Source: a bacterium
GTDB lineage: Bacteria > Chloroflexota > Dormibacteria > Dormibacterales > Dormibacteraceae
Length of the DNA: 64,000 nucleotides
Assembly: GCA_004299235.1 (NCBI GenBank)
Contig: SCQL01000033.1
Span: 1 to 64,000 of the forward strand
Direction of reading: 5' to 3'
The notes beneath the pieces were generated by a model. It ran no database searches. It was not told where the DNA came from and saw only the letters and a program-made list of their open reading frames with translations. Positions within the stretch are counted from its first letter, which is position 1, and the number at the start of each line of letters is the position of its first letter. Both the position numbers and the translations under genes were made by a program. Positions 1-64,000 of the stretch are shown here, in pieces.

Positions 1-14
1 GGGAGCGTGACAAA

Positions 15-98
15 CCAACCGAAGTAACTGCGACACATCAGCCGAAGTTGTGTGCCGCATCAGCCGAAGGCCTTTTGAGACCTGTCACCCGAACTTGC
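15..98. repeat. Four imperfect direct repeats, possible IS21-type terminus
   Basis: Four copies of a short core resembling CANCCGAAGT lie at about 15-25, 38-48, 60-69 and 86-96, with 22-26 bp between them. The sequence between copies 1-2 and 2-3 is also related (TGCGACA, TGTGCCGCA). Multiple short direct repeats with about 22 bp phasing are typical of the transposase-binding ends of IS21-family elements. No transposase gene is in the window, so the element, if real, lies to the left of position 1. Confidence 0.45.
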
Positions 99-108
99 AC
101 AGAAGCCA

Positions 109-184
109 TGGTGGGCCGCGGTGGACTCGAACCACCTACCTCCGCGTTATCAGCACGGCGCTCTGCCAGTTGAGCTAGCGGCCC
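109..184 (-). tRNA. tRNA-Ile (anticodon GAU)
   Basis: Read on the minus strand this folds into a full cloverleaf: acceptor GGGCCGC pairs with GCGGCCC, D stem GCTC/GAGC, anticodon stem CCGTG/CGCGG with loop CTGATAA (anticodon GAT), T stem GGTGG/CCACC with loop TTCGAGT, discriminator A. The 3' CCA is encoded (109-111). It decodes AUC. tRNA-Ile(GAU) is often inside rRNA operons; here it stands next to tRNA-Trp with no rRNA nearby. Confidence 0.97.
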
Positions 185-311
185 AAACTCTTGGCGAGTC
201 GAGGCGGGGTGCTCCCGAGAACCTTGGCCTTGGAGTCTACTGTGTCGCCCGATTCGACCGCTCGCCCCGGAACAGCCTAGGCCGGACCAGCCGAGTGGGC
301 ACGGGGCGAAA

Positions 312-389
312 TGGCAGGGGCGGAAGGATTCGAACCCTCGGCCCTCGGTTTTGGAGACCGATGCTCTGACCAGACTGAGCTACGCCCCT
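312..389 (-). tRNA. tRNA-Trp (anticodon CCA)
   Basis: The minus strand gives acceptor AGGGGCG/CGCCCCT, D stem GCTC/GAGC, anticodon stem TCGGT/ACCGA with loop CTCCAAA (anticodon CCA), T stem GAGGG/CCTTC (one G-T pair) and loop TTCGAAT, discriminator G, and an encoded CCA end at 312-314. It lies 127 bp upstream of tRNA-Ile on the same strand, so the two could be co-transcribed. Confidence 0.97.
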
Positions 390-445
390 ACTCGGCCGAA
401 GGGCAATTCTAACCCAGGCCCAATTTCCCGCCCCGAGCGGCCGAT

Positions 446-451
446 TAGCAT
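446..451 (+). promoter_or_regulatory. -10 hexamer TAGCAT of a leaderless promoter
   Basis: TAGCAT is followed by exactly 6 nt and then the ATG of the Nmad3-like gene at 458, with no Shine-Dalgarno sequence. Transcription would be expected to start at or very near the A of the ATG. Confidence 0.55.
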
Positions 452-457
452 CGGGGC

Positions 458-1126
458 ATGGCCGCCTTCGTCGCCAACATCGGCGTCAACTCCGCCCACG
501 CCGCCCGCTCTCCGCTTTTCGACGACGGGTCGTTTCAGCTGTTGCCGATCCCGGAAGAGCCCTCGTGGCGGCCGCCGATGCTCCGGCTGAGAGACCTCCC
601 GGAGCTGGCCGCCCTCGCCCCGACAGCCTGGCGCGAGCGCGCCATCCACCTCGACCCCGACCTCAACCGCGCCACGCCGACTTATGGAGACAACTGCCGC
701 CGCGCCGGCCGTGCCTTCAGCCTCCGACGGGCCCAAAGAGGCGATCTAATCGTCTTCCTCGCGCGACTGCATCCCGTATCCGCGCCCGCCGGCTTTCACC
801 TCGTCGGTCGCCTGGTCGTCGAAGAGGTCGTCGCCGATATCAGCGAGGACCCCGGCCCCGGCTGGTGGGATGGCAACGCCCACGTGCGGCGGGCGCGCGC
901 GACCTCGCTGTGGGACTCGTTCTGGGTCTTCAAGGGTGCGCCGGGTAGCGGGCTCTTCCCGCGAGCGGTGCCCTTCGCCAGGTCACAGGCGGAGTCCGTC
1001 TTCGGCCACGGCTGGCGATGGCCGCCGCACCGAACCGAGCTCCAGACGATCGGGTCATACACCCGGACTGTGCGCCGCATCGAAGGTGAGGGGGAGGCAT
1101 GGCTGCGAGCGATCTGCCCGTCCTGA
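458..1126 (+). CDS. Nmad3-like putative nucleotide-modification protein
   Basis: This 222-residue protein opens with ANIGVNSAH followed by SPLFDDGSF and LLPIPEE, the N-terminal signature I associate with the Nmad3 (nucleotide modification associated domain 3) family. Further along are DNCRRAGRAF, GDLIVFLARL and a FHLVGRL strand. Such domains are predicted, not proven, to act in DNA/nucleotide base modification and are frequent in phages and mobile islands. It has no signal peptide or membrane segment. The ATG lies 6 nt after a TAGCAT box. Its 3' end overlaps the phosphatase gene by 28 bp, so the two are probably translated together. Family assignment is from memory of the motif pattern and is moderate in strength. 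Confidence 0.65.
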   Translation: MAAFVANIGVNSAHAARSPLFDDGSFQLLPIPEEPSWRPPMLRLRDLPELAALAPTAWRERAIHLDPDLNRATPTYGDNCRRAGRAFSLRRAQRGDLIVFLARLHPVSAPAGFHLVGRLVVEEVVADISEDPGPGWWDGNAHVRRARATSLWDSFWVFKGAPGSGLFPRAVPFARSQAESVFGHGWRWPPHRTELQTIGSYTRTVRRIEGEGEAWLRAICPS

Positions 1127-1854
1127 TCGTCGGCGACGTCCACGGCGACCTCGAGCGGCTCTTCGACGCGCTGCGCCCTTACCCGGCTGATGAGTGGCAC
1201 ACGATCTTCCTCGGCGACCTCGTCGACTACGGCATGTTCGGCGTCGGCGCCCTGCGCTACGCGCGCGACCGCGCCCACACCACCGTGCTGCTCGGCAACC
1301 ACGAGGTCGCGATGCTCTGGGCGATCCGCGATCCGGCGCGCATCGGCGCCTGGATGGGCATCGGCGGCCAGCGCCATGACCTCGACGAGCTCGCGCGCGA
1401 CCCTGATCTCCAGCGCTGGCTGCGCGAGCGACCGGCGATCGTCCGACTTCCCGATCGGACGCTGGTCCAGCACTGCGGCAGCGACGGCTACTCCAACCTG
1501 TTCGCGGCCGGCGAGCCCGACCCCGTCGCGGCCGTCAACACGCGCGTGCGCGACCTGCTGATGGATGGAGGCGAATCGACCCTGTGGGACGCGCTCAGCG
1601 GACCCAACATCTTTCCGTCCCAGCCGGAGCGACTCGGGCGCTGGCTGGAGATCACCGGCAGCCGCCGCGTCGTGTTCGGTCACAAGCCGCATGCCGGCGC
1701 CGTGCCGGAGCGATATCACGGCGGCAAGGCGATCAACTTCGATGGCGCCTTCAGCCGCTCGCACCGCCTGTACCGGAAGCGCCTCTCGCCACCGGGCGCG
1801 ACCGTCGCCCCCCTTGGACGACTAAGCTGTGAAGAGAGATGCCTAGGGTCCTGA
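1099..1854 (+). CDS. Calcineurin-like metallophosphoesterase (ApaH/PPP type)
   Basis: This 251-residue cytoplasmic protein carries the di-metal phosphoesterase motifs in order: GDVHGD near residue 13, GDLVDYG near 39, GNHE near 64 and a C-terminal FGHKPHAG histidine motif. The spacing fits the PPP family, which includes Ser/Thr phosphatases and symmetrical diadenosine-tetraphosphate hydrolases; the sequence alone does not choose between them. The first ATG sits inside the preceding Nmad3-like gene (28 bp overlap), and the stop lies 68 bp before the preferred start of the phosphoribosyltransferase. The three genes look like one transcript, suggesting a substrate linked to nucleotides. Confidence 0.85.
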   Translation: MAASDLPVLIVGDVHGDLERLFDALRPYPADEWHTIFLGDLVDYGMFGVGALRYARDRAHTTVLLGNHEVAMLWAIRDPARIGAWMGIGGQRHDLDELARDPDLQRWLRERPAIVRLPDRTLVQHCGSDGYSNLFAAGEPDPVAAVNTRVRDLLMDGGESTLWDALSGPNIFPSQPERLGRWLEITGSRRVVFGHKPHAGAVPERYHGGKAINFDGAFSRSHRLYRKRLSPPGATVAPLGRLSCEERCLGS

Positions 1855-1922
1855 CCGCGGGGCAGGCGCGGGGATCACAGGCTCAGAGTGGGCTCGCTCA
1901 CGCTCAGAACCCCACCCGACCC

Positions 1923-2423
1923 ATGATCTCGGCCGCGCGCATCGCGCGGCGCGTGCGGCAGCTCGGCCGGCACGTGTCCCAGGTTTACGCCGGCATCGAC
2001 ACGCCGCTGTTGCTCATCGTCGTCCTGAAGGGCGCGGCCGTGTTCGCGTCCGACCTCCTACGCAGCCTGAGCATCCCCGCCGAGCTGGAATTCGTGCGCG
2101 CCTCCAGCTACGGCTCCGGCACGATCCGGGGCGCGCTCCGGCTCGCGCACATGGTCGACGGTCCGCTCGTCGACCGTCACGTGCTGCTGGTCGAGGACAT
2201 CGTCGACTCAGGCCACACGCTGCACGCTCTGGTCCGGCGTTTCCGCGGCATGAAGCCGGCGTCTCTGCGGATCGCGGCCCTCCTCGACCGGCCCGCGCGC
2301 CGCGCGGTGGGCGTCAACATCGATTTCCTCGGGTTCACCATCCCCGACCGTTTCGTCATCGGCTACGGCCTCGACTACGCCGGCCTGTATCGGGAGCTGC
2401 CGAGCATCCACTCCCTGGGTTAA
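1923..2423 (+). CDS. hpt: Hypoxanthine phosphoribosyltransferase
   Basis: It converts hypoxanthine or guanine plus PRPP into IMP or GMP (purine salvage). The 166-residue protein has the family landmarks: an N-terminal MISAARIARRVRQLG helix, VVLKGA, the PRPP-binding loop LVEDIVDSGHTL and the C-terminal GYGLDYAGLYRELP. An in-frame ATG at 1839 would overlap the phosphatase gene and add 28 low-complexity residues, but family alignment places the start at 1923. A second HPRT domain occurs in this window at 42723-43736, fused to a nuclease-like domain, so the organism has two. The stop overlaps the convergent Ogt-Ada gene by 4 bp. Confidence 0.9.
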   Translation: MISAARIARRVRQLGRHVSQVYAGIDTPLLLIVVLKGAAVFASDLLRSLSIPAELEFVRASSYGSGTIRGALRLAHMVDGPLVDRHVLLVEDIVDSGHTLHALVRRFRGMKPASLRIAALLDRPARRAVGVNIDFLGFTIPDRFVIGYGLDYAGLYRELPSIHSLG

Positions 2424-3199
2424 GCGGTCAAACGGACCGCGGCGGGACGGCAGTCCTTGCACGGCCGGTAGCCCGCGGCGAACGCCGCCGCCTCGTCGTG
2501 GAGCGGCACCAGGTTGGCCTCGGCCGCCCTCTTCACGTGGTGGCATGTCGGGAAGCAGAAGATCTTGGTGGTGCGCACCCCGTGGTAGCGGACGCCGGCG
2601 TGCGCCAGCTCCTCCAGTCGATTCAAACGCACGCCTTCAAGGGTCAGGATCGCGCGCTTCGCGCTGGGCCCCCCGCCCGAGTAGTTGCCGATGGCGCCGT
2701 CCGTGCGGACGACCCGGTGGCACGGGATGAAGTACGGGATCGGATTGTGGGCCAGCGCGGTGCCGACGGCGCGGACGGCCGCGGGACGGCCGATCTCACG
2801 CGCGATCCAGCCGTAGGGCCGAACCTCGCCGCGCGGTATCTCGCGCGTCTTGCGCAGCACCGCCTGCTCGAATTCGGTGAGGCCGCGCAGGTCGAAACGC
2901 AGCCGGCGCTCGCCGCTCAGCTCGGCCTCGATCTTGGCGGCGAGGCCGGGCGGGGCGGGAGCCGCGACCAGCCGCCGGCCGACATCCTGGCCAAACCACC
3001 CCTCGAACGCCGCCGCGGAGCTGGAGCGGGCCGCGGCCGAGACCCCCAGCCCGTTCCAGGCGACGAAAACCGGACCGAGCACGGTGTCGAAACACGCGTA
3101 CGAATCCGCCAGCCCAGCCTGGGCGAGCAGGCGCTCGGCGAACCCGTCGGGCGCCCTGACCTCTCCGAGTCTTGCCAAATCAGTCGTCAGCATGGTCAT
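2420..3199 (-). CDS. O6-alkylguanine-DNA methyltransferase fused to C-terminal Ada zinc domain
   Basis: The 259-residue protein joins two suicide DNA-repair modules. Residues about 30-190 are an Ogt/MGMT domain with the alkyl-accepting cysteine in PCHRV (Cys160). Residues about 203-252 match the Ada metal-binding domain, with Cys215, Cys219, Cys247 and Cys250 spaced as in E. coli Ada (C-x3-C-x27-C-x2-C), where one Cys repairs methylphosphotriesters. In classical Ada the zinc domain is N-terminal and followed by an AraC DNA-binding domain; here it is C-terminal and there is no AraC part. The first about 28 residues (LARLGEVRAPDGFAERLL) resemble the start of anti-sigma-type proteins. The gene overlaps the upstream ECF sigma gene by 20 bp. 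Confidence 0.9.
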   Translation of the reverse strand: MTMLTTDLARLGEVRAPDGFAERLLAQAGLADSYACFDTVLGPVFVAWNGLGVSAAARSSSAAAFEGWFGQDVGRRLVAAPAPPGLAAKIEAELSGERRLRFDLRGLTEFEQAVLRKTREIPRGEVRPYGWIAREIGRPAAVRAVGTALAHNPIPYFIPCHRVVRTDGAIGNYSGGGPSAKRAILTLEGVRLNRLEELAHAGVRYHGVRTTKIFCFPTCHHVKRAAEANLVPLHDEAAAFAAGYRPCKDCRPAAVRLTA

Positions 3200-3695
3200 C
3201 GTCGTCTCCTCTCAGCAATCTGAGTCCGCGGTGGACATTCGCCTTGACCGTCCCCACCGGCTGGCCGAGCACCGCCGCCGCCTCCGCATACGAAAGCTCC
3301 TGCACGTGGCGCAGGACCACCGCTTCCCGATATCGGCGCGGCAGACCGGCCACGCGAGCGGCAAGATCGTCCATCTCCGCGCGGCGCAGCGCATGCGCTT
3401 CGGGGCCGGGGCGGTGATCGGACTCGCTGCCGTTCAGCTCGACCACTCGAGGCCGGACGCCGCGAAGGCGGTTGCGGACGACATTGAGCGCGATGCGATG
3501 CAGCCAGGCTTTCTGCTTCAGGTCCCGAACCCGGTCCGGCGGGTATGTGAGCAGGGCACGATACGCGCGCAGAAACGTATCCTGCGCGACCTCCTCCGCA
3601 TCGGGGCGGTTGCCGGTCATGGCCAGGCTGAAGGCGAACAGGCGGTCCTGGTTCTCTTTAACCATCCGTTCGAACTGACGCTCGACCCCTTCCAT
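3180..3695 (-). CDS. ECF sigma-70 factor
   Basis: The 171-residue protein has region 2 (QDRLFAFSLAMTG...DAEEVAQDTFLRAYRAL...AWLHRIALNVVRNRLR) and region 4 (LPRRYREAVVLRHVQELSYAEAAAVLGQPVGTVKANVHRGLRLLR), with no extra domains. It would redirect RNA polymerase to a small regulon. The ATG at 3695 is preceded by GGGAG 6 nt away; a longer frame exists to 3818 but that extension is a translation of the tandem repeat and has no family match. Its stop overlaps the start of the Ogt-Ada gene by 20 bp, the position normally held by an anti-sigma gene. It is divergent from a second sigma gene at 3830. Confidence 0.9.
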   Translation of the reverse strand: MEGVERQFERMVKENQDRLFAFSLAMTGNRPDAEEVAQDTFLRAYRALLTYPPDRVRDLKQKAWLHRIALNVVRNRLRGVRPRVVELNGSESDHRPGPEAHALRRAEMDDLAARVAGLPRRYREAVVLRHVQELSYAEAAAVLGQPVGTVKANVHRGLRLLRGDDDDHADD

Positions 3696-3701
3696 CAGAT
3701 G

Positions 3702-3737
3702 CTCCCGCAACCGCTCCTGCAACCGCTCCTGCAAATG
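3702..3737 (-). repeat. Three 12-bp tandem repeats carrying Shine-Dalgarno cores
   Basis: Units at 3702-3713, 3714-3725 and 3726-3737 read on the minus strand as CGGTTGCGGGAG, CGGTTGCAGGAG and CATTTGCAGGAG. Each ends in GGGAG or AGGAG, so the ECF sigma start at 3695 has three tandem ribosome-binding cores, the nearest 6 nt away. Confidence 0.75.
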
Positions 3738-3829
3738 CCCCGCACACGTCCTTGAACACGACCGGCGGCGGGATGGTTGCAACTCCGGGGGAACCATGAT
3801 GCGGCCCCCGGTGTACAAGATGCGTTCCG

Positions 3830-4393
3830 ATGGAGGGCCGACCAGAGGACGATTCCGAGCTGCTCGCGCGCGCCCGGCGCGGCGAGGCGGCCGCCTATGA
3901 GGAGATCGTGCAGCGCTACCAGCAGGTCGCGTTTCGAACGGCGTACGTCATCACCGGGTCGGCGGCGGACGCCGAGGACGCCGCGCAGGAAGGATTCGTC
4001 AAGGCCTACCGCGCCCTCGACCGCTTCCGGCCTGGCGCCGACCTCCGGCCTTGGTTGCTGCGGATCGTCGCCAACGAAGCCCGGAACCGGGTCCGGTCGT
4101 CAGTCCGCCGGCATGGGCTGGAACTCCGCCTGGCCGAGGGCTTCCGCCCGGGGGATGCGGCCCCGTCCCCCGAGGCGGCAGCCGTCGCCGCCGAAGACAG
4201 GCGCGCCCTGCTCGGCCTGGTCAACAGCCTGGGCGAAGAAGACCGGCTCGTGATCGCGAGCCGCTACTTCCTCGAGCTCAGCGGCGAGGAGACGGCGACG
4301 GCGCTGGGCATCCCCGAGGGCACGGTCAAGTCGCGCCTGTCGCGAGCCCTGGCCCGCTTGCGAGCTCGAGTCGGGGAGGCGGCGAATGCCTGA
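3830..4393 (+). CDS. ECF sigma-70 factor
   Basis: The 187-residue protein has a clear sigma region 2 (YEEIVQRYQQVAFRTAYVITGSAADAEDAAQEGFVKAYRAL, RPWLLRIVANEARNRVR) and region 4 (EDRLVIASRYFLELSGEETATALGIPEGTVKSRLSRALARLR). It is divergent from the sigma gene at 3180-3695 across a 134-bp gap. Its stop overlaps the next gene, a membrane-anchored protein, by 8 bp, the usual arrangement of a sigma factor and its anti-sigma factor. Confidence 0.93.
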   Translation: MEGRPEDDSELLARARRGEAAAYEEIVQRYQQVAFRTAYVITGSAADAEDAAQEGFVKAYRALDRFRPGADLRPWLLRIVANEARNRVRSSVRRHGLELRLAEGFRPGDAAPSPEAAAVAAEDRRALLGLVNSLGEEDRLVIASRYFLELSGEETATALGIPEGTVKSRLSRALARLRARVGEAANA

Positions 4394-5174
4394 GCTCACC
4401 GAGTTGGAGGCACGATTGACTCGCCTGGGCGCCGAGCTGGACTGGCCGGTCACCCCGGACCTTGCGCCCAGGATCAGGTCCCGAATCGCCACCCAGCGCC
4501 CGGCGCCACCGCGGTGGTTCTCCAAACCCTGGGCCCTTGCCGCCGCGGCCGTGATCCTGGCGCTCGCCGCCCTGCTCGCCTATGCCCCCGCGCGCGACAC
4601 CATCGCCGGCTGGATCAACGTGCACGCGCTCATCGAACGCGTCCAACGCCTGCCGGCGCCATCCCCCCATCCGCCGGCCCCCCTGGGCAAGCGTCTGGGG
4701 CTTGGCGGCCAGACCACGTTGAAGGCGGCGGCCGGAGCGGTGAAATGGCACGTCCTCGTGCCCGCATCGCTCGGCCCGCCGGACGAGGTCTACCTGCAGC
4801 CGTCGCCGGATGGGCCTCCCCAGGGCGAGGTGACGCTGGTGTACTCCCTCCGGCCCGGCATCCCAACCTCAGGCCAGACCGGCGTCGCGGTGCTGGTCAC
4901 CGAGGCGCGCGGGGCGATCGACGCCAACTTCTTCGGCAAGCTGCTCGGGCCCGGCACGACGCTCGAAGACGTGACCGCCGCCGGGCACCCCGGCTACTGG
5001 ATCGCCGGCAAGCCGCACGTCTTCTTCCTGGTCGATGCCGAAGGCAACATCCGCGACGAGACTCTGCGCCTGGCCACGAACACGCTGCTGTTCGACGACG
5101 GCGGCACGGTCGTGCGCATCGAGGGCGACCTGACCAGAGCACAAGCCCTGGAGATCGCCGCGTCCCTGCATTAG
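4386..5174 (+). CDS. Membrane-anchored putative anti-sigma factor
   Basis: The 262-residue protein has a soluble N-terminal part of about 45 residues, one membrane helix (WALAAAAVILALAALLAYA, about 45-63) and an extracytoplasmic domain with YLQPSPDG, GHPGYWIAGKPHVFF and VRIEGDLTRAQALEIAASL, a layout like DUF4367-type regulatory domains. There is no HxxxCxxC zinc motif. The 8-bp overlap with the sigma gene and the single helix make an anti-sigma role likely, but this is inferred from position and topology. Confidence 0.75.
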   Translation: MPELTELEARLTRLGAELDWPVTPDLAPRIRSRIATQRPAPPRWFSKPWALAAAAVILALAALLAYAPARDTIAGWINVHALIERVQRLPAPSPHPPAPLGKRLGLGGQTTLKAAAGAVKWHVLVPASLGPPDEVYLQPSPDGPPQGEVTLVYSLRPGIPTSGQTGVAVLVTEARGAIDANFFGKLLGPGTTLEDVTAAGHPGYWIAGKPHVFFLVDAEGNIRDETLRLATNTLLFDDGGTVVRIEGDLTRAQALEIAASLH

Positions 5175-5229
5175 GCGGGCCAGGGAACCCAGCTCGCCCG
5201 GGCGGTGTATGGGAGGCGAGGTGAAGAGC

Positions 5230-6495
5230 ATGCGAAGGCTTTTGGCGGCGGTGGGCTTAGCGGTGGTCGCGGCGGGATGTGGCGGCGTCACGGGACCGCA
5301 GGCGTCAAGCAGAGATTTCAAGCTCTACGAGGCGGCTTCGACCCAGAGCGCCCAGCTGGTGGCCGTCATCGACTCGCGCTCACACGCGATCGAGCGCCGG
5401 CTGCCCTTCGGCACGCCTTCACCTGACTGGCAGCATCTCTATTCAGTCAGCTCCAACCTGCTGATGGACACTGATCCCGCCGGCGGAGCGACGCTCAAGA
5501 CCCTCAAATTGCCCGGTGATTACCGGTTGCCGCCGGCGACGATCAGCGGCCTGCCGGGCGGCCTGTCGCAGAACGGGCAATGGCTGGTCCTGGAAAGATT
5601 CGAACCCGCCTCAACCTCTCTGCCCAGCGCGTCCCACATGGTGGTGGTCGGCACATCCTTCGCCAGGCAGCCGGTGCGCATCGACCTGACCGGCTTCTTC
5701 GAGTTCGACGCCATCAGCAACGACGGGCAGCGCCTCTACCTCATCGAGCACGTCTCCCCAACCATCTACCGGGTGCGCATGTTCAACGTCGGGGCCGGGC
5801 AGCTGGATCCGAGCATCGTCTTCGACAAGAGCGATGGCAGCCAGGCCATGGCCGGCCTGCGGCTGTCCGGCGTGGCTTCGCCCGACGGCCACTCGCTCTA
5901 CAGCATGTACGTCCGCGACCAGGCGGGCCCGTTCGTCCACGCCCTCAGCCTCGACGGCCCGATCGCGTTCTGCATCGACCTGCCCGGTTCGGGCTACAAC
6001 CACAGCGGCGACGGCAGCGGCTTTCACTGGTCGCTCGCTCTCAGCGCCGGCGGTTCGCGCCTCTACGCGGTGAACGCGGCGACCGGGATCGTCAGCGAGA
6101 TCGACACGGGCAGCGACGCCTCCCCGAAGCTGCTGCGTTCCGCCCACATCGGCGCCATCGGACCGACCTCGGGCCTGTTCGCCCAGGACGCGTACGCCAA
6201 AGGGTTCGGCGCCAACCCCGCCGTGCTCAGCCCTGACGGGCGGACGCTGGTCACCGCGGGGGCCTCAGGCGTCGTCTGGATCGACACCGCCACTCTGCAC
6301 GCCCGCGGCCACGCGCTGACGGGCTGGAGGGTGTGGAGCCTGGCGCTGAGCCCGGATGGAATGACGGTCTACGCGCTCAGCGACGCCGGCAAGATCGCCG
6401 AGCTGTCGATGGCGGCTGCGCAAGTGGCGGTGAGCTTTGAGGGTGCCGCCGGCCAGCCGATGGCGCTGATCAGGGTGGAGGCGGCGGCTCCTTAG
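5230..6495 (+). CDS. Lipoprotein with beta-propeller-like repeats
   Basis: The 421-residue protein begins MRRLLAAVGLAVVAAGC, a lipoprotein signal peptide with lipobox VAAGC. The rest is beta-rich, with recurring SPDG/SNDG/SPDGRTL blades (SPDWQHLYSV, SNDGQRLYLI, SPDGHSLYSM, SAGGSRLYAV, SPDGRTLVTA, SPDGMTVYAL) like WD40/YVTN propellers. The start at 5230 has GAGGTG 6 nt upstream. It follows the sigma/anti-sigma pair by 55 bp on the same strand and may belong to that operon. Exact function is unknown. Its last 26 bp overlap a small convergent gene. Confidence 0.8.
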   Translation: MRRLLAAVGLAVVAAGCGGVTGPQASSRDFKLYEAASTQSAQLVAVIDSRSHAIERRLPFGTPSPDWQHLYSVSSNLLMDTDPAGGATLKTLKLPGDYRLPPATISGLPGGLSQNGQWLVLERFEPASTSLPSASHMVVVGTSFARQPVRIDLTGFFEFDAISNDGQRLYLIEHVSPTIYRVRMFNVGAGQLDPSIVFDKSDGSQAMAGLRLSGVASPDGHSLYSMYVRDQAGPFVHALSLDGPIAFCIDLPGSGYNHSGDGSGFHWSLALSAGGSRLYAVNAATGIVSEIDTGSDASPKLLRSAHIGAIGPTSGLFAQDAYAKGFGANPAVLSPDGRTLVTAGASGVVWIDTATLHARGHALTGWRVWSLALSPDGMTVYALSDAGKIAELSMAAAQVAVSFEGAAGQPMALIRVEAAAP

Positions 6496-6649
6496 TCGCG
6501 AGCTCGTAGCCGTGGCACCGCAGCACGGGCAGGCGCGGGTACCGTGGGAACGAGGGCTCGGTGAGGGAGCGCTCGCACATCCAGAACGTGCTGTGGGCGC
6601 CCGGCACCCTGCGAGAGTGCTTGCAGGAGGCGCAAAGCCCGGGTTCCAC
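6470..6649 (-). CDS. Small four-cysteine protein, probable zinc ribbon
   Basis: A 59-residue protein starting at GTG (6649) and ending at TGA (6470). It reads MEPGLCASCKHSRRV, then FWMCERSLTEPSFPRYPRLP and VLRCHGYE; the cysteines at 6, 9, 25 and 46 look like a metal-binding set. I recall similar short proteins with CxxC...C(x)RS...FPRYP.LPV..C.GYE in other GC-rich bacteria, without a known function. It starts 17 bp after the exonuclease stop on the same strand, so it is probably co-transcribed, and it overlaps the end of the convergent lipoprotein gene. Start choice: a stop codon lies four codons upstream, leaving GTG 6649 as the only standard start. Confidence 0.75.
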   Translation of the reverse strand: MEPGLCASCKHSRRVPGAHSTFWMCERSLTEPSFPRYPRLPVLRCHGYELATKEPPPPP

Positions 6650-6666
6650 GATGCCAAATCATGCCG

Positions 6667-7518
6667 TCACGGCATGGAGGCGAGGGCTCTGAGCAGGCGA
6701 TCGAACGAGCTGGTGACGCCGTAGCGCCGGCCCAGGTCCCGCACCCGGTCCGGATCGTCGGGCCAGCGCTGCCGGCGCCCGCGAGGGACTTCGATCGCAA
6801 GGTCGCTCACCGGCGGCACCACCCGCTGCGCCTTCTGCAGATACTCCGCCTCAGCTGACCGGAACAGCCCAGCCTCGAGCATGGCGCCCACCGAGCCGTA
6901 CCGCCTCACCAGGTCGGCCGCCTTCTTGGGACCGACGCCGGCCAGCCCGGGCAGGCCGTCGGAAGGATCGCCGCGCAGGATTGCGAAGTCCGCGTAAGCG
7001 CGGCCAGGGATGGAGTAACGGCGCTCCACCTCGGCCTCGTCCACCACCGCGATGCCGCCCTTGTCCGGGTAAAGCACCACCACCTCACGATCCCGGATGA
7101 GGGTGAACAGGTCGCGGTCACCGCTGGCGATCTCAACCGGCGGATCCACCTTCGCGACCAGGGACGCGATGATGTCCTCCGCCTCGTACCCCGCCAGCCC
7201 GACGGCGTCGACGCCGGCGGCGGCCAGGCAATCCATGATCACCGGCATCTGGGGCTCGAGGTCGTGAGGCACGGGCTCAGCGGTCCGGTGCGTCTTGTAG
7301 CTTGGGATCAGCTCGACCCGCCAGTCCGGGCGCCAATCCTCATCGGTCGTCACGGCCACGTGTCGCGGACGGCGGTCGGTGATGTAGCGCGCGAGGTTGT
7401 CCATGAAGCCGCGCACGGCGTTGACCAGCGTTCCGTCCGGCGCGCGCGTGGACTGGGGCACGCCGTAGAAAGCGCGGAAGATCAGGCTCGAACCATCGAC
7501 CAGCAGCCATTCCGGCAA
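6667..7518 (-). CDS. Stand-alone 5'-3' exonuclease (DNA polymerase I N-terminal type)
   Basis: This 283-residue protein matches the FEN/5'-nuclease domain of DNA polymerase I with no polymerase part. It has VDGSSLIFRAFYGVP, GYEAEDIIASL and SGDRDLFTLI (acidic metal ligands), and the helix-hairpin-helix GDPSDGLPGLAGVGPKKAADLV. It would remove RNA primers and flaps during replication and repair. The most fitting start is TTG at 7518 (LPEWLLVDGSS); an in-frame extension to 7596 would run through the palindrome and lacks similarity. Confidence 0.9.
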   Translation of the reverse strand: MPEWLLVDGSSLIFRAFYGVPQSTRAPDGTLVNAVRGFMDNLARYITDRRPRHVAVTTDEDWRPDWRVELIPSYKTHRTAEPVPHDLEPQMPVIMDCLAAAGVDAVGLAGYEAEDIIASLVAKVDPPVEIASGDRDLFTLIRDREVVVLYPDKGGIAVVDEAEVERRYSIPGRAYADFAILRGDPSDGLPGLAGVGPKKAADLVRRYGSVGAMLEAGLFRSAEAEYLQKAQRVVPPVSDLAIEVPRGRRQRWPDDPDRVRDLGRRYGVTSSFDRLLRALASMP

Positions 7519-7526
7519 GGCGGCAC

Positions 7527-7551
7527 CATGGTAAGACCGCTGGTTACCATG
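7527..7551. promoter_or_regulatory. Perfect 8-bp inverted repeat between divergent genes (candidate operator)
   Basis: CATGGTAA (7527-7534) is mirrored by TTACCATG (7544-7551) with a 9-nt centre. It sits between the start of the exonuclease gene (7518, minus) and the lipoprotein gene (7596, plus), where a dimeric repressor could control both. Confidence 0.45.
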
Positions 7552-7595
7552 ACGGTGGGTTGAGACGCCGGGCGCGCGCGGGGAGCGCTGCTGCA

Positions 7596-8777
7596 ATGGT
7601 CCGGGTTGCAGCCGCGGCGGTGGTCGCGCTCGGCCTGGCCGCCTGCTACAGCTCCAACCCGGGTTCTGGCGCCTCGTCGACCCGGCTCTCCTCGCCCGGG
7701 GCCGGACCCGTGACCAACGCCGGCTCCAAAGCCTCCGACCTGCGCACGAGGCTGGACCTCCTGCTCGCCGAGCACGTGATCGTCGTCGCCAAAGAATCCG
7801 TCGCCGCGGCCTATCACTCCGACGAGTACGCCGGCTACGCCGGCCTCCTGACCACCAACGGCAGCGCGCTCGCCGGCGTGATGCGGTCCGCCTTCGGCAA
7901 CAGCGCGGCCACCCAGTTCGAGCAGGTCTGGGCCGTCCATGACGGCTCCTTCGTCGACTACGCGATCGGCCTCGTCACGCACAACGACACCAAGTCCAAT
8001 GGCGCCATGTCCGCTCTCCTCAACGGATACGTGCCTCAGTTCGCGCGGTTCGTCACCGACACGACCCAGCTCCCGCTCGACCCGATGACGCAGCTCGCGA
8101 CCGATCAGGTCCTCGAGACGAAGGCCGTGATCGACGACCAGGCGGCGCAGGACTATCCGGCGATGTATGCGGACCTTCGAACCGCGTACGCACACAGCGC
8201 TCGCATCGGTGATGCGCTCGCTTCCAGGATGGTGCAGAAGTTCCCGGACAAGTTCCCGGGCAACCCTTCGACCAATGCGGTCGACCTGCGCGTCATCCTC
8301 AACGATCTCCTCCAGGAGCACGCCTACCTCGCGACCATGGCCACCGACGCCATCGCCGCCGGCCGCGAGGGGGAACAGACGGCGGCGTCGAGCGCCCTGA
8401 CCGCCAACGCGGACGCGCTCGGCACCGCGCTCCGCCGGCTGCTCGGGAATACCGCCGGCACGCGGTTCGCCCAGTTGTGGAGCGCTCGAGATGCGGGCCT
8501 TGTCGCCTATGCGACCTCCGCCGATGCCGGCGAGAAACAGAGGCTGGCCGGCTCATTCGTGTCGCAATTCGCGAACCTGGTGAACAGCCCGAGCGGTCTC
8601 GGCGCCGCGGTCCACGACCAGGTCCTCGCCACCATCAAGGTCATCGACGATCAGCGAGCGAAGGCGTTCGCGCCGCTGGCGGGCGACGACCGCGCGGCCG
8701 CGGCGGCGATGCAGCCCATCGCCGATGCGATCGTCGCCGCCGCCGTCGCGCAGCGGTCGGCCGAGCTTGGAGCCTAG
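7596..8777 (+). CDS. Lipoprotein with two tandem helical repeats
   Basis: The 393-residue protein has the signal MVRVAAAAVVALGLAAC (lipobox LAAC). The mature part contains two related alpha-helical units of about 165 residues: the first has LRTRLDLLLAEHVIVVAKES and FGNSAATQFEQVWAVHDGSFVDYA, the second LRVILNDLLQEHAYLATMAT and LGNTAGTRFAQLWSARDAGLVAYA. Both end in a helix containing VIDDQ. The conserved EH plus helical bundle is reminiscent of ferritin/hemerythrin-like folds but I do not recognise the family. Start ATG 7596 is chosen because GGGGAG lies upstream and the signal peptide begins there; a TTG at 7560 is the alternative. Confidence 0.75.
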   Translation: MVRVAAAAVVALGLAACYSSNPGSGASSTRLSSPGAGPVTNAGSKASDLRTRLDLLLAEHVIVVAKESVAAAYHSDEYAGYAGLLTTNGSALAGVMRSAFGNSAATQFEQVWAVHDGSFVDYAIGLVTHNDTKSNGAMSALLNGYVPQFARFVTDTTQLPLDPMTQLATDQVLETKAVIDDQAAQDYPAMYADLRTAYAHSARIGDALASRMVQKFPDKFPGNPSTNAVDLRVILNDLLQEHAYLATMATDAIAAGREGEQTAASSALTANADALGTALRRLLGNTAGTRFAQLWSARDAGLVAYATSADAGEKQRLAGSFVSQFANLVNSPSGLGAAVHDQVLATIKVIDDQRAKAFAPLAGDDRAAAAAMQPIADAIVAAAVAQRSAELGA

Positions 8778-8799
8778 CGCCCCCGAACTCTCGGTGACG

Positions 8800-10068
8800 C
8801 TACGCGTGATCCAGCGCGGCGGCGATGATCTCCAGGCCGGTGGCCGCCTCTTCGGGATTGATCACCAGGGGCGGGCTGATCCGCACCGCGCGAGCGCCCG
8901 CGGTCAGCAGCAGCAGGCCGCGCTCGAACGCCGCCTGCACGAGCCGCGCCGCCTGGTCGGCGCTCTTGAACTCGATCGCCAGCATCAGGCCCAGCCCGCG
9001 GACGTCCGTCACCTGCGTGTGCGTGGACGCGATCTCGCGCAAGCCGTCCTGCAGCAGGGCGCCGACCCGGGCGGCATTCTCGATGAGGCCGTCCTCCAGC
9101 AGGTCGAGCGTGGCGAGGGCGGCGGCGCACGCCACAGGGTTGCCGCCGAAGGTGCTGCCGTGCGATCCCGGAGGCCAGCTCATCTGCTCGGCCCGGGCGA
9201 TGAACGCGCCCAGGGGCAGGCCCGAGGCGATGCCCTTGGCGAGGCATACGATGTCCGGCTCCACTCCCCAGTGCTCCACGCCGAGCAGATGCCCGGTCCG
9301 CCCCATGCCGGACTGCACTTCATCGGCCACGAGCAGGATGCCGTGCTTGAGCGTGAGCTCGCGCAGGCGGGGGAGGAAGTCGTCCGGCGGCACGAGGTAG
9401 CCGCCCTCGCCCTGGATCGGCTCGACGAAGATCGCCGCCACGCTCTCCGCCGGAGCGACGGTGGCAAACAGCTCCTCCAGGCGCTCCATGGTCTCGTCGG
9501 TGGTCACGCCTCGAGCCGCCGACGGGAAGGGCGCGTGAAACACCGACGACAGAAGCGGCGCGAAGCGGCGCCGCTGGCTGGCCTTGGACGCGGTCAGCGA
9601 GAGGGCGCCGAACGTGCGGCCGTGGAAGGCGCCGATGAAGGCGATGTAGCTCGGACGCCCGGTCGTGAAGCGCGCCAGCTTCATCGCCCCCTCGATCGCC
9701 TCGGCGCCTGAGTTGGTGAAGAACACCTTGGCCGGCGTGCCCGGCAGGATCCTGGCCTCCAGCCGCTCGGCCAGCTCGATCTCGGAGCTGTAGTAGAAGT
9801 CCGTGCCCGACATGTGCAGGAAGCGCCTTGCCTGCTCTTCGATCGCGGCCACGACCTTGGGATGGGAGTGGCCCGTTGAGACCACTGCGATCCCGGCGGT
9901 GAGGTCCAGGAAGCGGTTGCCGTCGACGTCGGTGACCCAGCATCCCTCGCCGCGTTCCATCACGAAGGGGTAGGTGCGGGTGAAGCTTGGCGACATCGCC
10001 CTGGCATCCCGGGCGATCAGCTCGGCGGCCTTGGGCCCGGGCAGGGCGGTCTGGATGAGAGGCTTCAC
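8800..10068 (-). CDS. Class III PLP aminotransferase (acetylornithine/4-aminobutyrate type)
   Basis: The 422-residue protein transfers an omega-amino group to 2-oxoglutarate or similar acceptors. Visible features are WVTDVDGNRFLDLTAG, the FFTNSGAEAIEGAMKLAR phosphate-binding segment, FHGRTFG, the FVEPIQGEGG and LLVADEVQSGMGRTG block, and the PLP lysine in LAKGIASGLPLGAF. Length and motifs fit GabT or ArgD-like enzymes; the substrate cannot be decided from sequence. GTG 10068 is chosen because a TAAGTT box ends 7 nt before it, implying a leaderless transcript. Confidence 0.88.
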   Translation of the reverse strand: MKPLIQTALPGPKAAELIARDARAMSPSFTRTYPFVMERGEGCWVTDVDGNRFLDLTAGIAVVSTGHSHPKVVAAIEEQARRFLHMSGTDFYYSSEIELAERLEARILPGTPAKVFFTNSGAEAIEGAMKLARFTTGRPSYIAFIGAFHGRTFGALSLTASKASQRRRFAPLLSSVFHAPFPSAARGVTTDETMERLEELFATVAPAESVAAIFVEPIQGEGGYLVPPDDFLPRLRELTLKHGILLVADEVQSGMGRTGHLLGVEHWGVEPDIVCLAKGIASGLPLGAFIARAEQMSWPPGSHGSTFGGNPVACAAALATLDLLEDGLIENAARVGALLQDGLREIASTHTQVTDVRGLGLMLAIEFKSADQAARLVQAAFERGLLLLTAGARAVRISPPLVINPEEAATGLEIIAAALDHA

Positions 10069-10075
10069 CGTCCGG

Positions 10076-10081
10076 AACTTA
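10076..10081 (-). promoter_or_regulatory. -10 hexamer TAAGTT of a leaderless promoter
   Basis: On the minus strand TAAGTT is followed by 7 nt and the GTG start of the aminotransferase at 10068; no Shine-Dalgarno sequence is present. It decides that start. Confidence 0.5.
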
Positions 10082-10134
10082 CCAGATGAAGCCAACTTTC
10101 TCGCTGCGGGCCGCATTCGTGATCCAATGTCCTC

Positions 10135-10641
10135 GTGACCAAGACGACCAGGACGTTCACGATCCGGCAGGCGACCAGGGATGACCTGAAGGCCGTCGTC
10201 GGCATCTATAACTGGGCGGTCAACCAGACCTTTGCCACCATCGACTCCGAGCCCCTCGACACCGAGGAGGCCGCGGCCTGGTGGGAGGCGCACGGCAAGC
10301 GATCGAAGCTGATCGTGAGCACTGACGAAAGCGGCGTCATCGGCTGGGCACGCCTGCTCCCCTGGAAGCAGCGCGGCTTCGACGTCGTCGAAGACCTCGT
10401 GTACGTCGACCCCGTCCACCAGGGAAGAGGCATCGGCCGGGCGCTGCTGACAGAGCTGATCCAGGAGGCGCGTGGCCTCGGCTACCACACCATCGTCGCC
10501 ACGATCGCCACCGACAACCGCTCGGGCCTGCAGCTGCACTCGCGGCTCGGTTTCGAGGTCGTGGGCACGATTCGCGACGCCGCCCACAAATTCGATCGCT
10601 GGATGGACATCACGCTGGTTCAGCGCCGCCTCGAAGCCTAG
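10135..10641 (+). CDS. GNAT acetyltransferase, phosphinothricin acetyltransferase-like
   Basis: The 168-residue protein has the full GNAT fold: TIRQATRDDLKAVVGIYNWAV, FATIDSEPLDTEEAAAWW, the acetyl-CoA loop VDPVHQGRGIGRALLTELI, and IATDNRSGLQLHSRLGFEVVGTIRDAAHKFDRWMDI. The last block is characteristic of the PAT/Bar/MnaT group that N-acetylates phosphinothricin, methionine sulfoximine or similar amines. The start is GTG 10135. It is divergent from the aminotransferase and convergent with the amino-acid-binding lipoprotein, 4 bp away. Confidence 0.9.
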   Translation: MTKTTRTFTIRQATRDDLKAVVGIYNWAVNQTFATIDSEPLDTEEAAAWWEAHGKRSKLIVSTDESGVIGWARLLPWKQRGFDVVEDLVYVDPVHQGRGIGRALLTELIQEARGLGYHTIVATIATDNRSGLQLHSRLGFEVVGTIRDAAHKFDRWMDITLVQRRLEA

Positions 10642-10645
10642 CCGG

Positions 10646-11896
10646 TCACATCCCGGGCGCTGCCTCCATGGGCGCGCCGTTGGCGAAGGCGGGTGGGAAG
10701 ACCACCTTCATGACGCCGACCGCCTGCCACTGGCCGACCACCGCCGCCGCCCGGGTGTTCTGACCCACGTCCAGGGCGTCCGAGCCCCCAAACCGGACCC
10801 CCCCGCCGTTGATGCTGTCGCCGGCGGGCACGTCAACGCCGAGCGCGAGACCGCGAATCGACTCCGAAGTGACCACGCCGGTCGTCTTCGCGAGCACGTC
10901 GGCAAAAAAGGTCCAGCCGCCGACGAAGCCGGCCACAGCCGGGATCGACATGGCCGCCCCGCCGTTGCTGTGTTCGTACACCGAACGCGCCTTGGCGAGC
11001 AGGGCCCGGCCCGCCGGCGAAAGCGCGGCCGGGCTGACGTCGGCGGCGTCCGGTTTGTCCGCCGCGTAGACGCCGACCGAGTCGGCGCCCAGGCGCTGGC
11101 CGAAGGCGGGCATGCAGAAGGCCGAGCTCGTGCCGATGGCGCCTTTGAGGGTCACATGGTGGCGGAGAACGGCTTGCCAGATGGCAATGCCGTCGTCGAG
11201 GTAGCTGACGTCCCACAGAAAGTCGGCGCGGTCCGCGGCGAGCCTCGCGGCGATGGCGTCCGGGTCGTAGCCGCGGGGGTCGTATTCGATGACGTCGACC
11301 ACCTGGATGCCCAGCTGCCGAGCGAGGGCTTCCTCGCCGCCACCCACCGACCGGCCGTAGATGTCGTTGACGCGCACGATCACGGCCCGTGGCGACGAAA
11401 GCCTGGATTCCGGGATCAGCACGTCGTGGGTGAACGTGACCGCAATGCGGCCGAGCGAGCTGCCGGTGGCGACGGTGCGGAACACGTAGTGCCGCTGGGC
11501 GGTGATGGGATCCGCCACCGCGCCGGTTTCCCAGTAGACGGTCTTCAATTCCTCAGCCCGCGTCGAAGCCGCCGCCGACAGCGTGCTCCCATAGGTGCCG
11601 AAAATCGCGGGCACGTGATAATCGCGGACGAGTGAGTCGACGGCGGCTCTGGCGCCATCCGGCGTCACGGCGTCGATCACCTGCAGGCGCACCGGGACCT
11701 TCAGCGCTCCGCTTGTCTCGGCCAGCTGGAGCGCGGCCCGCACCCCCGCCAGCTCCTCTTTCCCGCCCGGTGCCTGCGACCCGCTGAGCGGATAGATCGC
11801 GCCCAGCACCAGCTCGTGGCTCTGGGGCGGCTGCGACTGCGCGCATGCGGCCGCGATCAAAACAACGAGCGCGATGAGGGCGGCGCGGCGGATCAC
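10646..11896 (-). CDS. Branched-chain amino acid ABC transporter substrate-binding lipoprotein
   Basis: The 416-residue protein has a lipoprotein signal (MIRRAALIALVVLIAAAC) followed by a type I periplasmic-binding fold of the LivJ/leucine-binding family: LGAIYPLSGSQAPGGKEELAGVRAALQLAE, ARAAVDSLVRDYHVPAIFGTYGS, RAVIVRVNDIYGRSV. It would capture an amino acid or small amide outside the membrane. No permease or ATPase genes are adjacent, so the partner transporter lies elsewhere or the protein acts as a sensor. GTG 11896 lies 6 nt after a TATCCT box. Confidence 0.85.
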   Translation of the reverse strand: MIRRAALIALVVLIAAACAQSQPPQSHELVLGAIYPLSGSQAPGGKEELAGVRAALQLAETSGALKVPVRLQVIDAVTPDGARAAVDSLVRDYHVPAIFGTYGSTLSAAASTRAEELKTVYWETGAVADPITAQRHYVFRTVATGSSLGRIAVTFTHDVLIPESRLSSPRAVIVRVNDIYGRSVGGGEEALARQLGIQVVDVIEYDPRGYDPDAIAARLAADRADFLWDVSYLDDGIAIWQAVLRHHVTLKGAIGTSSAFCMPAFGQRLGADSVGVYAADKPDAADVSPAALSPAGRALLAKARSVYEHSNGGAAMSIPAVAGFVGGWTFFADVLAKTTGVVTSESIRGLALGVDVPAGDSINGGGVRFGGSDALDVGQNTRAAAVVGQWQAVGVMKVVFPPAFANGAPMEAAPGM

Positions 11897-11902
11897 CAGG
11901 CC

Positions 11903-11908
11903 AGGATA
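11903..11908 (-). promoter_or_regulatory. -10 hexamer TATCCT of a leaderless promoter
   Basis: On the minus strand TATCCT is followed by 6 nt and the GTG start of the substrate-binding lipoprotein at 11896. No ribosome-binding site is visible. Confidence 0.5.
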
Positions 11909-11979
11909 TCGACTCCGGCCCTGCGCTCGACGGGGTGGTGACCCCGCCTGACAGGGGGCGCGGTCGGGCCGGGACCCGC

Positions 11980-12393
11980 TCAGGCTGTGGCCGCGGCCCT
12001 CACGCCGTCCGCGCCGCGTGCCTCCGCCAGCTGGCGCTGGAGCTTGGGCGCGGTGGCGTAGCCGTAGTTGACGTGAAGCGCCCGGCCGTCCGCCGACATC
12101 ACGACGGTGGTCGGAAGCGTGTACACGTGGAACCGATCCGCGAGCGTCCGCTCGGCGATGGCGTCGACCTTGTCGATGCGCACCGGCCCGAGCCTGGCCA
12201 GGGCCGGCTCCTGGTGGGTCCGGCACACGGTGCAGCCCTCGCCGGTGAAGTAAAGGAGGTAAGGCTCGGCCGCGGGCTCAGAGGTCGCCGCCGCGGCGCG
12301 GCGGCGCGCTCGCGAGGAACGCCAGGTCTCCAGGCAGGCGGCGGCGAGCACCACGATGCCCACCACCGCCAACGCCCAGAGTTGTGCGCTCAT
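11980..12393 (-). CDS. Membrane-anchored thioredoxin-like protein
   Basis: The 137-residue protein has an N-terminal membrane helix (LWALAVVGIVVLAAACLETW) and then a thioredoxin fold with the redox motif GCTVC, the cis-proline VYTLPTT and a C-terminal helix. The CTVC active site differs from the usual CGPC. Its ATG overlaps the DUF4395 stop (ATGA), and the rhodanese gene precedes that, so all three are one operon. The likely role is passing reducing equivalents to, or receiving sulfane sulfur from, the rhodanese; this is inferred from context. Confidence 0.85.
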   Translation of the reverse strand: MSAQLWALAVVGIVVLAAACLETWRSSRARRRAAAATSEPAAEPYLLYFTGEGCTVCRTHQEPALARLGPVRIDKVDAIAERTLADRFHVYTLPTTVVMSADGRALHVNYGYATAPKLQRQLAEARGADGVRAAATA

Positions 12394-12857
12394 CAGGAGG
12401 TGCGGGTCGTCCCGGATGACGGGGTGGCCCTGATCAATCCTGCCCGTCCCAGCCGGTAGTAGATCTGGCAGCCGAGGCAGTAGCCGAACGCCAGGTTGAC
12501 GAACGCCAGCACCGCGACGAGCAGCGCGACCGCCAATCCCACCGCCGGGAGAGGCAGCAGAAGAATCGAAGCGACGGCGAGGAAGACTCCACCCAGGCCC
12601 TGGGCGAAGTTGTGAGGTTCCGGCCGGTCCTGCGCCGGTCGCGGCTTGACGATGCCGCGCGGCTTGAGGACCTTGAAGTACAGCTGCTTGAACAACGCCA
12701 GGCCCGGGAAGAAGGTGCCCACGAGGAGAACCACCGCGAGCAGCGGGATCAACACGAGCAGCGGCCGGAAGAGCGCGCTGCCGAAGAACGCGACGAGCAC
12801 GGTCGCCACGATCCCGGTCTGGTTGATTTTCAGCGCCGAGTGGTCAACGGTCTGCAT
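12393..12857 (-). CDS. DUF4395 integral membrane protein
   Basis: The 154-residue protein has four hydrophobic segments (IVATVLVAFFGSAL; PLLVLIPLLAVVLLVGTFF; GLGGVFLAVASILLLPL; AVALLVAVLAFVNLAFGYCLGCQIYY). The last carries the cysteine pair GYCLGCQIYY typical of DUF4395. The C-terminal cysteines next to the membrane and the rhodanese and thioredoxin neighbours suggest a role in thiol or sulfane-sulfur handling across the membrane. The gene starts 2 bp after the rhodanese stop. Confidence 0.85.
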   Translation of the reverse strand: MQTVDHSALKINQTGIVATVLVAFFGSALFRPLLVLIPLLAVVLLVGTFFPGLALFKQLYFKVLKPRGIVKPRPAQDRPEPHNFAQGLGGVFLAVASILLLPLPAVGLAVALLVAVLAFVNLAFGYCLGCQIYYRLGRAGLIRATPSSGTTRTS

Positions 12858-12859
12858 CG

Positions 12860-13699
12860 TTACTTCTCGATCGGAACCCTGATCGAGCTGCCCCATTCCG
12901 TCCACGAACCGTCGTAGTTGCGGACGTCGGGGTAGCCGAGGAGCTCCTTCAGAGCGAACCAGGTGTGAGCCGAGCGCTCGCCGATGCGGCAGTAGGCGAT
13001 CACCTCTTTGTTGGCCGTGATGCCATTGCCGCCGTAGATCTCCTTCAACTCCTCCACGCTCTTGAAGGTGCCGTCCTCCTTGACCGCGGTCCCCCAGGGG
13101 ATGCTGACTGCGGTCGGAATGTGGCCGCCTCGCTGAGCGCCCTCCTGAGGGATGTTCTCCGGCGCGATCAGCTCGCCCGAGTACTCCTTGGGCGAGCGCA
13201 CGTCGACCAGGCCGGCCGTGCCGATCTTCGACAGCACGTGATCCCGGTAGGCCCGGATGTCCTCCCTCGGGGAGCCTTGGAATTGGTAGGAGCTCGCTGC
13301 GTAGCCGGGGACTTCCTGGCTGTACGCACGGCCTTCCTTCTCCCACTTGACCCGACCGCCGTCGATGAGCTGGAGCTTGTCGTGGCCGTAGTACTTCAGA
13401 GCCCAGTACGCGTACGCCGCGAACCAGTTGTTGAAGTCGCCGTAGAGGACGATCGTGGTGTCGGGGGTGATGCCGCTGCGGCCGAGCAGGCCGGCCAGGG
13501 CGTCCTTGCCGGCGATGTCACGGTTGACCTGGTCCTGAAGGTCCTTCCTCCAGTCCCAGCCGACCGCGCCCTCGAGGTGTCCCTTGTCGTACGCGCGGGG
13601 GTCGACGTCGACCTCGACCACGCGCAGACCTTTGTCCTTGGCGTGCTCGGCGATCCACTCCGTGGTGACCAGAGCCTGGGTTGTTGTCGATGAGCTCAA
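12860..13699 (-). CDS. sseA: Thiosulfate sulfurtransferase (two-domain rhodanese)
   Basis: The 279-residue protein has two rhodanese domains. The first begins ALVTTEWIAEHAKD and contains GAVGWDWRKDLQD; the second has GLVDVRSPKEYSGE, GHIPTAVSIPWG and the active-site loop AYCRIGERSAHTWF, where the Cys carries the persulfide. It moves sulfur from thiosulfate to a thiophilic acceptor. TTG 13699 is chosen because a strong GGAGG lies 7 nt upstream; an ATG at 13729 would put that ribosome-binding site inside the gene. It is first in an operon with DUF4395 and a thioredoxin. Confidence 0.93.
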   Translation of the reverse strand: MSSSTTTQALVTTEWIAEHAKDKGLRVVEVDVDPRAYDKGHLEGAVGWDWRKDLQDQVNRDIAGKDALAGLLGRSGITPDTTIVLYGDFNNWFAAYAYWALKYYGHDKLQLIDGGRVKWEKEGRAYSQEVPGYAASSYQFQGSPREDIRAYRDHVLSKIGTAGLVDVRSPKEYSGELIAPENIPQEGAQRGGHIPTAVSIPWGTAVKEDGTFKSVEELKEIYGGNGITANKEVIAYCRIGERSAHTWFALKELLGYPDVRNYDGSWTEWGSSIRVPIEK

Positions 13700-13706
13700 T
13701 TTCAAA

Positions 13707-13711
13707 CCTCC
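13707..13711 (-). promoter_or_regulatory. Shine-Dalgarno GGAGG deciding a TTG start
   Basis: GGAGG on the minus strand lies 7 nt before TTG 13699, the start of the rhodanese gene, and rules out the ATG further upstream. Confidence 0.75.
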
Positions 13712-13926
13712 AAAATCCAAATCAAGCAAGCCAATCGAGTGCTTGCAGTCCGGGTGACGAAGCGGTCGAGTGGGCGCGCCGCACGGGCGCGAGCAAACGA
13801 CCGGTCTAGCTACAGAAGCAGGCCGGGATATGTACCAGGCGCTGGGCAGGCCAGGTGAAATCCTGCATTTGAGGCAATTCTAGCCAACCCCACGGACCGG
13901 GCGTCAATTCCCGATGATTAGCGTTC

Positions 13927-14775
13927 ATGGCTCAGATCGGACTGATCAAATACCAGGCCCTCGGCAACGACTACCTGGTCATGGACCTGCCGGGCCCGCT
14001 GGACCGGGTCGTGCCCCTCCTGCCCGCCCTCTGCGACCGCAACCTGGGCCTGGGATCGGACGGGCTGTTGGCCTTCGACCCCAAAGCCATGACCGTCCGA
14101 ATCTTCAATCCCGACCGCTCCGAGGCCCAGAAGAGCGGCAACGGGCTGCGCATCACCGCCGCCCACGCCGTGCTCGAGCACGGGGCGGCCGACAGGTTCG
14201 AGCTGCAAACCACGGATCGATCGAACGCGGTGCGGGTCCTGGCTCGGAACGGCGCCGAGATCGTGTGCGAGCTCGACATCGGCCGGCCGTCGTTTCGCGC
14301 CGCCGACCTCCCGGCGACGTTCGACGGCGAGCCTGATCGGGTCGTGCTGGACACGCCTGCCGGGCGGGTGGAGGCGATGCTCGTCTCGGTCGGCAACCCT
14401 CACTGCGTCGTCTTCGGCCAGCCGGTGACAAAAGACCGATGCGTCGAGCTGGGCCCTTATCTCGAACGTCATCCGGCCTTCCCCGAGCGCACCAACGTCC
14501 AGCTCTTCGAGGTGATCGATCGCGCCCGGGTGCGCGTCGAGATCTGGGAGCGGGGGGCGGGCTACACGCTCGCCTCGGGCACGAGCGCGAGCGCCGTGGC
14601 CGCCGCCTGCATGCGCGCCGGACTGGTGGACGACCGGGTCACGCTTCAGATGCCGGGCGGCGACCTGAAGGTCCGTCGCGAGGCGGCCGGGAACCTGGTC
14701 CAGTCCGGTCCCGCGCGCAGGGTCTACCGCGCGGTGGTCGACCTGGCCGACTTCGGGCTCAGCGAGCCGCGGTAG
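13927..14775 (+). CDS. DapF-fold protein lacking both catalytic cysteines
   Basis: The 282-residue protein aligns along its length with diaminopimelate epimerase: KYQALGNDYLV near the start, GLGSDGLLAF, NPDRSEAQKSGNGLR, SVGNPHCVVF, ERTNVQLFEV and WERGAGYTLASGTSASAVA. In active DapF the two acid/base residues are Cys in GNGxRC and ACGTG; here they are Ile76 and Ser217. Without the thiol pair, normal stereo-inversion of LL-diaminopimelate is not expected. It may have another substrate, be a pseudo-enzyme, or use a different mechanism. It is divergent from the rhodanese operon, and its last 17 bp overlap the convergent HAD gene. Confidence 0.85.
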   Translation: MAQIGLIKYQALGNDYLVMDLPGPLDRVVPLLPALCDRNLGLGSDGLLAFDPKAMTVRIFNPDRSEAQKSGNGLRITAAHAVLEHGAADRFELQTTDRSNAVRVLARNGAEIVCELDIGRPSFRAADLPATFDGEPDRVVLDTPAGRVEAMLVSVGNPHCVVFGQPVTKDRCVELGPYLERHPAFPERTNVQLFEVIDRARVRVEIWERGAGYTLASGTSASAVAAACMRAGLVDDRVTLQMPGGDLKVRREAAGNLVQSGPARRVYRAVVDLADFGLSEPR

Positions 14776-15430
14776 CCAGCCGCCCGACCGCCGCCGGCAG
14801 CTCCGCCAGCCCGCTGACCACCGCGTCGGCCAGCGAGGGGTCGTCCTTCTCGCCCTGCCGGTTGACCCATATCCGCGTGATGCCGAGCTCGCTGGTGGGC
14901 CTGATGTCGTGGTAGTAGCTCTGCGCCACGTGGATCCACACGTCGGCTGAGGCGCCGAAGGTGGATTGAAAGAGGCGGAAGTGGGCGGGGTCGGGTTTGT
15001 AGGCCGACACGTCCTCGGCGGTGACGACGGCGTCGAACGGCACCGGCAGTCGTCGCTGGGTCAAGGCGATGAGGTCCCGGTCGCAGTTCGTCAGCAGCGC
15101 CAGCTTCCAACCGTCACGCCTCAGCCGGCCCAGCGCCGGGCCGACGTCCGCGAACGACGGCCAGTAGGGGATGGTCGACACGAGCGCGGTCGCGTCGTCC
15201 GGTTTGAGTTCCAGGCTCAGATGCTGGGCCACCCGCCGGGCCGTGTCGGTGAGCACCGCGCGGTACCTGCGGAACGATCCCTCGTTCTCGACCTCGGCCT
15301 CCATTTCGATGTAGGCGCCGAGGAAGTCGGCGCCGCGGCCGGGGAACAGCAGCTCGCCCGTGGTGCGGATGCCGTGCCGCCAGTCGATGAGCGTGCCGAA
15401 GCAGTCGAAGGTCAGCCAGCGATTGGCCAA
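14759..15430 (-). CDS. HAD-superfamily hydrolase, haloacid dehalogenase type II-like
   Basis: The 223-residue protein has the HAD motifs: motif I FDCFGTLID (nucleophile Asp), motif II LLTNCD, the lysine of motif III in VSAYKPDPAHF, and a motif IV region HVAQSYYHDI. The cap and motif I variant DCFGTLID fit L-2-haloacid dehalogenase-like or phosphoglycolate-type phosphatases; the substrate is unknown. It starts at TTG 15430 with GGGGAG about 7 nt upstream. Confidence 0.85.
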   Translation of the reverse strand: MANRWLTFDCFGTLIDWRHGIRTTGELLFPGRGADFLGAYIEMEAEVENEGSFRRYRAVLTDTARRVAQHLSLELKPDDATALVSTIPYWPSFADVGPALGRLRRDGWKLALLTNCDRDLIALTQRRLPVPFDAVVTAEDVSAYKPDPAHFRLFQSTFGASADVWIHVAQSYYHDIRPTSELGITRIWVNRQGEKDDPSLADAVVSGLAELPAAVGRLATAAR

Positions 15431-15461
15431 TTCCGACTCCCCGCGTGGTCTCGCATTCCCC

Positions 15462-16157
15462 TCACCCCGGCTTCGGCAGGTACTCCTGGATCGCGTGCGC
15501 CAGGTGCTGCATCGTCATCGACTGCAGCCAGACCCGGCCGGGGCCTGTGAGCGCGGCCAGGAAGATGCCGTCACCACCGAAGAAGGCGTTCTTGATGCCC
15601 GGCACGGTGGTGATGTTGAAGCCCACCGACTCCTGGTACATGCCGACGTGGCCGGGGTGCACGCGCAGCGTGTTGCCGGGCTGCAGGTCGTAGACGACGA
15701 CCTCGCCGTGCAGCTCCACCCAGGCCTGGCCCTGGCCCTGGAGACGCTGCATCCTAAAGCCGGTGCCGCCGAAGATGCCGGCGCCCAACCTCTGCTGGAA
15801 CCCGATCGAGAACTGGACGCCGGGCGTGGCGCACATGAAGCCGTGGCGGTGGACCATGTAGCCCTGGCCCGGAGCGATCTCCATCGGCAGGACCTGGCCG
15901 GGCAGCTTGGCGGCGAACGCCAGCAGGCCCGGGCCGCCGGCCGCCGTGTACTCGGTCATGAACAGGGTGCCGCCCGCGACCGCCCGCCCGAGCGCGCCCA
16001 TGAATCCGCCCTGCTGGCCGCCGGCCGACGTCGAGGTCTGCATCTGGATCGCCATCGACATCCAGGAAAGTTGGCCCGACTCGGCGAAAACCTTGTCGTT
16101 CGGCTGCATGTTCAGCTCGAGCACAGGCATCACCGTGCCGACGATCTTCGATTCCAT
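15462..16157 (-). CDS. AIM24 family protein (TIGR00266-like)
   Basis: The 231-residue protein is the beta-helical AIM24 fold: KVFAESGQLSWMSMAIQM, GGQQGGFMGALGRAVAGGTLFMTEYTA, PGQGYMVHRHGFMCATPGVQ, FGGTGFRMQRLQGQGQAWVELHGEVVVYDLQPG. Its function in bacteria is poorly known; yeast AIM24 acts in mitochondrial organisation. A strong AGAGGAG lies just before ATG 16157. Confidence 0.88.
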   Translation of the reverse strand: MESKIVGTVMPVLELNMQPNDKVFAESGQLSWMSMAIQMQTSTSAGGQQGGFMGALGRAVAGGTLFMTEYTAAGGPGLLAFAAKLPGQVLPMEIAPGQGYMVHRHGFMCATPGVQFSIGFQQRLGAGIFGGTGFRMQRLQGQGQAWVELHGEVVVYDLQPGNTLRVHPGHVGMYQESVGFNITTVPGIKNAFFGGDGIFLAALTGPGRVWLQSMTMQHLAHAIQEYLPKPG

Positions 16158-16219
16158 GTTCTCCTCTCGTGAATGGAGGCGGCCGGGTCGGCGCCCACTG
16201 TATCAGGCCGTTCGCGCTC

Positions 16220-16666
16220 TCAAGCGAAGTGGAAATGCGGGTCGATGGTGCGCCGGCGCGCGGTCTTGCGGCCAGGAGTGCGCGAGCACGTGTCGCAAAT
16301 TCCGACCACCAGCACCTCGGTGCGCACGGGCCTGAAATGATGACCCTCCTCGAGGTGCTTCTCGAGCGCGCTGACCAGCTCTTCCTGGATGTGCAGCACC
16401 CCGCCGCAAACCTGGCAGACCGCGTGGTGGTGGTCGCCGGTCGCGAGCTCGTAGTAGGTCGGGCCCTCGCCGAGGTGGGCCGCGTAGACCGAGCCCGACG
16501 CCGTGAGCGCCTCCAGCGCCCGATAGACCGTGCTGCGGGGAAAGCCGGGCCTGGTCTCGTGCAGCTCGGAGGCGATCTCATCCGCCGTGCAGTGACCTCC
16601 GAGCCGGACGATGGCGTTGTAGACCAGGGTCCGCTGCGCCGTGCGCCGCATGCCTGGGGCGAGCAT
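16220..16666 (-). CDS. Fur-family metalloregulator (Fur/Zur/PerR)
   Basis: The 148-residue protein has the winged helix (RTLVYNAIVRLGGHCTADEIASEL, PRSTVYRALEALTASG) and the dimerisation domain with metal ligands: GDHHHAVCQVCGG and VGICDTC give the two CxxC pairs of the structural zinc site. It represses or activates genes according to Fe, Zn or peroxide; motif data do not separate Fur, Zur and PerR here. Its ATG overlaps the stop of the upstream aminopeptidase gene (TGATG), so it is the last gene of the greA-peptidase-fur operon. Confidence 0.9.
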   Translation of the reverse strand: MLAPGMRRTAQRTLVYNAIVRLGGHCTADEIASELHETRPGFPRSTVYRALEALTASGSVYAAHLGEGPTYYELATGDHHHAVCQVCGGVLHIQEELVSALEKHLEEGHHFRPVRTEVLVVGICDTCSRTPGRKTARRRTIDPHFHFA

Positions 16667-17802
16667 CAGAGCGAGGGGATGACCCGCAGTGACCGGTCGG
16701 CTGTGGTCAGAACGCGACAGCCCTGCTCTTCGACGACCACGTCGTCCTCGATGCGAATGCCGCCCCACCCGGGAAAGTAGACACCGGGCTCGACGGTGAA
16801 CACCATCCCCGGCTCGAGCACCGTCTGGGAGCCGGGGTCGAGGCTCGGATCTTCGTGGATCTCCAAGCCCAGGCCGTGCCCGATGCGATGGAGGAAACGG
16901 TCGCCGAACCCGGCGGCCTCGATCACCCTGCGTGCCGCCGCATCGACCGCGCCGGTCGTCGTCCCGGCTCGCACCGCGGCGATCGCGGCGTCGTGCGCGT
17001 CGAGGACCAGTTGATGCATCGCCCGCTGCCGCTCGGCCGGCTCGCCGACGACCCCCATCCGCGTCGTGTCCGCGTGGTAGCCCTCGAACGCGGCGCCGAA
17101 GTCGAGCAGGACGAGGTCCCCGGCGGCGAGCCGGCGGCCCGACGCGACCGCGTGCGGAAGCGCTGAGTTGGGGCCCGACGCGGCGATCGATTCGAAGGCC
17201 AGCACCCCGCCTGCCGCGCCGATGGCCGCGCCGAGCCGCAACGCGACCTCGAGCTCCGACAGCCCCGCCCGCAACCCGCCGAACACCTCGTCGGTGACGC
17301 GATCGGTGATCGCGGCGGCGCGCTGCAGCCTGTCCACCTCGGCGGGGCCCTTGATCAGGCGCAGACGGCGGATCACGGGGGCCACGTCGACCAGCTCGCC
17401 GGCGCCGGACCGCTCGCGAAGGGCTTCAGCCGCACGCAGGGTGAGATGCTCTTTCTCGACTCCGAGACGCGGGGACTTCCCGAGTGCGCCGCTGACCAGC
17501 TCGTAAGGGTCGTCGCCGTCGCGCCAGGAGACCACCTCAGCGCCCTCAGCATGACGCTCGGCCTTCTCCTGCTCGATGGCGGGAACGATCAAGGTGGCCC
17601 CATCGGGCCGCACGGCGAGCGCCATCAGGCGCTCATGTGGCTCGGCGAGAAAGCCCGTCAGGTAGGCGATGGAGACCGGGCGGGTGACATAGACGGCCCT
17701 CAGATCGTGCTTCGCCATCCACGCACGGACGTCCGCCAGCTTGGTCGTGGCGGCGGCCGCGGGGCTAGTCAATGCCGACGATGCGAACGCTGTATGAGCC
17801 AT
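16666..17802 (-). CDS. Xaa-Pro aminopeptidase/dipeptidase (M24 family)
   Basis: The 378-residue protein has the creatinase-like N-terminal domain (KLADVRAWMAKHDLRAVYVTRP, YLTGF) and the pita-bread catalytic domain with the five metal ligands: LLDFGAAFEGYHADTTRM (two Asp), IGHGLGLEIHEDP (His), VFTVEPGVYFPGWGGIRIEDDV (Glu, Glu). It releases N-terminal residues ahead of proline. Its start overlaps the end of greA by 38 bp; a TTG 30 bp downstream is an alternative start. It ends on the ATG of fur. Confidence 0.9.
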   Translation of the reverse strand: MAHTAFASSALTSPAAAATTKLADVRAWMAKHDLRAVYVTRPVSIAYLTGFLAEPHERLMALAVRPDGATLIVPAIEQEKAERHAEGAEVVSWRDGDDPYELVSGALGKSPRLGVEKEHLTLRAAEALRERSGAGELVDVAPVIRRLRLIKGPAEVDRLQRAAAITDRVTDEVFGGLRAGLSELEVALRLGAAIGAAGGVLAFESIAASGPNSALPHAVASGRRLAAGDLVLLDFGAAFEGYHADTTRMGVVGEPAERQRAMHQLVLDAHDAAIAAVRAGTTTGAVDAAARRVIEAAGFGDRFLHRIGHGLGLEIHEDPSLDPGSQTVLEPGMVFTVEPGVYFPGWGGIRIEDDVVVEEQGCRVLTTADRSLRVIPSL

Positions 17803-18229
17803 TGGGAGTCTTGATCTCGACCTCCTCTCCCACGCGATGGCCGATCAGCGCCTTGCCCAGCGCGGACTCGTAGCTGACGCGACCGGCTTTGGGATCGGCC
17901 TCGGCGGGACCGACGATGCGATAGGTCTCCGCGTCCGCCCCGTCCTCGGTGAAGCGCACCGTGCTGCCCATGTCGACCACGCCCGTCGGCGCTTTGGCCT
18001 CGATCAGGACGTGGTTCTTGACGATCGCCTCCAGGTCGTTGATCCGGGCTTCGATGAAGCCCTGCTCGTTCTTGGCGGCGTGGTATTCGAAGTTCTCCGA
18101 AAGATCGCCGAACTCACGGGCGGCCTTGATCTTCGCCGCGATCGCCGGCCGCTTGACTCGCACGAGCTCGTCGAGCTCCTTCTCCACGGCCTCCAGGCCC
18201 TCAGGTGTGATGTGAACGTCGTTGGTCAT
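17765..18229 (-). CDS. greA: Transcription elongation factor GreA
   Basis: The 154-residue protein has the coiled-coil finger (ITPEGLEAVEKELDELVRVKRPAIAAKIKAAREFGDLSENFEYHAAK) with the acidic tip GDLSEN, and the C-terminal FKBP-like domain (VGPAEADPKAGRVSYESALGKALIGHRVGEEVEI). It stimulates transcript cleavage by backtracked RNA polymerase. It is first in an overlapping operon with the M24 peptidase and fur, read from a leaderless promoter 6 nt before its ATG. Confidence 0.96.
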   Translation of the reverse strand: MTNDVHITPEGLEAVEKELDELVRVKRPAIAAKIKAAREFGDLSENFEYHAAKNEQGFIEARINDLEAIVKNHVLIEAKAPTGVVDMGSTVRFTEDGADAETYRIVGPAEADPKAGRVSYESALGKALIGHRVGEEVEIKTPNGSYSVRIVGID

Positions 18230-18235
18230 CTAGCG

Positions 18236-18241
18236 AGTCTA
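18236..18241 (-). promoter_or_regulatory. -10 hexamer TAGACT of the greA promoter
   Basis: On the minus strand TAGACT ends 6 nt before the greA ATG at 18229 and no Shine-Dalgarno sequence is present, so the mRNA should be leaderless. A GC-rich imperfect inverted repeat at about 18249-18286 covers the expected -35 region. Confidence 0.55.
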
Positions 18242-18361
18242 GTGGCCCCGCGCGCGGGCGGCGCGAGTCAAGTCGCCGCGCGCGCGTCCGGCGCGCCCGA
18301 TTCCATGCCGCACCGGCCGTAACCGTGACGCGAGCCTGCGCCCGCCGTATACAGTCGCGGC

Positions 18362-18823
18362 ATGAGAAGGCTGTTGCTCACCATCGGGATGCTGCTCATG
18401 GGGATGGCGCTGGTCGGCGGCGCCGCGGTTTCTCTCGTCGGAACCTCATTACTACCCCTCGACCAGGAGGTCGGCACCCACGCGTCGGCGGCCGGCGCGG
18501 TCCTCGGCATCGGCCTCATGGCCGCGGCCATCAACCCCGTCGCCCACGTCGGCTGGGTGCGGGCCGGGATCCTGTACGGGTTCGTCGTGCTCGCATTCGA
18601 GGCCGGCTCGTACTACCTCTGGCACGCGCCGTTCCACATCGGCCCGGTGTTCTTCGGCCTGGCCTTCAGCCTGCTGCTGATCGCAACCTATCCGCAGCGC
18701 AGTGCCCTGGTGCCGCCCAGGACCCACGCGGCCTCAGCGCGGATATCGTCTTCGATCGCCGCCGCCCCGGCAGTCAAGGCCGCGGCCCCGGCCGAAGCAT
18801 TGGACCGGGAAACCGAGAGCTAG
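18362..18823 (+). CDS. Small membrane protein of unknown function
   Basis: The 153-residue protein has four predicted membrane helices (LLLTIGMLLMGMALVGGAAVSL; AAGAVLGIGLMAAAI; AGILYGFVVLAFEAGSYYLW; IGPVFFGLAFSLLLIA) and an Ala-rich cytoplasmic tail. I do not recognise a family. ATG 18362 lies 6 nt after TACAGT, suggesting a leaderless mRNA. It is divergent from greA and its stop overlaps the convergent membrane protein gene by 4 bp. Confidence 0.7.
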   Translation: MRRLLLTIGMLLMGMALVGGAAVSLVGTSLLPLDQEVGTHASAAGAVLGIGLMAAAINPVAHVGWVRAGILYGFVVLAFEAGSYYLWHAPFHIGPVFFGLAFSLLLIATYPQRSALVPPRTHAASARISSSIAAAPAVKAAAPAEALDRETES

Positions 18824-19644
18824 GTCTTGGGGACCAGCGCCTGGACCTCGGCCATCATCCGGCGCTGGAGCAAAAAGGAGGTGCCGTAGACCGCTCCGGC
18901 CAGCGCGGCGCCCGCCAGCACGGCGAGGGCGGTGTGCAGCAGGGCGGGCGAGATGGGTGACAGCGCGACGGCGTTGTCGCCGATGATCGCCCCGAGGGTG
19001 AGTGCGACCGGGGTCAGCAGGGGCAGGACCTGCAGCCGCTTCATCACCGCCGGCACCGGCGGCTCGACCCGGCCGACCATTCGCTGGCCCATGACCCCCA
19101 CCGACTTGACGTGGCGGAGGTTGGGGGTCACGGTCAGGACCACGTTGACCTGGTTGCCGGGCACCTGCTTGAGACGCGCGGGCGGGACCAGGTACTGCTC
19201 GACGCCGCCGCGCGTCTGCACCATCATCATGCCGAGCCCCACCGACGTGCTCACCGAGCTGGCCCCGACCAGCTGACCTTGGACCAACTTGGCTTCGGCC
19301 TTGCGATCCCTGAGCGCGAGCCGAAACCCCGGCGCGATGAAGCTCGCCAGGAGCGCGATCGGCAGCACCCAGGCCAGGGACGCGGCGATCGCCACCGCAA
19401 GGCCGTACACGCCGGGCAGGAAGACGATGAACGCCGCGATGACCAGGACGCACACGACGCCCGCCGCGACCCCGATGTAGCCGAGCCGGATGACGAAGTC
19501 AGGCGCGTACCCCTGCAGCATGCCGCCCGCTTCCACAAACCGTTCGCGCTGCCGGCGCGTCTGGCCCGGGGTCGCGGCAGCCGCGGTTTTGGGCTGAACT
19601 CTCCGCATCTGCTGGCGGACCTGCCTGACCTGTTTCTTACCCAC
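18820..19644 (-). CDS. Membrane protein of unknown function
   Basis: The 274-residue protein has a basic N-terminal tail (about 40 residues), two helices at about 52-105 (LGYIGVAAGVVCVLVIAAFIVFL; AVAIAASLAWVLPIALLASFIA), a cytoplasmic-like middle domain with VNVVLTVTPNLRHVKSVGVMGQRMVGRVEPP, and two further helices near the C-terminus. No family is recognised. GTG 19644 has GAGGAG about 6 nt upstream. It is the last of a four-gene operon beginning with the ECF sigma factor at 21902. Confidence 0.7.
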   Translation of the reverse strand: MGKKQVRQVRQQMRRVQPKTAAAATPGQTRRQRERFVEAGGMLQGYAPDFVIRLGYIGVAAGVVCVLVIAAFIVFLPGVYGLAVAIAASLAWVLPIALLASFIAPGFRLALRDRKAEAKLVQGQLVGASSVSTSVGLGMMMVQTRGGVEQYLVPPARLKQVPGNQVNVVLTVTPNLRHVKSVGVMGQRMVGRVEPPVPAVMKRLQVLPLLTPVALTLGAIIGDNAVALSPISPALLHTALAVLAGAALAGAVYGTSFLLQRRMMAEVQALVPKT

Positions 19645-19653
19645 CCCAGCTCC

Positions 19654-20178
19654 TCAGAGCGGGAGTGTATCCGGCGGGGGATAGGTGATGCGCCCGGCTT
19701 CGACACGTGCGAACGGTGTCAGCGAGTGCAGGGCCCCCTCTTTCCTGCCGGTGATGTGCCTCACCTCGATGCCCCGCACAGTCAGCGCGTCGGAAATCAG
19801 CGAGCGATGGCAGCGCCAGGGCACCGCCTCCGCGCACATGATCGCGGTGCGCCGCGCGCCGGCCAGCTCCACCAGCTCGGCGAGAGCCTGCCAGAACGCG
19901 TCCTCCTGCATGTAGTCGGCATAACCGCGAAATGAAGGGTTGCGCCAGCCGGCATTCACCGAATCCCGCTTTGGCTTCCGCAACCCCCCGAGGGCGGGCA
20001 GGTGCCGGTAGTCGATGCCGCTCGCCGGCAGCGAGCGTTGGAGCGAGGCCTTCGCAAAGTGGGGGAGCCGCCGCGATGCGGGAACGGTGCGAACGTCGAC
20101 CAGGCGCTCGACGCCGTGGTGGCGCAGCAGGTCGACGAATTCGTCGAGCGTCCGGGTCGAATGCCCGATGGTCAGCAA
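19654..20178 (-). CDS. DUF488 family protein
   Basis: The 174-residue protein matches DUF488: TIGHSTRTLDEFVDLLRHHGVERLVDVRTVPASRRLPHF, then CAEAVPWRCHRSLISDAL with the conserved cysteine/histidine cluster. The biochemical role of the family is unknown. It starts at TTG 20178, 3 bp after the anti-sigma-like gene stop, so it belongs to the same operon. Confidence 0.88.
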   Translation of the reverse strand: MLTIGHSTRTLDEFVDLLRHHGVERLVDVRTVPASRRLPHFAKASLQRSLPASGIDYRHLPALGGLRKPKRDSVNAGWRNPSFRGYADYMQEDAFWQALAELVELAGARRTAIMCAEAVPWRCHRSLISDALTVRGIEVRHITGRKEGALHSLTPFARVEAGRITYPPPDTLPL

Positions 20179-20181
20179 CGA

Positions 20182-21399
20182 TCAGGACGAACGCTGGGAC
20201 GGGTCCACCGCCGGGACCAGCACGCGCTTTTCGTAAGTCATGCCGCCGAGCAAGAAGCTGCCGGAGAAAAGGAATGCCGGCTCGTAGAAGGTGTGATCGC
20301 CGGCAGCGACCACGACGTACACCAGCTCCGCCGCCGTCAGCCGCACCGCGGGCGGCGGGTTGATGTTTCCGGGCGCCGCGGGCGAGGAGGCCAGCGCCGA
20401 TCGCACCGCCTGGTCGGCGGAGATGATGGGGTAGTCGGCGAAATCGAGGCTCACCGGCAGCGGCCCGCTCACCAGTGCGAGCCGGCCCCCGTTCAGGTCG
20501 ACCTCGAGGCCGTAACGTTCGCCCTCGCCGTCAACGAGATACGCGTCCCCGTAAGCCGGGACCGGGAACCGGCGCAGGTAGCGCACCTTGGCCTGGTCGC
20601 CGGCGGCGTCGACGGTCACGACGTTCGGCCACGCCGGCGCCAGGCTGTGCGCGACAAGGAACGCACCAGCCGCATCGGCGGGCGCAGCGCCATCGGCCGG
20701 CTGGGCGGACGCGCTGGCAACCAATGAGAACCACGGCTCCCTGGCCGGCGCCTGCACGGTGGCGCGCACCTGCAGCGTGAAATCGTGGCCGGCGTACGAC
20801 CCCAGATAGCCTGCCGGTCGAAACTGCAGGGTCGCCCCCAGCGACGCCGCGAACTGATCGGCGGCGGCGGTCGATGGCTCGTGGTACCGGAAGACGGGCG
20901 CGCTGGTGGCGCTGACGCTGAGCTCTCCAGCCCAAGTCACGTTCGCGGGCCCGAAGTAGAGGTTGGACCGCGTCTGGTCAGACGGCGCGTAGGGCCCGGT
21001 GGCCTGCCTGCCGGACTCCGGGACGGGCGCCGGCACGCGCCCGAAGGCAGCCGCCTGGCCCGGCGCGGCGAAGCTGGCGCCCCCGCGAGACCCTGGCTGC
21101 GTGGCGAGGCTCGCGGTGCCGCCGCGGCCTGGGCGCAGGCCGCTGAGCGTGATGATCCCGGCGCCGAGGACGACGATCAGCGCCGCCGCCACGGCTGCCG
21201 CCGGAATCGCCGGCGCTTCCCGGACCCCCTGGACCAGCCCGAGCAGGCCGTCCTGCAGCCGCGTCCAAAATGGGCGACGCGACTGCATGCGCAGCCAGAG
21301 CTCATCCTCGAAGCCGCGCCGCGGTCGCGTGGTTTCGAAGGCAGCGTCGAGCTCTTTCTGCAGCGCCTGCAGCTCGAGGTCCTCCTCGCGGTCGCTCAC
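20182..21399 (-). CDS. Membrane-anchored putative anti-sigma factor
   Basis: The 405-residue protein has a cytoplasmic N-terminus with RPRRGFEDELWLRMQSRRPFW (residues about 26-46), one membrane helix (AIPAAAVAAALIVVLGAGIITLSG, about 64-87) and a large extracytoplasmic domain with a VFRYHEPSTAAADQFAASLGAT segment. There is no zinc anti-sigma motif. It overlaps the ECF sigma gene by 4 bp, which together with topology makes it the probable membrane regulator of that sigma factor. Confidence 0.75.
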   Translation of the reverse strand: MSDREEDLELQALQKELDAAFETTRPRRGFEDELWLRMQSRRPFWTRLQDGLLGLVQGVREAPAIPAAAVAAALIVVLGAGIITLSGLRPGRGGTASLATQPGSRGGASFAAPGQAAAFGRVPAPVPESGRQATGPYAPSDQTRSNLYFGPANVTWAGELSVSATSAPVFRYHEPSTAAADQFAASLGATLQFRPAGYLGSYAGHDFTLQVRATVQAPAREPWFSLVASASAQPADGAAPADAAGAFLVAHSLAPAWPNVVTVDAAGDQAKVRYLRRFPVPAYGDAYLVDGEGERYGLEVDLNGGRLALVSGPLPVSLDFADYPIISADQAVRSALASSPAAPGNINPPPAVRLTAAELVYVVVAAGDHTFYEPAFLFSGSFLLGGMTYEKRVLVPAVDPSQRSS

Positions 21400-21902
21400 T
21401 CGCCCCCCCTGTCGACCGCCTCACGCAGCGCCTTCAGGGCGCGGTGATACAGCATCTTGGCGGCGTCCTCACTGCAGCTCATCAGCCTCCCGACCTCCTC
21501 GAAACTGAGCCCGGAATGGCGCAGGGAGATCGCGTCACGCTGCCTCTCCGGCAGGCGCGCCACGTGCTGCAGCAGGGCGCGGTACCGCATCCGCTCCTCG
21601 GCCATGCCCGCCGGGTCCTCACCGGCGACGGGCTGGTGCTCAATGGTCCGGCGCAGCCGCTCGCGCCGCCCGTGGGCGCGAAAGTGGTCGAGCGTCGCGT
21701 TGCGGGCGATGCGGAACAGCCACGCCGCCGGCGTGGCGTTGCGGGCCTCGAAGCGCGCGTATGCCAGGTATGCGTTCATGAACACCACGGCCGTGATGTC
21801 CTCGGCGTCGGCCGAGCTCCCCACCTGCGCCCGGACGTAGGCGTAGATGCGACCCAGGTAGTCGCGGTACAGGTCCTCGAACGGCGGCCGGTCGGCGAGC
21901 AA
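21396..21902 (-). CDS. ECF sigma-70 factor
   Basis: The 168-residue protein has region 2 (FEDLYRDYLGRIYAYVRAQVGSSADAEDITAVVFMNAYLAYARF, AAWLFRIARNATLDHFR) and region 4 (RLPERQRDAISLRHSGLSFEEVGRLMSCSEDAAKMLYHRALKALRE). Only TTG 21902 serves as a start near the right length; a TACCAT box lies 9 nt upstream. It leads the operon sigma, anti-sigma, DUF488, membrane protein. Confidence 0.9.
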   Translation of the reverse strand: MLADRPPFEDLYRDYLGRIYAYVRAQVGSSADAEDITAVVFMNAYLAYARFEARNATPAAWLFRIARNATLDHFRAHGRRERLRRTIEHQPVAGEDPAGMAEERMRYRALLQHVARLPERQRDAISLRHSGLSFEEVGRLMSCSEDAAKMLYHRALKALREAVDRGGE

Positions 21903-22034
21903 GGCCGATTCATGGTATTGGCTGCCTTCAACATCTGAGCCAACGCCCGGCCCGGGGACCTTGTAACGCCTCAGCTCGATGCGCGGCGTGCCGGCTCCGC
22001 CCGGCGGTCTAACCCAGGTGTTGCCCTCCCAGCC

Positions 22035-22781
22035 TCAGGCGTGGAGGGCGGCGCCGACCTCGACCGGCCGGTTGGTGAAGATCGAGTCCGGCTTGCAGAG
22101 CTTGCACCAGGCCACCGCCGCCTCGTCATCGACCGTCCACACGCCCACGGCGCCGCCGGCGGCGTGGACCTCCTGGACGAGCTGCGGGTCGGTGGCCCCC
22201 CAGTGGGGCGAGTAGACGTCGGCGCCGGCGTCCCGCAGCATGCGAGCCGGGTTGACCGGCCGCGCGCCGACCAGGATCCCGAGCTGCAATCTCGGCTCCA
22301 TCGCCCGCAGCTGCCGGATCGAGGGGTGATGGAAAGAGACGGCGGCGCACTCGGCGACAGCCCCGAGCTGGCGCAGCATGGCCACCAGCTTGTCCTCCAG
22401 GCCGGGGTACTGGACGGGTCCCTGCTTGAGCTCGATCACCAGACCGACCTTGCCGAGCGCCAGCTCGACCACCTCCTGGAGCAGGGGGATCTTCTCGCCT
22501 TCACCGGCGTCCAACCGGCGAAGCTCGGACGCGGTGTGGTCGCGGACCAGGCCCGTGCCGTTGGTCGTGCGATCGAGCGTGTGGTCGTGGATGACGACCA
22601 GCCGTCCGTCAGACGACAGGTGGACGTCGCATTCGATCAGATCGCAGCCCGCGGCAATGGCCGAGCGAAACGACCGCATGGTGTTTTCGGGGTGCTGGGC
22701 AGGGTTGCCGCGGTGGCCGCCGATAAGGGGACGGCCGTCGTCGTGAGCGACCTCGTAGCGTGCGCGGATCGATGGAGTCAA
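22035..22781 (-). CDS. ugpQ: Glycerophosphodiester phosphodiesterase
   Basis: The 248-residue cytosolic protein hydrolyses glycerophosphodiesters to glycerol 3-phosphate plus an alcohol. It shows GGHRGNPAQHPENTMRSFRSAIAAGCDLIECDVHLSSDGRLVVIHD (catalytic His, two metal Glu/Asp), DRTTNGTG, and C-terminal GAVGVWTVDDEAAVAWCKLCKPDSIFTNRP. Start is TTG 22781 with a TAGACT box 9 nt upstream. It stands alone, divergent from the AAA+ ATPase gene. Confidence 0.92.
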   Translation of the reverse strand: MTPSIRARYEVAHDDGRPLIGGHRGNPAQHPENTMRSFRSAIAAGCDLIECDVHLSSDGRLVVIHDHTLDRTTNGTGLVRDHTASELRRLDAGEGEKIPLLQEVVELALGKVGLVIELKQGPVQYPGLEDKLVAMLRQLGAVAECAAVSFHHPSIRQLRAMEPRLQLGILVGARPVNPARMLRDAGADVYSPHWGATDPQLVQEVHAAGGAVGVWTVDDEAAVAWCKLCKPDSIFTNRPVEVGAALHA

Positions 22782-22880
22782 GCCCCGGTCAGTCTAACCG
22801 CGCCGGTGGGTGAATCCGGCGCGGGCCGGTCGGTTGGGAACGTAATTCGCGATTGTGGCCGGGTCTGCGACCCGCTTGTC

Positions 22881-22886
22881 TATAGT
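22881..22886 (+). promoter_or_regulatory. -10 hexamer TATAGT of a leaderless promoter
   Basis: TATAGT is followed by exactly 6 nt and GTG 22893, the start of the AAA+ ATPase. It is the best match to a -10 consensus in the window and chooses between two adjacent GTG codons. Confidence 0.65.
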
Positions 22887-22892
22887 GCAGTG

Positions 22893-24290
22893 GTGACCCC
22901 GGTCCAGCCGCGGACCATCGGCGAGCTGCGCGACAGCGGGCACCAGCGCGAAGGCGTCAAGCAGGAGATGCGCCGCAACCTGCTGACCCGGCTTCGCTCG
23001 GGCGAGCCGTTGCTCGCGGGCATCGTCGGCTACGACGACACGGTCCTGCCGCAGCTGGCCAACGCCATCATCTCCGGCCACGACGTCATCATGCTCGGCG
23101 AGCGGGGGCAGGCGAAGAGCCGGATCATGCGCTCGCTGGTCTCGTTCCTCGACCCCACCGTGCCGGCGGTCGCGGGCTGTGAGATCAGCGACCACCCTTA
23201 CGCGCCCATATGCCGGCGTTGCCTGGACCTGGTGGCCAGGGATGGGGACGGGGTCGAGGTCGAGTGGATTGACCGCGACCGGCGGTATGGGGAGAAGCTG
23301 GCGACGCCGGACATCTCCATCGCCGACCTCATCGGCGAGGTCGATCCGATCAAGGTCGCGGAGGGTCGCTACCTGGCTGACGAGCTGACCATCCACTACG
23401 GTCTCCTGCCTCGCACCAACCGCGGGATCTTCGGCATCAACGAGCTGCCGGACCTGGCGGAGCGAATCCAGGTCGGCCTGCTCAACATCATGGAAGAGAA
23501 AGACGTGCAGATCCGTGGCTACCGCGTCCGCCTTCCGCTCGACCTCTTCGTCATCGCGAGCGCGAACCCCGAGGACTACACCTCGCGCGGCCGCATCATC
23601 ACCCCGCTCAAGGACCGGTTCGGTTCGCAGGTGCGCACGCACTACCCGCTGAGCATCGGCGAGGAGATGCAGATCATGGAGGCGGAGCGGCACCCGGTCC
23701 CGGAGGACTTCGAGGTGATCCTGCCCACCTTCATGAAGGAGATCGTGGCCGAGCTCACCCACCTCGCGCGCCGCAGCCCGCACATCTCTCAATCGTCCGG
23801 CGTGTCGGTGCGCATGTCGATCGCCAACTTCGAGAACCTCGCCAGCAACTCCGTCCGCCGCGCCGCCCGCCTTGGCGAATCCCTGGCCGTGCCGCGCATC
23901 ACCGACCTCGCGTTCCTCACCTCCTCGACCACCGGCCGCGTGGAGATCGAGGCGCTCGACGAAGGCAAGGAGGAGCAGGTGCTCTCGCGCCTGGAGCGCG
24001 GCGCGGTCAGCGCCGTGTTCAGCCGCTATTTCTCGGCCTCGCAGTTCGACGGCATCGTCGCTCACTTCGAGGAAGGCAGCATGCTCGAGGTCGGCGAAGG
24101 GATCCCCGCGCGCACGTACACGCGGACCATCGGCGAGCTGCCCGAGATGGCGACGGCATTGAGGAAGCTCGGACTGCCGGACCGGCCCGAGGTGCGAGCC
24201 TCCGTGCTCGAGTTCCTGCTCGAGGGCCTGCACCTGAACAAGAGGTTGAACAAGGACGAGGTCGAGGGCCGCGCCGTCTACCGTCGCTAG
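22893..24290 (+). CDS. AAA+ ATPase, magnesium-chelatase-like
   Basis: The 465-residue protein has the MoxR/ChlI-type AAA+ core: Walker A GERGQAKSR, Walker B region GIFGINELPD, sensor 1 FVIASANPEDYTSRGRIITPLKDRFGSQV, and a C-terminal lid. Between Walker A and B is an insertion with a Cys cluster (GCEISDHPYAPICRRC) that could bind zinc. Family members usually work with a von Willebrand factor A protein encoded nearby; none is seen here. The GTG start follows a TATAGT box by 6 nt. Downstream are a small zinc-ribbon membrane protein and a DinB-like protein. Confidence 0.87.
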   Translation: MTPVQPRTIGELRDSGHQREGVKQEMRRNLLTRLRSGEPLLAGIVGYDDTVLPQLANAIISGHDVIMLGERGQAKSRIMRSLVSFLDPTVPAVAGCEISDHPYAPICRRCLDLVARDGDGVEVEWIDRDRRYGEKLATPDISIADLIGEVDPIKVAEGRYLADELTIHYGLLPRTNRGIFGINELPDLAERIQVGLLNIMEEKDVQIRGYRVRLPLDLFVIASANPEDYTSRGRIITPLKDRFGSQVRTHYPLSIGEEMQIMEAERHPVPEDFEVILPTFMKEIVAELTHLARRSPHISQSSGVSVRMSIANFENLASNSVRRAARLGESLAVPRITDLAFLTSSTTGRVEIEALDEGKEEQVLSRLERGAVSAVFSRYFSASQFDGIVAHFEEGSMLEVGEGIPARTYTRTIGELPEMATALRKLGLPDRPEVRASVLEFLLEGLHLNKRLNKDEVEGRAVYRR

Positions 24291-24293
24291 ACT
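24288..24293 (+). promoter_or_regulatory. -10 hexamer TAGACT overlapping an upstream stop codon
   Basis: The TAG stop of the AAA+ ATPase gene forms the first half of TAGACT, which ends 7 nt before ATG 24301. This would give the zinc-ribbon gene its own leaderless transcript. Confidence 0.45.
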
Positions 24294-24300
24294 CAGTGGG

Positions 24301-24498
24301 ATGGCTCAGGTCCAGATCGCGTGCGATGCGTGCGGAGCGGAGCTGATACCGCAGGCCGCGTACTGCCAGCGCTGCGGCGCCAGGACCCGCCGTGCCCGCC
24401 GCCTGGTGCGCATCGCCATCAGAGCCGAGCTGCTGTTCTTCCTCATGGTCGTGGGCCTGGTGATCGGCTTCACCTGGATCTACGCCACCCAGAAATAG
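24301..24498 (+). CDS. Zinc-ribbon single-pass membrane protein
   Basis: The 65-residue protein has a zinc ribbon (CDACGAELIPQAAYCQRCG, two CxxC pairs), a basic stretch TRRARRLVR and one membrane helix (AELLFFLMVVGLVIGFTWIYA). Zinc ribbon plus a single helix is a common plan for small membrane adaptor proteins. It follows the AAA+ ATPase by 10 bp and may be its partner, but also has its own promoter. Confidence 0.8.
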   Translation: MAQVQIACDACGAELIPQAAYCQRCGARTRRARRLVRIAIRAELLFFLMVVGLVIGFTWIYATQK

Positions 24499-24519
24499 AT
24501 CGTGGAACTGGAGGAGGAC

Positions 24520-25029
24520 ATGCCCGCGGCGGACGTGGTCCTGCTGATGAGCTCCGTGCCTGAGCGCATCGGCGACCTCGTCTACGGCCTGGACGAGGCG
24601 CGACTGAAGTACCGCCACGGCCCCGCCTTCCCCACTCTCGGCGGGCTGATCGGCCACCTGCTGGAGGCGGGCTCGAAGGTCGACTCGCTGTTGCGGCACG
24701 CCCACCTCGACGGCAAGATGACGGCCGACGTCCGGGCGGCCATCGACCCGGGCCAGGACCCCGAGGGGGAACGTCCGCTGCAGGAGGGGCTCGAGGACTT
24801 CGCGCGCGTTCGCCGCCGGACGGTGGATCTCCTGCACGGTTGGGGTAAGAGCGAGTGGGAGCGCACGATCAGCGACCCACGCGGCGGCGGCCTCTCCCTG
24901 CTCGAGGTCTGCCGCTTGGTGGCGCGGCACGAGATGGGCCACATCGCACAGATCCGCAACCTCACGGTCCTGCTGCCCGAACCGCAGGACCTCGGACCCC
25001 GCCGGCCGGCCGGACCCACCGGCGACTGA
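24520..25029 (+). CDS. DinB-like four-helix protein
   Basis: The 169-residue protein resembles the DinB/YfiT metal-binding helical bundle: RIGDLVYGLDEARLKYRHGPAFPTLGGLIGHLLEAGSKVDSLLRH (with the histidine of helix 2) and LVARHEMGHIAQIRNL (HxxxH in helix 4). Such proteins often act as thiol or metal-dependent enzymes; the substrate is unknown. ATG 24520 has GGAGG 5 nt upstream; a GTG at 24502 is the alternative. Confidence 0.8.
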   Translation: MPAADVVLLMSSVPERIGDLVYGLDEARLKYRHGPAFPTLGGLIGHLLEAGSKVDSLLRHAHLDGKMTADVRAAIDPGQDPEGERPLQEGLEDFARVRRRTVDLLHGWGKSEWERTISDPRGGGLSLLEVCRLVARHEMGHIAQIRNLTVLLPEPQDLGPRRPAGPTGD

Positions 25030-25052
25030 GCTCGCTCGGCGACAATGCCATC

Positions 25053-25628
25053 GTGGCAGAAGACCCGCAGCCAGATTCCGCACCCTCCACCACCGGCGGT
25101 TCCGAGCGCCCGGCCAGGTCGGGCCGCAAGCGGAAACGCAAGTCCGGGCGTTCCGAAGGCCGCTCCGCGCAGTACTGGATGGTGGTCAGCTCGCCGGACA
25201 ACTTCCGCAAGACCCGCGAGCACGGGTTCACGATCCAGGGCCTGAAGAGCCGGCACCGGCGTCGGGTCGAAACGATGCGGGTCGGCGACCGGGTCATCTA
25301 CTACGTGACCGGCCGCATGGCGTTCGCGGCGACGGTGACCATCGCCTCGCCGATGTATGAGGACCACACGCCCATCTGGCGGTCGGCCCGCCGCGACGAG
25401 GACTACCCGTGGCGCGTCCACATCCGCTCCGACATCGTGCTCGAAGATGCGGATTGGGTGCCCGCCAAGGATCTGGCCTACCGCCTCGACTACGTGCGCA
25501 AGTGGCCGCCCGAACACTGGACGCTTGCGTTTCAGGGCCACATCCACGCGCTGCCGCGCAACGATTTCGCCATCCTCGAGGACGAGATCGCGCGCAGCGC
25601 GCGCAGCAAAAGGCCGCTCGCCGGCTGA
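25053..25628 (+). CDS. EVE-domain protein
   Basis: The 191-residue protein has a basic disordered N-terminus (RSGRKRKRKSGRS) followed by an EVE domain (residues about 39-175): YWMVVSSPDNFRKTREHGFTIQGLKS, MRVGDRVIYYVTG, FAATVTIASP, YPWRVHIRSDIVLEDADWVPAKDL. EVE domains are PUA-like folds that read modified bases in DNA or RNA and are often fused to or found near restriction systems; none is adjacent here. GTG 25053 has GACAAT 6 nt upstream. The membrane gene starts 2 bp after the stop. Confidence 0.88.
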   Translation: MAEDPQPDSAPSTTGGSERPARSGRKRKRKSGRSEGRSAQYWMVVSSPDNFRKTREHGFTIQGLKSRHRRRVETMRVGDRVIYYVTGRMAFAATVTIASPMYEDHTPIWRSARRDEDYPWRVHIRSDIVLEDADWVPAKDLAYRLDYVRKWPPEHWTLAFQGHIHALPRNDFAILEDEIARSARSKRPLAG

Positions 25629-25630
25629 GC

Positions 25631-26119
25631 GTGGACGCCCTCAGGCGGCTCTATCGGTTCCATTTCAAGAACGAGCGCCGCGAGCGGCTCTTTCTCGCCT
25701 CGCTCGGCTTCCTGGTCACCTTCGGCATCGTGCGAGGGATCACGCACATGATCCGGGCCGGCGTCGGGCCGTTCCACAACGTGAGCGGCGGCGGCATCCA
25801 CATCCACCACCTCGTGTGGGGCATCCTTCTGCTGCTGGTCGTGGGCTATATCTGGCTGATCGAGCAGGGCACCGGGTCCAGCTGGCTGGCGAGCGTCACC
25901 GCCATCGCCTACGGCGTCGGCGCCGCTTTGGCGCTCGATGAATTCGCGCTCTGGCTGAACCTCCGGGACGTGTACTGGGAGGGGAAGGGGCGCGAGAGCA
26001 TCGACGCCGTCGTCATCTTCGTCAGCCTGCTGTCCCTCGGCATCTGGGGCGGGCCCTTCCTGCGCGCCGTCGGCGGCCACCTGCTGGGCAGGAGGTCGAC
26101 CGCCTCACCGCCGGCTTGA
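25631..26119 (+). CDS. Four-helix membrane protein of unknown function
   Basis: The 162-residue protein begins with a charged stretch (RRLYRFHFKNERRERLF), then a helix, a loop with GGGIHIHHLVWG, and three further helices (ILLLLVVGYIWLIEQ; WLASVTAIAYGVGAALALDEFALWL; AVVIFVSLLSLGIWGGPFL). The IHIHHLVWG plus DEFALWLNLRD residues could bind a metal. I do not recognise a named family. Start GTG 25631 directly follows the EVE gene. Confidence 0.72.
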   Translation: MDALRRLYRFHFKNERRERLFLASLGFLVTFGIVRGITHMIRAGVGPFHNVSGGGIHIHHLVWGILLLLVVGYIWLIEQGTGSSWLASVTAIAYGVGAALALDEFALWLNLRDVYWEGKGRESIDAVVIFVSLLSLGIWGGPFLRAVGGHLLGRRSTASPPA

Positions 26120-26230
26120 GCACCACACCCGGCCCCTTTCCGCGACAGGAGGCGGGCGAGCTGTCACAAAGTGGCGTTCTGTGGTGCTTACCTGGTAGTG
26201 GGTGTCAATCTCGGGGCCCGAGCGGTGGGC

Positions 26231-26749
26231 ATGATGATGGCGGGCGTGAATAGCGACGAGGAGTCGTTCGAAGCCCTCTTCACGGCTGAATACGCGCGTG
26301 TCGCCGGCATCGCCAATCGCGTCCTTGCCGATCCGCATGAGGCCGAAGACGTGGCGCAGGAGGTGTTCATCGACTTCCACCGGCTTCACTCGGCCGGCGC
26401 CCGGTACGCCCCGGCCTGGCTGCACCGCGCCGCCGCGCACGCCGCGCTCAACCGCCTGCGTGGCGCCCGGCGCCGGCAACGGCGCGAGCTGGCGCAGGCT
26501 GCTGACGAGAACGCCCAAGCCGTGGATCCACAGGAGCAGCTCGAGCTGAGCGAGGATCGGCGCCGGGTTCGCCAGGCGCTGAGCCGCCTCGCACCCAAAC
26601 CGGCCGCCGTGCTCGTGCTTCGCGCCAGCGGTCTCAGCTATGCCGAGGTGGCCCAGGCACTCGGCGTCGGAATCGGCCAGGTCGGCACATTGTTGAGACG
26701 CGCCGAAGCCGCGTTGCGCAAGGAGGTTACCGGTGGCTCATCTGTCTGA
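26231..26749 (+). CDS. ECF sigma-70 factor
   Basis: The 172-residue protein has region 2 (EESFEALFTAEYARVAGIANRVLADPHEAEDVAQEVFIDFHRL, PAWLHRAAAHAALNRLR) and region 4 (ALSRLAPKPAAVLVLRASGLSYAEVAQALGVGIGQVGTLLRRAEAALRKE). Three ATGs in a row at 26231, 26234 and 26237 follow GGTGGG; the first is used. It overlaps the downstream zinc anti-sigma gene by 17 bp. Confidence 0.9.
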   Translation: MMMAGVNSDEESFEALFTAEYARVAGIANRVLADPHEAEDVAQEVFIDFHRLHSAGARYAPAWLHRAAAHAALNRLRGARRRQRRELAQAADENAQAVDPQEQLELSEDRRRVRQALSRLAPKPAAVLVLRASGLSYAEVAQALGVGIGQVGTLLRRAEAALRKEVTGGSSV

Positions 26750-27830
26750 GGGAACGTTGCGCCGGATGGTTGACGAGCCGGACGCTCACACCGGTCCGGA
26801 GGCACGCCACTACGCGAAGTGCGAGGAGTGCCAGGGACGGTACAGGGCGGTGGCGGACGACGCCCGCGCGATCCAGGGGCTGCTCGCGGTGCCCGGTCTT
26901 GAAGTCGACGTCGCGTCGGCGTTCGAGCGGGTGGCGTCCGCGCCGGCGGCGCAGCCGAAGTTCGGCCTCCGCCTGCCGCTCGTGCGCCCGATTTCGCGCC
27001 CGCTCGTGATCGGGCTCGCGGCCGCGATCGGCCTGACGGCGCTGGTCGCGACCAGCATCGCGCAGGATGGGAACTTCTTCGCCCCGACGACCGTGACCCC
27101 GGTGCCCGTCACCGTCGCCGACATGCAGGCGCTGTCCGAGCTCAGCGCCTATGGCACCGTCACCTGGACGGCGAGGCCACAGCCCCAGGTCGTGACCAGC
27201 GCCGCCGAGGCGGCCTCCGTCTCCGGATTGCGGCCGCCGGTCGTGGGCGCCCTTCCGGCCGGGGTCTCGAGCACGGTGACCTACGCCGCCCTGCCCAAGG
27301 CGGTCGGCGTGTTCACCTTCAGCCAGGACCAGGCCGCCGCCGCCGCGAAAGCCGCCGGCAAGACGCTGCCGGCGATGCCGAGCGGGCTGGACGGCGCCAC
27401 CCTGACCGTGACGGTCGGCCCGGCGGTGGTCGAGGTGTTCGGCAACCTGAATTCCGGCTCGAGCTCCCAGGCGAGCATGAGCGGCCTGCCACAGCTGGTG
27501 ATCGCGGAATCGAGCGCCCCTGTCGCCACCTCGACGCAGGTCACGGTGAAGCAGCTCGAGGACTACCTGCTGGCGCTGCCGGGCATCTCGCCTCAGCTCA
27601 GCGCGGCGATCAGGGCCATCGGGGACCCCAGCACCACGCTGCCGATCCCCATTCCGATCCAGTACGCGACCTCGTCCAATGTGCAGGTCGAAGGCGTCCA
27701 GGGGGTCGCGCTGGGTGATAACACAGGCCTCGGCTCGGCGGTGATCTGGGTCAAGAACGGCGTCGTCTACGGGGTCGCCGGCACCCTCAAGCAGTCCCAG
27801 GTCGTCGACATCGCCAACCATCTGGGTTGA
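26733..27830 (+). CDS. Transmembrane zinc-type anti-sigma factor
   Basis: The 365-residue protein has the ZAS motif HYAKCEEC (His26, Cys30, Cys33) in its cytoplasmic part, one membrane helix (PLVIGLAAAIGLTALVATSI, about 90-109), and a long extracytoplasmic domain rich in Ala, Val and Thr. ZAS proteins bind and silence their partner ECF sigma factor; the 17-bp overlap with the sigma gene at 26231 supports that pairing. The GTG start lies inside the sigma gene. Confidence 0.88.
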   Translation: MAHLSEGTLRRMVDEPDAHTGPEARHYAKCEECQGRYRAVADDARAIQGLLAVPGLEVDVASAFERVASAPAAQPKFGLRLPLVRPISRPLVIGLAAAIGLTALVATSIAQDGNFFAPTTVTPVPVTVADMQALSELSAYGTVTWTARPQPQVVTSAAEAASVSGLRPPVVGALPAGVSSTVTYAALPKAVGVFTFSQDQAAAAAKAAGKTLPAMPSGLDGATLTVTVGPAVVEVFGNLNSGSSSQASMSGLPQLVIAESSAPVATSTQVTVKQLEDYLLALPGISPQLSAAIRAIGDPSTTLPIPIPIQYATSSNVQVEGVQGVALGDNTGLGSAVIWVKNGVVYGVAGTLKQSQVVDIANHLG

Positions 27831-27839
27831 TCCGCGATA

Positions 27840-27845
27840 TAGCCT
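27840..27845 (+). promoter_or_regulatory. -10 hexamer TAGCCT of a leaderless promoter
   Basis: TAGCCT (within TATAGCCT) is followed by 6 nt and the GTG start of the ABC ATPase at 27852, with no Shine-Dalgarno sequence. Confidence 0.5.
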
Positions 27846-27851
27846 CATCGC

Positions 27852-28811
27852 GTGGCTGAGGCAGCACCGGTCCCGGACGCGGCCGCTCTCCGGCGGGCGG
27901 CCGCCGGCACGCCGGCCATCCACACCGTCGACCTTTCCAAGCGCTTCGGGCGCACGGTCGCGCTGGCGGGGCTCTCGATGACGGTGCCGCGGGGCGAGGT
28001 CTTCGGCTTCTTAGGCCCCAACGGCGCGGGCAAGACCACGTCGGTGAAGCTGCTGCTCGGGCTGCTCACCCCCAGCTCCGGCGAGGCGTGGCTGCTGGGC
28101 CGGCCGATCGGCGATCTGCACACCCGCCGCCGCATCGGCTACCTGCCCGAACTCTTCCGCTACCAGGGCTGGCTTGCCGCGCGCGAGGTGCTCGCGCTCC
28201 ACTGCGAGCTGGCCCCGCTCCCGCGTTCCAGCTGGCAGGACGAGATCGCGACCGCGCTCGACACGGTCGGGCTGAGCGAGCGCGCGAACGATCGCGTGAG
28301 CACCTACTCCAAGGGCATGCAGCAGCGCCTCGGCCTCGCCGCGGCGCTCCTGGGCGAACCCGAGCTCGTCTTTCTCGACGAGCCCACCTCGGCGCTGGAC
28401 CCGGTCGGCCGGCACGACGTGCGCGAGATCATCCGCGGCCTGGCGTCGCGCGGCACCGCCGTCTTCCTCAACTCACACCTCCTCAGCGAGGTCGAGCAGG
28501 TGTGCGACCGGGTGGCAGTGATGGACCACGGCCGCGTGATCGCTTCGGGGACCATGGACGAGCTGCTCAGCGGCACCGCCGTGAAGGTCAGGGCGACCGG
28601 GCTCGGCGACGCTGCCAAGGGAAAGCTGTCGAGCTTCGGACACGTCGACGACGAGGGCGACCAGCTGACCTTCACGAACCTGACTCCCGAGCGCGTGCCC
28701 GACCTGGTGTCGGCGATCGTCGAGCTGGGCGGACGGGTCTATGAGGTCGCGCCCCGCCACCAGACGCTGGAGGATCGCTTCCTGCAGCTTCTCGAAGACG
28801 AGGAGGGATGA
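27852..28811 (+). CDS. ABC transporter ATP-binding protein
   Basis: The 319-residue protein has Walker A GPNGAGKTT, Q-loop region, signature YSKGMQQRLGLAAALLG, Walker B LVFLDEPTSALD and the switch His in FLNSHLLSEVEQ. The C-terminal extension (residues about 240-319) is typical of the CcmA/DrrA/NatA class that drives exporters with separate permeases. Its stop overlaps the permease start by 4 bp. Cargo is unknown. Confidence 0.93.
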   Translation: MAEAAPVPDAAALRRAAAGTPAIHTVDLSKRFGRTVALAGLSMTVPRGEVFGFLGPNGAGKTTSVKLLLGLLTPSSGEAWLLGRPIGDLHTRRRIGYLPELFRYQGWLAAREVLALHCELAPLPRSSWQDEIATALDTVGLSERANDRVSTYSKGMQQRLGLAAALLGEPELVFLDEPTSALDPVGRHDVREIIRGLASRGTAVFLNSHLLSEVEQVCDRVAVMDHGRVIASGTMDELLSGTAVKVRATGLGDAAKGKLSSFGHVDDEGDQLTFTNLTPERVPDLVSAIVELGGRVYEVAPRHQTLEDRFLQLLEDEEG

Positions 28812-29677
28812 CGGTGCCGCCGGTCCTGGTCGTCGCCCGCCTCACGGTCCAGGAGGCCTCACGCCGCCGGCTGCTCCTGGCGCTCGTCATCCTGACGCTG
28901 GTCATCGTCGGCTTCTCCGCCTGGGGCTTCCACAAGATCACGACCGTCAGGCATGGCGACGGCTTGCTGCTGCCGCACGAGGAGGTGGTCCTGATCTCCT
29001 CTCAGCTGCTGATCGTCGTCACCTTCATGTACAGCGGGGTGCTGGCGCTGAGCGCGGCGGTGGTGGCCGGGCCGCTCATCTCGAGCGAGGTCGAAAGCGG
29101 TCTTCTGCTCTCGATGCTCGCGCGTCCGCTGCGCCGAAGCGAAGTGGTGATCGGCAAATGGCTCGGGCTTGCGGTGCTGGTCGGGATCTATGCCGCGGGT
29201 TCGGCGTTCCTCGAGCTCACCGCCGTCAATTGGGCGACAGGCTACCTGCCACCTCACCCGGTCCAGCTGGTCGTGTTCGTCGGGACCGAGGGCCTGGCCC
29301 TTCTCTCGCTGGGCCTGCTCCTGTCGACTCGCCTGTCCGGGATCACCGGTGGAGTGATCGCGCTTGTGGCCTGGCTGATCGGCTGGATCGGGGGCATCGT
29401 CGGAGACATCGGCGCCGGGCTGCAGAACCAGGCGATCCAGAACGTCGGCGTCATCAGCCACCTGCTGCTGCCCACGGACGGGCTGTGGCGAGGCGCCGTC
29501 TATGCGATGGAGCCCGACGCGGTGCTGGCGTCGCTCCGGGCCGCGGGCACCGTCGGGCGCGCCAATCCGTTCGCCGCCGTCGACCCTCCTCCCGTCGCCT
29601 TCCTGACCTGGGTCGTGGTGTGGTTCGCGCTCATGTTCACGCTGAGCATCTGGAGCTTCCGAACGCGCGAGATCTAG
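28808..29677 (+). CDS. ABC transporter permease (ABC-2 type)
   Basis: The 289-residue protein has six likely membrane segments (LLLALVILTLVIVGFSAWGF; LIVVTFMYSGVLALSAAVVAGPLI; LGLAVLVGIYAAGSAFLELTA; LVVFVGTEGLALLSLGLLLS; GVIALVAWLIGWIGGIVGDI; TWVVVWFALMFTLSIWSF) and the ISSEVESGLLLSMLARPLRRSEVVIGKWLG loop typical of ABC-2 permeases. It pairs with the overlapping ATPase gene; substrate unknown. It ends 1 bp before the convergent gdh gene. Confidence 0.9.
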   Translation: MTVPPVLVVARLTVQEASRRRLLLALVILTLVIVGFSAWGFHKITTVRHGDGLLLPHEEVVLISSQLLIVVTFMYSGVLALSAAVVAGPLISSEVESGLLLSMLARPLRRSEVVIGKWLGLAVLVGIYAAGSAFLELTAVNWATGYLPPHPVQLVVFVGTEGLALLSLGLLLSTRLSGITGGVIALVAWLIGWIGGIVGDIGAGLQNQAIQNVGVISHLLLPTDGLWRGAVYAMEPDAVLASLRAAGTVGRANPFAAVDPPPVAFLTWVVVWFALMFTLSIWSFRTREI

Positions 29678-29678
29678 G

Positions 29679-30950
29679 CTACGGGTACAAACCTCGCTCG
29701 CGCGTCGCGCCGGCGACGCGAGACACCGCCTGCACGTAGGCGGCCATCCTCATGTCCAGCTTGCGCTCGAGCTTCGTCTTCAAGACCTCGGCGAACGCTC
29801 GCGTCAGGATCGCCGTCAGCTTCTGATTCACCTCGTGCTCCGACCAGAAGAAGGACTGCAGGTCCTGCACCCATTCAAAGTACGAGACCGTGACCCCACC
29901 CGCGTTGGCGAGGATGTCGGGCACCAGGAAGATGTCGCGCTCGCGGAAGATCGCATCCGCCTCCGGCGTCGTGGGGCCGTTCGCGCCCTCGACGATCAGC
30001 TTCGCCTTCACGTCGCGGGCGTTGCGCGACGTGAGCTGGTTGCCGATGGCGGCGGGCACGAGAAGATCGCAATCGACGCCGAGCAGCTCTTGGTTGCCGA
30101 TCTCCTGCGCGCCGGGAAAACCCTTCAGAGTCTTCTCGCGCGCTCGGTACTCGAGCACCCGCTTGATGGAGAGGCCGAGCGGGTTGTAGATGCCTCCGTA
30201 ATCCTCCGAGACCGCGACCACGGTGCAGCCCGCCTCCTCGAGCAGCTTGGCGCTGACGCTGCCCACGTTGCCGAACCCCTGCACCGCGACCCGTGTCTGG
30301 TGCGGATGCCTGCCCAGATGATCGAGCGCCGCCGCCGCGCAGATGGTCACACCTCGCCCGGTCGCTTCGATCCGGCCGAGGGAGCCGCCGACCTCGATCG
30401 GCTTGCCGGTCACCGAGGCCGGGACCGAGTAGCCGAGGTGCATGGAGAGCGTGTCCATGATCCACGCCATCGTCTGGCCGTCGGTGTTGACGTCGGGCGC
30501 CGGGATGTCGCGGTCGCTGCCGATGAGGATCGAGATCTCGGTCGCGAACCGGCGGGTCATGTGCTCGAGCTCGTTGAGCGACAGCTCCTTCGGGTTGACG
30601 ATGATGCCGCCCTTGGCGCCGCCGAAAGGGATGTTGACGGTGGCGCATTTCCAGGTCATCCACATCGCCAGCGCCTTGACCTCGTTGAGGGAGACGTCGG
30701 GGTGGTAGCGGATGCCGCCCTTGGCGGGCCCGCGATTGATGTTGTGCTGCACGCGGTAGCCGGTGAAGATGCGCAGGCTGCCGTCGTCCAGCTTGACCGG
30801 GAAGTTGCACGTGAACTCCCGCTGGACCTCGCGCAGGACCTCACGCAGCCAGGGCTCGAGCTTGATGATCTCCGCGGCGGTGTCGAACTGCGACTGGGCA
30901 GTGCGCCATTCATCCGCTTCAACGACCGGCTTCAACTCTGCAGCGCTCAT
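29679..30950 (-). CDS. gdhA: Glutamate dehydrogenase (Glu/Leu/Phe/Val family)
   Basis: The 423-residue enzyme interconverts glutamate with 2-oxoglutarate and ammonia using NAD(P). Visible are the substrate-binding GPAKGGIRYHP, the catalytic region FGGAKGGIIVNP, PAPDVNTDGQTMAWI, the dinucleotide-binding GFGNVGSVSAKLL, and ANAGGVTVSYFEWVQD. It is the third gene of a tight operon with asparaginase and a ThDP enzyme: its ATG overlaps the ThDP gene stop (ATGA). Confidence 0.95.
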   Translation of the reverse strand: MSAAELKPVVEADEWRTAQSQFDTAAEIIKLEPWLREVLREVQREFTCNFPVKLDDGSLRIFTGYRVQHNINRGPAKGGIRYHPDVSLNEVKALAMWMTWKCATVNIPFGGAKGGIIVNPKELSLNELEHMTRRFATEISILIGSDRDIPAPDVNTDGQTMAWIMDTLSMHLGYSVPASVTGKPIEVGGSLGRIEATGRGVTICAAAALDHLGRHPHQTRVAVQGFGNVGSVSAKLLEEAGCTVVAVSEDYGGIYNPLGLSIKRVLEYRAREKTLKGFPGAQEIGNQELLGVDCDLLVPAAIGNQLTSRNARDVKAKLIVEGANGPTTPEADAIFRERDIFLVPDILANAGGVTVSYFEWVQDLQSFFWSEHEVNQKLTAILTRAFAEVLKTKLERKLDMRMAAYVQAVSRVAGATRERGLYP

Positions 30951-32572
30951 ATCAGGACAGATGATCGCGGATATTCGGCCTCGGAGTCACAAATGACGTT
31001 GACGCACGCCGGCAGGCCCGACCTGAAAGCGCGCTCCAAAGCCGGCCTGATCTGCTCGGGGCGCTCCACCAGCTCACCATGACCACCAAGCGCCTCGACC
31101 ACCTTGTCGTACCGGGTGCGCGGCCCCAGGTCGGTGGCGATGCTGACCCCGAGCAGGCTCCGCATCGGATGCTTTTCCAAGGCCCAGATCCCGTTGTTGC
31201 CGACCACGCAGACGACGGGGATGCGGTGACGCACCATCGTGTCGAACTCCATGGCGGAGAAGCCGAAGGCGCCGTCGCCGGATAGGAGGATCACCTGCCG
31301 GTCGGGTCGCGCCAGCTTCGCCGCCATGGCGTAGCCCGGCCCGGAGCCGAGGCAGCCGAAAGGGCCGGGATCGATCCACAACCCAGGTGCGGGACGCTGG
31401 AGGAGCCGGCCGGCGAAGGACACGAAGTCGCCGCCGTCGCCGACCAGGATCGCGTCAGGATCGCTGAACCTGTCCACCTCGGCGATCAACCGGGCGGGAT
31501 GCACGGGCACGGAGTCAGACTGCGTCATGGCTTCATCGCGGCGCCGCGCGTCGGCCTCCGCCGCGCGCAGCTTCGCCAGCCAGGCGGTGCGCTCAGGTGC
31601 GCCGGCCGCCGCGCTGAGCGCGGCCAGCGCCGCCCTCAGGTCGCCGTAGATGGCGACGCCGGCCGCGCGGTGCTTGCGGTGGTCGTCGACGTCGATGTAA
31701 ACCAACTGGGCGTCTTCGGCGAAGACGGGCGGCCGGCCGAAGTTCAACCGGAAATCCAGCGGGACGCCGACGGCGAGGATGAGGTCCGCCTCGCCCAGGG
31801 CCGGGCCGCGAGCGCGCGCGACGAGCAGCGGGTGCTCCGCTGGCAGCATGCCGCGGGCCATGCCGTTGACGCACAGGGGCAGATGCGCGGATTCGACGAG
31901 CGCTTGGAGCTCGGCTTCGGCATGCGCCCACCACACGCCGCCGCCCGCGATCACCGCCGGCCGCTGTGCTTCTCTGATCAACCGAACGACCCGCAGGATC
32001 AGGTCCGGGTCCGGCGGTGCGCCGGGGTCTGGCGTCAGGTGCTCGGTCGCTTCGGGCATATCCGCGGCGCCGAAGAAGACGTCGAGCGGCACGTCCATGA
32101 AGACGGGCCCGGTGCGCCGGCTCAACGCGGTGCGCATGCACTCCGCGGCGGTGCTGTAGGCCGCTTCAGCCGACGCGAGCGTCAAGGCCTTCTTGGTCAG
32201 GCTCCTGACGACGGCGACATGGTCCATCTCCTGCAGCGAGCCCATGCCCCATCTCGCCTCCGGCGCGCGGCCGCCGATGACGAAGACCGGGCTGTCTCCC
32301 GACTGCGCCTGGGCGAGCGCCGAGGTCGAATTGGTGACGCCGGGACCGGCGGTCACCGCCGCGACGCCGCATTCGCGCGTGACCTTGGCCCAGCCCTCCG
32401 CCGCATGGGCGGCGGACTGCTCGTGGCGGACGTCGATGATCCGGATGCCGTGCTCGGAGGCGCCGGTGAGGATCGGCCAGATATGACCGCCGTTGAGCGT
32501 GAACAGGTGGCTGACCCCGGCGCGGTGCAGGGCGAGCGCGACCAGCTCCCCGGTGTTGACGGAGTCGATCAA
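30947..32572 (-). CDS. Thiamine diphosphate enzyme, acetolactate synthase-like
   Basis: The 541-residue protein has all three domains of the acetohydroxyacid synthase/oxalyl-CoA decarboxylase group: the N-terminal domain with catalytic Glu in DVRHEQSAAHAAEG and AGPGVTNSTSALAQA, a central domain (GGGVWWAHAEAEL), and the ThDP domain with GDGAFGFSAMEFDTMVRHRIPVVCVVGNN. The substrate is not certain; the operon partners (asparaginase, glutamate dehydrogenase) point to 2-oxo acid metabolism. It starts at TTG 32572, overlapping the asparaginase stop by 4 bp. Confidence 0.88.
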   Translation of the reverse strand: MIDSVNTGELVALALHRAGVSHLFTLNGGHIWPILTGASEHGIRIIDVRHEQSAAHAAEGWAKVTRECGVAAVTAGPGVTNSTSALAQAQSGDSPVFVIGGRAPEARWGMGSLQEMDHVAVVRSLTKKALTLASAEAAYSTAAECMRTALSRRTGPVFMDVPLDVFFGAADMPEATEHLTPDPGAPPDPDLILRVVRLIREAQRPAVIAGGGVWWAHAEAELQALVESAHLPLCVNGMARGMLPAEHPLLVARARGPALGEADLILAVGVPLDFRLNFGRPPVFAEDAQLVYIDVDDHRKHRAAGVAIYGDLRAALAALSAAAGAPERTAWLAKLRAAEADARRRDEAMTQSDSVPVHPARLIAEVDRFSDPDAILVGDGGDFVSFAGRLLQRPAPGLWIDPGPFGCLGSGPGYAMAAKLARPDRQVILLSGDGAFGFSAMEFDTMVRHRIPVVCVVGNNGIWALEKHPMRSLLGVSIATDLGPRTRYDKVVEALGGHGELVERPEQIRPALERAFRSGLPACVNVICDSEAEYPRSSVLI

Positions 32573-33396
32573 TGAGCCTTTGCCCAGGGCATCGCGGGGG
32601 TGTTGAACGCGGCCTCGGGCTGGCCCTCGCGGCCGATGAGGATGACGCCGCCTGACGCCTTCAGCGATCGGCCGAGCAGGGCGACCGCGCCCTTCGCCAC
32701 CGCCGCCGCATCCACGCCATGCTCCAGCTCGATCACCATCAGCCGCGCCAGGGCGAGGCGGATGAAGGCCTCGCCCTGGCCCGTGCCGCAAACCGCGCCG
32801 AAGCGGTCGTCGGCATAGAAGCCGGCGCCGGGGATGGGGGAATCGCCGATGCGGCCGGGCAGCTTCCCGTTGATTCCGCCGGTCGACACCGCGACGGCCA
32901 GCCTGCCGTCGCCGTCCCGGGCGACCGCTCCCACCGTGTCCCCACCACGCTCGAGCTCCTGGCGCTTGCGGTCGGTGATGAAGGTCGAGGGGTCGCACAT
33001 CTCGACGCGGTGCTCGCGGGCAAAACGAGACGCTCCTTCCCCGGCGAGCAGGACGTGGCGGCCGTCGCGCATCACCGCCAGCGCCAGGTCGATCGGGTGC
33101 CTCACGTCCCGCAGGCCGGCGACGCCGCCGGCGCGCAGGTCGCCGCCCTGCATCACGCCCGCGTCCAGCTCGACCACGCCGTCCAGGTTCAGGCAGGCGC
33201 CGATGCCGGCGTTGAGCAGTGGCTCGTCCTCCATGTGACGCACCGCCGCCACCGCCGCCGCCAGCGCGCCGTCGCCGATCTCCGCCCAGCCGGCGTCACG
33301 GGCGCGCTCGACCGCGGCCTGACGCAGCGGGCGTTCGGCCTCCGGGACGGGGCCCGCCCCGCCGTGGACGATGAGAGCCGGGCGCACCGTGCTCAA
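32569..33396 (-). CDS. Isoaspartyl peptidase/L-asparaginase (Ntn hydrolase)
   Basis: The 275-residue protein belongs to the plant-type asparaginase family, which self-cleaves before a Thr that becomes the nucleophile. It has VHGGAGPVPE near the N-terminus, NAGIGACLNLDGVVELDAGVM, the cleavage site GGDTVGAVARD, and GKLPGRIGDSPIPGAGFYAD plus CGTGQGEAFIR. It releases ammonia and aspartate from Asn or isoaspartyl peptides. The gene is first in the operon with the ThDP enzyme and glutamate dehydrogenase. TTG 33396 is used; GTG 33387 is an alternative. Confidence 0.92.
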   Translation of the reverse strand: MSTVRPALIVHGGAGPVPEAERPLRQAAVERARDAGWAEIGDGALAAAVAAVRHMEDEPLLNAGIGACLNLDGVVELDAGVMQGGDLRAGGVAGLRDVRHPIDLALAVMRDGRHVLLAGEGASRFAREHRVEMCDPSTFITDRKRQELERGGDTVGAVARDGDGRLAVAVSTGGINGKLPGRIGDSPIPGAGFYADDRFGAVCGTGQGEAFIRLALARLMVIELEHGVDAAAVAKGAVALLGRSLKASGGVILIGREGQPEAAFNTPAMPWAKAH

Positions 33397-33427
33397 AAAA
33401 TGCGCCGGGCGCCAGGCACGGGGGGTG

Positions 33428-33634
33428 CTACTGAGCCGCAGGCTCAGGCCACTGAGACCGGCGCTCCAGCATGCGCCGCTCGGCGACGCGCCTCTCGAAC
33501 GGAGTGGTGGTGCGCCGCCCGATGGTCGCCCGCACCGGCTCGCGCCGCTCCGCGTAGCGCCGCTCGACGCCCAATCGCCTCTCGACGCTCCGCCTTTCGG
33601 GTCCGCGCGGCGCCAGGGCTTCGCTCAAAACCAC
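33428..33634 (-). CDS. Small Glu-Arg-Arg-repeat protein
   Basis: A 68-residue, highly charged protein with seven ERR triplets (PERRSVERRLGVERRYAERRE, then PFERRVAERRMLERR). GTG 33634 has GGGAGG 6 nt upstream, a strong ribosome-binding site that supports translation. It has no cysteines or membrane segment. It lies between thyX (ends 34 bp upstream) and the asparaginase operon (31 bp downstream) on the same strand. The pattern suggests an amphipathic, positively charged helix that could bind nucleic acid. No family recognised; function unknown. Confidence 0.6.
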   Translation of the reverse strand: MVLSEALAPRGPERRSVERRLGVERRYAERREPVRATIGRRTTTPFERRVAERRMLERRSQWPEPAAQ

Positions 33635-33668
33635 ACTCTTCCTCCCGTACGGAAACTGCTGGGTGATG

Positions 33669-35276
33669 CTATCGCACGCGACGGTCGAGCGCGCCGAGCT
33701 TCTCGTCCAGCCGGCGCTCCGCCTGCCGTCGCTCGAGCTCGTCTCCGGGGCCCAGGTCGACGAACCGGGCGTATCGGGCCAGCCGCGGGTGGACCTCGGC
33801 GACGCGGCGGAACATCTCCTGGGCGACCCAGCGGTAGTCGGGATGGCCCTGGGGGGTCGTCCGGAGCTCACACAGGTGGTACACCTCCCGCAGGTTGGCG
33901 CGGAAGTACCAGCGCACGCGGAACGCGAGCGGCACGATGTACTGGGCGAGCGCGGGCCCGAGCTCGCGCTCCAAGCGCCGGTGGACGTCCGCCGCGCGCT
34001 CGACCGCGGAGACGAAAGGCTCAGCCATTCCCAGCTCGTCCAGGCCCGGCGGCAGGTCGTAGCCGAGGGCGGTGCCCAGCGGCTGCCGGTCCTGGGTGAG
34101 CATCCGGTGCCGGTGGAGGTCACGGTAGGCGGCGAAGTTGGCGACGATCTCGAACGTGTACTGGGCGTGCTCGAGCGCTCGCGGGGCGCGCTGGCGCCGG
34201 TTGGCGCGGTCGCCCAGCAAGGTTTCGAGCAGGGCGGCGGGGTCGGCGGCCTGCTCCCGCAAGCTCCGGTCGGAATGCGGGAACAGCGCCGCCGCGACGA
34301 CCTTCCGCTCGGCCTCGGGGTCGTGCTCCAGCAGCTTCACGCTGGGTTCCCGGACCGCCCCCCCAGATGCGGAGGGCGAATCCCTGGCCATTGCCTCCAC
34401 CGCCGACCGGACCCTCGACAGGCGCTCCGCCGCCGGGCGGCCGTGGCGGTCGTCCAGGGCTCGCTTGACGAACGACGGGATGACCCGGGCCAGCTCGCGA
34501 TGCAGCTCGGCGGCAAGGTGTTGGCACTCCGGCAGCTCGTGTGCGGCCATCTTCGTGATCAGGTACTCGAACGCCCGACCGTTCCCGAACAGGCCGAGGT
34601 TGGTCAGCGTCCCCGCCGGGAGCAGCCCGCGCAGGAGGTCGAGCGCTTTGGCCCTGGTCGCCGACTTCCAGGCGCGCTCGGTCTCACCTTCCTCCAGCGG
34701 GAAACGGTCGCGGATCGCCCGCGTGACTGGGTCGATCAGCCGGCTGTATGTATCGAAAAGCGCGTCGGCGGCCGGCTCGTAATCCGGATGCGCCAGCTCG
34801 GGACCGCGGAAGTAGAGGTGACGGCCGTCGGGGCCCGGCCGGTCGAAGCGCACGTATCGCGTCGATTTCTCCAGCGGCGAGATGCCGATCCGGCTGTCCT
34901 CCAGCGCCTTGGCCGCCAGCGTCGACGTCCGCTCGACCGCGACGTGCGCGCCGGCCAGCTCCGCCACCGAGTCGTCGCCATACCCGACGAGGACGCGCTC
35001 GTAGAACTCCTCCGCCCGGCGCACGGCGACCATGTCGTCGTCACCGGACGGCGCCCCGGCAAGCAGCTCGAAACCCGACTCTGGCGCGTTGATGAACTCG
35101 TCGAGGAGCACCCGGCGCAGGCTCTTCTCGGTCCGCGAATAGCGCGAGAACAGCGCTCCCTTGACGACCTCCGGCAGGTTGCGGAGCGCGAACACCGGTC
35201 GATCGAGGTTGGTGAAGTAGCGGGCCAGCAGCGCGGACTCGGCCGCGTTGAACTCTGACGTCTGGTCACCGGCCAC
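33669..35276 (-). CDS. Double-length ThyX-family FAD-dependent thymidylate synthase
   Basis: This 535-residue protein is about twice the usual ThyX length (200-250). The N-terminal half has VERTSTLAAKALEDSRIGISPLEKSTRYVRFD and the C-terminal half FAAYRDLHRHRMLTQDRQPLG, so the canonical RHRxxSxNExSxRY motif appears as two partial pieces, STRY in the first half and RHR in the second. Each half probably supplies part of a composite site. Family membership is clear; catalytic competence needs testing. GTG 35276 is chosen because TACGAT lies 10 nt upstream and the protein begins to look family-like soon after. Confidence 0.85.
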   Translation of the reverse strand: MAGDQTSEFNAAESALLARYFTNLDRPVFALRNLPEVVKGALFSRYSRTEKSLRRVLLDEFINAPESGFELLAGAPSGDDDMVAVRRAEEFYERVLVGYGDDSVAELAGAHVAVERTSTLAAKALEDSRIGISPLEKSTRYVRFDRPGPDGRHLYFRGPELAHPDYEPAADALFDTYSRLIDPVTRAIRDRFPLEEGETERAWKSATRAKALDLLRGLLPAGTLTNLGLFGNGRAFEYLITKMAAHELPECQHLAAELHRELARVIPSFVKRALDDRHGRPAAERLSRVRSAVEAMARDSPSASGGAVREPSVKLLEHDPEAERKVVAAALFPHSDRSLREQAADPAALLETLLGDRANRRQRAPRALEHAQYTFEIVANFAAYRDLHRHRMLTQDRQPLGTALGYDLPPGLDELGMAEPFVSAVERAADVHRRLERELGPALAQYIVPLAFRVRWYFRANLREVYHLCELRTTPQGHPDYRWVAQEMFRRVAEVHPRLARYARFVDLGPGDELERRQAERRLDEKLGALDRRVR

Positions 35277-35320
35277 GGTGCCGCTAATCGTATCCAGGGT
35301 GATGCTAGCCTCGAGATTCA

Positions 35321-36130
35321 ATGCGGGACGCGATGACTGCCGCCGGCGGCATGGACTGGTCTGAGCACTGGCGGAGGCTCGTCCAGGCACGGGCGAGCCT
35401 GGCCGCCGCACACAGCGACGCCGGTTATTGGGACCGGCGGGCGGCGACCTTCGCACGGACCACGCACGCGCGCGCCGACGAATTCCTCGAGGTCCTGGCT
35501 CCCTACCTCTCGCCGCGCAAGACTCTGGTCGACGCCGGCGCCGGGACCGGACGCCATGCGGTGCCGCTGGCCGAGCGATTGGAGTGGGTCACTGCCGTCG
35601 AGCCGTCGGAAGGGATGCGAGCGCACATTCCCGCGCGCGACAACATCACCGTGATCGCCAGCACGTGGGAGGACGCCGAGGTCGCTCCCGCCGACCTGGT
35701 CATCTGCTGCCACGTCCTTTACGGCGTCGAGGAACCGGTGCCGTTCATCGCCAAACTGGACCGATCGGCTCGCGAGCGGGTCTTCGTCATGCTGCGCGAG
35801 GGGCCGATCCCTCACCCCGGGGCGATCATCAGGGAGCGGATCACGGGAGCGCCCGGCGCGCGCATACCTCAGTTCAGCGACCTCTTCATGCTGCTGATGC
35901 AGATGGGCGTCGCACCCGACGTCAGGTTCATCCGTTACCCGGTCGTCAACCGCTACAGCGATCTCGACGAGGCGCTCGCCGACTGCCGCGCGCTCGCCGG
36001 CGATGCCTGGGATGAGCCCCGGGGACGAGCGATGCTCGAGGAGATGCTGACGCGAGACGGCGACGAGCTCGTGTGCGACAGCGGCATGGCGCTGTCGGGA
36101 GTTGCGCATTGGCAACCACGGAGCTCGTGA
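35321..36130 (+). CDS. Class I SAM-dependent methyltransferase
   Basis: The 269-residue protein has a Rossmann-type methyltransferase core: motif I LVDAGAGTGRHAVPLAE, acidic motif VEPSEGM, and motif IV ADLVICCHVLYG. The substrate is unknown. The N-terminal extension (DWSEHWRRLVQARASLAAAHS) is common in small-molecule methyltransferases. A TAGCCT box lies 9 nt before ATG 35321. Its stop overlaps the downstream acetyltransferase start (GTGA). Confidence 0.85.
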   Translation: MRDAMTAAGGMDWSEHWRRLVQARASLAAAHSDAGYWDRRAATFARTTHARADEFLEVLAPYLSPRKTLVDAGAGTGRHAVPLAERLEWVTAVEPSEGMRAHIPARDNITVIASTWEDAEVAPADLVICCHVLYGVEEPVPFIAKLDRSARERVFVMLREGPIPHPGAIIRERITGAPGARIPQFSDLFMLLMQMGVAPDVRFIRYPVVNRYSDLDEALADCRALAGDAWDEPRGRAMLEEMLTRDGDELVCDSGMALSGVAHWQPRSS

Positions 36131-36957
36131 TCAGGCCGGTGCGGCCGGCGGACCGCGAGCGGGTGATCGAGCTGACGCGCGACATCTGGGACGGGCGCGA
36201 CTACCTGCCGCGCGTGTTCGACGATTGGGTTGCCGACGCCGGCGCCGCGTTCCAGGCCGCCGAGGTGGACGGGGTGGTCGTCGGCCTGCAGCGCCTGCGG
36301 CCGTACGCGCCGGGATTGATCTGGTACGAGGGCCTGCGCGTGGCCGGCACGCACCGGCGGCGGGGACTCGCGCGCGCCATGCTCGCCTCCGCGATCGCCG
36401 AGGCCAGGGAGCAGGGCTTTGGCGAGATGCGCCTGGCGACCGGCAACCCGAGCGCCGCCGGGCTCTTCGAATCCTCCGGCTTTCGGCGTTTGCTCGACGT
36501 GCGATGGTGGCGAGGATCGCGAGTCGAGGGCGGCGAGTCGGCCCGCATCCCCGCCGCGGCCGAAGCCGGGAGGCTCTGGCCGGCGGTCGCCGCGAGCCCC
36601 GGCATCGAGCTCTACCACGGCGTCTCGGTCGACTTCAACGGCGCTCGCGACCTCGACGCCGCCGAGCTCGAGCGGCTGGCTGAAATCGGCATGCTGCGGG
36701 CCGGACCAGGCGGCCGCTCAGTCGTCGGACTTCGCGACCCATGGGGAGACAACATCGCCGTCGCGTTCCTGGCCGGCCGAGGCGAGGCGCTGCGCGCGCT
36801 GTTGCTGGCGCTGCGGTTCGAAGCGGATGCCGACGGGCTCGACCACGTCACCGTCGCCTTGCCGCGCGAGCACCCGGCCGCCGAGGACCTCACCGCTTCC
36901 GGATACGATTTAGCGAATGATGACGACACCAGCTACATCTACGGCTTGACCCTGTAG
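36127..36957 (+). CDS. GNAT-family acetyltransferase
   Basis: The 276-residue protein starts MIRPVRPADRERVIELTRDIWDG and contains the acetyl-CoA loop VAGTHRRRGLARAMLASAIAEA followed by LATGNPSAAGLFESSGFRRL. The second half (from about residue 140) is a separate domain without a clear acetyl-CoA motif. GTG 36127 overlaps the methyltransferase stop by 4 bp; a longer frame exists but lacks similarity. The stop overlaps the next gene by 1 bp, so methyltransferase, acetyltransferase and oxidoreductase form one operon. Confidence 0.85.
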   Translation: MIRPVRPADRERVIELTRDIWDGRDYLPRVFDDWVADAGAAFQAAEVDGVVVGLQRLRPYAPGLIWYEGLRVAGTHRRRGLARAMLASAIAEAREQGFGEMRLATGNPSAAGLFESSGFRRLLDVRWWRGSRVEGGESARIPAAAEAGRLWPAVAASPGIELYHGVSVDFNGARDLDAAELERLAEIGMLRAGPGGRSVVGLRDPWGDNIAVAFLAGRGEALRALLLALRFEADADGLDHVTVALPREHPAAEDLTASGYDLANDDDTSYIYGLTL

Positions 36958-38180
36958 TGACGCGGCGTTACGTCGTCATCGGTAACGGCATCGCCGGGCA
37001 GACGTGCGCGGAGGAGCTGCGCAAGGCAGACGCCGAAGCGTCGATCGTGATCATCGCGGCCGAGCGCCACCCGCTCTACAACCGCGTCGCGCTGCCGCGC
37101 TACCTGCGCGGCCAGGTGCGCCGGGAGAAGGTGATGATGCGGTCGGTCGAGGACTACGCGAAGCAGAATCTCGAGGTTCACTTCGAGACGTGGGCGACCG
37201 AGATCGACGTGCGGGGCAAGGTGGTGCGCACGAATCGCGGCCAGGAATTCGCCTACGACGCGATCCTCATCGCCACGGGCGGCCGCCCGAAACCGCCGCC
37301 GTGGCCGGGCTCGGACGAGGTTTCCGCGTGCGTCGGATTCCAGACGCTCGACGACACCGACGCGATCATCGAGAAGGCGGACGCCGCGGACAGAGTCCTG
37401 GTCATGGGCGGGAGCTTCATCGGATACGAGCTCGCCGAAGGCGTGAGCTTTCGCCAGAAGGCGCAGCTGACGTGGATCATGCGGGGGCCCTGGTTCCTCC
37501 GCTACGTGCTCGATGAGGAGGGGGGCCGGCTGTGCCGCCAGCTGGGTGAGGCACAAGGCGTCGAGTTCATCACGTCCGATGAGGTGCAGAAGTTCGGGCG
37601 GACCAACGGACGCTTCACCGCCGAGACCGTCAACGGCCGCAGGGTGGAGTTCGATCTCCTGGCATATGGCGTCGGCCTCGACTATTACACCGAGCCGGTG
37701 CGCGATGCGGGTGTGGAGCTGAACAAGGGCATCGTCACCGACTCCAAGTTGCGCACCTCGGCACCCGACGCCTACGCGGCGGGCGACATCGCCGTTTTCT
37801 ACGACCTCATGGTCGAGCGGCACAACCAGATGGGGACGTGGGACAACGCCGAGGCCCACGGCAAGGTCGCGGCTCGCAACATGGCCGGCGGCGACGAAGA
37901 CTTCTTCGACGTGCCCACCTACACGACCACCATGTTCGGGTCGACGCTGGCCGTGATGGGAGTCACTCCCGACGTGCAGCCCGGCCTGGAGTCAGTGCGC
38001 ACGTACAGCTTCGAGGAGAAGTTCTATCGCAAGCTCTTCTTCAAGGACGACCATCTGGTCGGCGCGATCATGATCGGCCCGCCGAAGGGGCGCAAGAAGC
38101 TCATCGAGATCATGCGGTCGCGCCGGCGCATCGAACGCCCCAAGCACGAGCTGCTCGACCCCAGCAACCTGAAGGACTAG
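36957..38180 (+). CDS. FAD-dependent pyridine nucleotide-disulfide oxidoreductase
   Basis: The 407-residue flavoprotein has the FAD-binding YVVIGNGIAGQTCAEELR, the ATGGRPKPP motif, an NAD-binding VLVMGGSFIGYELAEG and the second FAD motif APDAYAAGDIAVFYD. There is no CxxC, so it is not a disulfide reductase; the layout resembles NADH:rubredoxin/ferredoxin reductases and the FAD domain of nitrite reductase NirB. Third gene of an overlapping operon; electron acceptor unknown. Confidence 0.88.
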   Translation: MTRRYVVIGNGIAGQTCAEELRKADAEASIVIIAAERHPLYNRVALPRYLRGQVRREKVMMRSVEDYAKQNLEVHFETWATEIDVRGKVVRTNRGQEFAYDAILIATGGRPKPPPWPGSDEVSACVGFQTLDDTDAIIEKADAADRVLVMGGSFIGYELAEGVSFRQKAQLTWIMRGPWFLRYVLDEEGGRLCRQLGEAQGVEFITSDEVQKFGRTNGRFTAETVNGRRVEFDLLAYGVGLDYYTEPVRDAGVELNKGIVTDSKLRTSAPDAYAAGDIAVFYDLMVERHNQMGTWDNAEAHGKVAARNMAGGDEDFFDVPTYTTTMFGSTLAVMGVTPDVQPGLESVRTYSFEEKFYRKLFFKDDHLVGAIMIGPPKGRKKLIEIMRSRRRIERPKHELLDPSNLKD

Positions 38181-38214
38181 GTTCCCCGCATCGGTTTCCA
38201 GCCGAGGAGGTAAC

Positions 38215-39195
38215 ATGTCGCGTGGGTTGAGGGTCATCGTCCTCGGCGGCACGCGGTTCATCGGCCGCGCCATCGTCGAGGAGCTTGCGGGAGCCGGCCA
38301 TCAGGTCCTGATCGTCCATCGCGGTCAGCTGGAACCCGCCGACCTGCCCGACGTCCAGCACCTTCACGCCGAACGCACGGATCTGGTCTCTCATCGTCGA
38401 GAGCTCGCCGCCTTCAAGCCCGATGGCGCCATCGACTGCCGGGCGCTGACGCGGACCGACTCGGAGGCCGCGCTCGACGCATTGCCGGCCGGGATTCGCC
38501 TGGTCGTCATCTCCAGCATCGACGTTTACCGAGCCTTCGGCGCCCTGAACGAGGACCGCGAAACCGATCCGGTTCCGCTTGATGAAGAGTCTCCTGTTCG
38601 CGCGAACCGCTATCCGTATCGAGGCAGGATGCCCGGCCTCGACGATTACGACAAGCTCGACGTCGAAGATGTCTATCTGCCGCGCGGCGCGACGTCGGTC
38701 CGGCTGCCGATGGTGTACGGCGAGCGCGATTACCAGAAGCGTGAAGAGTTCATCCTCCGGCGAGTCCGTGCCGGGCGCACGCGCATCCCGTTCGGCGGCG
38801 GCATGTGGCTGACGTGCCGGGCTTACGTGCGAGACATCGCGCGCGGAGTGCACCTGGTGCTCAAGACCCCCTCGGCCGCGGGCGAGCCTCTCAACCTTGG
38901 CGAAGACCGCAGCTACTCGGTCGGGCTGTGGTCGCGAATGATCCTGGACGCCGCCGGGTCGAACGCCGAGCTCGTGCGTGTCGCCGACGATCTGCTGCCC
39001 GAGGACCTGAAGCCGACCGGCACGATGACCCAGCACGTCCTCACCAGCGCGCGCAAGGCGCGAGCTCTGCTCGGCTGGACCACGTCCGATCCCGCCCAGA
39101 CCCTGCTGAGCACGGTGCGATGGCACCTCGCCAACCCGCCACTGGACGCGGACCTGGACTTCAGCGCCGACGACCACGCCCTGGCTTCGGTTTGA
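38215..39195 (+). CDS. NAD-dependent epimerase/dehydratase family protein
   Basis: The 326-residue protein has an atypical extended-SDR start VIVLGGTRFIGRAIVEELAGAGHQV, a VVISSIDVYRAFG strand with the catalytic region, and LPMVYGERDYQKREEF. The usual YxxxK is not obvious in its normal place (DDYDKLDVEDVYL may replace it), as in the isoflavone-reductase/mRNA-binding-like branch of SDRs. GAGGAGGT lies 5 nt before ATG 38215. The stop is inside a 25-bp tandem duplication. Confidence 0.85.
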   Translation: MSRGLRVIVLGGTRFIGRAIVEELAGAGHQVLIVHRGQLEPADLPDVQHLHAERTDLVSHRRELAAFKPDGAIDCRALTRTDSEAALDALPAGIRLVVISSIDVYRAFGALNEDRETDPVPLDEESPVRANRYPYRGRMPGLDDYDKLDVEDVYLPRGATSVRLPMVYGERDYQKREEFILRRVRAGRTRIPFGGGMWLTCRAYVRDIARGVHLVLKTPSAAGEPLNLGEDRSYSVGLWSRMILDAAGSNAELVRVADDLLPEDLKPTGTMTQHVLTSARKARALLGWTTSDPAQTLLSTVRWHLANPPLDADLDFSADDHALASV

Positions 39196-39218
39196 CGACC
39201 ACGTCTTGGCTTCGGTCT
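39169..39218 (+). repeat. Two 25-bp tandem direct repeats spanning a stop codon
   Basis: GACGACCACGCCCTGGCTTC... at 39169-39193 is repeated at 39194-39218 with three mismatches. The epimerase TGA stop falls at the junction, so the second copy lies in the intergenic region just before the UPF0182 gene. Confidence 0.85.
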
Positions 39219-39232
39219 AAGCTTCCACCCAG

Positions 39233-42070
39233 ATGACCCGCCGCTACCGGCCCTTCGATCCATTCGAGCGCGGCGGCCCCTTCGAAGGGGGGAGGGAGAT
39301 CCGGATCCCCCGGCCGCCTCGTCGGTTCTGGTTTGGCGCCGCGCTCTTCGGCCTCGCCTTCCTCATCTTCGTCTTCGCCAGCCCGATCGTGTGGTTCTTC
39401 ACCGAGCAGCAGTGGTACGGCGCGCTCGGCTACAGGGATGTCTTCACCACCCGGCTCGTGCTGCAAGCCGCGCTCTTCCTCGGCAGCTTCGCGCTCGCCT
39501 TCATCTACCTGGTGGCCAACGTCCTCATCGCCCTGCGCGTGCGCTCCGGGCCTGGGCTGCGGGCGGTCGGGATCCGGCGCTCGAGCGTGAGGAGCGCCAC
39601 CGGAGTCGTCGGTCTGGTGGGCGGGGCGCTGATCGCGCTGGTGCTGTCCGGCGGAGCGGGCACCCAGTGGCAGAGCCTGGCCCTCTTCCAGCACGCGTCG
39701 CCCACGGGCATCGCCGACCCCGTCCTCGGCCAGGACGTCGCCTTCTACTTGCTCACCCTTCCGCTGCTGCATTCCATCGCCAACTGGGCGCTTGGGCTCA
39801 GCTTCTTGGCCGCGCTGCTGATCGGCGCCATATACGCGTGGCGAGGGGACACCTTCGATTTCCGCCTCACCCCGCTCGCGATCGCTCATCTCTCCGGCAT
39901 GCTCGCCGCCCTCGCCCTCGTGCTTGCCGCCTCGACCTGGCTCGGCCGCTACGACCTGCTGTACGCGCACAACAGCAGCATCGTGTGGGGCGCCGCCTAC
40001 ACCGACGTCAACGCGAGGCTGCCCCTGTTCACCGTCCAGGTGGGGGCGGCCGTCCTGCTCGCCGGCGCGCTCATCGTGAACATCTGGCTCAGGCGCGTGT
40101 GGCTGCCGGCCGGCGCCGCGGGTGTCTGGGTGGCGATGCTGGTGATCGGTCAGATCTACCCGGCAATCGTGCAGAGCTTCTTCGTCACGCCGAGTGCGCA
40201 GTCCTACGAGCTGCCCTACATCGAACGCGAGATCGCCGGCACGCGAGCCGCTTACGGGCTGTCGAACGTCACGGTCAGCAACTTCACGGGCGACCAGCCG
40301 CTCAACCTCCAGGAGGTGCAGAACGACCAGGTCACCGTCAACAACCTGCGGCTGTGGGACTACGCCCCGCTCAAGGACACATACGAGCAGCTGCAGACCA
40401 TCCGCACCTACTACACGTTCAACGACATCGACATCGACCGGTACACGATTGCCGGCCAGTACCAGCAGCTCGAGATCAGCGCCCGGGAGTTTGACTTCTC
40501 CAAGCTTCCGGCGTCGGCTCAGAACTGGGTCAACCAGCACCTCGTCTACACGCACGGGTACGGCCTCGCCGCCAGCCCGGTCAACGCCGTCGTCGGTGAG
40601 GGCCTGCCTGACTACGTGGTCGGCCAGCTCCCGCCGATGGGAGCGGTGAAAGTCACCCAGCCCGCCATCTACTTCGGAGAGCTCACGACCAACTACGCGC
40701 TCGTGCCCTCGAACACGCGCGAGTTCGACTACCCGCAGGGCAGCCAGGACGTCTTCACCACCTACACGGGCACCCACGGGGTGCCGATGACAGGGGCCAA
40801 CCGTGCGCTCTGGTCGCTGAAGCTGGGCGACGTCAACCTGCTGGTCTCGAGCCAGATCACGAATCAGACCCAGCTGCTTTACCGCCGCAACATCGTCGAC
40901 CGGGTCAACGAGCTCGCGCCCTTCCTCACCTTCGACGCCGACCCTTACTCGGTCGTCGTCGACGGGCGCGTGTACTGGATTCTCGACGCGTACACGACCG
41001 GCGTCACCTACCCCTATTCACAGACGGTCACCTTCCAGCCCTCCAGCTCGAGCCCGACCGACATCAACTACGTCCGCAACTCCGTCAAGGTCGTCATCGA
41101 TGCCTACGAAGGCACCGCCGACTTCTACGTCATCGACCCCAAAGACCCGATCATCAAGGCCTACCGGGCCACGTTCCCGTCGCTCTTCAAGCCCATCGAC
41201 GCGATGCCGGCCGGCCTGCGCGCCCACCTGCGCGTGCCCGTCGACCTGTTCGACGTCCAGGTCGGCATCTACGCCACGTATCACATCACCGACCCCAAGG
41301 TCTTCTTCGCCCGCGAGGACGTCTGGGACATACCGACGGCGCAGACGTCCCCCGGCAGCGTCGCCGCTCCCGTGCAGCCGTACTACGTGCTCTTCCGCCT
41401 ACCGGGCGAGCAGAATCCGGAGTTCCTGCTCATCATGCCGTTCACGCCGCGCGGCAAGAACAACATGGTCTCCTGGGTGGCGGCTCGCAGCGACGGCGCC
41501 CATTACGGCGAGTACGTGTCGTACGTGCTGCCCAAGGACAAGGTCATCTTCGGTCCTCAGCAGGTCGCCAACCGTATCAACGAGAACACCACCATATCCA
41601 AGGACTTCACCCTCTTCCACCAGGCCGGGTCGCAGGTCCAGCAGGGCAACCTGCTCGTGGTGCCGATCGGCGACTCCTTCCTCTACTTCGAACCGATCTA
41701 CCTGCGCGCCAACCAGGCGACGAGCCTGCCCGAGCTGAAGAAGGTGATCCTGGCCGACCAGGCGCAGGTGGCCTACGCGGACACCTTGCAGCAGGCGATC
41801 GACCAGCTGGTCGGCACCTCGACCGCGCCCCCACCGACGAACTCGCCGCCACCGACGATCACACCCGCGCTCATCGCCCAGGTCGCAGACCTCATCACGC
41901 AGGCCAACCAGCATTACGCCGCCGCGTACGCGGCGCTGAAAGCCGGCGACCTCGGCACCTTCGCCGCCGAGATGGCCCAGGTGGGCAAGCTGCTCCAGCA
42001 GCTCCAGACGCTGACCGGCACCTCGCAGCCCACGACCGTGGCCTCACCCACGCCGCAGGCGACGCCCTAG
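39233..42070 (+). CDS. UPF0182 family large membrane protein
   Basis: The 945-residue protein has seven hydrophobic helices in its first about 330 residues (FWFGAALFGLAFLIFVFASP; VLQAALFLGSFALAFIYLVA; VVGLVGGALIALVLSG; and so on) and then a large extracytoplasmic domain with SYELPYIEREIAGTRAAYGL, FDYPQGSQDVFTTYTG and FLTFDADPYSVVVDGRVYWILDAYT, characteristic of UPF0182. The C-terminus has a Pro/Thr-rich linker and a helical tail. Function unknown; the family is widespread in Actinomycetota, Cyanobacteria and Chloroflexota. It is one of the longest genes here and stands alone. Confidence 0.93.
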   Translation: MTRRYRPFDPFERGGPFEGGREIRIPRPPRRFWFGAALFGLAFLIFVFASPIVWFFTEQQWYGALGYRDVFTTRLVLQAALFLGSFALAFIYLVANVLIALRVRSGPGLRAVGIRRSSVRSATGVVGLVGGALIALVLSGGAGTQWQSLALFQHASPTGIADPVLGQDVAFYLLTLPLLHSIANWALGLSFLAALLIGAIYAWRGDTFDFRLTPLAIAHLSGMLAALALVLAASTWLGRYDLLYAHNSSIVWGAAYTDVNARLPLFTVQVGAAVLLAGALIVNIWLRRVWLPAGAAGVWVAMLVIGQIYPAIVQSFFVTPSAQSYELPYIEREIAGTRAAYGLSNVTVSNFTGDQPLNLQEVQNDQVTVNNLRLWDYAPLKDTYEQLQTIRTYYTFNDIDIDRYTIAGQYQQLEISAREFDFSKLPASAQNWVNQHLVYTHGYGLAASPVNAVVGEGLPDYVVGQLPPMGAVKVTQPAIYFGELTTNYALVPSNTREFDYPQGSQDVFTTYTGTHGVPMTGANRALWSLKLGDVNLLVSSQITNQTQLLYRRNIVDRVNELAPFLTFDADPYSVVVDGRVYWILDAYTTGVTYPYSQTVTFQPSSSSPTDINYVRNSVKVVIDAYEGTADFYVIDPKDPIIKAYRATFPSLFKPIDAMPAGLRAHLRVPVDLFDVQVGIYATYHITDPKVFFAREDVWDIPTAQTSPGSVAAPVQPYYVLFRLPGEQNPEFLLIMPFTPRGKNNMVSWVAARSDGAHYGEYVSYVLPKDKVIFGPQQVANRINENTTISKDFTLFHQAGSQVQQGNLLVVPIGDSFLYFEPIYLRANQATSLPELKKVILADQAQVAYADTLQQAIDQLVGTSTAPPPTNSPPPTITPALIAQVADLITQANQHYAAAYAALKAGDLGTFAAEMAQVGKLLQQLQTLTGTSQPTTVASPTPQATP

Positions 42071-42693
42071 GGCGTCCGCAGAGGGACAAAGAGCACCGGG
42101 AACAGCGATCGGAAGGGGACCACATCGCCGCGGCGCCGGTAGAGGCGCAGGTCCTGCGGCTCGTCCAAACTCGTCGCCACCGGGATGACCAGCCTGCCCC
42201 CGTCGGCCAGCTGCGCCTGCAGCGCGGGCGGCACCTCGCGGGCGGCGCAGGCGACCAGGATGATGTCGTAGGGGCTTGACGCCTTCCAGCCCAGGCTGCC
42301 GTCGGCGACCGCGACCTCGACGTTGGTGTAGCCCAACCTCGCCAGCGTGGCCGACGCGTGCTCGGCCAGCGCGGGTTCGCGCTCGATCGTGATGACCTTG
42401 CGGCACAGGCGGCTCAGCACCGCCGCTTGGTAGCCGGACCCGGTGCCCACCTCGAGCGCCGTGTCCTCGGGCTGCGGCGCGACGGCCTGCGTCATCAGCG
42501 CCACCACCAGCGGCTGCGAGATCGTCTGGCCGCAGTCGATGGCCAGCGCGCGGTCCTCGTAGGCGTGCCGCCGCAGCTTTCCGGTCAGGAACTCCTCGCG
42601 CGGAATCGCGGCCATCACCTGCAGCACGCGCTCGTCGGTGACGCCGTGTGGCAGAAGCTGCTCGGCGACCATCCTTCTCGCCGCTGTGCTCAT
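42067..42693 (-). CDS. pcm: Protein-L-isoaspartate O-methyltransferase
   Basis: The 208-residue protein repairs isoaspartyl residues in aged proteins using SAM. It shows the family blocks: VLQVMAAIPREEFLTGKLRRHAYED, GQTISQPLVVALMTQAV, motif I LEVGTGSGYQAAVLSRL, VAVADGSLGW and LVIPVATSLDEPQDLRLY. The gene is convergent with UPF0182 (4-bp overlap) and divergent from the HPRT fusion. Confidence 0.94.
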   Translation of the reverse strand: MSTAARRMVAEQLLPHGVTDERVLQVMAAIPREEFLTGKLRRHAYEDRALAIDCGQTISQPLVVALMTQAVAPQPEDTALEVGTGSGYQAAVLSRLCRKVITIEREPALAEHASATLARLGYTNVEVAVADGSLGWKASSPYDIILVACAAREVPPALQAQLADGGRLVIPVATSLDEPQDLRLYRRRGDVVPFRSLFPVLFVPLRTP

Positions 42694-42722
42694 GGGGATT
42701 CCAGCCCCGAGAGTACAATCTC

Positions 42723-43736
42723 ATGGTCTCCTTGGCGTCGTCCGCGCAGCATTCCGTCCCTCAGAAGTGGCGCCGTCCGGTCAGGCAGCGCTCGCGCCTG
42801 GTCAGACGCACAGGCCCGGCCCACTCGCGCGTCGAGTTCGCCCATCCATCCGAACAGGAATTCGCGCGCTTCCTGGACTACTACCGGATCCGTTGGGTGT
42901 ACGAGCCCGTCTCGTTTCCGATCGCCTGGGAGGGGACGCGGGTGAGCGAGATGTTCACGCCCGACTTCTACCTCCCCGAGCACGAGATGTACGTCGAGCT
43001 GACGACCATGAAGCAGTCGCTGGTGACGCCGAAGAACCGCAAGCTCCGGCTGCTGCGCGAGCTCTACCCGGATCTCAACGTCCGGCTCCTCTATCGCAAG
43101 GACTATCAACAGCTGCTGGCCAAGGCGGGCTACGGCGCGGTCGAGGTCCAGAACCTGCGCAAGCAGGACGTGGGCGACATCCTCATCTCGCCGGTCGAGC
43201 TGGAGACGCGAGTGCGAGCCCTCGGCCGCAAGATCTCGCGCGACTATCGCGGGCAGTCCCTGGTCTTGGTGGGCGTCCTGAAGGGCGTCACGTTCTTCCT
43301 CGCCGACCTGGCTCGAGAGATCAAGGTGCCGTTCGTCATCGACTACCTGGAACTTCGGCGCTACGCTGGCGCTCAGCCGCACGATCGCGTGCGCATCGCA
43401 CGCGACGTCGACTACCCGATCGAAGGACGGCACGTGCTGCTGGTCGAGGACATCGTCAACACCGGGTTCACGCTTGACTACGTCCTCTCCGAGCTGCATG
43501 CGAGGGGACCCGCCTCCATCGAGGTGGTGACGCTGCTGGACCGCACGTTGCGCCGCCTGGTCAAGGTGCCGATCCGCTACGTCGGGTTCCAGATCCCCAA
43601 CGACTACGTGGTCGGCTACGGGCTTGATTACCGTGAGCTCTACCGTAACCTGCCTTTCATCTGCACGCTCCGCTCCAGCGTGTACGACATCCCGACCACG
43701 GGCGCGGTCCACCAGCAGCCGGAGGCGCGGGAGTAG
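42723..43736 (+). CDS. Nuclease-like domain fused to hypoxanthine phosphoribosyltransferase
   Basis: The 337-residue protein has two parts. Residues about 35-130 (SRVEFAHPSEQEFARFLDYY, MFTPDFYLPEHEMYVELTTM, KNRKLRLLRELYPDLNVRLLY) look like a PD-(D/E)xK nuclease fold: Glu44/46, Pro80-Asp81, Glu92 with lysines at 97, 104 and 107; the usual ExK is ELT here, so activity is uncertain. Residues about 153-325 are a complete HPRT domain with LVGVLKGVTFF, VLLVEDIVNTGFTLDYVL and VVGYGLDYRELYRNLPF. TACAAT lies 3 nt before the ATG, so a downstream TTG at 42732 may be the real start. A stand-alone HPRT is at 1923-2423. Confidence 0.88.
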   Translation: MVSLASSAQHSVPQKWRRPVRQRSRLVRRTGPAHSRVEFAHPSEQEFARFLDYYRIRWVYEPVSFPIAWEGTRVSEMFTPDFYLPEHEMYVELTTMKQSLVTPKNRKLRLLRELYPDLNVRLLYRKDYQQLLAKAGYGAVEVQNLRKQDVGDILISPVELETRVRALGRKISRDYRGQSLVLVGVLKGVTFFLADLAREIKVPFVIDYLELRRYAGAQPHDRVRIARDVDYPIEGRHVLLVEDIVNTGFTLDYVLSELHARGPASIEVVTLLDRTLRRLVKVPIRYVGFQIPNDYVVGYGLDYRELYRNLPFICTLRSSVYDIPTTGAVHQQPEARE

Positions 43737-43771
43737 ACGCCGCGGGCCGGCTTCTGCGCCTGCTGGCGTGG

Positions 43772-44050
43772 ATGGCAGAGCAGGACTTCGCCCGCCTGGT
43801 CGAAGGCGAATCCGAGCTCCTTCGCCTGGTGGAGCGGATCGTGGTCGAGAGCCACCGCCGGCTCTATGAGTCGGAGGGCCGGCCCTGGTCGAGGGCGATC
43901 GCCTACCGCTGGCTTCGCTACGAGGACCCGGCTCCGGTCGCCCGCCTGCGAGACGGTGTTAAGTGGCTGCGGCAAAGGGGTGCATCGTTCGACGCCGATG
44001 CTGTGGAGAAAGCGTGCAAGAAAGCCCTCATAAGCGGCTTTTTGAACTGA
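43772..44050 (+). CDS. Small hypothetical helical protein
   Basis: The 92-residue protein begins MAEQDFARLVEGESELLRLVERIVVESHRRLY and continues RAIAYRWLRYEDPAPVARLRDGVKWLRQRGASFDADAVEKACKKAL. It is charged and predicted helical, with no membrane segment or recognised motif. It lies 35 bp after the HPRT fusion on the same strand and may be co-transcribed. Base composition stays GC-rich until a terminator-like hairpin near its end. I do not recognise a family. Confidence 0.6.
   Translation: MAEQDFARLVEGESELLRLVERIVVESHRRLYESEGRPWSRAIAYRWLRYEDPAPVARLRDGVKWLRQRGASFDADAVEKACKKALISGFLN
44021..44043 (+). terminator. Weak terminator-like hairpin
   Basis: AAAGCC (44021-44026) pairs with GGCTTT (44036-44041) around a 9-nt loop, followed by TT. 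It overlaps the end of the small hypothetical gene. The stem is short, so function is uncertain. Confidence 0.35.
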
Positions 44051-44376
44051 GGAAAGGGGTGTGGAGGAGTTGTGGAAAAAGATGCCCCAAGCAACCTTCC
44101 TGTTTACCCTGAAGTCCCCTATGCGTTTTTCGGTTTCCACCCCGGCTTGCGCCGGACCTTCCACCTAATCGACGTTCGGTATCCTCAGGTTTACCGTACT
44201 CAGCCGCTTGGGGCGACGCGAAAGTTAACAGGCGCTTATGGGCGCGTCAACGCCCAAGAAATTGGGACTGCCAGGCAAACCTTTGTGGGCTTGACACCGG
44301 CCGCGATGACCCGTTAGTGGGGCCTCCTAGAATGAGCCCACACCGACAGCCCCAAGACCGCAAGGAGAGTTGACCC
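44051..44376 (+). other. 326-bp non-coding region with two competing hairpins and the thiolase promoter
   Basis: This stretch is less GC-rich than its surroundings. It holds TGTGGAGGA and TGTGGAAAA boxes near 44060-44080, a hairpin GGGCG/CGCCC (44240-44255) and an overlapping hairpin CCCAA-GAAA-TTGGG (44253-44266); the two cannot form together. A TTGACA promoter element at 44291 follows. A short open frame at 44072-44317 lacks a ribosome-binding site and family match and is not counted as a gene. No known RNA family recognised. Confidence 0.5.
44291..44319 (+). promoter_or_regulatory. Sigma-70-type promoter for the thiolase gene
   Basis: A perfect -35 TTGACA (44291-44296) is followed after 17 nt by TTAGTG (44314-44319). 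The thiolase then has an ordinary leader with AAGGAGAG about 8 nt before ATG 44377, unlike the leaderless genes nearby. Confidence 0.6.
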
Positions 44377-45540
44377 ATGCGCGAAGCCGTGATAGTGGAG
44401 GCAGTCCGAACACCGATCGGCCGGCGCAATGGCAAGCTCAAGGACGTGCATCCGGTCGTCCTCGGCTCTGTTGTGCTCAAAGAGATCATCAACCGCGCCG
44501 GCATCGCACCCGAGCTGGTCGAAGACGTGGTGTTCGGTTGCGTCAGCCAGGCCGGCGAGCAGGGCATCAACATCGCACGCAACGCTTGGCTCACCGCGGG
44601 CTTTCCGGTCACGACGCCGGCGACCACGGTCGACCGGCAGTGCGGTTCGAGCCAGCAGGCGATCCACTTCGCCGCCAACCTCATCCAGTCCGGCGTCTGC
44701 GACATCACGATCGCCGGCGGCGTGGAGTCGATGAGCCGCGTGCCGATGGGCTCCAACGCGGTGTCGCCCGGGTCACCGTTTCCACCCGAGCTGACCGAGC
44801 TCTACGACCTCGTGCCCCAGGGGATCTCCGCCGAGCTGATGGCGCGTAAGTACGGCGTCTCACGACGGCAGATGGACGAGTTCGGCGTCCGCAGCCATCA
44901 CCTCGCGCACGAGGCGACCGAGAAGGGCTACTTGCAATCCCAGCTCATGCCCGTCGAGGTTCCGGTCGACGGCAACGGGCAGCGCGAGCTCTTCAGCCGG
45001 GACGAGGGCATCCGCTCGAACGCGAGCTACGAAGCGACGGCGGCCCTGCGGCCGGCATTCAATCCCGAGCACTCGATCACAGCAGGCAACTCGAGCCAGA
45101 TTTCCGATGGCGGCGCCGCCGTGCTGCTCATGTCGCTCGAGAAGGCCAGGCAGCTCGGCCTCAAGCCTCGCGCCCGCATCCGCGCGCAGGCGGTCGTGGG
45201 CACGGACCCGGTCCTGATGCTGGAAGGTCCGATCCCGGGCACGGCCGCGGTGCTGAAGCGAGCCGGGCTGGACCTCAAGAGCATCGACCTGTTCGAGGTC
45301 AACGAAGCGTTCGCCTCAGTCGTGCTCGCGTGGCAGAAGGAGACCGGCGCTGACATGGACAAGACCAACGTCAATGGCGGCGCCATCGCGGTGGGCCATC
45401 CGCTGGGGGCGTCCGGCGCGATCCTGATGAATCGCCTGCTCTATGAGCTCGAGCGCCGCGATCTCCGCTATGGCCTGGAGACGATGTGCTGCGGCGGCGG
45501 GCTCGGCACTGCGACAATCATCGACCGGGTGATCGATTGA
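44377..45540 (+). CDS. Thiolase (acetyl-CoA C-acyltransferase)
   Basis: The 387-residue enzyme condenses or cleaves acyl-CoA with acetyl-CoA. It has the nucleophilic Cys in TTVDRQCGSSQQA, NVNGGAIAVGHPLGASGA (catalytic His) and MCCGGGLGTA (acid/base Cys). Motifs fit both degradative (FadA-like) and biosynthetic (AtoB-like) thiolases. It has a strong Shine-Dalgarno and a TTGACA promoter. The downstream cupin gene overlaps its stop by 4 bp. Confidence 0.94.
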   Translation: MREAVIVEAVRTPIGRRNGKLKDVHPVVLGSVVLKEIINRAGIAPELVEDVVFGCVSQAGEQGINIARNAWLTAGFPVTTPATTVDRQCGSSQQAIHFAANLIQSGVCDITIAGGVESMSRVPMGSNAVSPGSPFPPELTELYDLVPQGISAELMARKYGVSRRQMDEFGVRSHHLAHEATEKGYLQSQLMPVEVPVDGNGQRELFSRDEGIRSNASYEATAALRPAFNPEHSITAGNSSQISDGGAAVLLMSLEKARQLGLKPRARIRAQAVVGTDPVLMLEGPIPGTAAVLKRAGLDLKSIDLFEVNEAFASVVLAWQKETGADMDKTNVNGGAIAVGHPLGASGAILMNRLLYELERRDLRYGLETMCCGGGLGTATIIDRVID

Positions 45541-45905
45541 AAAGCGGGTTTGAGTCGCTCGGCGCGGTTCGCCCCCACGCGCTTCGTGACGGCGTCACCG
45601 CGCGCGCCATCAACGGCGAGCGCATCACAATGGCCGTCGTCGACCTGGACGCCGGGGCGGTGCTGCCGGAGCATCACCACGAGAACGAGCAGCTTGGGTT
45701 TGTCATCTCGGGCGTGATCACGATGCGCGTCGGACCTGAGAAGCGCGAGCTGCGGCCAGGCGACACCTACTCCATTCCAAGCCACGTTCCCCACGACGCC
45801 GTCGCCGGACCCGAAGGGTGCACGGTGGTCGATGTCTTCGCCCCGGTGCGCGCCGATTGGGCGGAGGTGAAGCGGACGGATCCCAGTCCAGGCCGCTGGC
45901 CGTGA
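45537..45905 (+). CDS. Small cupin-domain protein
   Basis: The 122-residue protein is a single cupin barrel: VVDLDAGAVLPEHHHENEQLGFVISGVITMRVGPEKRELRPGDTYSIPSHVPHDAVA contains motif 1 (HHHENE) and motif 2 (PSHVPH) metal-binding residues. It likely binds a divalent metal; the reaction is unknown. TTG 45537 overlaps the thiolase stop (TTGA), so the two are co-translated. Confidence 0.85.
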   Translation: MKSGFESLGAVRPHALRDGVTARAINGERITMAVVDLDAGAVLPEHHHENEQLGFVISGVITMRVGPEKRELRPGDTYSIPSHVPHDAVAGPEGCTVVDVFAPVRADWAEVKRTDPSPGRWP

Positions 45906-45929
45906 ACCGGCAGGAGTAAGTCCGGCTCC

Positions 45930-46550
45930 TCAGCCGCCGCGCCGAGATTTTTTCGGCAGGGGCCGGGAGAGGTGCGGCGAATCCCAGCAGAAGCGCAAGC
46001 GCCGGTCCTGCCACTCGCCTGAGTTGTAGATCCCGATCCGCGGCGTGGCCACCACGCGGCGGCGCGGCGCGTGGTCGTCGACGACGTAGAGGTGAGGCGG
46101 TCGCAGCGGCGCCCCGTTGAGGCCGCGGTCGATACCGAGCGCGCGGCACACCAGCCCGGGGCCGCCGCACCGCCCCACTCCCGGGCCGGGCTCCAGCGCG
46201 CGCACCAGCACGGCCTGAGGCACGCCGGCCGGCCGCGTGACGAAATTCAAGCAGTGGTGCATCCCATACGTGAAATAGACATACGCGTGGCCGGGCTCGC
46301 CGTACATGACGTCGTTACGCGGGCTGCGCCGGCCGCCGAAGGAATGCGCGGCCCGGTCGTCGGGGCCCAGGTAGGCCTCGACCTCGACGAGCCGGCCCCA
46401 CGCCATCCGGCCGCCGATCTCACGGACCAGCACCTTGCCCAGCAGGTCTCGCGCCACGGCCACCGTGTCCCGTGCGAAGAACCCGGCGTCCAGGACCGCG
46501 CCTGACGGAGGCGCCCCGGCCGGTTCCAGCTCAGACGCCGGCCTGGCCAA
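45930..46550 (-). CDS. 3-methyladenine DNA glycosylase (AAG/Mpg family)
   Basis: The 206-residue protein removes alkylated purines from DNA. It shows ARDLLGKVLVREIGG, WGRLVEVEAYLGPDDRAAHSFGG (catalytic Glu in EVEAY), PRNDVMYGEPGHAYVYFTYGMHHCLNFVT and RPAGVPQAVLVRALEP, all typical of AAG. It complements the Ogt-Ada protein elsewhere in this window. Its start overlaps the end of the GGDEF gene by 20 bp. Confidence 0.94.
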   Translation of the reverse strand: MARPASELEPAGAPPSGAVLDAGFFARDTVAVARDLLGKVLVREIGGRMAWGRLVEVEAYLGPDDRAAHSFGGRRSPRNDVMYGEPGHAYVYFTYGMHHCLNFVTRPAGVPQAVLVRALEPGPGVGRCGGPGLVCRALGIDRGLNGAPLRPPHLYVVDDHAPRRRVVATPRIGIYNSGEWQDRRLRFCWDSPHLSRPLPKKSRRGG

Positions 46551-47958
46551 GACGCTTGCGGCCCGCCTGGCGGCGGCGCTTGTCCACGTACAGGGCCTTG
46601 TCGGCGACCTGGTACATCGACTGCCAGTCCATCCCCGGCCGCCACGCCGCGATGCCGATGCTGAACTCGACCGGCACCGGCACCTTGGCGGATCGATTCA
46701 TCTCCTCGAGCGATTGGCGCACGCGAGCCCCGACCTCGCGCGCCTCGCGCTCGTCGGCGTCGGGCATCGCGACTCCGAATTCGTCGCCGCCGAGGCGACC
46801 GCAGGTGTCAGTCGCGCGGACCGCTCGCTGCAGCTCCTGGGCCAGGACGCGAATCGCCTCGTCACCGGCGTGATGACCATGCGAGTCGTTCATCTCTTTG
46901 AGGTTGTCGAGGTCGAGCATCATGAGAGCGAGCGGGCGCTTGTGCCGGTCGGCGGCCGCCACCGCGCGGTCGATCGCCCGCTCGAACTCCGGCCGGTTGG
47001 CCAGGCCCGTGAGGTAGTCGGTCCTGGCCTCACGCGTGTGCTGACGGGCGCGGTCGAGGGCGACGGCGATCTGGTCCGCGACCGCGGCCACGAACTCCAG
47101 GTCACTCGACTCGAAGGTCCGGGGCAGGCGAGTGGCCACCGTCATCGCGCCCAGCAACACGCCTTTGGTCCTGAGCTCGGCCCGGATCGCGCTCCACTCG
47201 CCGGCGATGCGGTCGACCCGGGACTCGGCCGGTCCCGACGACACCTCCACCACCTTGACCAGGCCGGAGCGCCCGGTCTCGGAGAACTCCTCCTCCTCCC
47301 CCGGCTGCAACCCGATCGTCTTGGCCAGCTTCAGCTTCGCGCCTTCGCGAACCCACACCGCCCCCGCCTGGAGGGCGAGCACTTTGAGCGTCTCGCGCAA
47401 TCCGACCTCGGCGATCTCGGCGACGTCCAGGGAGCGGCCGAGGGCGCTGGCGATGTGATACAGCCCGTGGAGCTCGCTCTGGCGGGCGCGGTGCCGGGTC
47501 TCGGTGTAGTCGAGATAGCCCCGGATGAAGCTCGAGTTCAGGTGCTCGATGACGTCCCCGAGCCGGCTCTGGGCGAGAAACAGGACCTCATCGGCGTACG
47601 TGCTCCCTCCCAGCTCCTCGGTGACGCGAGCGATCACCGCCCTGCGGAACACCGCCAGGCCCTCCGTCAGGGCCTCCAGGGGGATGCCCTTCTCGGCGTA
47701 ACTGCGCGAGGCTTCACGGGCGAGCGTGTAGTACTCGTTCCAGGGCACCCGGGCGTCGGTGCGCAGCGAGCGGAACAACACTTCCAGGAACGCCACCGAC
47801 GACTTGACAAGCTCCTCAACCGACCCATCCTTATGCGTCCGGAGGATGTCGGGCTCCATGGCGCGGAGGGATTCGGCGGCCACCAGGCCGCTTGCGGTGG
47901 CGTCGGCCGAGAGGCGGTCCGCCAGCTCGCCCAAGAGGTCGCTGGCCCGCTCACTCAT
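46531..47958 (-). CDS. GAF-GGDEF diguanylate cyclase
   Basis: The 475-residue protein has a helical N-terminal domain of the RsbRD/PucR type (LLGELADRLSADATA...YAEKGIPLEALTEGLAVFRRAV), a GAF domain (residues about 160-300, with LYHIASALGRSLDVAEIAEVGLRETL) and a GGDEF domain with an intact LGGDEFGVAMP and the inhibitory I-site RATD five residues upstream. It should make c-di-GMP and be product-inhibited. There is no signal peptide. ATG 47958 follows TATAGT by 8 nt. Confidence 0.93.
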   Translation of the reverse strand: MSERASDLLGELADRLSADATASGLVAAESLRAMEPDILRTHKDGSVEELVKSSVAFLEVLFRSLRTDARVPWNEYYTLAREASRSYAEKGIPLEALTEGLAVFRRAVIARVTEELGGSTYADEVLFLAQSRLGDVIEHLNSSFIRGYLDYTETRHRARQSELHGLYHIASALGRSLDVAEIAEVGLRETLKVLALQAGAVWVREGAKLKLAKTIGLQPGEEEEFSETGRSGLVKVVEVSSGPAESRVDRIAGEWSAIRAELRTKGVLLGAMTVATRLPRTFESSDLEFVAAVADQIAVALDRARQHTREARTDYLTGLANRPEFERAIDRAVAAADRHKRPLALMMLDLDNLKEMNDSHGHHAGDEAIRVLAQELQRAVRATDTCGRLGGDEFGVAMPDADEREAREVGARVRQSLEEMNRSAKVPVPVEFSIGIAAWRPGMDWQSMYQVADKALYVDKRRRQAGRKRLGQAGV

Positions 47959-47966
47959 GTCGGTGC

Positions 47967-47972
47967 ACTATA
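47967..47972 (-). promoter_or_regulatory. -10 hexamer TATAGT of a leaderless promoter
   Basis: On the minus strand TATAGT ends 8 nt before the ATG of the GGDEF gene at 47958, with no ribosome-binding site. Confidence 0.55.
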
Positions 47973-48034
47973 GAGTGACGCAAGTGCCCCCGCGATCCTG
48001 CGGGACACGCTAAGCAAATGTGTAAGAGGGATTG

Positions 48035-49111
48035 ATGGCTACAGTCACCAGGGGATCTTCGGGAAAGCTCGAGGAGTTGCTCGGAGGGGATGCTCAGAAG
48101 CTCCTCGAGCACCAGTGCCGGACGGTGCCCAAAGAGCAGCTCCACCTCCCCGGACCCGACTTCGTCGACCGGGTCTGGAAGGACAGCGACCGGCCGGTTC
48201 GGGTGCTGAGCAGCCTGCAGTCGATCTTCGACCACGGCCGGCTCGCCGGCACCGGCTACGTGTCCATCCTGCCCGTCGACCAAGGCATCGAGCACAGCGC
48301 GGGCGCCTCATTCGCCCCCAATCCAATCTACTTCGATGGCGGCAAGATCGTCGAGCTCGCGGTCGAGGGCGGCTGCAACGCCGTCGCCTCGACCTTCGGC
48401 GTCCTCGGCTCCATCGCCCGGCGCTACGCCCACCGCATCCCGTTCATCTGCAAGATCAACCACAACGAGCTGCTCACGTACCCGAACCACAGCGACCAGA
48501 TCCTGTTCGGGACCGTCAAGGAGGCCTGGGAGCTGGGCGCCGTGGCGCTGGGCGCGACCATCTACTTCGGGTCGGCCGAATCCGACCGGCAGCTGCAGGA
48601 GATCGCCGCCGCCTTCCATCACGCCCACGAGCTCGGCATGGCGACGGTGCTGTGGTGCTACGTCCGCAACCCGGCGTTCAAGAAGGACGGAGTCAACTAC
48701 GAGGGCGCCGCCGACCTGACCGGGCAGGCGAACCACCTCGGGGTCTCGATCGAGGCCGACATCATCAAGCAGAAGCTGCCCGACACCAATCGGGGCTTCG
48801 AGGTCATCGGCTTCGGCAGGACGGCCGCGGCGGTTTACGACCAGCTGACCACCGACCACCCGATCGATCTCTGCCGTTATCAGGTGGTCAACTGCTACAT
48901 GGGGCGCTCCGGCCTGATCAATTCCGGGGGAGAGTCGAAAGGCGCCACCGACCTGAGGGAGGCCGTCAGGACGGCCGTCATCAACAAGCGCGCCGGTGGC
49001 ATGGGGCTGATCAGCGGCCGGAAATCGTTCCAACGTCCGATGAAGGAGGGAGTCGAGTTACTGAACGCAATTCAGGACGTGTACCTGAACCCGTCCGTGA
49101 CCATCGCGTAA
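48035..49111 (+). CDS. Class I fructose-bisphosphate aldolase (DhnA/FbaB type)
   Basis: The 358-residue protein matches the archaeal-type class I aldolase family: [62 protein letters not shown] (candidate Schiff-base Lys region), [13 protein letters not shown], and [14 protein letters not shown]. It cleaves fructose 1,6-bisphosphate in glycolysis. ATG 48035 has GAGGG 5 nt upstream. It is divergent from the GGDEF gene and followed with no gap by the metallo-hydrolase gene. Confidence 0.92.
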
Positions 49112-49797
49112 AACTCGCGTTCCTGGGCACCGGGGCCGCGTTTTCACCGGACCGATACAACGGGGCGGTCGTGGTCGATGGCCGCCTGCTCCTCGATGGC
49201 GGCGCGCCGCTGCTGCCGCACATGCGTCGCGTCGGAGTGGATGCCGGCGACATCGAGGTCGTCTTCCTCACGCACTTCCACGGCGACCACACGCTCGGCC
49301 TGCCGCCCTTCGTGCTGCATCGCATCTTCGTCGATCCGCGCCCGATCACTTTCGTCGGCCCTCCGGGCATCGAGGAGAGGCTCGAGGCGCTGTGGGAGGT
49401 CAGCTGGGGCGCCGACTGGAAGGGCGTCATGCGCCCACAGTTCAACGCGACCTATGAGGTCGCCAAGGCGTCCGGGATTGCGGCCGGTCACGAATACGAG
49501 TCGATCAGGCTCGACCACGGCTCCAGCGGCAGCAGCGGGTACCGCATCCGTGTCGACGGCCGCATCCTCGCCTACTCGGGGGATACCGAGCCGACGGCGC
49601 CGCTGGATGAGCTGGTCGAGGGCGCGGACATCGCCATCGTCGAAGCGACCGGACCGGGAGACGTGTTCAGTCACATGAGCTGGGAAGCGGCCACGGACCT
49701 GAAGAAGCGCCATCCGAGGACCCGCTTCATGTTCAACCACCTTTACGTGGGCACCGTCGACGGCGCCGTCAACGACCTGCAGGTGATCGAAGTCTGA
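49108..49797 (+). CDS. Metallo-beta-lactamase-fold hydrolase without a normal start codon
   Basis: The 230-codon frame encodes a full MBL-fold protein: [31 protein letters not shown], the metal motif [34 protein letters not shown], and MFNHLYVGT, similar to RNase Z-like hydrolases. The codon where the start should be is GTA (49108), and no ATG, GTG or TTG exists in frame for a long distance upstream. The sequence reads GCGTAAAACTC where GCGTGAAACTC would give the usual overlapping TGA stop and GTG start. So this may be a single-base change, sequencing error, or a rare start. The first downstream GTG at about 49168 would cut off the first strand. Confidence 0.78.
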
Positions 49798-49808
49798 AGA
49801 CCGGCAAG

Positions 49809-50030
49809 GTGGGCGCGGCCCTGTTGGGTGTTGTGGCGGGCGGGGTCGCGGGGGTCCTGGTGTTCGCGGCCTTCGTCGGGCTCGGTCTCCTGCTGATGAG
49901 CCGTGTCTCGAACGCCATCCCGGTCGTCATTCTCGCCCTCGCCGGCGCCTACGCCGGGTGGCTCCTGGGTGTCATCGTCTTCGGCGCCGTGCGCGGCGCC
50001 GATGTCGAAGCCCAGGGGGGACCGAGATGA
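49809..50030 (+). CDS. Small membrane protein with two helices
   Basis: The 73-residue protein has two hydrophobic segments (AALLGVVAGGVAGVLVFAAFVGLGLLLM; AIPVVILALAGAYAGWLLGVIVFG) and a short charged tail. No family recognised. GTG 49809 is used; an earlier CTG overlapping the MBL stop is possible. Its stop overlaps the DUF3052-like gene start by 4 bp (ATGA), so it is in an operon with it. Confidence 0.65.
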   Translation: MGAALLGVVAGGVAGVLVFAAFVGLGLLLMSRVSNAIPVVILALAGAYAGWLLGVIVFGAVRGADVEAQGGPR

Positions 50031-50461
50031 GCCCTGATGCGCCACCGACCAAGCCTCTTCTCGACAAGCTCGGCGTCAGGGCCGGCGCGAGAGTGGCGGT
50101 CGTCGACATCGACGATCCCGGGTTCCTCACCCTGCTGCGTGAGCGCACCACCGATATCGTCCACAGCCGTCCGCGCGCACAATGCGACATGGTGTTTCTC
50201 GGAGCGCAGGACCACGACGACCTCCGGCGCTTGCACGAGGTCAAGAAATGGATCGAGCCCAATGGCGCGATCTGGGTCGTGAGGCCGAAGGGAGGGCGAG
50301 CCGCGCTGCGCGAGACCGACGTGATCGAGGCCGGGCTTGCCGCCGGGCTGGTGGACAACAAGATCGCCAGCTTCTCCCAGACTCACGGCGCGATGCGCTT
50401 CGTCTACCGGCTGCGCGACCGGCCGTCGCCGCGCCCGCGCCGGGCCCAGGCCGCGCCGTGA
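50027..50461 (+). CDS. DUF3052-like protein
   Basis: The 144-residue protein has LLDKLGVRAGARVAVVDIDDPGF, CDMVFLGAQDHDDLRRLHEVKKWIEPNGAIWVVRPKGG and LAAGLVDNKIASFSQTHGAMRFVYRL, a pattern I associate with the DUF3052 family, which has no known function. It overlaps its neighbours by 4 bp on both sides (ATGA, GTGA), showing tight co-translation with a small membrane protein and an acetyltransferase. Confidence 0.75.
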   Translation: MSPDAPPTKPLLDKLGVRAGARVAVVDIDDPGFLTLLRERTTDIVHSRPRAQCDMVFLGAQDHDDLRRLHEVKKWIEPNGAIWVVRPKGGRAALRETDVIEAGLAAGLVDNKIASFSQTHGAMRFVYRLRDRPSPRPRRAQAAP

Positions 50462-50937
50462 CCGTGAACATCCGCCAGGCCGGCGCCGCGGACGTGCCCG
50501 TGATCGCGGAGCTCATCCGTGCACTCGCCCGCTTCGAAAAGTTGGAGCACGAGGTGACGATGACCGAGGAGCTCCTGGCGCTCGCTCTGTTCGGCGAGCG
50601 GCCCTATGCCGAGGCGCTGCTGGCCGAGGACGATGGACGGCCGATCGGCTTCGCCCTGTTCTTTCACACCTTCTCGACCTTTCTCGCCCTGCCCGGGATC
50701 CATCTCGAGGACCTGTTCGTCGTCCCTGAGCACCGCGGGCAAGGAGTTGGCCGTGCACTGCTGATGCATCTAGCGCACGTGGCGGTTGAACGTGGATGCG
50801 GGCGGCTCGAATGGTCCGTCCTCGACTGGAACACGGAGGCGATCGGTTTTTACGAGCGCCTGGGCGCCCGGCCAACTTCGGACTGGACCGTGTACCGCCT
50901 GGCCGGCGAGGCGCTCCGAGCGGTTGCGGGAGAATAG
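50458..50937 (+). CDS. GNAT acetyltransferase
   Basis: The 159-residue protein has GNAT motifs NIRQAGAADVPVIAELIRALARFEKLEHEV, the acetyl-CoA loop VVPEHRGQGVGRALLMHLAHVAVERG and LDWNTEAIGFYERLGARPTSDWTVYRL, close to the spermidine/diamine acetyltransferase-like (SAT1) group. The substrate is not certain. GTG 50458 overlaps the DUF3052-like stop by 4 bp. Confidence 0.9.
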   Translation: MTVNIRQAGAADVPVIAELIRALARFEKLEHEVTMTEELLALALFGERPYAEALLAEDDGRPIGFALFFHTFSTFLALPGIHLEDLFVVPEHRGQGVGRALLMHLAHVAVERGCGRLEWSVLDWNTEAIGFYERLGARPTSDWTVYRLAGEALRAVAGE

Positions 50938-50944
50938 TCACCTG

Positions 50945-51238
50945 ATGGAAGTGCTCAAGCCGAAAGCGATGGATGTTCATCCCGGAGAGGAGATCGCCGG
51001 CTGGGCGCGCGCTCAGCTCGAGATCGCCCGCTCGATCCTGGACAACCCGGGCGGCGGCCTGCTGTTCGCGACGCAGACGATCGGCCAGGTGAAGTCGGCG
51101 CTGCACGAGCGCGACGCCGCGCGCTGGGAAGACGTGGTCGCCGAGCTCGACCGGGCCGAGGATGCCGGCGTCCGGCGCGAGTTCGATGCCGCACGCGGCC
51201 GGCTTGACAAGGTCGTCGCCAAGCTCACATCCCACTAG
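50945..51238 (+). CDS. Small hypothetical helical protein
   Basis: The 97-residue protein reads MEVLKPKAMDVHPGEEIAGWARAQLEIARSILDNPGGGLLFATQTIGQVKSALHERDAARWEDVVAELDRAEDAGVRREFDAARGRLDKVVAKL and is predicted mostly helical. No recognised family or catalytic motif. It starts 7 bp after the acetyltransferase stop and ends before a strong inverted repeat, so it is the last gene of this operon. Confidence 0.7.
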   Translation: MEVLKPKAMDVHPGEEIAGWARAQLEIARSILDNPGGGLLFATQTIGQVKSALHERDAARWEDVVAELDRAEDAGVRREFDAARGRLDKVVAKLTSH

Positions 51239-51243
51239 CGCCG

Positions 51244-51273
51244 GCGGCCGCGTGACTGATCGGACGCGGCCGC
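51244..51273. terminator. 10-bp perfect inverted repeat, candidate terminator
   Basis: GCGGCCGCGT (51244-51253) pairs with ACGCGGCCGC (51264-51273) around a 10-nt loop. It lies between the 50945-51238 gene and uppP. There is no U-tract, so it may be a GC-type terminator or a binding site. Confidence 0.45.
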
Positions 51274-51286
51274 GAATCTTCGATCC

Positions 51287-52159
51287 ATGTCCGTAGTCCA
51301 GGCCCTGTTCATGGGCCTGCTGCAGGGCGCCACCGAGCTCTTCCCTGTCTCGTCGCTGGGCCACGCGGTGCTCCTGCCCAGCCTGCTGCACTGGAGCTTC
51401 AAGCAATCCGACCCGTCATTCGTCCCCTTTTTGGTGCTGCTCCATCTCGGCACGGCGGGAGCCCTTCTGGTCATCTACCGCGCGCAATGGGTGGCCATCG
51501 TCCGCGGCTTTTTCAGCGCCGCTGTGAGCGGCCGGATCCGCACCGACTCGGAACGATTGGCCATGCTGCTGCTGGTCGGAACGATTCCCGCCGGAATCCT
51601 CGGCGTCTATCTCGAGCATCAGCTGAAGAGGCTGTTCGCAAGCCCCAAGGCGGCGGTGGGATTCCTCATCGTCAATGGCCTCCTGATGCTCGGGGCCGAG
51701 GTCCTGAGACGCCGCGCGGAACACCGAGCGGCGCTCGCCGACAAGCCTCGCGAAGAGCAGGAGGCGCGCTTCGCGGAAGCCGAGCACATCAGCTTTCGCG
51801 CCGCGGCGCTGGTCGGCGCCTGCCAGGCCATGGCGCTCCTGCCCGGCATCTCGCGCTCGGGAGTCACCATCGCCGGCGGGCTGCTGGCCGGCCTCCGGCA
51901 CCAGGAGGCGGCGCGCTTTTCCTTCTTGCTGGCCACGCCGATAATCGCGGCGGCGGGCCTGATCGAGGTACCGCAGCTCTTCTCGTCGCACGTGCCGATC
52001 GGTGAATACCTGGCGGGCGCGGTGCTGGCCTTCGCCGCCGCGTACCTGAGCGCGCGCTTCCTGCTCCGCTACTTCCGGTCGGGCCGCCTCGATCCCTACG
52101 GCTGGTACTGCGCCGCGGCCGGGCTCGTCAGCCTGACTTTGCTAACGTTTCGTCCGTGA
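51287..52159 (+). CDS. uppP: Undecaprenyl-diphosphatase UppP
   Basis: The 290-residue membrane protein recycles the lipid carrier for peptidoglycan and other wall polymers and gives bacitracin resistance. It has the family motifs GLLQGATELFPVSSLGHAVLLP near the start and LLPGISRSGVTIAGGLLAGL, plus about eight hydrophobic segments. Its stop overlaps the next small membrane gene by 4 bp. Confidence 0.95.
   Translation: MSVVQALFMGLLQGATELFPVSSLGHAVLLPSLLHWSFKQSDPSFVPFLVLLHLGTAGALLVIYRAQWVAIVRGFFSAAVSGRIRTDSERLAMLLLVGTIPAGILGVYLEHQLKRLFASPKAAVGFLIVNGLLMLGAEVLRRRAEHRAALADKPREEQEARFAEAEHISFRAAALVGACQAMALLPGISRSGVTIAGGLLAGLRHQEAARFSFLLATPIIAAAGLIEVPQLFSSHVPIGEYLAGAVLAFAAAYLSARFLLRYFRSGRLDPYGWYCAAAGLVSLTLLTFRP
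52143..52148 (+). promoter_or_regulatory. -10 hexamer TAACGT of a leaderless promoter
   Basis: TAACGT, inside the 3' end of uppP, is followed by 7 nt and GTG 52156, the start of a small membrane protein. Confidence 0.45.
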
Positions 52160-52359
52160 GGGGAAACTCGCTGGCCGTCGCACTGGTGGCGCTCGCCGTC
52201 ATCTTCGTGGTGGTGGCGGGCCTCTACGCCGTCGGTGCGATCCAGATCCTGGTCACCGACCCGCACGCCAAGCACCACTACACCCACGCCATCCTCTTCA
52301 TCGCCCTGGCAGTCGCCAGCCTGGTCGCCGCGAACTTCGCCCGGTCGAAGACGGTCTAG
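52156..52359 (+). CDS. Small two-helix membrane protein
   Basis: The 67-residue protein has two hydrophobic helices (LAVALVALAVIFVVVAGLYAVGAIQIL; AILFIALAVASLVAANFA) joined by a histidine-rich loop DPHAKHHYTH. The loop could bind a metal. No family recognised. It overlaps uppP by 4 bp and meets the convergent flavoprotein gene with a 4-bp overlap. Confidence 0.68.
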   Translation: MRGNSLAVALVALAVIFVVVAGLYAVGAIQILVTDPHAKHHYTHAILFIALAVASLVAANFARSKTV

Positions 52360-53855
52360 TCAGCGGCGATCCTCGCCGGCACCTGCCGGCCTGACTCGTC
52401 GCGCTCACCGACCCGAACGTCCTCGTGGTACACGGCGTCGGCGTTGACCTTCCAGGGGTCGAACCCCGATCCCGTCGCGATGTTCCTTGCGACCAGGAGG
52501 GCGGTCATCATCGAGTGGTCCTGGTTGTTGTACTTGTGCATCCCGTTGCGCCCGACCAGGTGCAGGTTCCGCAGCCGCGTGCGGAGGTAATCGCGCACCA
52601 CCTCCACGTTCGACTGGTAAGCGTCGTCGTAGACGGGATAGGCCTTCGGCTGGCGGACCACCACCCCATCGAAGACCTCGCCGGGCGAACAGATGCCCAG
52701 CTGGGCGAGCTCCCTGCCCGCCAGGTCGATGAGCGCGCCGTCGTCCGAGCTCCACAGGCCGTCGCCCTCGAAGCAGAAGTACTCCAGGCCCAAGCACGTC
52801 TTGCTTGGGTCCGGCACCATGTCAGGGCTCCAGTTCTTGAAGTTCTGGATGCGGCCGACGCGAACGCTCGGATCATGGATGTAGATCCAGTTGTCCGGGA
52901 ACACATCGGCGCGATCGATCATCAGCGCCACGGTGATGAAGTCGCGATACGAGAGGCTGCCGGCGGCCCGCCGGACCGCTTCGGGTGGGGCGGGGTCGAG
53001 GCGCGTGATCAGCTCGCGGATCGGAATGCTCGAGATGAAATCGCTGCCGGCATGCTCTTCGGTCGCACCTGTCGCCGTGCGCGTCGTCACCGACCGGACG
53101 CGGCCGCCGTCGTGCTCGACTCGGACGACCGAGCGCCCGAGAAGCACCGGGTGGCCTTTCTCCTGGCTGATGCCGGCCACGCGCTCCCACATCTGGCCCG
53201 GCCCCAGCCGCGGGTAGCGGAACCTGTCGATCAGCGTGGTGACGATCTCACCACGGTGGCTCGGGCGCCGCTTCGGCAGCAGCGCACTGGTGATGACCAG
53301 CCACAGATCGAGGCTCTTGATGCGCTGCGCCGCCCAGTCGGCCGAGAGCTCCTTGGTGCTGATTCCCCATACCTTTTCCGTGTAGGTCTTGAAGAAGATG
53401 CTGTACAGGCGCCAGCCGAACTGGTTGCGAACCCAATCCTCCAGGCTCCGAGGGTGCTTGACGGGCTGAAGGCGCGCCCACGCGTAGCTCGCCAAGCAGC
53501 GCACCGTCTCCAGCGGCCCCAGGTTCCGCAGCGCGTTGGCGGCCTTCAGCGGATAGGCAAAGAACCGGCCGCGGTAGTAGATCCGCGAGAGGCGGTCGCG
53601 CGTGAGCATCTCGGGCCCGAGGATCTCGGTCCACAGGTCCTCGACCTCCTGGTTCTTGGAGAAGAAACGATGGCCGCCGATGTCGAAGCGGTACCCGTTG
53701 CGCTCCGCCGTGCGGGCGAGACCGCCCACCTGCCTAGGGTCCTGCTCGAGCACCGTCGTCGGGACGTCGTGCTTGAGCAGTTCGTAGCCGGCCGTCAGGC
53801 CGGCGGGGCCCGCGCCCATGATCACGACGTGCCGGCGCTCGCCCTCGGCGACCAA
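52356..53855 (-). CDS. FAD-dependent amine-oxidase/UDP-galactopyranose mutase-like protein
   Basis: The 499-residue protein starts with a Rossmann FAD site (VVIMGAGPAGLTAGYELLKHDVPTTVLEQD), then VGGLARTAERNGYRFDIGGHRFFSKN and YTEKVWGISTKELSADWAAQRI, and ends with LHLVGRNGMHKYNNQDHSMMTALLVARNI. These features match UDP-galactopyranose mutase-like and protoporphyrinogen-oxidase-like proteins found in cell-surface glycan genes; no other glycan genes are adjacent. TTG 53855 is chosen because TACCCT lies 9 nt before it; a GTG at 53864 directly abuts that box. Confidence 0.85.
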   Translation of the reverse strand: MVAEGERRHVVIMGAGPAGLTAGYELLKHDVPTTVLEQDPRQVGGLARTAERNGYRFDIGGHRFFSKNQEVEDLWTEILGPEMLTRDRLSRIYYRGRFFAYPLKAANALRNLGPLETVRCLASYAWARLQPVKHPRSLEDWVRNQFGWRLYSIFFKTYTEKVWGISTKELSADWAAQRIKSLDLWLVITSALLPKRRPSHRGEIVTTLIDRFRYPRLGPGQMWERVAGISQEKGHPVLLGRSVVRVEHDGGRVRSVTTRTATGATEEHAGSDFISSIPIRELITRLDPAPPEAVRRAAGSLSYRDFITVALMIDRADVFPDNWIYIHDPSVRVGRIQNFKNWSPDMVPDPSKTCLGLEYFCFEGDGLWSSDDGALIDLAGRELAQLGICSPGEVFDGVVVRQPKAYPVYDDAYQSNVEVVRDYLRTRLRNLHLVGRNGMHKYNNQDHSMMTALLVARNIATGSGFDPWKVNADAVYHEDVRVGERDESGRQVPARIAAD

Positions 53856-53904
53856 AGTCCCCACAGGGTATCAACGCGGCTTGGCCGTTCAGCGGTCCTT
53901 CGGG

Positions 53905-54411
53905 TTAGTCGACCGGCCCTTGGCTGCGGACTTCGTCGACTCTGACCAGGGCCTCGCGAAGGCCTTTGATCCAATCCGCCTGGTGCATCCCCACCAGTCG
54001 CACGCACCAGGCAAGCGCGTCGCTGCGGCTGCGGGCCACCCCGCCCGCGACGAGGGTGTCCAGGATGGAGCGCTCGGACATGCGCAGGCGGGTCATGACC
54101 GGGGCGCTGAGAGTGGTGAAGACCTTCGTCTCCGCGCCACAGCTGGCACCCCAGGCGACCTTGCGGCGGAAGTGACGCTCGGCCTCTCGGGCGATCCTCA
54201 CCCGCTCGTCTCGAGTCTCCTCCCGGAAGCGGTCGATGCGAGCCTCCCGAGCCGCGGCGCGGCCCTCGGCCGAGGTGCCGCTGGCGAGCTCGACGTCAGG
54301 CAGGATCCCGACGACCAGGATCTCCTCTCCATCGGAGGTGACCTCCGGCGGGCCGTAAAACCAGGTCTTGGGGAGCCTGGAGGCAAACCAGGCGCGAATG
54401 TCCTCGGCCAT
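53905..54411 (-). CDS. Hypothetical protein with C-terminal RHH-like region
   Basis: The 168-residue protein starts MAEDIRAWFASRLPKTWFYGPPEVTSDGEEILVVGILPDVEL and has a basic middle part (RIDRFREETRDERVRIAREAERHFRRKVAWG). The C-terminus, RLRMSERSILDTLVAGGVARSRSDALAWCVRLV, resembles a ribbon-helix-helix DNA-binding domain. It lies 48 bp downstream of ssb on the same strand but has its own TAATCT box 8 nt before ATG 54411. Function unknown. Confidence 0.7.
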   Translation of the reverse strand: MAEDIRAWFASRLPKTWFYGPPEVTSDGEEILVVGILPDVELASGTSAEGRAAAREARIDRFREETRDERVRIAREAERHFRRKVAWGASCGAETKVFTTLSAPVMTRLRMSERSILDTLVAGGVARSRSDALAWCVRLVGMHQADWIKGLREALVRVDEVRSQGPVD

Positions 54412-54419
54412 CAATTACA

Positions 54420-54425
54420 AGATTA
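54420..54425 (-). promoter_or_regulatory. -10 hexamer TAATCT of a leaderless promoter
   Basis: On the minus strand TAATCT is followed by 8 nt and ATG 54411 of the RHH-like gene; no Shine-Dalgarno sequence is present. Confidence 0.5.
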
Positions 54426-54459
54426 CTGCGCCCGCCCGCCGGCGGACTTGCGGCGCCCT

Positions 54460-54807
54460 CTAGGCGGCGGCCTCCTGCGGCTTCGGACCGAGCAGCTTCA
54501 GCTCCTCCACGATCACCTCGGTGCGCGAGCGCTTCTGGCCGGCGGTGTCCTGCCACGAACTCGTCTGCAGCCGGCCGTCCGCGTAGACCAACCGGCCCTT
54601 GCGCAGGTACTGGCCGGCAACCTCCGCCTGCCTGCCGAAGAGCACGAGGTGATGGAATTCGGTCGCCTCTTTCGGATTGCCGTCCTCGTCCTTGCCCGTG
54701 TACGTGTTGGTCGCCAGCCGCAGGTTGGCGACGTGCACGCCTTTCGGCGTCGCCTTGACGTCCGGGTCCGCCGCCAGGTGGCCGACGAGAATCACCTTGT
54801 TGACCAT
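54460..54807 (-). CDS. ssb: Single-stranded DNA-binding protein
   Basis: The 115-residue protein has the OB-fold core of SSB: VNKVILVGHLAADPDVKATPKGVHVANLRLATN, EATEFHHLVLFGRQAEVAGQYLRKGRLVYADGRLQTSSWQDTAGQKRSRTEVIVEELKLLG. It lacks the acidic C-terminal tip (DDDIPF) that recruits replication partners and ends PKPQEAAA, so it may be a secondary or specialised SSB. GGAGGTG lies 6 nt before ATG 54807. Just upstream is a 29-bp tandem repeat and the VirB-like/LytM operon on the same strand. Confidence 0.9.
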   Translation of the reverse strand: MVNKVILVGHLAADPDVKATPKGVHVANLRLATNTYTGKDEDGNPKEATEFHHLVLFGRQAEVAGQYLRKGRLVYADGRLQTSSWQDTAGQKRSRTEVIVEELKLLGPKPQEAAA

Positions 54808-54822
54808 TCGAAACACCTCCGT

Positions 54823-54880
54823 GAATGCCGGGCGCGCGCGGGGCGCACCTCGAATGCCGGGAGCGCGCGGGGCGCACTTC
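54823..54880 (-). repeat. Two 29-bp tandem repeats in the ssb leader
   Basis: GAATGCCGGGCGCGCGCGGG... at 54823-54851 is repeated at 54852-54880 with two mismatches (C/A at position 11, C/T at position 27). The second unit lies immediately before the ssb ribosome-binding site on the minus strand. The GC-rich core could fold or serve as an operator. Confidence 0.85.
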
Positions 54881-54937
54881 AAACCTGCCCGCAGCGTAAA
54901 TGCGCACGGCAGGCCTGCAAACCCAGGTGGTTAAGGG

Positions 54938-55435
54938 TCAAGACGCCAGCCACGCCTCCGGGTCGACCGAGCGCCCGTCGACCTGGACCTCGAAGTGGAC
55001 GTGGGCACCGGTCGCCCTGCCGGTAGCGCCGACCTCGCCGATCACCTGGCCGGCGCTGACCGCCTGACCCTCGGCGACGCCGATGACCGACAGGTGGCCG
55101 TAGAAGACGCGCACGTGCGCGGCGGCCGTGACCAGGACGTAGCGCCCCGCGCCTTCAGGATCGAATCCGACGTGCGCCGTCCCCGCCGTGGCGGAGTGGA
55201 CGGCGGAGCCGATCGGAGCGGCCAGGTCGACGCCGGTGTGCACGTGCCGGCCGGGGCAGAACGGGTCGAATGGCTCCAGCTCGAGGCTCGTGCACCCGAA
55301 CGGCTGGCTGACGCGCGCGCCCGGGACGACCGCACCCATGGGCAGCCTCACGTGGCTCGGAACTTGCGAGGCGATCACCATCCAGACCAGGAGAGCGCCG
55401 GCGCCGAGCCCGGCCGCACGCAGCAGGGCGATCAC
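54938..55435 (-). CDS. LytM-type (M23) zinc endopeptidase, membrane-anchored
   Basis: The 165-residue protein has one N-terminal membrane helix (LRAAGLGAGALLVWMVIASQVPS) and a lysostaphin-type peptidase domain with the zinc ligands in HVHTGVDLAAPIG (His, Asp) and GAHVHFEV (HxH), plus VFYGHLS. It should cut peptidoglycan cross-links. GTG 55435 overlaps the VirB6-like gene stop by 4 bp, so it is last in the VirB2-VirB6-peptidase operon. Peptidases of this type help conjugation machines pass the cell wall, which fits the neighbours. Confidence 0.9.
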   Translation of the reverse strand: MIALLRAAGLGAGALLVWMVIASQVPSHVRLPMGAVVPGARVSQPFGCTSLELEPFDPFCPGRHVHTGVDLAAPIGSAVHSATAGTAHVGFDPEGAGRYVLVTAAAHVRVFYGHLSVIGVAEGQAVSAGQVIGEVGATGRATGAHVHFEVQVDGRSVDPEAWLAS

Positions 55436-56331
55436 GCCGCGTGCGCGACCAGGTGCTCGAAGCCGTGAAACGCGTGCGTTAGCGCCGACTCCAGCCGGTG
55501 AGCCGCCTTCTCGGCGCCTCCCATCGCACCGGGCACCTTGAAGACGATCAGCAGCGAGGCCAGCGCGAACAGGTGATGGACCGGCGAGTGGCCGCCGTTC
55601 TCCAACCCGAAGCCGATCGCCAGGACGAAGAGCTGCGCCGGCTGCATCAGCAGGTTGGTGATCAGGAGCGAGCTCCAAAGCTTCGACATGTGATGGGTCT
55701 CAGGCAGCGTGAAAAGCAGACCCGCAAGCGGCGCCGTGATGGCGAGCACGATGAGGATCGCGTAGCGGACCAGGTACGTGATCGCGAGCACGTCGTAACC
55801 GGCCGCCAGCGCGCCGGTGGTGACGATCTGCCAGGCCCCGGCGGTCTGGTCGAGCCCGTAGTTGTTCCACCAGTCGTTCCAGTTCGGGATCGTGCCGAAG
55901 CTGTAAACGGCGGCGCTGAGGGTGTTGCTGATCTGAACCGTGGCCTGGAACAGCGGCAGGGCGAAGTTGATCAGCACCACGCCCATGAACAGGCGCGGCA
56001 GCAGGATGCGGGCCGTGTACTGGGTGCGAAGCCCGTGGCCCCACATGATTCGATACGAGGCCCAGACCGCGACCAGGACGAGGGCTGAGTCCGCCACCGC
56101 CTGGACCGCGGGCTCGAAACGCTGGATCGTCAGGTTGGTGACGAAATCGCCGCCGGTTTCGAAGTCGGTGATGCTGAGGATGAACCCGAACCAGACCTTC
56201 AACAGGAGACCGAGGCTGTTGTCGACCAGCCACGCCACCACCAGGTTGGGGTGCCCGAGGGGCCACAGGGCGCCGTCGATCCGGCCGACCGTCTCGTAGA
56301 TCAGCTTCAGGTAGCTGTAGATCTGGTCCAT
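55432..56331 (-). CDS. VirB6/TrbL-like polytopic membrane protein
   Basis: The 299-residue protein has about six membrane segments (VAWLVDNSLGLLLKVWFGFILSI; VADSALVLVAVWASYRIMWG; ILLPRLFMGVVLINFALPLF; AILIVLAITAPLAGLLFTLP; LLITNLLMQPAQLFVLAIGFGLE; HHLFALASLLIVFKVPGAMGG) with RLFMGVVLINFALP resembling the conserved region of type IV secretion VirB6/TrbL proteins. The gene starts 6 bp after the VirB2-like gene and overlaps the LytM gene by 4 bp. No VirB4, VirB11, VirD4 or relaxase genes are in the window. The VirB6 link is from topology and context. Confidence 0.78.
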   Translation of the reverse strand: MDQIYSYLKLIYETVGRIDGALWPLGHPNLVVAWLVDNSLGLLLKVWFGFILSITDFETGGDFVTNLTIQRFEPAVQAVADSALVLVAVWASYRIMWGHGLRTQYTARILLPRLFMGVVLINFALPLFQATVQISNTLSAAVYSFGTIPNWNDWWNNYGLDQTAGAWQIVTTGALAAGYDVLAITYLVRYAILIVLAITAPLAGLLFTLPETHHMSKLWSSLLITNLLMQPAQLFVLAIGFGLENGGHSPVHHLFALASLLIVFKVPGAMGGAEKAAHRLESALTHAFHGFEHLVAHAA

Positions 56332-56337
56332 CGGCGG

Positions 56338-56607
56338 TCAGCGGCTCGATGCTGGCACCGAGTTGGTCAGGATGTTGACCAGCGAGCCGGCGACCTCGAC
56401 GCCGATCGTCCCCACGACGATGCGCTGAATCCACTGCTTGGCGGCCAGCGCCGACTTCGACTCCGCCGCGGTGATCTTCCAGATGAAGGCGAATATGAAG
56501 GCCAGGATCCCGATCGATCCGACCAGCGCCTGGCCGATGTTGATCCAGGTGTTGATCAGATCCTTGAGCTTCGAGATATCCGGATCCGCGGCTGCCAAGA
56601 ATTCCAT
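56338..56607 (-). CDS. VirB2/TrbC-like pilin protein
   Basis: The 89-residue protein has two membrane helices (IGQALVGSIGILAFIFAFIWKI, and WIQRIVVGTIGVEVAGSLVNIL) separated by a short basic loop (TAAESKSALAAKQ), the plan of VirB2/TrbC pilins. It starts at ATG 56607 with AGGAGG 7 nt upstream, one of the strongest ribosome-binding sites in the window. It leads a three-gene operon with the VirB6-like and LytM proteins. No obvious signal peptide is visible, which differs from most VirB2 proteins. Confidence 0.75.
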   Translation of the reverse strand: MEFLAAADPDISKLKDLINTWINIGQALVGSIGILAFIFAFIWKITAAESKSALAAKQWIQRIVVGTIGVEVAGSLVNILTNSVPASSR

Positions 56608-56711
56608 GTCAGGCCTCCTGCGCGTTTCTTCGCAGGCTACGTTCGGCCCGGTCCCACGGGAACCCCGCCTGTTAAGCCGTCCAGGTCGTGGAGCCAAGGG
56701 CAGCCGTGGCC

Positions 56712-56717
56712 TAACCT
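56712..56717 (+). promoter_or_regulatory. -10 hexamer TAACCT of a leaderless promoter
   Basis: TAACCT is followed by 6 nt and GTG 56724, the start of the LigD ligase gene. No Shine-Dalgarno sequence is present. Confidence 0.5.
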
Positions 56718-56723
56718 ACCTTC

Positions 56724-58154
56724 GTGGCTCGGAAGCTCGCCGAGTACGAAGCCAAGAGAGATTTCCAACGCACGCCCGAACCCGGCGCCAGGGTGCCGCG
56801 CCAAGGCGCCAGGGCGCCGCGGTTCGTCGTCCAGGAGCACCACGCTCGGCGCCTGCACTGGGACTTCCGCCTGGAACGCGACGGCGTGCTCGTCTCATGG
56901 GCGGTGCCGAAGGGCATCCCGCCCGATCCGAAGAAGAATCATCTGGCGGTTCACGTCGAGGATCATCCCCTCGACTACATCGACTTCGCCGGTCAGATCC
57001 CGGCCGGCAACTACGGGGCGGGCCAGGTCTCGATCTGGGACCACGGCACCTACGACACCGAGAAGTGGTCGGATCGCGAGGTGATGGTCACCCTGCGCGG
57101 CGAGCGGCTGAACGGACGCTACGTGCTCTTCCAGACCGGCGGCGACAACTGGATGATCCACCGGATGGACCCGCCCCAGGATCCCGACCGCCAGCCGATG
57201 CCCGAGCGCATCGAACCCATGATGGCCAAGCTCAGCTCGGCCCTACCCTCGCCGGACGCGGGCTGGGGGTTCGAGTTCAAGTGGGACGGCATTCGCGCGC
57301 TGGCGCACGTCGAAGGCGGGCGCGTGAGGCTCATCAGCCGCAGCGGCGAGGACGTCACGGCCCGCTATCCGGAGGTGCACCCCATGGGCCGTGCGCTCGG
57401 ATCGCGTGAGGTGATCCTCGACGGCGAGGTCGTCGCCCTCGACGAAAGGGGACGGCCGAGCTTCGAGGAGATCCAGCAGCGCATGGGCCTCAGCTCGGAG
57501 CCGGAGGTCCGCCGCAAGATGAAGCTCGTGCCGGTGACGTACATGATCTTCGACCTGCTGTGGCGGGACGGCCATTCCCTGCTGGCGACGCCCTACGACG
57601 AGCGCCGCCGCCTGCTCGCGCGGCTCGAGCTGAGCGGTGCATCTTGGCAGACGCCACCGTTCGAAAGGGGCGGCGGCCGGGCGATGCTCGATGCCAGCGC
57701 CAAGGCGGGGCTCGAAGGCGTGATGGCGAAGCGGCTCGACTCGCGCTACGAGCCCGGGCGGCGAGGCGGCGCCTGGCTGAAGATCAAGAACCGCGGCCGT
57801 CAGGAGCTGGTGATCGGAGGCTGGCTGGAAGGCGAGGGCAAGCGCCGCGGACACCCGGGCGCTCTGCTCGTCGGCCATTACGACCACGGCAAGCTGGTCT
57901 ATGCCGGCAAGGTGGGCACCGGGTTCACGGATGCGATGCTGGACAGGTTGCACGACCTTTTGCAGCCGCTGGCCCAGGACTCCAGCCCGTTCGAGGTCGG
58001 TTCACCGCCCCGGGCCGCCAATTTCGTCAAGCCCAGGCTCGTGGCCGAGTTCGAGTTCGTGGAGTGGACGCGGTCCGGCCAGCTGCGAGCGCCGTCGTTC
58101 AAAGGCCTGCGCACCGACAAGCCCGCACGCGAGGTCGTACGCGAAGGTGGCTAA
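56724..58154 (+). CDS. ligD: LigD-type ATP-dependent DNA ligase with 3'-phosphoesterase domain
   Basis: The 476-residue protein combines two domains of bacterial NHEJ LigD. Residues about 30-155 are the 3'-phosphoesterase domain (FVVQEHHARRLHWDFRLERDGVLVSWAVPKG, HLAVHVEDHPLDY, IPAGNYGAG). Residues about 165-470 are the ATP-dependent ligase with the nucleotidyl-lysine in FEFKWDGIRALAHV and later motif LILDGEVVALDERG-like sequence. It seals DNA ends after break repair. GTG 56724 follows TAACCT by 6 nt. The polymerase domain is a separate overlapping gene. No Ku gene is in the window. Confidence 0.93.
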   Translation: MARKLAEYEAKRDFQRTPEPGARVPRQGARAPRFVVQEHHARRLHWDFRLERDGVLVSWAVPKGIPPDPKKNHLAVHVEDHPLDYIDFAGQIPAGNYGAGQVSIWDHGTYDTEKWSDREVMVTLRGERLNGRYVLFQTGGDNWMIHRMDPPQDPDRQPMPERIEPMMAKLSSALPSPDAGWGFEFKWDGIRALAHVEGGRVRLISRSGEDVTARYPEVHPMGRALGSREVILDGEVVALDERGRPSFEEIQQRMGLSSEPEVRRKMKLVPVTYMIFDLLWRDGHSLLATPYDERRRLLARLELSGASWQTPPFERGGGRAMLDASAKAGLEGVMAKRLDSRYEPGRRGGAWLKIKNRGRQELVIGGWLEGEGKRRGHPGALLVGHYDHGKLVYAGKVGTGFTDAMLDRLHDLLQPLAQDSSPFEVGSPPRAANFVKPRLVAEFEFVEWTRSGQLRAPSFKGLRTDKPAREVVREGG

Positions 58155-59151
58155 GGAGACCTCTGTCGAAGTCCAGATCGACGGCCGCACGCTCAAGCTC
58201 ACCAACCTGGAGAAGGTCCTGTACCCGGAGGTCGGGTTCACCAAGGCCCAGGTGATCGACTACTACACGCGCATGGCTCCGGTCATCCTGCCTCACACGC
58301 GCGACCACCCGCTGACCCTCAAGCGGTATCCCAACGGGGTCGACGCGGAGTTCTTCTACGAGAAGAACTGCCCCAAGCACCGGCCGCCGTGGGTGCAGAC
58401 CGCAACCGTGTGGAGCGGCGGCAACAACCGCGACATGTACTACTGCCTGGCGCAGGACCTGCCCACGCTCGTCTGGCTGGGCAACCTGGCGACGCTGGAG
58501 TTCCACACCTCGCTCTCCCGCGCCGACGACCTGCCCCAGCCACGGACTCTCGTCTTCGACCTCGACCCCGGGCCGCCCGCGACCATCGTCGAGTGCTGCC
58601 GTGTCGGGTTTATGGTGCGCGACCTCTTCGCCGAGCACGGCCTCGAGTGCTGCGCCAAGACCTCGGGCTCGAAGGGCCTGCAGCTCTATGTGCCGCTCAA
58701 CACCAAGGTCTCGTACGTCGAGACCAAGGTCGTCTCGAAGGGCCTCGCCCAGCACTTCGAGGAGCGGCATCCCGACAAGGTCGTGCACAAGCAGCTGAAG
58801 GAGCTGCGCACGGGCCGCGTGCTCATCGATTGGAGCCAGAACGACCAGTACAAGACGACCGTCAACGTCTACTCCCTGCGCGCGCGGGCGAGGCCCACCG
58901 TTTCAACGCCCGTGACGTGGGCGGAGGTGGAGGAGTGCGCCAGGGCCGGCGACCCGAGCCTTCTGGTTTTCGACTCCGAGCAGGTGCTCGCACGCGTCGC
59001 CAGGCATGGCGATCTCTTCGAGCCGGTGCTCAGCAAGAAGCAGAAGCTGCCGAAGTCGCTGGTCGAAGCCATGGGCGGAGCGACCGCGCTGGAGAAGATG
59101 GCGAACCGCCGTCGGGGCACCGGGCGATTCCCCAATCCGGCTGACGGGTGA
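58147..59151 (+). CDS. LigD primase-polymerase domain protein
   Basis: The 334-residue protein is the stand-alone polymerase domain of LigD: LKLTNLEKVLYPEVGFTKAQVIDYYTRMAPVILPHTRDHPLTLKRYPNG, NLATLEFHTSLSRADDLPQPRTLVFDLDPGPPA (catalytic Asp pair DLD), TSGSKGLQLYVPL and VLIDWSQNDQYKTTVNVYSLRARARPTVSTPVTW. It fills gaps and adds ribonucleotides at breaks. GTG 58147 overlaps the ligase gene by 8 bp and the next gene overlaps it by 4 bp, so ligase, polymerase and NDH-2 are one operon. Confidence 0.94.
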   Translation: MAKETSVEVQIDGRTLKLTNLEKVLYPEVGFTKAQVIDYYTRMAPVILPHTRDHPLTLKRYPNGVDAEFFYEKNCPKHRPPWVQTATVWSGGNNRDMYYCLAQDLPTLVWLGNLATLEFHTSLSRADDLPQPRTLVFDLDPGPPATIVECCRVGFMVRDLFAEHGLECCAKTSGSKGLQLYVPLNTKVSYVETKVVSKGLAQHFEERHPDKVVHKQLKELRTGRVLIDWSQNDQYKTTVNVYSLRARARPTVSTPVTWAEVEECARAGDPSLLVFDSEQVLARVARHGDLFEPVLSKKQKLPKSLVEAMGGATALEKMANRRRGTGRFPNPADG

Positions 59152-60416
59152 CCCGGCCGCGGGTCGTCATCGCCGGCGCCGGGTTTGGAGGCCTCACGTG
59201 CGCGCGCGCCCTGAAGAGAGCCCCGGTGGATGTTCTGCTCGTGGATCGCAACAACTACCACCTCTTCACTCCGCTCCTGTACCAGGTCGCCTCGGCGCTT
59301 CTCGACCCAGGCGAGATCGCGCGGCCGGTCCGCGAGCTGATCCGCCCGCTGTCGAACGTCGAGTTCAGGCAGGCGGAGGTGAGCGGAGCCGACCTGCAAC
59401 AGCGTCGATTGCTGACCGACCACGGACCGATTCCCTACGACTATCTGGTCCTGGCCACCGGCAGCCAGAGCGATTACTTCGGCAACGAGTCGCTGGCGCG
59501 CCACGCGTTCGGGCTCAAACGGCTGGACGAAGGGCTGGCGCTGCGCAATCGCATCCTGGGTCAGCTCGAAGCCTCACGCTGGGCGACCGATCGGGAGCAG
59601 CGCCACGCGCTGCTCACATTTGCCGTCATCGGCGGCGGCCCGACCGGCGTCGAGCTGGCGGGCGCGCTCTCCGAGCTCATCCGCCTGGTGCTCCGCAAGG
59701 ACTACCGCGACCTCGACCTCGGCGAGGTCCGCGTCCTCCTGCTCGAGGCGGCCGGCTCCCTGCTGGCGGGCTTCGTGCCCAAGCTGCGCGAGGCCGCGCG
59801 CCAATCCCTGGAGAAAAAGGCCGTCGAAGTGATGTTCGGGGCCAAGGTCGAGGCGGTGACCGCGAACACCATCCGCCTGGCCGGCGGACGGGAGATCGCC
59901 GCCGGCACCGTCGTTTGGACGGCCGGGGTCAGGGCGTCCGCCGTCGGCCGGGCGATCGGGGTGGAGGTCGGCCGCCAGGCCCGGATCAAAGTCGACCCCA
60001 GCCTGCAGGTGCCAGGGCACCCGCTGGTGTTCGCGATCGGCGACCTGGCCGCGGCGACCGACCGTGGCGAGCCGCTGCCGATGCTCATCCCGGTGGCGAT
60101 GCAGGAGGGGCGGCAGGTGGCGGCCACGATCTGGGACCTGGCGCGCAATGGTGGAGTGAGGGCGTTCGTCTACCGGGATCCCGGGATCATGGCGACCATC
60201 GGGCGCAACTCCGCCGTCGCCGAGTTCGGGCCGGTTCACCTGTCCGGGTTCTTCGGCTGGCTGATGTGGCTGGCGGTGCATCTGGTCAACGTGATCAGCT
60301 TCCGCAGCCGCATCCTGGTCCTGGTCAACTGGGCGTGGGACTACCTCTTCTACGACCGGCCGATCCGGCTCATCGTGCGCGCCGGCAGCGACCGGCTCGA
60401 TCGCGAAGGGCACTGA
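59148..60416 (+). CDS. ndh: Type II NADH dehydrogenase (NDH-2)
   Basis: The 422-residue membrane-associated flavoprotein oxidises NADH and reduces quinone without pumping protons. It has the FAD site VVIAGAGFGGLTCARALK, LVLATGSQSDYFG, the NAD site FAVIGGGPTGVELAGALSEL, and VFAIGDLAAATDRG, and ends in hydrophobic stretches (FFGWLMWLAVHLVNVISF). Its start overlaps the polymerase gene by 4 bp. Operon linkage of a respiratory enzyme to break-repair genes is unexplained. Confidence 0.92.
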   Translation: MTRPRVVIAGAGFGGLTCARALKRAPVDVLLVDRNNYHLFTPLLYQVASALLDPGEIARPVRELIRPLSNVEFRQAEVSGADLQQRRLLTDHGPIPYDYLVLATGSQSDYFGNESLARHAFGLKRLDEGLALRNRILGQLEASRWATDREQRHALLTFAVIGGGPTGVELAGALSELIRLVLRKDYRDLDLGEVRVLLLEAAGSLLAGFVPKLREAARQSLEKKAVEVMFGAKVEAVTANTIRLAGGREIAAGTVVWTAGVRASAVGRAIGVEVGRQARIKVDPSLQVPGHPLVFAIGDLAAATDRGEPLPMLIPVAMQEGRQVAATIWDLARNGGVRAFVYRDPGIMATIGRNSAVAEFGPVHLSGFFGWLMWLAVHLVNVISFRSRILVLVNWAWDYLFYDRPIRLIVRAGSDRLDREGH

Positions 60417-60447
60417 CCCAGGGGATACTGTTGCGCGTGGCGGTTCC

Positions 60448-61140
60448 ATGAACGGGCGCACGTCCCTGCTGGCGGGCGTGACGCTCCTGATGCTCGCTTC
60501 ATGTGGCGGCGGGCTGCAGCCCGTGGATCCGGCCACGGCGCTTCGCCAGGGGGCGGGGGCGATGGCCGAGCTGAAGACGGTGAAGGCGGACCTGCTGTTC
60601 ACCAGGAGCGCGATCTCGTTCCAGGGCTTCACGCTCGTGCATGCCAAGGCGTCGGTGCGCCTGCCGGGCGATAGCGACACGGTCTACACCGTCAGGCAGC
60701 AGGACCTTTCGATCGGCATCGAGGTGGTCATCTCGGGCGGGCACTCTTACCTCAAGCTGCCTTTTTCCACGTTCCAGGAGGTGACCGGAGCCGGCGCCAA
60801 CGCGATCCCGGACGTGGCGAAGCTGTTCGATTCGGCGACCGGGCTCCCCGCCGTCATCCCCGCCGGCCGCCACCCCAAATACATCGCGGTCGACAAGGCG
60901 GACGGGGTGGACTCGCACAAGGTCGAGGCCACCTACAGCCCGGACCAGGTGCACGGCATGCTGCCGCAGCTGACGTCATCGGGAGACGTGGACGCCGTCA
61001 TCTGGGTGGGCGGCTCGGACCATCTCATCCGCAGGGCCATCCTCAGCGGGCCATTCGGCGACCACGGCGCCGCCAGCTCGGTGGAGGTCGACCTGAGCGG
61101 GTTCAACGCGGCCGTGAGCATTACCTCACCCTCGCCCTAG
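60448..61140 (+). CDS. LprG/LppX-family lipoprotein
   Basis: The 230-residue protein has a lipoprotein signal (LLAGVTLLMLASC) and a mature part with the half-barrel LppX_LprAFG pattern: VDPATALRQGAGAMAELKTVKADLLFTRS, FSTFQEVTGAGANAIPDVAKLF and HKVEATYSPDQVHGMLPQL, IWVGGSDHLIRRAILSGPF. LprG-type proteins bind triacylated lipids and move them to the cell surface. It is followed with a 1-bp overlap by an MFS transporter, the same pairing as lprG-Rv1410c in Mycobacterium, which supports a lipid-export role. Confidence 0.85.
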   Translation: MNGRTSLLAGVTLLMLASCGGGLQPVDPATALRQGAGAMAELKTVKADLLFTRSAISFQGFTLVHAKASVRLPGDSDTVYTVRQQDLSIGIEVVISGGHSYLKLPFSTFQEVTGAGANAIPDVAKLFDSATGLPAVIPAGRHPKYIAVDKADGVDSHKVEATYSPDQVHGMLPQLTSSGDVDAVIWVGGSDHLIRRAILSGPFGDHGAASSVEVDLSGFNAAVSITSPSP

Positions 61141-62693
61141 TGACCGGCGGATTCACGCGGCTCGCGCGGCACGCCTTGGCCAACGGCGGCCGCGGCGCGC
61201 CGAGACCCCTCTTGCTGGGCCTCGCCGGCGCCGGGCTTTGCGTCGGCGCCCTCGACGCCTACGTGGTCGTGACCCTCCTGCCGGCGATGATCACCGACGT
61301 CGGCTTGACCATCGACCGCTTCGAGCAGGCGACGCCCGTCGTGACGGGGTTTCTCGGCGGTTACGTGGTCGCCATGCCGCTCCTGGGCGCCTACTCGGAC
61401 GCGCACGGGCGCGCCCCGGTCTACGCACTGTGCATGGCGGCGTTCGCGGCGGGCTCGGCGGTGACCGCGATGTCCGGCATCTGGGGGTTTGCCGGCCTGC
61501 CCTGGCTCGTCGCCGGCCGCCTCTTGCAGGGGCTCGGGGGCGGCGGGCTCGTGCCGCTGTCGCTGGCGCTGGCCGCCGACCTGTATCGCGATGGCGCACG
61601 AACCGTCGCCCTCGGCTCGGTGGCGGCGCTGCAAGAGGCGGGGAGCGTGTTCGGCCCGCTGTACGGGGCGACGCTCGCCGCGGCGGCCGCGGCTCTCGGT
61701 GGCTGGCGCTTCGTCTTCTGGCTCAACCTGCCGCTGGCCGCCATCTGCGCCGCCGCTGTGGTGCTCGCGAGCCGCCGGCCGGCCGAACCAACCGACCGCC
61801 GGGAGTCCTCGGTGGACTGGGTGAGCGCGGCGCTGCTCGGGCTCGGGCTCGGCCTGCTGGTCGTCGCGCTGTATCCCGACGACCCCGATCACCGCGCCAC
61901 CAGCGGCCTGTTCTTCCCCGCCGGCGGCCTGAGCCTGGTCGTGCTCGGGCTTTACGGCCGGCGCCAGATCCGGCGGCTCGAGCCGCTCATCCCTCGCGAG
62001 CTGATGCGCAGCCGTCGCTTCATCGGCGCGAGTGTCGCCAACCTCCTGATCGGCGCCGCGCTGATGGTGGCGCTGGTTGACGTACCCGTTCTGGGCCGCC
62101 TGGTTTTCAGCCTGGACCAGCTCGGCTCCGGGCTGCTGCTCACTCAGTTCCTGGTCGGAATCCCGCTGGGAGCGGTGATCGGCGGTCTGCTCGCGGTACG
62201 GGGCGGCGCCCGCATCACGGCGGTGTCCGGCATGCTCCTTTCGGCTGCCGCCTTCCTCCAGATGTCCGGCTGGCACGCGAACGAGCTGACGCTGCACCTG
62301 GGAGGGGTGCGCCAGGTCGACATCGCCCTGGGAGCCTGCGGGCTGGGCTTCGGAATGGTCATCGCGCCCCTGACCGCCGCCGTGCTGGAGGTCACCAGGG
62401 TGCGGAGTCACGGGGTGGCGACGAGCCTGGTGGTGCTGGCGCGCACGATGGGAATGCTCGTCGGGCTCTCGGCCCTGACGGCGTTCGGTCTCTACCGCTT
62501 CCATCAGATCTTCGGCACGCCGGTCCTCACCGACCCCGACCTGCGCGCCCGGGTCGACCACCTCTCCAGGCTGGTCGCGGCCGCTTTTCTCCAGGAATAC
62601 CGCGAGATCTTCAGCATCGCGGCCGGGTTGTGCGCGCTGGCCGCCCTGACGGCCGTCGCCTCCATGGGGCGCCGCCGCACCGCTTCCGGCTGA
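61140..62693 (+). CDS. MFS transporter (Rv1410c/P55-like, 14 helices)
   Basis: The 517-residue protein is an MFS exporter with about 14 predicted helices, including LLLGLAGAGLCVGALDAYVVVTLLPAMI, the motif A loop GAYSDAHGRAPVYALCMAAF and motif C-like LGSVAALQEAGSVFGPLYGATL. It follows the LprG-like lipoprotein gene directly. In mycobacteria the homologous pair exports triacylglycerols and affects drug tolerance; a similar role is inferred here. Confidence 0.9.
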   Translation: MTGGFTRLARHALANGGRGAPRPLLLGLAGAGLCVGALDAYVVVTLLPAMITDVGLTIDRFEQATPVVTGFLGGYVVAMPLLGAYSDAHGRAPVYALCMAAFAAGSAVTAMSGIWGFAGLPWLVAGRLLQGLGGGGLVPLSLALAADLYRDGARTVALGSVAALQEAGSVFGPLYGATLAAAAAALGGWRFVFWLNLPLAAICAAAVVLASRRPAEPTDRRESSVDWVSAALLGLGLGLLVVALYPDDPDHRATSGLFFPAGGLSLVVLGLYGRRQIRRLEPLIPRELMRSRRFIGASVANLLIGAALMVALVDVPVLGRLVFSLDQLGSGLLLTQFLVGIPLGAVIGGLLAVRGGARITAVSGMLLSAAAFLQMSGWHANELTLHLGGVRQVDIALGACGLGFGMVIAPLTAAVLEVTRVRSHGVATSLVVLARTMGMLVGLSALTAFGLYRFHQIFGTPVLTDPDLRARVDHLSRLVAAAFLQEYREIFSIAAGLCALAALTAVASMGRRRTASG

Positions 62694-62696
62694 CGC

Positions 62697-63536
62697 TCAG
62701 CGCTTGCGCGCCACGGCCAGCAGATATGAGTGGTGATAGCGGAAGGCGTCGTCCGGGTCACCCAGGCTCGCCATCGCGGATTCCACCTCCGCCTCCAGCT
62801 CGCTCCGGTAGCGCGGGCCGAGGGCATGGATCAGGGTGTACGGCAGCGGTCCCGCACCGGCCATCAGATCGGTCCACTCGCGTGCGTCGCGCGTCCGGCC
62901 GCCGGTGACCATCTCCGTGACTCTGGTCACCTCGAACCCGGCGGCTTCCAGGAGCTGCGGCAGCGTGTCCGGCTCGCCCAGGCGCGCGCGCTCGGAGCTG
63001 TATCGCGGCAGTCTCAGGTAGTGACGCCTGGCCAGGGGCGCCAGGCCCTGGAAGAAGAGGTCCTGCGCCCGGGTGCTCAGGCTGCGACGCTGATTCGAGA
63101 CCGCGAGCCGGCCGCCCGGCCGCAGGACCCGGTGCGCCTCGGCCAGCGCGTCGGTGGGATCGGCCAGGTAGGCGAGGGCCTCCCCCATGGTCACGAGGTC
63201 GAATGTCTGGGGCTTGAACACGAGGCGCTCGGCAGCCATGCCCAGGAACTGCAGGTTCTGGCCCGCCTTCGAGCGAGCGATCGACAGCATCCGGTCGGAG
63301 AGGTCGATGCCGATCACCGTCCCGGGACTGACCTGGGGCGCCACCAGGTGGGCGACGAGCCCCGTCCCTGAGCCGACGTCGAGGACGTGCTCTCCGCGCG
63401 CCGGCGCGGCAAGTTCTGTCAACCTGGCCGCGACTCGAGCGTGCTGGCCCCCGGCCCAGCGGTCATAGACCGGAGCGATCCGATCAAAGAAATCGACCAG
63501 GTGGTCGATCATCTCGTCCGATGCATCCGGGTCCAT
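62697..63536 (-). CDS. UbiE/COQ5-like SAM-dependent methyltransferase
   Basis: The 279-residue protein has VDFFDRIAPVYDRWAGG, motif I VLDVGSGTGLVAHLVAP, motif II IGIDLSDRMLSIAR, FDLVTMGEALAYL and HRVLRPGGRLAVSNQ, matching the UbiE/methyltransferase-11 group. These act on quinones, lipids or small aromatics; the substrate is unknown. Its stop is 4 bp after the MFS gene stop in convergent orientation. It is divergent from the bactofilin gene. Confidence 0.88.
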   Translation of the reverse strand: MDPDASDEMIDHLVDFFDRIAPVYDRWAGGQHARVAARLTELAAPARGEHVLDVGSGTGLVAHLVAPQVSPGTVIGIDLSDRMLSIARSKAGQNLQFLGMAAERLVFKPQTFDLVTMGEALAYLADPTDALAEAHRVLRPGGRLAVSNQRRSLSTRAQDLFFQGLAPLARRHYLRLPRYSSERARLGEPDTLPQLLEAAGFEVTRVTEMVTGGRTRDAREWTDLMAGAGPLPYTLIHALGPRYRSELEAEVESAMASLGDPDDAFRYHHSYLLAVARKR

Positions 63537-63745
63537 CAGGGCCGTGGTCGCTCTCCAAAAACCTAGATTCCGGGGGCCCTCCGACCCCGATCCTCAACCG
63601 ACTGCCATGTCCGAGGACACCCTGTTACGATGCTAGCTCGCTCGATTCAAGGCTCTGGTGCCGCACCTGGAGCGCAAGTCCGCTCCGCCGTCAGAGTTGA
63701 GTACAGAGTATGGAAGGCTCGATCACCGCAGTGGAGGATTCCCAC

Positions 63746-64000
63746 ATGGCCCAAGCTGAAAAGTCCGCGACCCATTCGTCCGGGGCGGCTCAGGACGGCG
63801 GCACCAACGTCGTCAACCTCGGTCCCCGCGACAGCCTGCACGGACGTCTGGAGATCCAGGGCGACCTCAAGATCCAGGGCAATGTCGAGGGCGAGCTCAA
63901 AGCCAGCGGCGATGTGACCGTGGACTCGACGGCGGCCATCCAGGCGTCGATCGAGGGCTCAAACGTCAGCGTGAGGGGCCAGGTCACCGGCAACGTCACG
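63746..64000 (+). CDS. Bactofilin-like polymer-forming protein (partial)
   Basis: The first 85 residues are inside the window; the gene continues past 64000. After a short disordered N-terminus comes the bactofilin beta-helix: LHGRLEIQGDLKIQGNVEGELKASGDVTVDSTAAIQ and VSVRGQVTGNVT, with the Gly-rich short repeats typical of the family. Bactofilins form filaments that scaffold cell-wall or shape machinery. GGAGG lies 8 nt before ATG 63746. Too short to be certain of the full domain layout. Confidence 0.88.
   Translation, partial: MAQAEKSATHSSGAAQDGGTNVVNLGPRDSLHGRLEIQGDLKIQGNVEGELKASGDVTVDSTAAIQASIEGSNVSVRGQVTGNVT

Follow-up and report, generated by a model that had tools for sequence, protein, structure and literature searches.

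In many soil bacteria from several phyla, the gene of an ECF sigma factor and that of an alkylation-repair MGMT (6-O-methylguanine DNA methyltransferase) form one overlapping unit, as seen by sequence comparison. The pair described here lies on the minus strand of the window, a stretch of 64,000 nucleotides (contig SCQL01000033.1) from a bacterium of the Dormibacteraceae, and its MGMT is fused to an Ada domain. Such a pair probably, though far from certainly, constitutes an autoregulated alkylation-response circuit, in which the MGMT, with or without Ada, would be both anti-sigma factor and sensor. The comparison identifies the pairing, the coupling, a promoter, targets predicted from motif or operon, and a transferable N-terminal element that is specific to sigma linkage. 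We infer that the MGMT binds the sigma factor, that this binding is inhibitory, and that alkylation drives release.

The sigma factor gene and the MGMT-Ada gene

The window is part of a MAG contig whose closest named relatives are Candidatus Dormiibacterota. The sigma factor gene (3180–3695, minus strand) encodes 171 amino acids, in which Pfam and alignment recognize region 2 (Sigma70_r2, 4e-13) and region 4 (Sigma70_r4_2, 1e-15). This is the make-up of ECF sigma factors, which have regions 2 and 4 only and about 170–200 amino acids. The next gene (2420–3199, minus strand) encodes the 259-residue MGMT-Ada fusion, the proposed anti-sigma factor and alkylation sensor. Its start overlaps the sigma stop by 20 nucleotides (3180–3199, minus strand), an arrangement that suggests translational coupling and recurs in most homologues of the family. 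A preliminary description of this DNA had reported an ECF sigma factor overlapping an Ogt-Ada gene by 20 nucleotides, and both reading frames, their domains and the overlap are confirmed by Pfam and by the sequence.

The fusion protein begins with an N-terminal extension (residues 1–30; 3110–3199, minus strand), which is delimited by comparison of sigma-linked with sigma-less MGMTs and is the proposed sigma-binding element. The MGMT fold follows (residues 31–190; 2630–3109, minus strand), as indicated by Pfam (PF01035, 2e-30, residues 109–190), AlphaFold2 and Foldseek, which matches the model to MGMT structures with E about 1e-11. The catalytic motif IPCHRV is unbroken, and the codon of the catalytic Cys160, in PCHR, lies at 2720–2722 (minus strand). 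At the C-terminus is the Ada zinc domain (2444–2596, minus strand), recognized as PF02805 Ada_Zn_binding (7e-13, residues 202–252) and matching PDB entries 1adn, 1u8b and 1zgw by sequence at about 1e-6. The AlphaFold2 model (pLDDT 92, pTM 0.86; lowest certainty in the first ten residues) lays out two helices, residues 4–13 and 20–27, then the MGMT fold and then the Ada domain.

The hallmarks of Ada are present in part. The protein has the MGMT domain with its PCHR cysteine and the four-cysteine zinc domain, but the Pfam matches of the 259 residues include no AraC or HTH family, in agreement with the earlier statement that the AraC activator part is missing. The accompanying statement that the four cysteines keep the E. 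coli spacing does not hold. They are arranged as C215-X3-C219-X27-C247-X2-C250, whereas E. coli has X26 in the long interval. The PDB alignments show this one-residue difference, with 49 residues of the query set against 48 of 1adn. The X27 spacing is found in 63 of 66 family members.

Conservation of the pairing

Homologues were sought in 61 genomes, the window's own and 60 relatives, and the same sigma gene stands immediately upstream in all of the best 30 loci, the window itself being counted among them. The overlap in these 30 loci is mostly 20 nucleotides; elsewhere it is a 4-nucleotide ATGA, in more distant homologues, or the spacing is near zero. When the genomes of 84,980 species were scanned, an ECF gene was found upstream in 21 of the 22 strongest matches (L032–L053), which are partly the same records as in the 61-genome search. 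The carriers among these matches are Dormibacterota, other Chloroflexota, Acidimicrobiia, Nonomuraea, Streptosporangium, WPS-2 and one MAG labelled Proteobacteria. The lone exception is a locus in a Methylomirabilota MAG (L049), and the WPS-2 locus (L050) has a split sigma reading frame. Phylum-wide searches agree with this pairing. Sigma-less relatives of the MGMT exist within the phylum (L112–L115, L119 and L147), and these were picked on purpose and do not give a rate.

The MGMT gene thus takes the place of an anti-sigma gene, directly 3′ of the sigma gene and coupled to it by a conserved overlap of 20 or 4 nucleotides. The recurrence of sigma/Ogt-Ada pairs among homologues, on which the preliminary description had made its proposal depend, extends from the 30 nearest loci to several phyla, among them Chloroflexota/Dormibacterota, Actinomycetota and WPS-2. 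Both kinds of gene, ECF and ogt, are common, and two common gene types may come to lie side by side by chance; this explanation is already contradicted by the conservation, together with the shared promoter motif described below, and we give it almost no credence.

Mycobacteria and Nocardia also carry ECF-MGMT pairs (L061, L063, L073, L074, L086, L096, L101 and L103). As in the window family, the ECF gene is directly upstream of, and nearly touches, an MGMT gene whose product has an N-terminal extension. Unlike the window family, these pairs are without Ada, have another N-terminal sequence, carry a different, promoter-like motif, CTCAC-N17-CGTC, before the sigma gene in all eight cases, and have sigma factors that form a separate clade.

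The promoter motif and its predicted targets

Upstream of the sigma gene of the window is a conserved motif (3755–3781, minus strand) that resembles an ECF-type promoter of the sigma operon, with a −35 element TGCAACC (3775–3781), a spacer of 15 nucleotides and a −10 element GTGTT (3755–3759). It is the only match in the window to the family consensus, TGCAACC-N15-GKGTT. A looser scan (TGCAAC, 14–17 nucleotides, GKGTT; within about 150 nucleotides) finds the motif in 49 of 80 loci against 0.01 in shuffles, the 80 being the set after removal of duplicates, in which near relatives are over-represented. It occurs in several phyla, and the spacer has the same length in 45 of the 49 motif loci. The distance from the −10 element to the ATG is about 59 nucleotides in the window, with short repeats, and 11–14 nucleotides in relatives. 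Judged by sequence, a motif in this position before the sigma gene is characteristic of ECF operons that are autoregulated.

In 301 genomes, the majority of them without the pair, the bare pattern turns up about 0.4–0.5 times per genome. Single sites in trans are therefore weak at this chance frequency, and only intergenic or recurrent sites were kept. Among these, the motif precedes another MGMT gene (G021:C69, G059:C11 and G233:C40), an AlkA-like glycosylase gene (G142) and genes of EamA transporters (G063, G084, G338 and G226), of which the one in G226 also adjoins the sigma operon. In G226, the transporter was identified by its sequence and then fed into the EamA HMM; the other transporters were named by Pfam. 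The motif also precedes closely similar SDR oxidoreductase genes in Nonomuraea (L227:687–1469, minus strand) and Streptosporangium (L228:1602–2405, plus strand). Independently of the motif, HMMs built from the trans-target proteins find AlkA homologues (L041, L043, L117, L122 and L124) and EamA homologues (L125, L131, L132, L134 and L139) encoded directly after the MGMT gene, which places one or the other inside the operon in several lineages.

In 11 Dormibacterota genomes, the motif lies inside dtd, and an EamA gene follows directly (L155:4517–4543, minus strand, which is G000:C33:68517–68543, and L231–L240). Across these genomes, the third base is invariant in 20 of the 142 dtd codons. The codons GCA-ACC and GTG-TTG-TTG are frozen, as is the T before GCA, while the residue whose codon bears this T varies. 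A coincidence of coding was dropped as an explanation in view of these frozen synonymous sites, and the site was retained because of them, the frozen T and the EamA gene that follows. It is a candidate promoter within a coding gene, and in the window's own genome it is the sole spacer-matched site besides that of the sigma operon.

The predicted alkylation regulon has its strongest support in the way MGMT, AlkA and EamA fit together. The preliminary description had looked to a promoter motif shared by the sigma gene and DNA-repair genes. This expectation is borne out before the sigma gene and before MGMT and AlkA-like genes; it fails for the Mpg gene of the window (45930–46550, minus strand), for which the proposed link was dropped, since the sigma promoter motif was not found upstream of it. 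No tie between EamA transporters and alkylation was found in the literature searched.

Two further sites were set aside. A recurrent site, TGCAACCA[AG]CCA in L186–L192, was judged a coincidence, as it is antisense within a conserved coding stretch (DPNTLQAWLVANGL). A site in G000:C63 near an integrase-like reading frame has a 17-nucleotide spacer and was taken as chance.

The candidate sensing domain

Ada is absent from 14 of the 80 sigma-linked MGMTs, namely eight from mycobacteria and Nocardia, five from Chloroflexota and one from Actinokineospora, and in the sigma tree these Ada-less pairs occupy several branches. The PCHR catalytic cysteine is found in 80 of 80, although the contig pattern scans, but not the genome-search matches, partly select for PCHR. 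On both counts, the MGMT is the more general candidate for the sensor, and Ada would contribute a further input. Judged from these alignments, the Ada domain is dispensable in sigma-linked MGMTs, and what the sigma-linked proteins have in common is an N-terminal extension and the MGMT.

The preliminary description had proposed an alkylation-response circuit in which the Ada domain senses the damage. The circuit itself gains from the conserved pairs, the ECF-type promoter, the links to repair genes and the N-terminus, while the data do not support Ada as the sensing domain in general.

The N-terminal element

In sigma-linked MGMTs, about 30 amino acids precede the transferase fold, with the consensus L..L......AP..LL..VL...GLAD-Y. 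In sigma-less relatives, the protein begins with the fold itself or has an unrelated leader. Of 10 held-out sigma-linked proteins from actinobacteria, 9 score more than 5 bits with an HMM trained on Chloroflexota, against none of 27 sigma-less proteins (Fisher 8e-8, a value that counts loci as independent though they are related by descent). The mycobacterial pairs are without this element and differ in N-terminal sequence.

Sister sigma factors without MGMT (L290–L300, L302 and L303) come mainly from one family of the phylum and are followed by the gene of a HEAT-repeat protein; several of these proteins also have a WD40 or PQQ propeller. The N-termini of these HEAT and propeller proteins match the same element (p 7e-10 against background; 3e-8 against their own interior windows). 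In the sigma tree, the HEAT-linked sigma factors form one clade (100/98) nested among the MGMT-linked ones, with several weak forks nearby. The HEAT-repeat partners are likely another type of anti-sigma factor. A segment that is kept beside the sigma factor while the body of the partner is swapped matches what one would expect of a sigma-binding element, and the likeness of the N-terminus to anti-sigma starts, noted at the outset, is upheld. In genomes with the HEAT-type partner, the motif sites form no coherent set.

These observations bear on the role of the MGMT. An autoregulated operon with alkylation-repair targets needs no anti-sigma role, so that the MGMT may be merely the main target of the sigma factor, whose activity would be set by its own transcription or by another protein, the coupling serving expression level. 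We consider this unlikely, as it leaves unexplained the strict 3′-adjacent coupled position, the extension that tracks sigma linkage and its transfer to unrelated partners. A still less probable reading is that the MGMT-Ada is a coactivator, which in its alkylated form would bind the sigma factor by its N-terminus and bring it, or RNA polymerase, to promoters. E. coli Ada activates through contact with RNA polymerase, including the sigma subunit (PMC4437013), and the Ada domain of known Ada can bind DNA. Against such a coactivator, the Ada domain is missing from many sigma-linked MGMTs, and the same N-terminal element is found on HEAT and propeller partners in the anti-sigma gene position.

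Proposed mechanism

In the anti-sigma reading, the co-translated MGMT-Ada would keep the ECF sigma factor inactive by means of the short two-helix N-terminal element. The active-site cysteines of the MGMT, and of Ada where present, would irreversibly take alkyl groups from damaged DNA, and the alkylated, single-use protein would alter its shape or be degraded, freeing the sigma factor. Alkyl transfer by known MGMT enzymes is suicidal (PMC4437013). The free sigma factor would use TGCAACC-N15-GKGTT to transcribe its own operon and, according to lineage, further MGMTs, an AlkA-type glycosylase and the EamA transporter. Once the lesions are gone, fresh unmodified MGMT would sequester the sigma factor again. 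Whether a suicide repair enzyme serves here as anti-sigma factor, so that lesions would be read stoichiometrically, with one inhibitor spent per alkyl transfer, and whether the N-terminal sigma-binding module can be transferred to unrelated sensors, seems to us evenly balanced.

Relation to known systems

In the classification of Casas-Pastor, the group ECF122 has a 6-O-methylguanine DNA methyltransferase as conserved neighbour and no recognised anti-sigma factor, and its mechanism is listed as unknown (PMC8999054). The window family likewise has an MGMT as conserved neighbour, a likeness drawn from the description of the group, and differs in that the review mentions neither an Ada domain nor a promoter, a regulon or an N-terminal element (PMC8999054). 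The literature searched, with subscription papers mostly outside it, holds no description of the N-terminal element, the motif or the targets, and nothing on ECF factors with alkyltransferases beyond the ECF122 remark.

The Ada adaptive response of E. coli (Ada/AlkA/AlkB/AidB) also joins an MGMT and an Ada zinc domain in one protein, has alkylation-repair targets and relies on a suicidal sensor with control over its own gene, as is predicted here. The window protein differs in having no AraC HTH, a C-terminal Ada zinc domain and X27 spacing, and the system in its predicted output through a dedicated ECF sigma factor and in that Ada is often absent. Canonical ECF sigma/anti-sigma operons share the coupled partner after the sigma gene, the short helical N-terminus and the autoregulated −35/−10 promoter; their partner is of the membrane, zinc or receptor type, whereas the putative anti-sigma factor here is a soluble DNA-repair enzyme.

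If the mechanism is true, ECF signalling would have a direct input from DNA damage, an unusually direct way of sensing it, and the adaptive response would have a second design, based on a sigma factor, in phyla in which this response is poorly known. The circuit is a candidate mechanism for an ECF-MGMT association that was recorded, in the literature searched, as a gene neighbourhood alone. With it come a short candidate element for sigma binding, a defined promoter and a set of predicted targets, among them the EamA transporter.

Neighbouring genes

Divergent from the sigma operon, the window has a second ECF sigma gene (3830–4393, plus strand), followed by a gene (4386–5174, plus strand) whose product is anti-sigma-like and is predicted to have a membrane segment. 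This divergent ECF gene is present in nearly all close relatives (L002–L024) and has its own conserved upstream sequence of the GGAACC type. Near the start of the window, the gene at 458–1126 (plus strand) encodes an Nmad3 domain (PF18754, 3e-20, Pfam), which is associated with nucleotide modification.

Follow-up and report, generated by a model that had tools for sequence, protein, structure and literature searches.

A chromosomal, minimal type IV secretion-like apparatus of Dormibacterota with a probable role in DNA uptake

The window, i.e. the whole 64,000-nt stretch of DNA that was analysed, carries on its minus strand a run of five genes which, in the order of transcription, encode a pilin, a VirB6-like protein, an M23 peptidase, an SSB and an AbmR-type protein (window positions 53905-56607; Table 1). 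The original prediction had placed a VirB2-like pilin, a VirB6/TrbL-like protein and an M23 peptidase here, packed into one tight operon followed by ssb, and the coordinates as well as the profiles bear out this trio. The virB6 gene starts 6 nt past the pilin stop codon, the M23 gene overlaps virB6 by 4 nt, and a ribosome-binding site, AGGAGG, precedes the pilin gene. The M23 peptidase was clearly identified (PF01551 at 85 bits in Pfam for the window protein), has one N-terminal membrane helix and contains HTGVD and HVH motifs; likewise, the product of ssb is a clear SSB (110.9 bits in Pfam). The ssb gene adjoins the trio in the predicted order, but the gap between the M23 gene and ssb contains a promoter box of its own. 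Thus, ssb is an adjoining unit with a like promoter and not simply the fourth gene of the operon. The AbmR-type gene adjoins ssb in nearly all relatives from the family of the window genome (family f1).

Table 1. Features of the pilin locus in the window, with the evidence for each
Feature	Position	Strand	Basis
VirB2-like pilin, 89 aa, two hydrophobic helices	56338..56607	-	sequence, profiles
VirB6/TrbL-like polytopic membrane protein, 299 aa	55432..56331	-	sequence, profiles of orthologues
M23 (LytM-type) wall peptidase, 165 aa, GTG start	54938..55435	-	PF01551
SSB paralogue without tail, 115 aa, stop just past OB fold	54460..54807	-	SSB profile
AbmR-type ATP-binding transcription factor	53905-54414	-	NCBIfam, 242.8 bits, cut-off 160
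Ribosome-binding site AGGAGG, 6 nt 5' of pilin ATG	56614..56619	-	sequence
Promoter box CTTAACAGGCGGGGTTCC 5' of pilin operon	56659..56676	-	27.5 bits, matrix from 15 other genomes
-10-like hexamer TAGCCT of pilin operon, 19 nt past box	56634..56639	-	sequence
Promoter box CTTAACCACCTGGGTTTG 5' of ssb	54918..54935	-	21.1 bits, same matrix
-10-like hexamer TACGCT of ssb, 19 nt past box	54893..54898	-	sequence
Two LigD-type genes, divergent from pilin operon	56724-59151	+	

Taken alone, the window pilin and the window VirB6-like protein fall under the Pfam cut-offs (PF18895, 12.4 of 26.6 bits, and PF19597, 13.7 of 27 bits, respectively). Among 20 VirB6 orthologues from the class, TrbL_4 was matched by 17 (best 2.5e-13) and TrbL/VirB6 PF04610 by 10 (best 7e-4); similarly, 7 of 20 pilin orthologues from the class matched the T4SS_pilin family PF18895 (best 7e-4). 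The parts are T4SS-like, as had been proposed. The VirB6/TrbL assignment is settled, at the level of the family and with the window protein itself sub-threshold, by the profile matches of orthologues from other families. The orthologues also support, without proving it, a VirB2-type identity of the pilin; this family-level assignment is the weakest link. Structural comparisons contributed little: the AlphaFold2 model of VirB6 had a pLDDT of 50 and was too poor for use, Foldseek and VIA-align with the pilin model returned a coiled-coil protein as the sole match, and the pilin profile retrieved nothing from the PDB beyond TraM (E=0.3). The corresponding searches with VirB6 and with the protein p196 described below were uninformative.

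In the 16 closest relatives, the order pilin-virB6-M23-ssb-abmR-amine oxidase-uppP was kept in every sufficiently long locus, with 74-85% identity to the window protein for the pilin and 56-72% for VirB6. Thus, the arrangement of the pilin gene, virB6, the M23 gene and ssb is not due to chance. The VirB6 profile matched 97 of 110 class genomes, spanning all four families sampled. Nearly all class members scored above 285 bits, and matches elsewhere in the phylum were sporadic, reached at most ~150 bits and were often multicopy. This conservation, together with the gene order kept in relatives, fits the stable chromosomal function that the original prediction had suggested; moreover, the two outcomes that it had named as speaking against it, i.e. 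no profile similarity to T4SS components and a trio that is not conserved, were both checked for and neither occurred. LigD-type genes keep to one side of the pilin operon in relatives, many of which have 3-6 kb inserted between. This interval is variable and in the four loci read contained genes for an MFS transporter, a TetR-type regulator and a Fic-like protein as well as unrelated genes; the idea that virB4 might reside there was rejected, as these four loci held only unrelated genes. In one locus, the intact pilin gene is preceded at ~0.9 kb by a second, truncated pilin gene with its own box (L010:8774-8967).

An ATPase encoded elsewhere had been anticipated, and a PrgI(VirB3)-VirB4 operon is indeed present in the window's own genome, on the same contig (C33) at 124.3-127.4 kb and ~68 kb from the trio. 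Both products exceed the Pfam cut-offs, PrgI with 32.4 bits against 27 (PF12666) and VirB4 with 46.8 bits against 25.8 (PF19044, P-loop_TraG). This VirB4 matches the CD1110 VirB4 family at 2.8e-71 and has intact Walker motifs (Walker A GHSGAGKT, plus LVVDE), and the VirB4 profile matched the VirB4 structure 4ag5 in the PDB at 5e-36. The general VirB4 model TIGR00929 matches many ATPases, and strong matches alone were taken further. VirB4 of the CD1110-like type was present in 94 of the 110 class genomes, and its presence is associated with that of VirB6 (p=0.0035), a signal to which genome completeness and shared ancestry contribute. In family f4, both halves reside in a single cluster, PrgI-VirB4-p196-dtd-pilin-VirB6. 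In families f2 and f3, VirB4 is encoded within a Tad/Flp pilus locus (L146, L152, L153, L155, L156), in several cases next to an RcpC/CpaB-like gene. The gene for p196, a conserved protein of 196 aa that belongs to no known family (L029:8324-8914 on C33 of the own genome, G000), lies directly 3' of virB4 in families f1 and f4 and shares a reading frame with virB4 in the own genome and in G001. From gene content and linkage, we concluded that the trio and PrgI-VirB4 belong to a single machine.

VirB4 was not detected in six VirB6-bearing genomes of genus g16 (G020, G026, G030, G076, G082 and G085), and these genomes count against an uptake apparatus; G020 is 95% complete. In two genomes of genus g20 (G025 and G048), neither VirB6 nor VirB4 was detected, which suggests that both halves of the apparatus were lost jointly. 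Directly upstream of the own prgI-virB4 lie a transposase gene and an IS21-like istA/istB pair (L029:12023-15630, G000:C33:128022-131629), which leave the promoter box described below intact. A dedicated VirD4 was not found: the single PF10412 match of the own genome is weak and unlinked (contig C19), and five genomes with both VirB6 and VirB4 lack PF10412. T4SS without VirD4 exist, e.g. ComB (PMC12857230), and the missing VirD4 is therefore compatible with a T4SS. No relaxase was noticed on reading the gene lists beside the loci.

An alignment of family-f1 sequences upstream of the pilin gene gave a box with the consensus TTAAC-N3-C-N2-GGTTY, followed 19 nt further by TANNNT. With a matrix built from 15 genomes other than that of the window, only two sites in the 64-kb window scored above 9.1 bits, i.e. 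those of the pilin operon, which was the best, and of ssb (Table 1). In the stretches of the own genome that were scanned, boxes were also found upstream of prgI-virB4 (22.3 bits), the p130 gene (20.0 bits) and comEA-comEC (19.9 bits), and the next-best upstream score among 116 predicted genes was 12.0 bits, within the same comEA intergenic region. The stretches scanned with the matrix were picked partly for holding candidate genes; therefore, the unbiased genome-wide evidence is the count for the strict pattern, which matched 52 sites in eight family-f1 genomes compared to 1 for the reversed pattern. The own prgI and comEA boxes fall outside the strict pattern and were found by the matrix. 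Across family-f1 loci, the TANNNT hexamer was present at a fixed distance of ~19 nt in 76 of 99 unique sites of at least 16 bits. In most family-f1 relatives the box occupies a like place 5' of ssb, and several genomes of this family have the comEA-comEC box in common. The recurrent targets are the pilin operon, ssb, prgI-virB4, comEA-comEC, the p130 gene and the genes for a PLD-family secreted protein, a YgjP-like peptidase and a secreted protein of ~420 aa; some strict matches had no clear downstream gene. Sites inside cysS in three genomes were judged a coding coincidence.

The box is known from family f1 only and was not seen upstream of f2-f4 genes in the regions inspected; this restriction counts against an uptake apparatus. 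The f2 pilin promoter of G023 has a different operator-like sequence, ACACAAGTCTGTGT, and a pattern search with it matched none of the other loci searched. No SOS/LexA box pattern was found upstream of the pilin gene. The AbmR-type protein is a candidate regulator of the box. Altogether, the profile and promoter data define a set in which the pilin, the VirB6-like protein, the M23 peptidase, PrgI and VirB4 are class-wide, are encoded in one cluster in family f4, and in family f1 have a box in common with a tail-less SSB and comEA-comEC.

SsbB of B. subtilis lacks the C-terminal tail. In Dormibacterota, at least two SSB matches per genome were present in 17 of 18 genomes examined, the exception being G068. 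The own housekeeping SSB is encoded in rpsF-ssb-rpsR and ends in DPDEIPF. The acidic tip was present in the housekeeping SSBs read and was missing from all intact linked SSBs examined. Accordingly, the linked SSB, an OB fold without the acidic C-terminal tip that exists beside a separate housekeeping SSB, corresponds in architecture to the SsbB type. Competence SSBs coat incoming strands (reviewed in PMC12236230).

The own genome encodes ComEA-ComEC and DprA as well as a complete type IV pilus. Neither the type IV pilus locus nor dprA of the own genome has a box, and the type IV pilus alone could be the agent of DNA uptake, which counts against a role for the T4SS-like apparatus. One own Tad locus has a box of 24.0 bits before its CpaB-like first gene (L187:4664, G000:C29:62663); the corresponding site in G005 is weaker (L184:10486). 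In three f4 genomes with an intact T4SS-like cluster (G066, G068 and G072), no ComEC was found, and this also counts against an uptake apparatus.

The tail-less SSB, the box common to the apparatus genes and comEA-comEC, and the lack of a dedicated coupling protein together favour DNA import over secretion. We therefore consider it probable that these genes encode a minimal apparatus of the type IV secretion kind, domesticated in the chromosome, that contributes to DNA uptake, and hence to natural transformation, together with ComEA/ComEC; homology and the common promoter element are read from the sequence, and import is what we infer from them. Of the original proposal of a minimal DNA-transfer or secretion system, the T4SS-like nature stands, but the trio makes up just one half of the system, and the evidence points to import, not secretion. 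The data suggest a stripped-down conjugation machine that became fixed in the chromosome of an uncultured soil class (Dormibacterota), with a machine that is usually a DNA exporter rewired for import.

In such a mechanism, some cue would activate the promoter box. PrgI would hold VirB4 at the membrane, and VirB4 would drive the extrusion, and perhaps the retraction, of a VirB2 pilus or pseudopilus on a VirB6 platform, while the M23 peptidase would open a gap in the wall for passage of the pilus. The VirB2 pilus or pseudopilus would deliver DNA to ComEA, and ComEC, perhaps with VirB6, would translocate one of the strands, which the tail-less SSB would coat once it is in the cytoplasm. The Tad/Flp pilus may aid in DNA capture.

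Alternatively, the apparatus could be a surface pilus or protein-secretion device for adhesion, predation or cell contact, like the T4SS of Patescibacteria, with an incidental sharing of promoters with DNA genes. The relaxase-poor chromosomal T4SS of Patescibacteria are linked to epibiotic growth (PMC12102498), and the box is also present on three further protein families, secreted or membrane-bound; however, SSB, ComEA and ComEC are the closest and best-kept partners, and no effector or adhesin genes recurred beside the trio in the loci of relatives that were read, so that we regard a surface device as unlikely. Similarly improbable is a domesticated conjugation apparatus that exports chromosomal DNA or delivers DNA to kin, with the SSB shielding single strands. 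Every core part is conjugation-derived and an SSB is useful also to conjugation donors and recipients, but this alternative is at odds with the missing dedicated VirD4, with the gene lists beside the loci, in which no relaxase was noticed, and with a promoter box that ties the apparatus genes to the DNA importers ComEA-ComEC. Finally, a decaying remnant of an integrated conjugative element, to which the sporadic, weaker and often multicopy homologues outside the class, as for mobile elements, and the IS21-like pair upstream of the own prgI-virB4 could point, is contradicted by intact frames, many invariant residues, Walker motifs, class-wide synteny and the conserved promoter, and is most improbable.

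A literature search, which covered sources outside subscription journals, found no description of such a system for Dormibacterota. In Helicobacter pylori, the ComB system contains homologues of VirB2, VirB3, VirB4 and VirB6, is devoid of VirD4, is encoded in separate chromosomal operons and has ComEC as its partner (PMC13395361, PMC12857230). The Dormibacterota system is like ComB in its VirB2/B3/B4/B6 set, in having no dedicated VirD4 that was found, and in the split operons of the own genome. VirB7-VirB10 and the VirB11 ATPase are further components of ComB, none of which was noticed among the genes of the Dormibacterota clusters, whereas the M23 peptidase, the linked tail-less SSB and the common promoter box are extra in Dormibacterota. 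We claim no common descent with ComB as a competence system; the likeness would be one of working.

The archaeal Ced and Ted systems, which import DNA, comprise chromosomal VirB4, VirB6 and a VirB2-type pilin with no known relaxase (PMC9905601). The Dormibacterota system has the like chromosomal set, to which it adds PrgI/VirB3, the wall peptidase, ComEA-ComEC and the SSB. The own VirB4 gave only weak matches to the CedD/CedB models; the likeness to Ced thus lies in the gene set, and we claim no sequence relation. The T4SS of Patescibacteria, mostly without relaxase and tied to epibiotic growth, consist of chromosomal VirB4, PrgI/VirB3, VirB6 and VirB2-like pilins (PMC12102498). The Dormibacterota system resembles them in gene content; however, Dormibacterota are free-living soil bacteria, and their promoter link is of the DNA-uptake type. 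The closest named profile families for VirB4, PrgI and the pilin-like protein are those of mobile monoderm VirB4/PrgI/TrbL systems (CD1110, Mbov_0396/0397 type), but in contrast to these mobile elements the Dormibacterota synteny is chromosomal and fixed class-wide, and no dedicated VirD4 was found for the system. Tad genes are reported to be tied to transformation in Micrococcus luteus (PMC4322843); the VirB4 within the Tad locus in families f2 and f3 and the one own Tad locus with a box are reminiscent of this.

On balance, though with somewhat less assurance than for uptake as such, we favour the view that these genes encode a second bacterial T4SS that serves DNA uptake and is independent of the first, i.e. 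a class-inherited minimal VirB2-B3-B4-B6 apparatus that supplies ComEA-ComEC with DNA and is under a promoter element common to both. In the family in which ComEC was not found, the apparatus may move DNA through the membrane on its own, as thought for Ced. If so, this second bacterial case would mean that conjugation machinery has been redirected to import on more than one occasion. It would also offer a lead on how DNA reaches a soil class that is known chiefly through metagenomes, and the promoter box would become a marker for finding uptake genes in uncultured genomes. The relevance would extend to Patescibacteria, a neighbouring lineage whose T4SS mostly have no relaxase.

Two further proteins with a box may belong to the same context. 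The p130 protein of the own genome is a 137-aa single-pass membrane protein of no known family that is encoded just past the end of the window (G000:C33:64140-64553, L158:641-1054); in seven of eight genomes searched, the gene and the pilin operon are ~8-12 kb apart, and p130, which across its relatives measures ~130 aa, is a possible further component of the apparatus. The secreted PLD-family protein (L128:1183, L122, L131, L135), possibly a nuclease acting on incoming DNA, is encoded ~9-10 kb from comEA-comEC where both were found.
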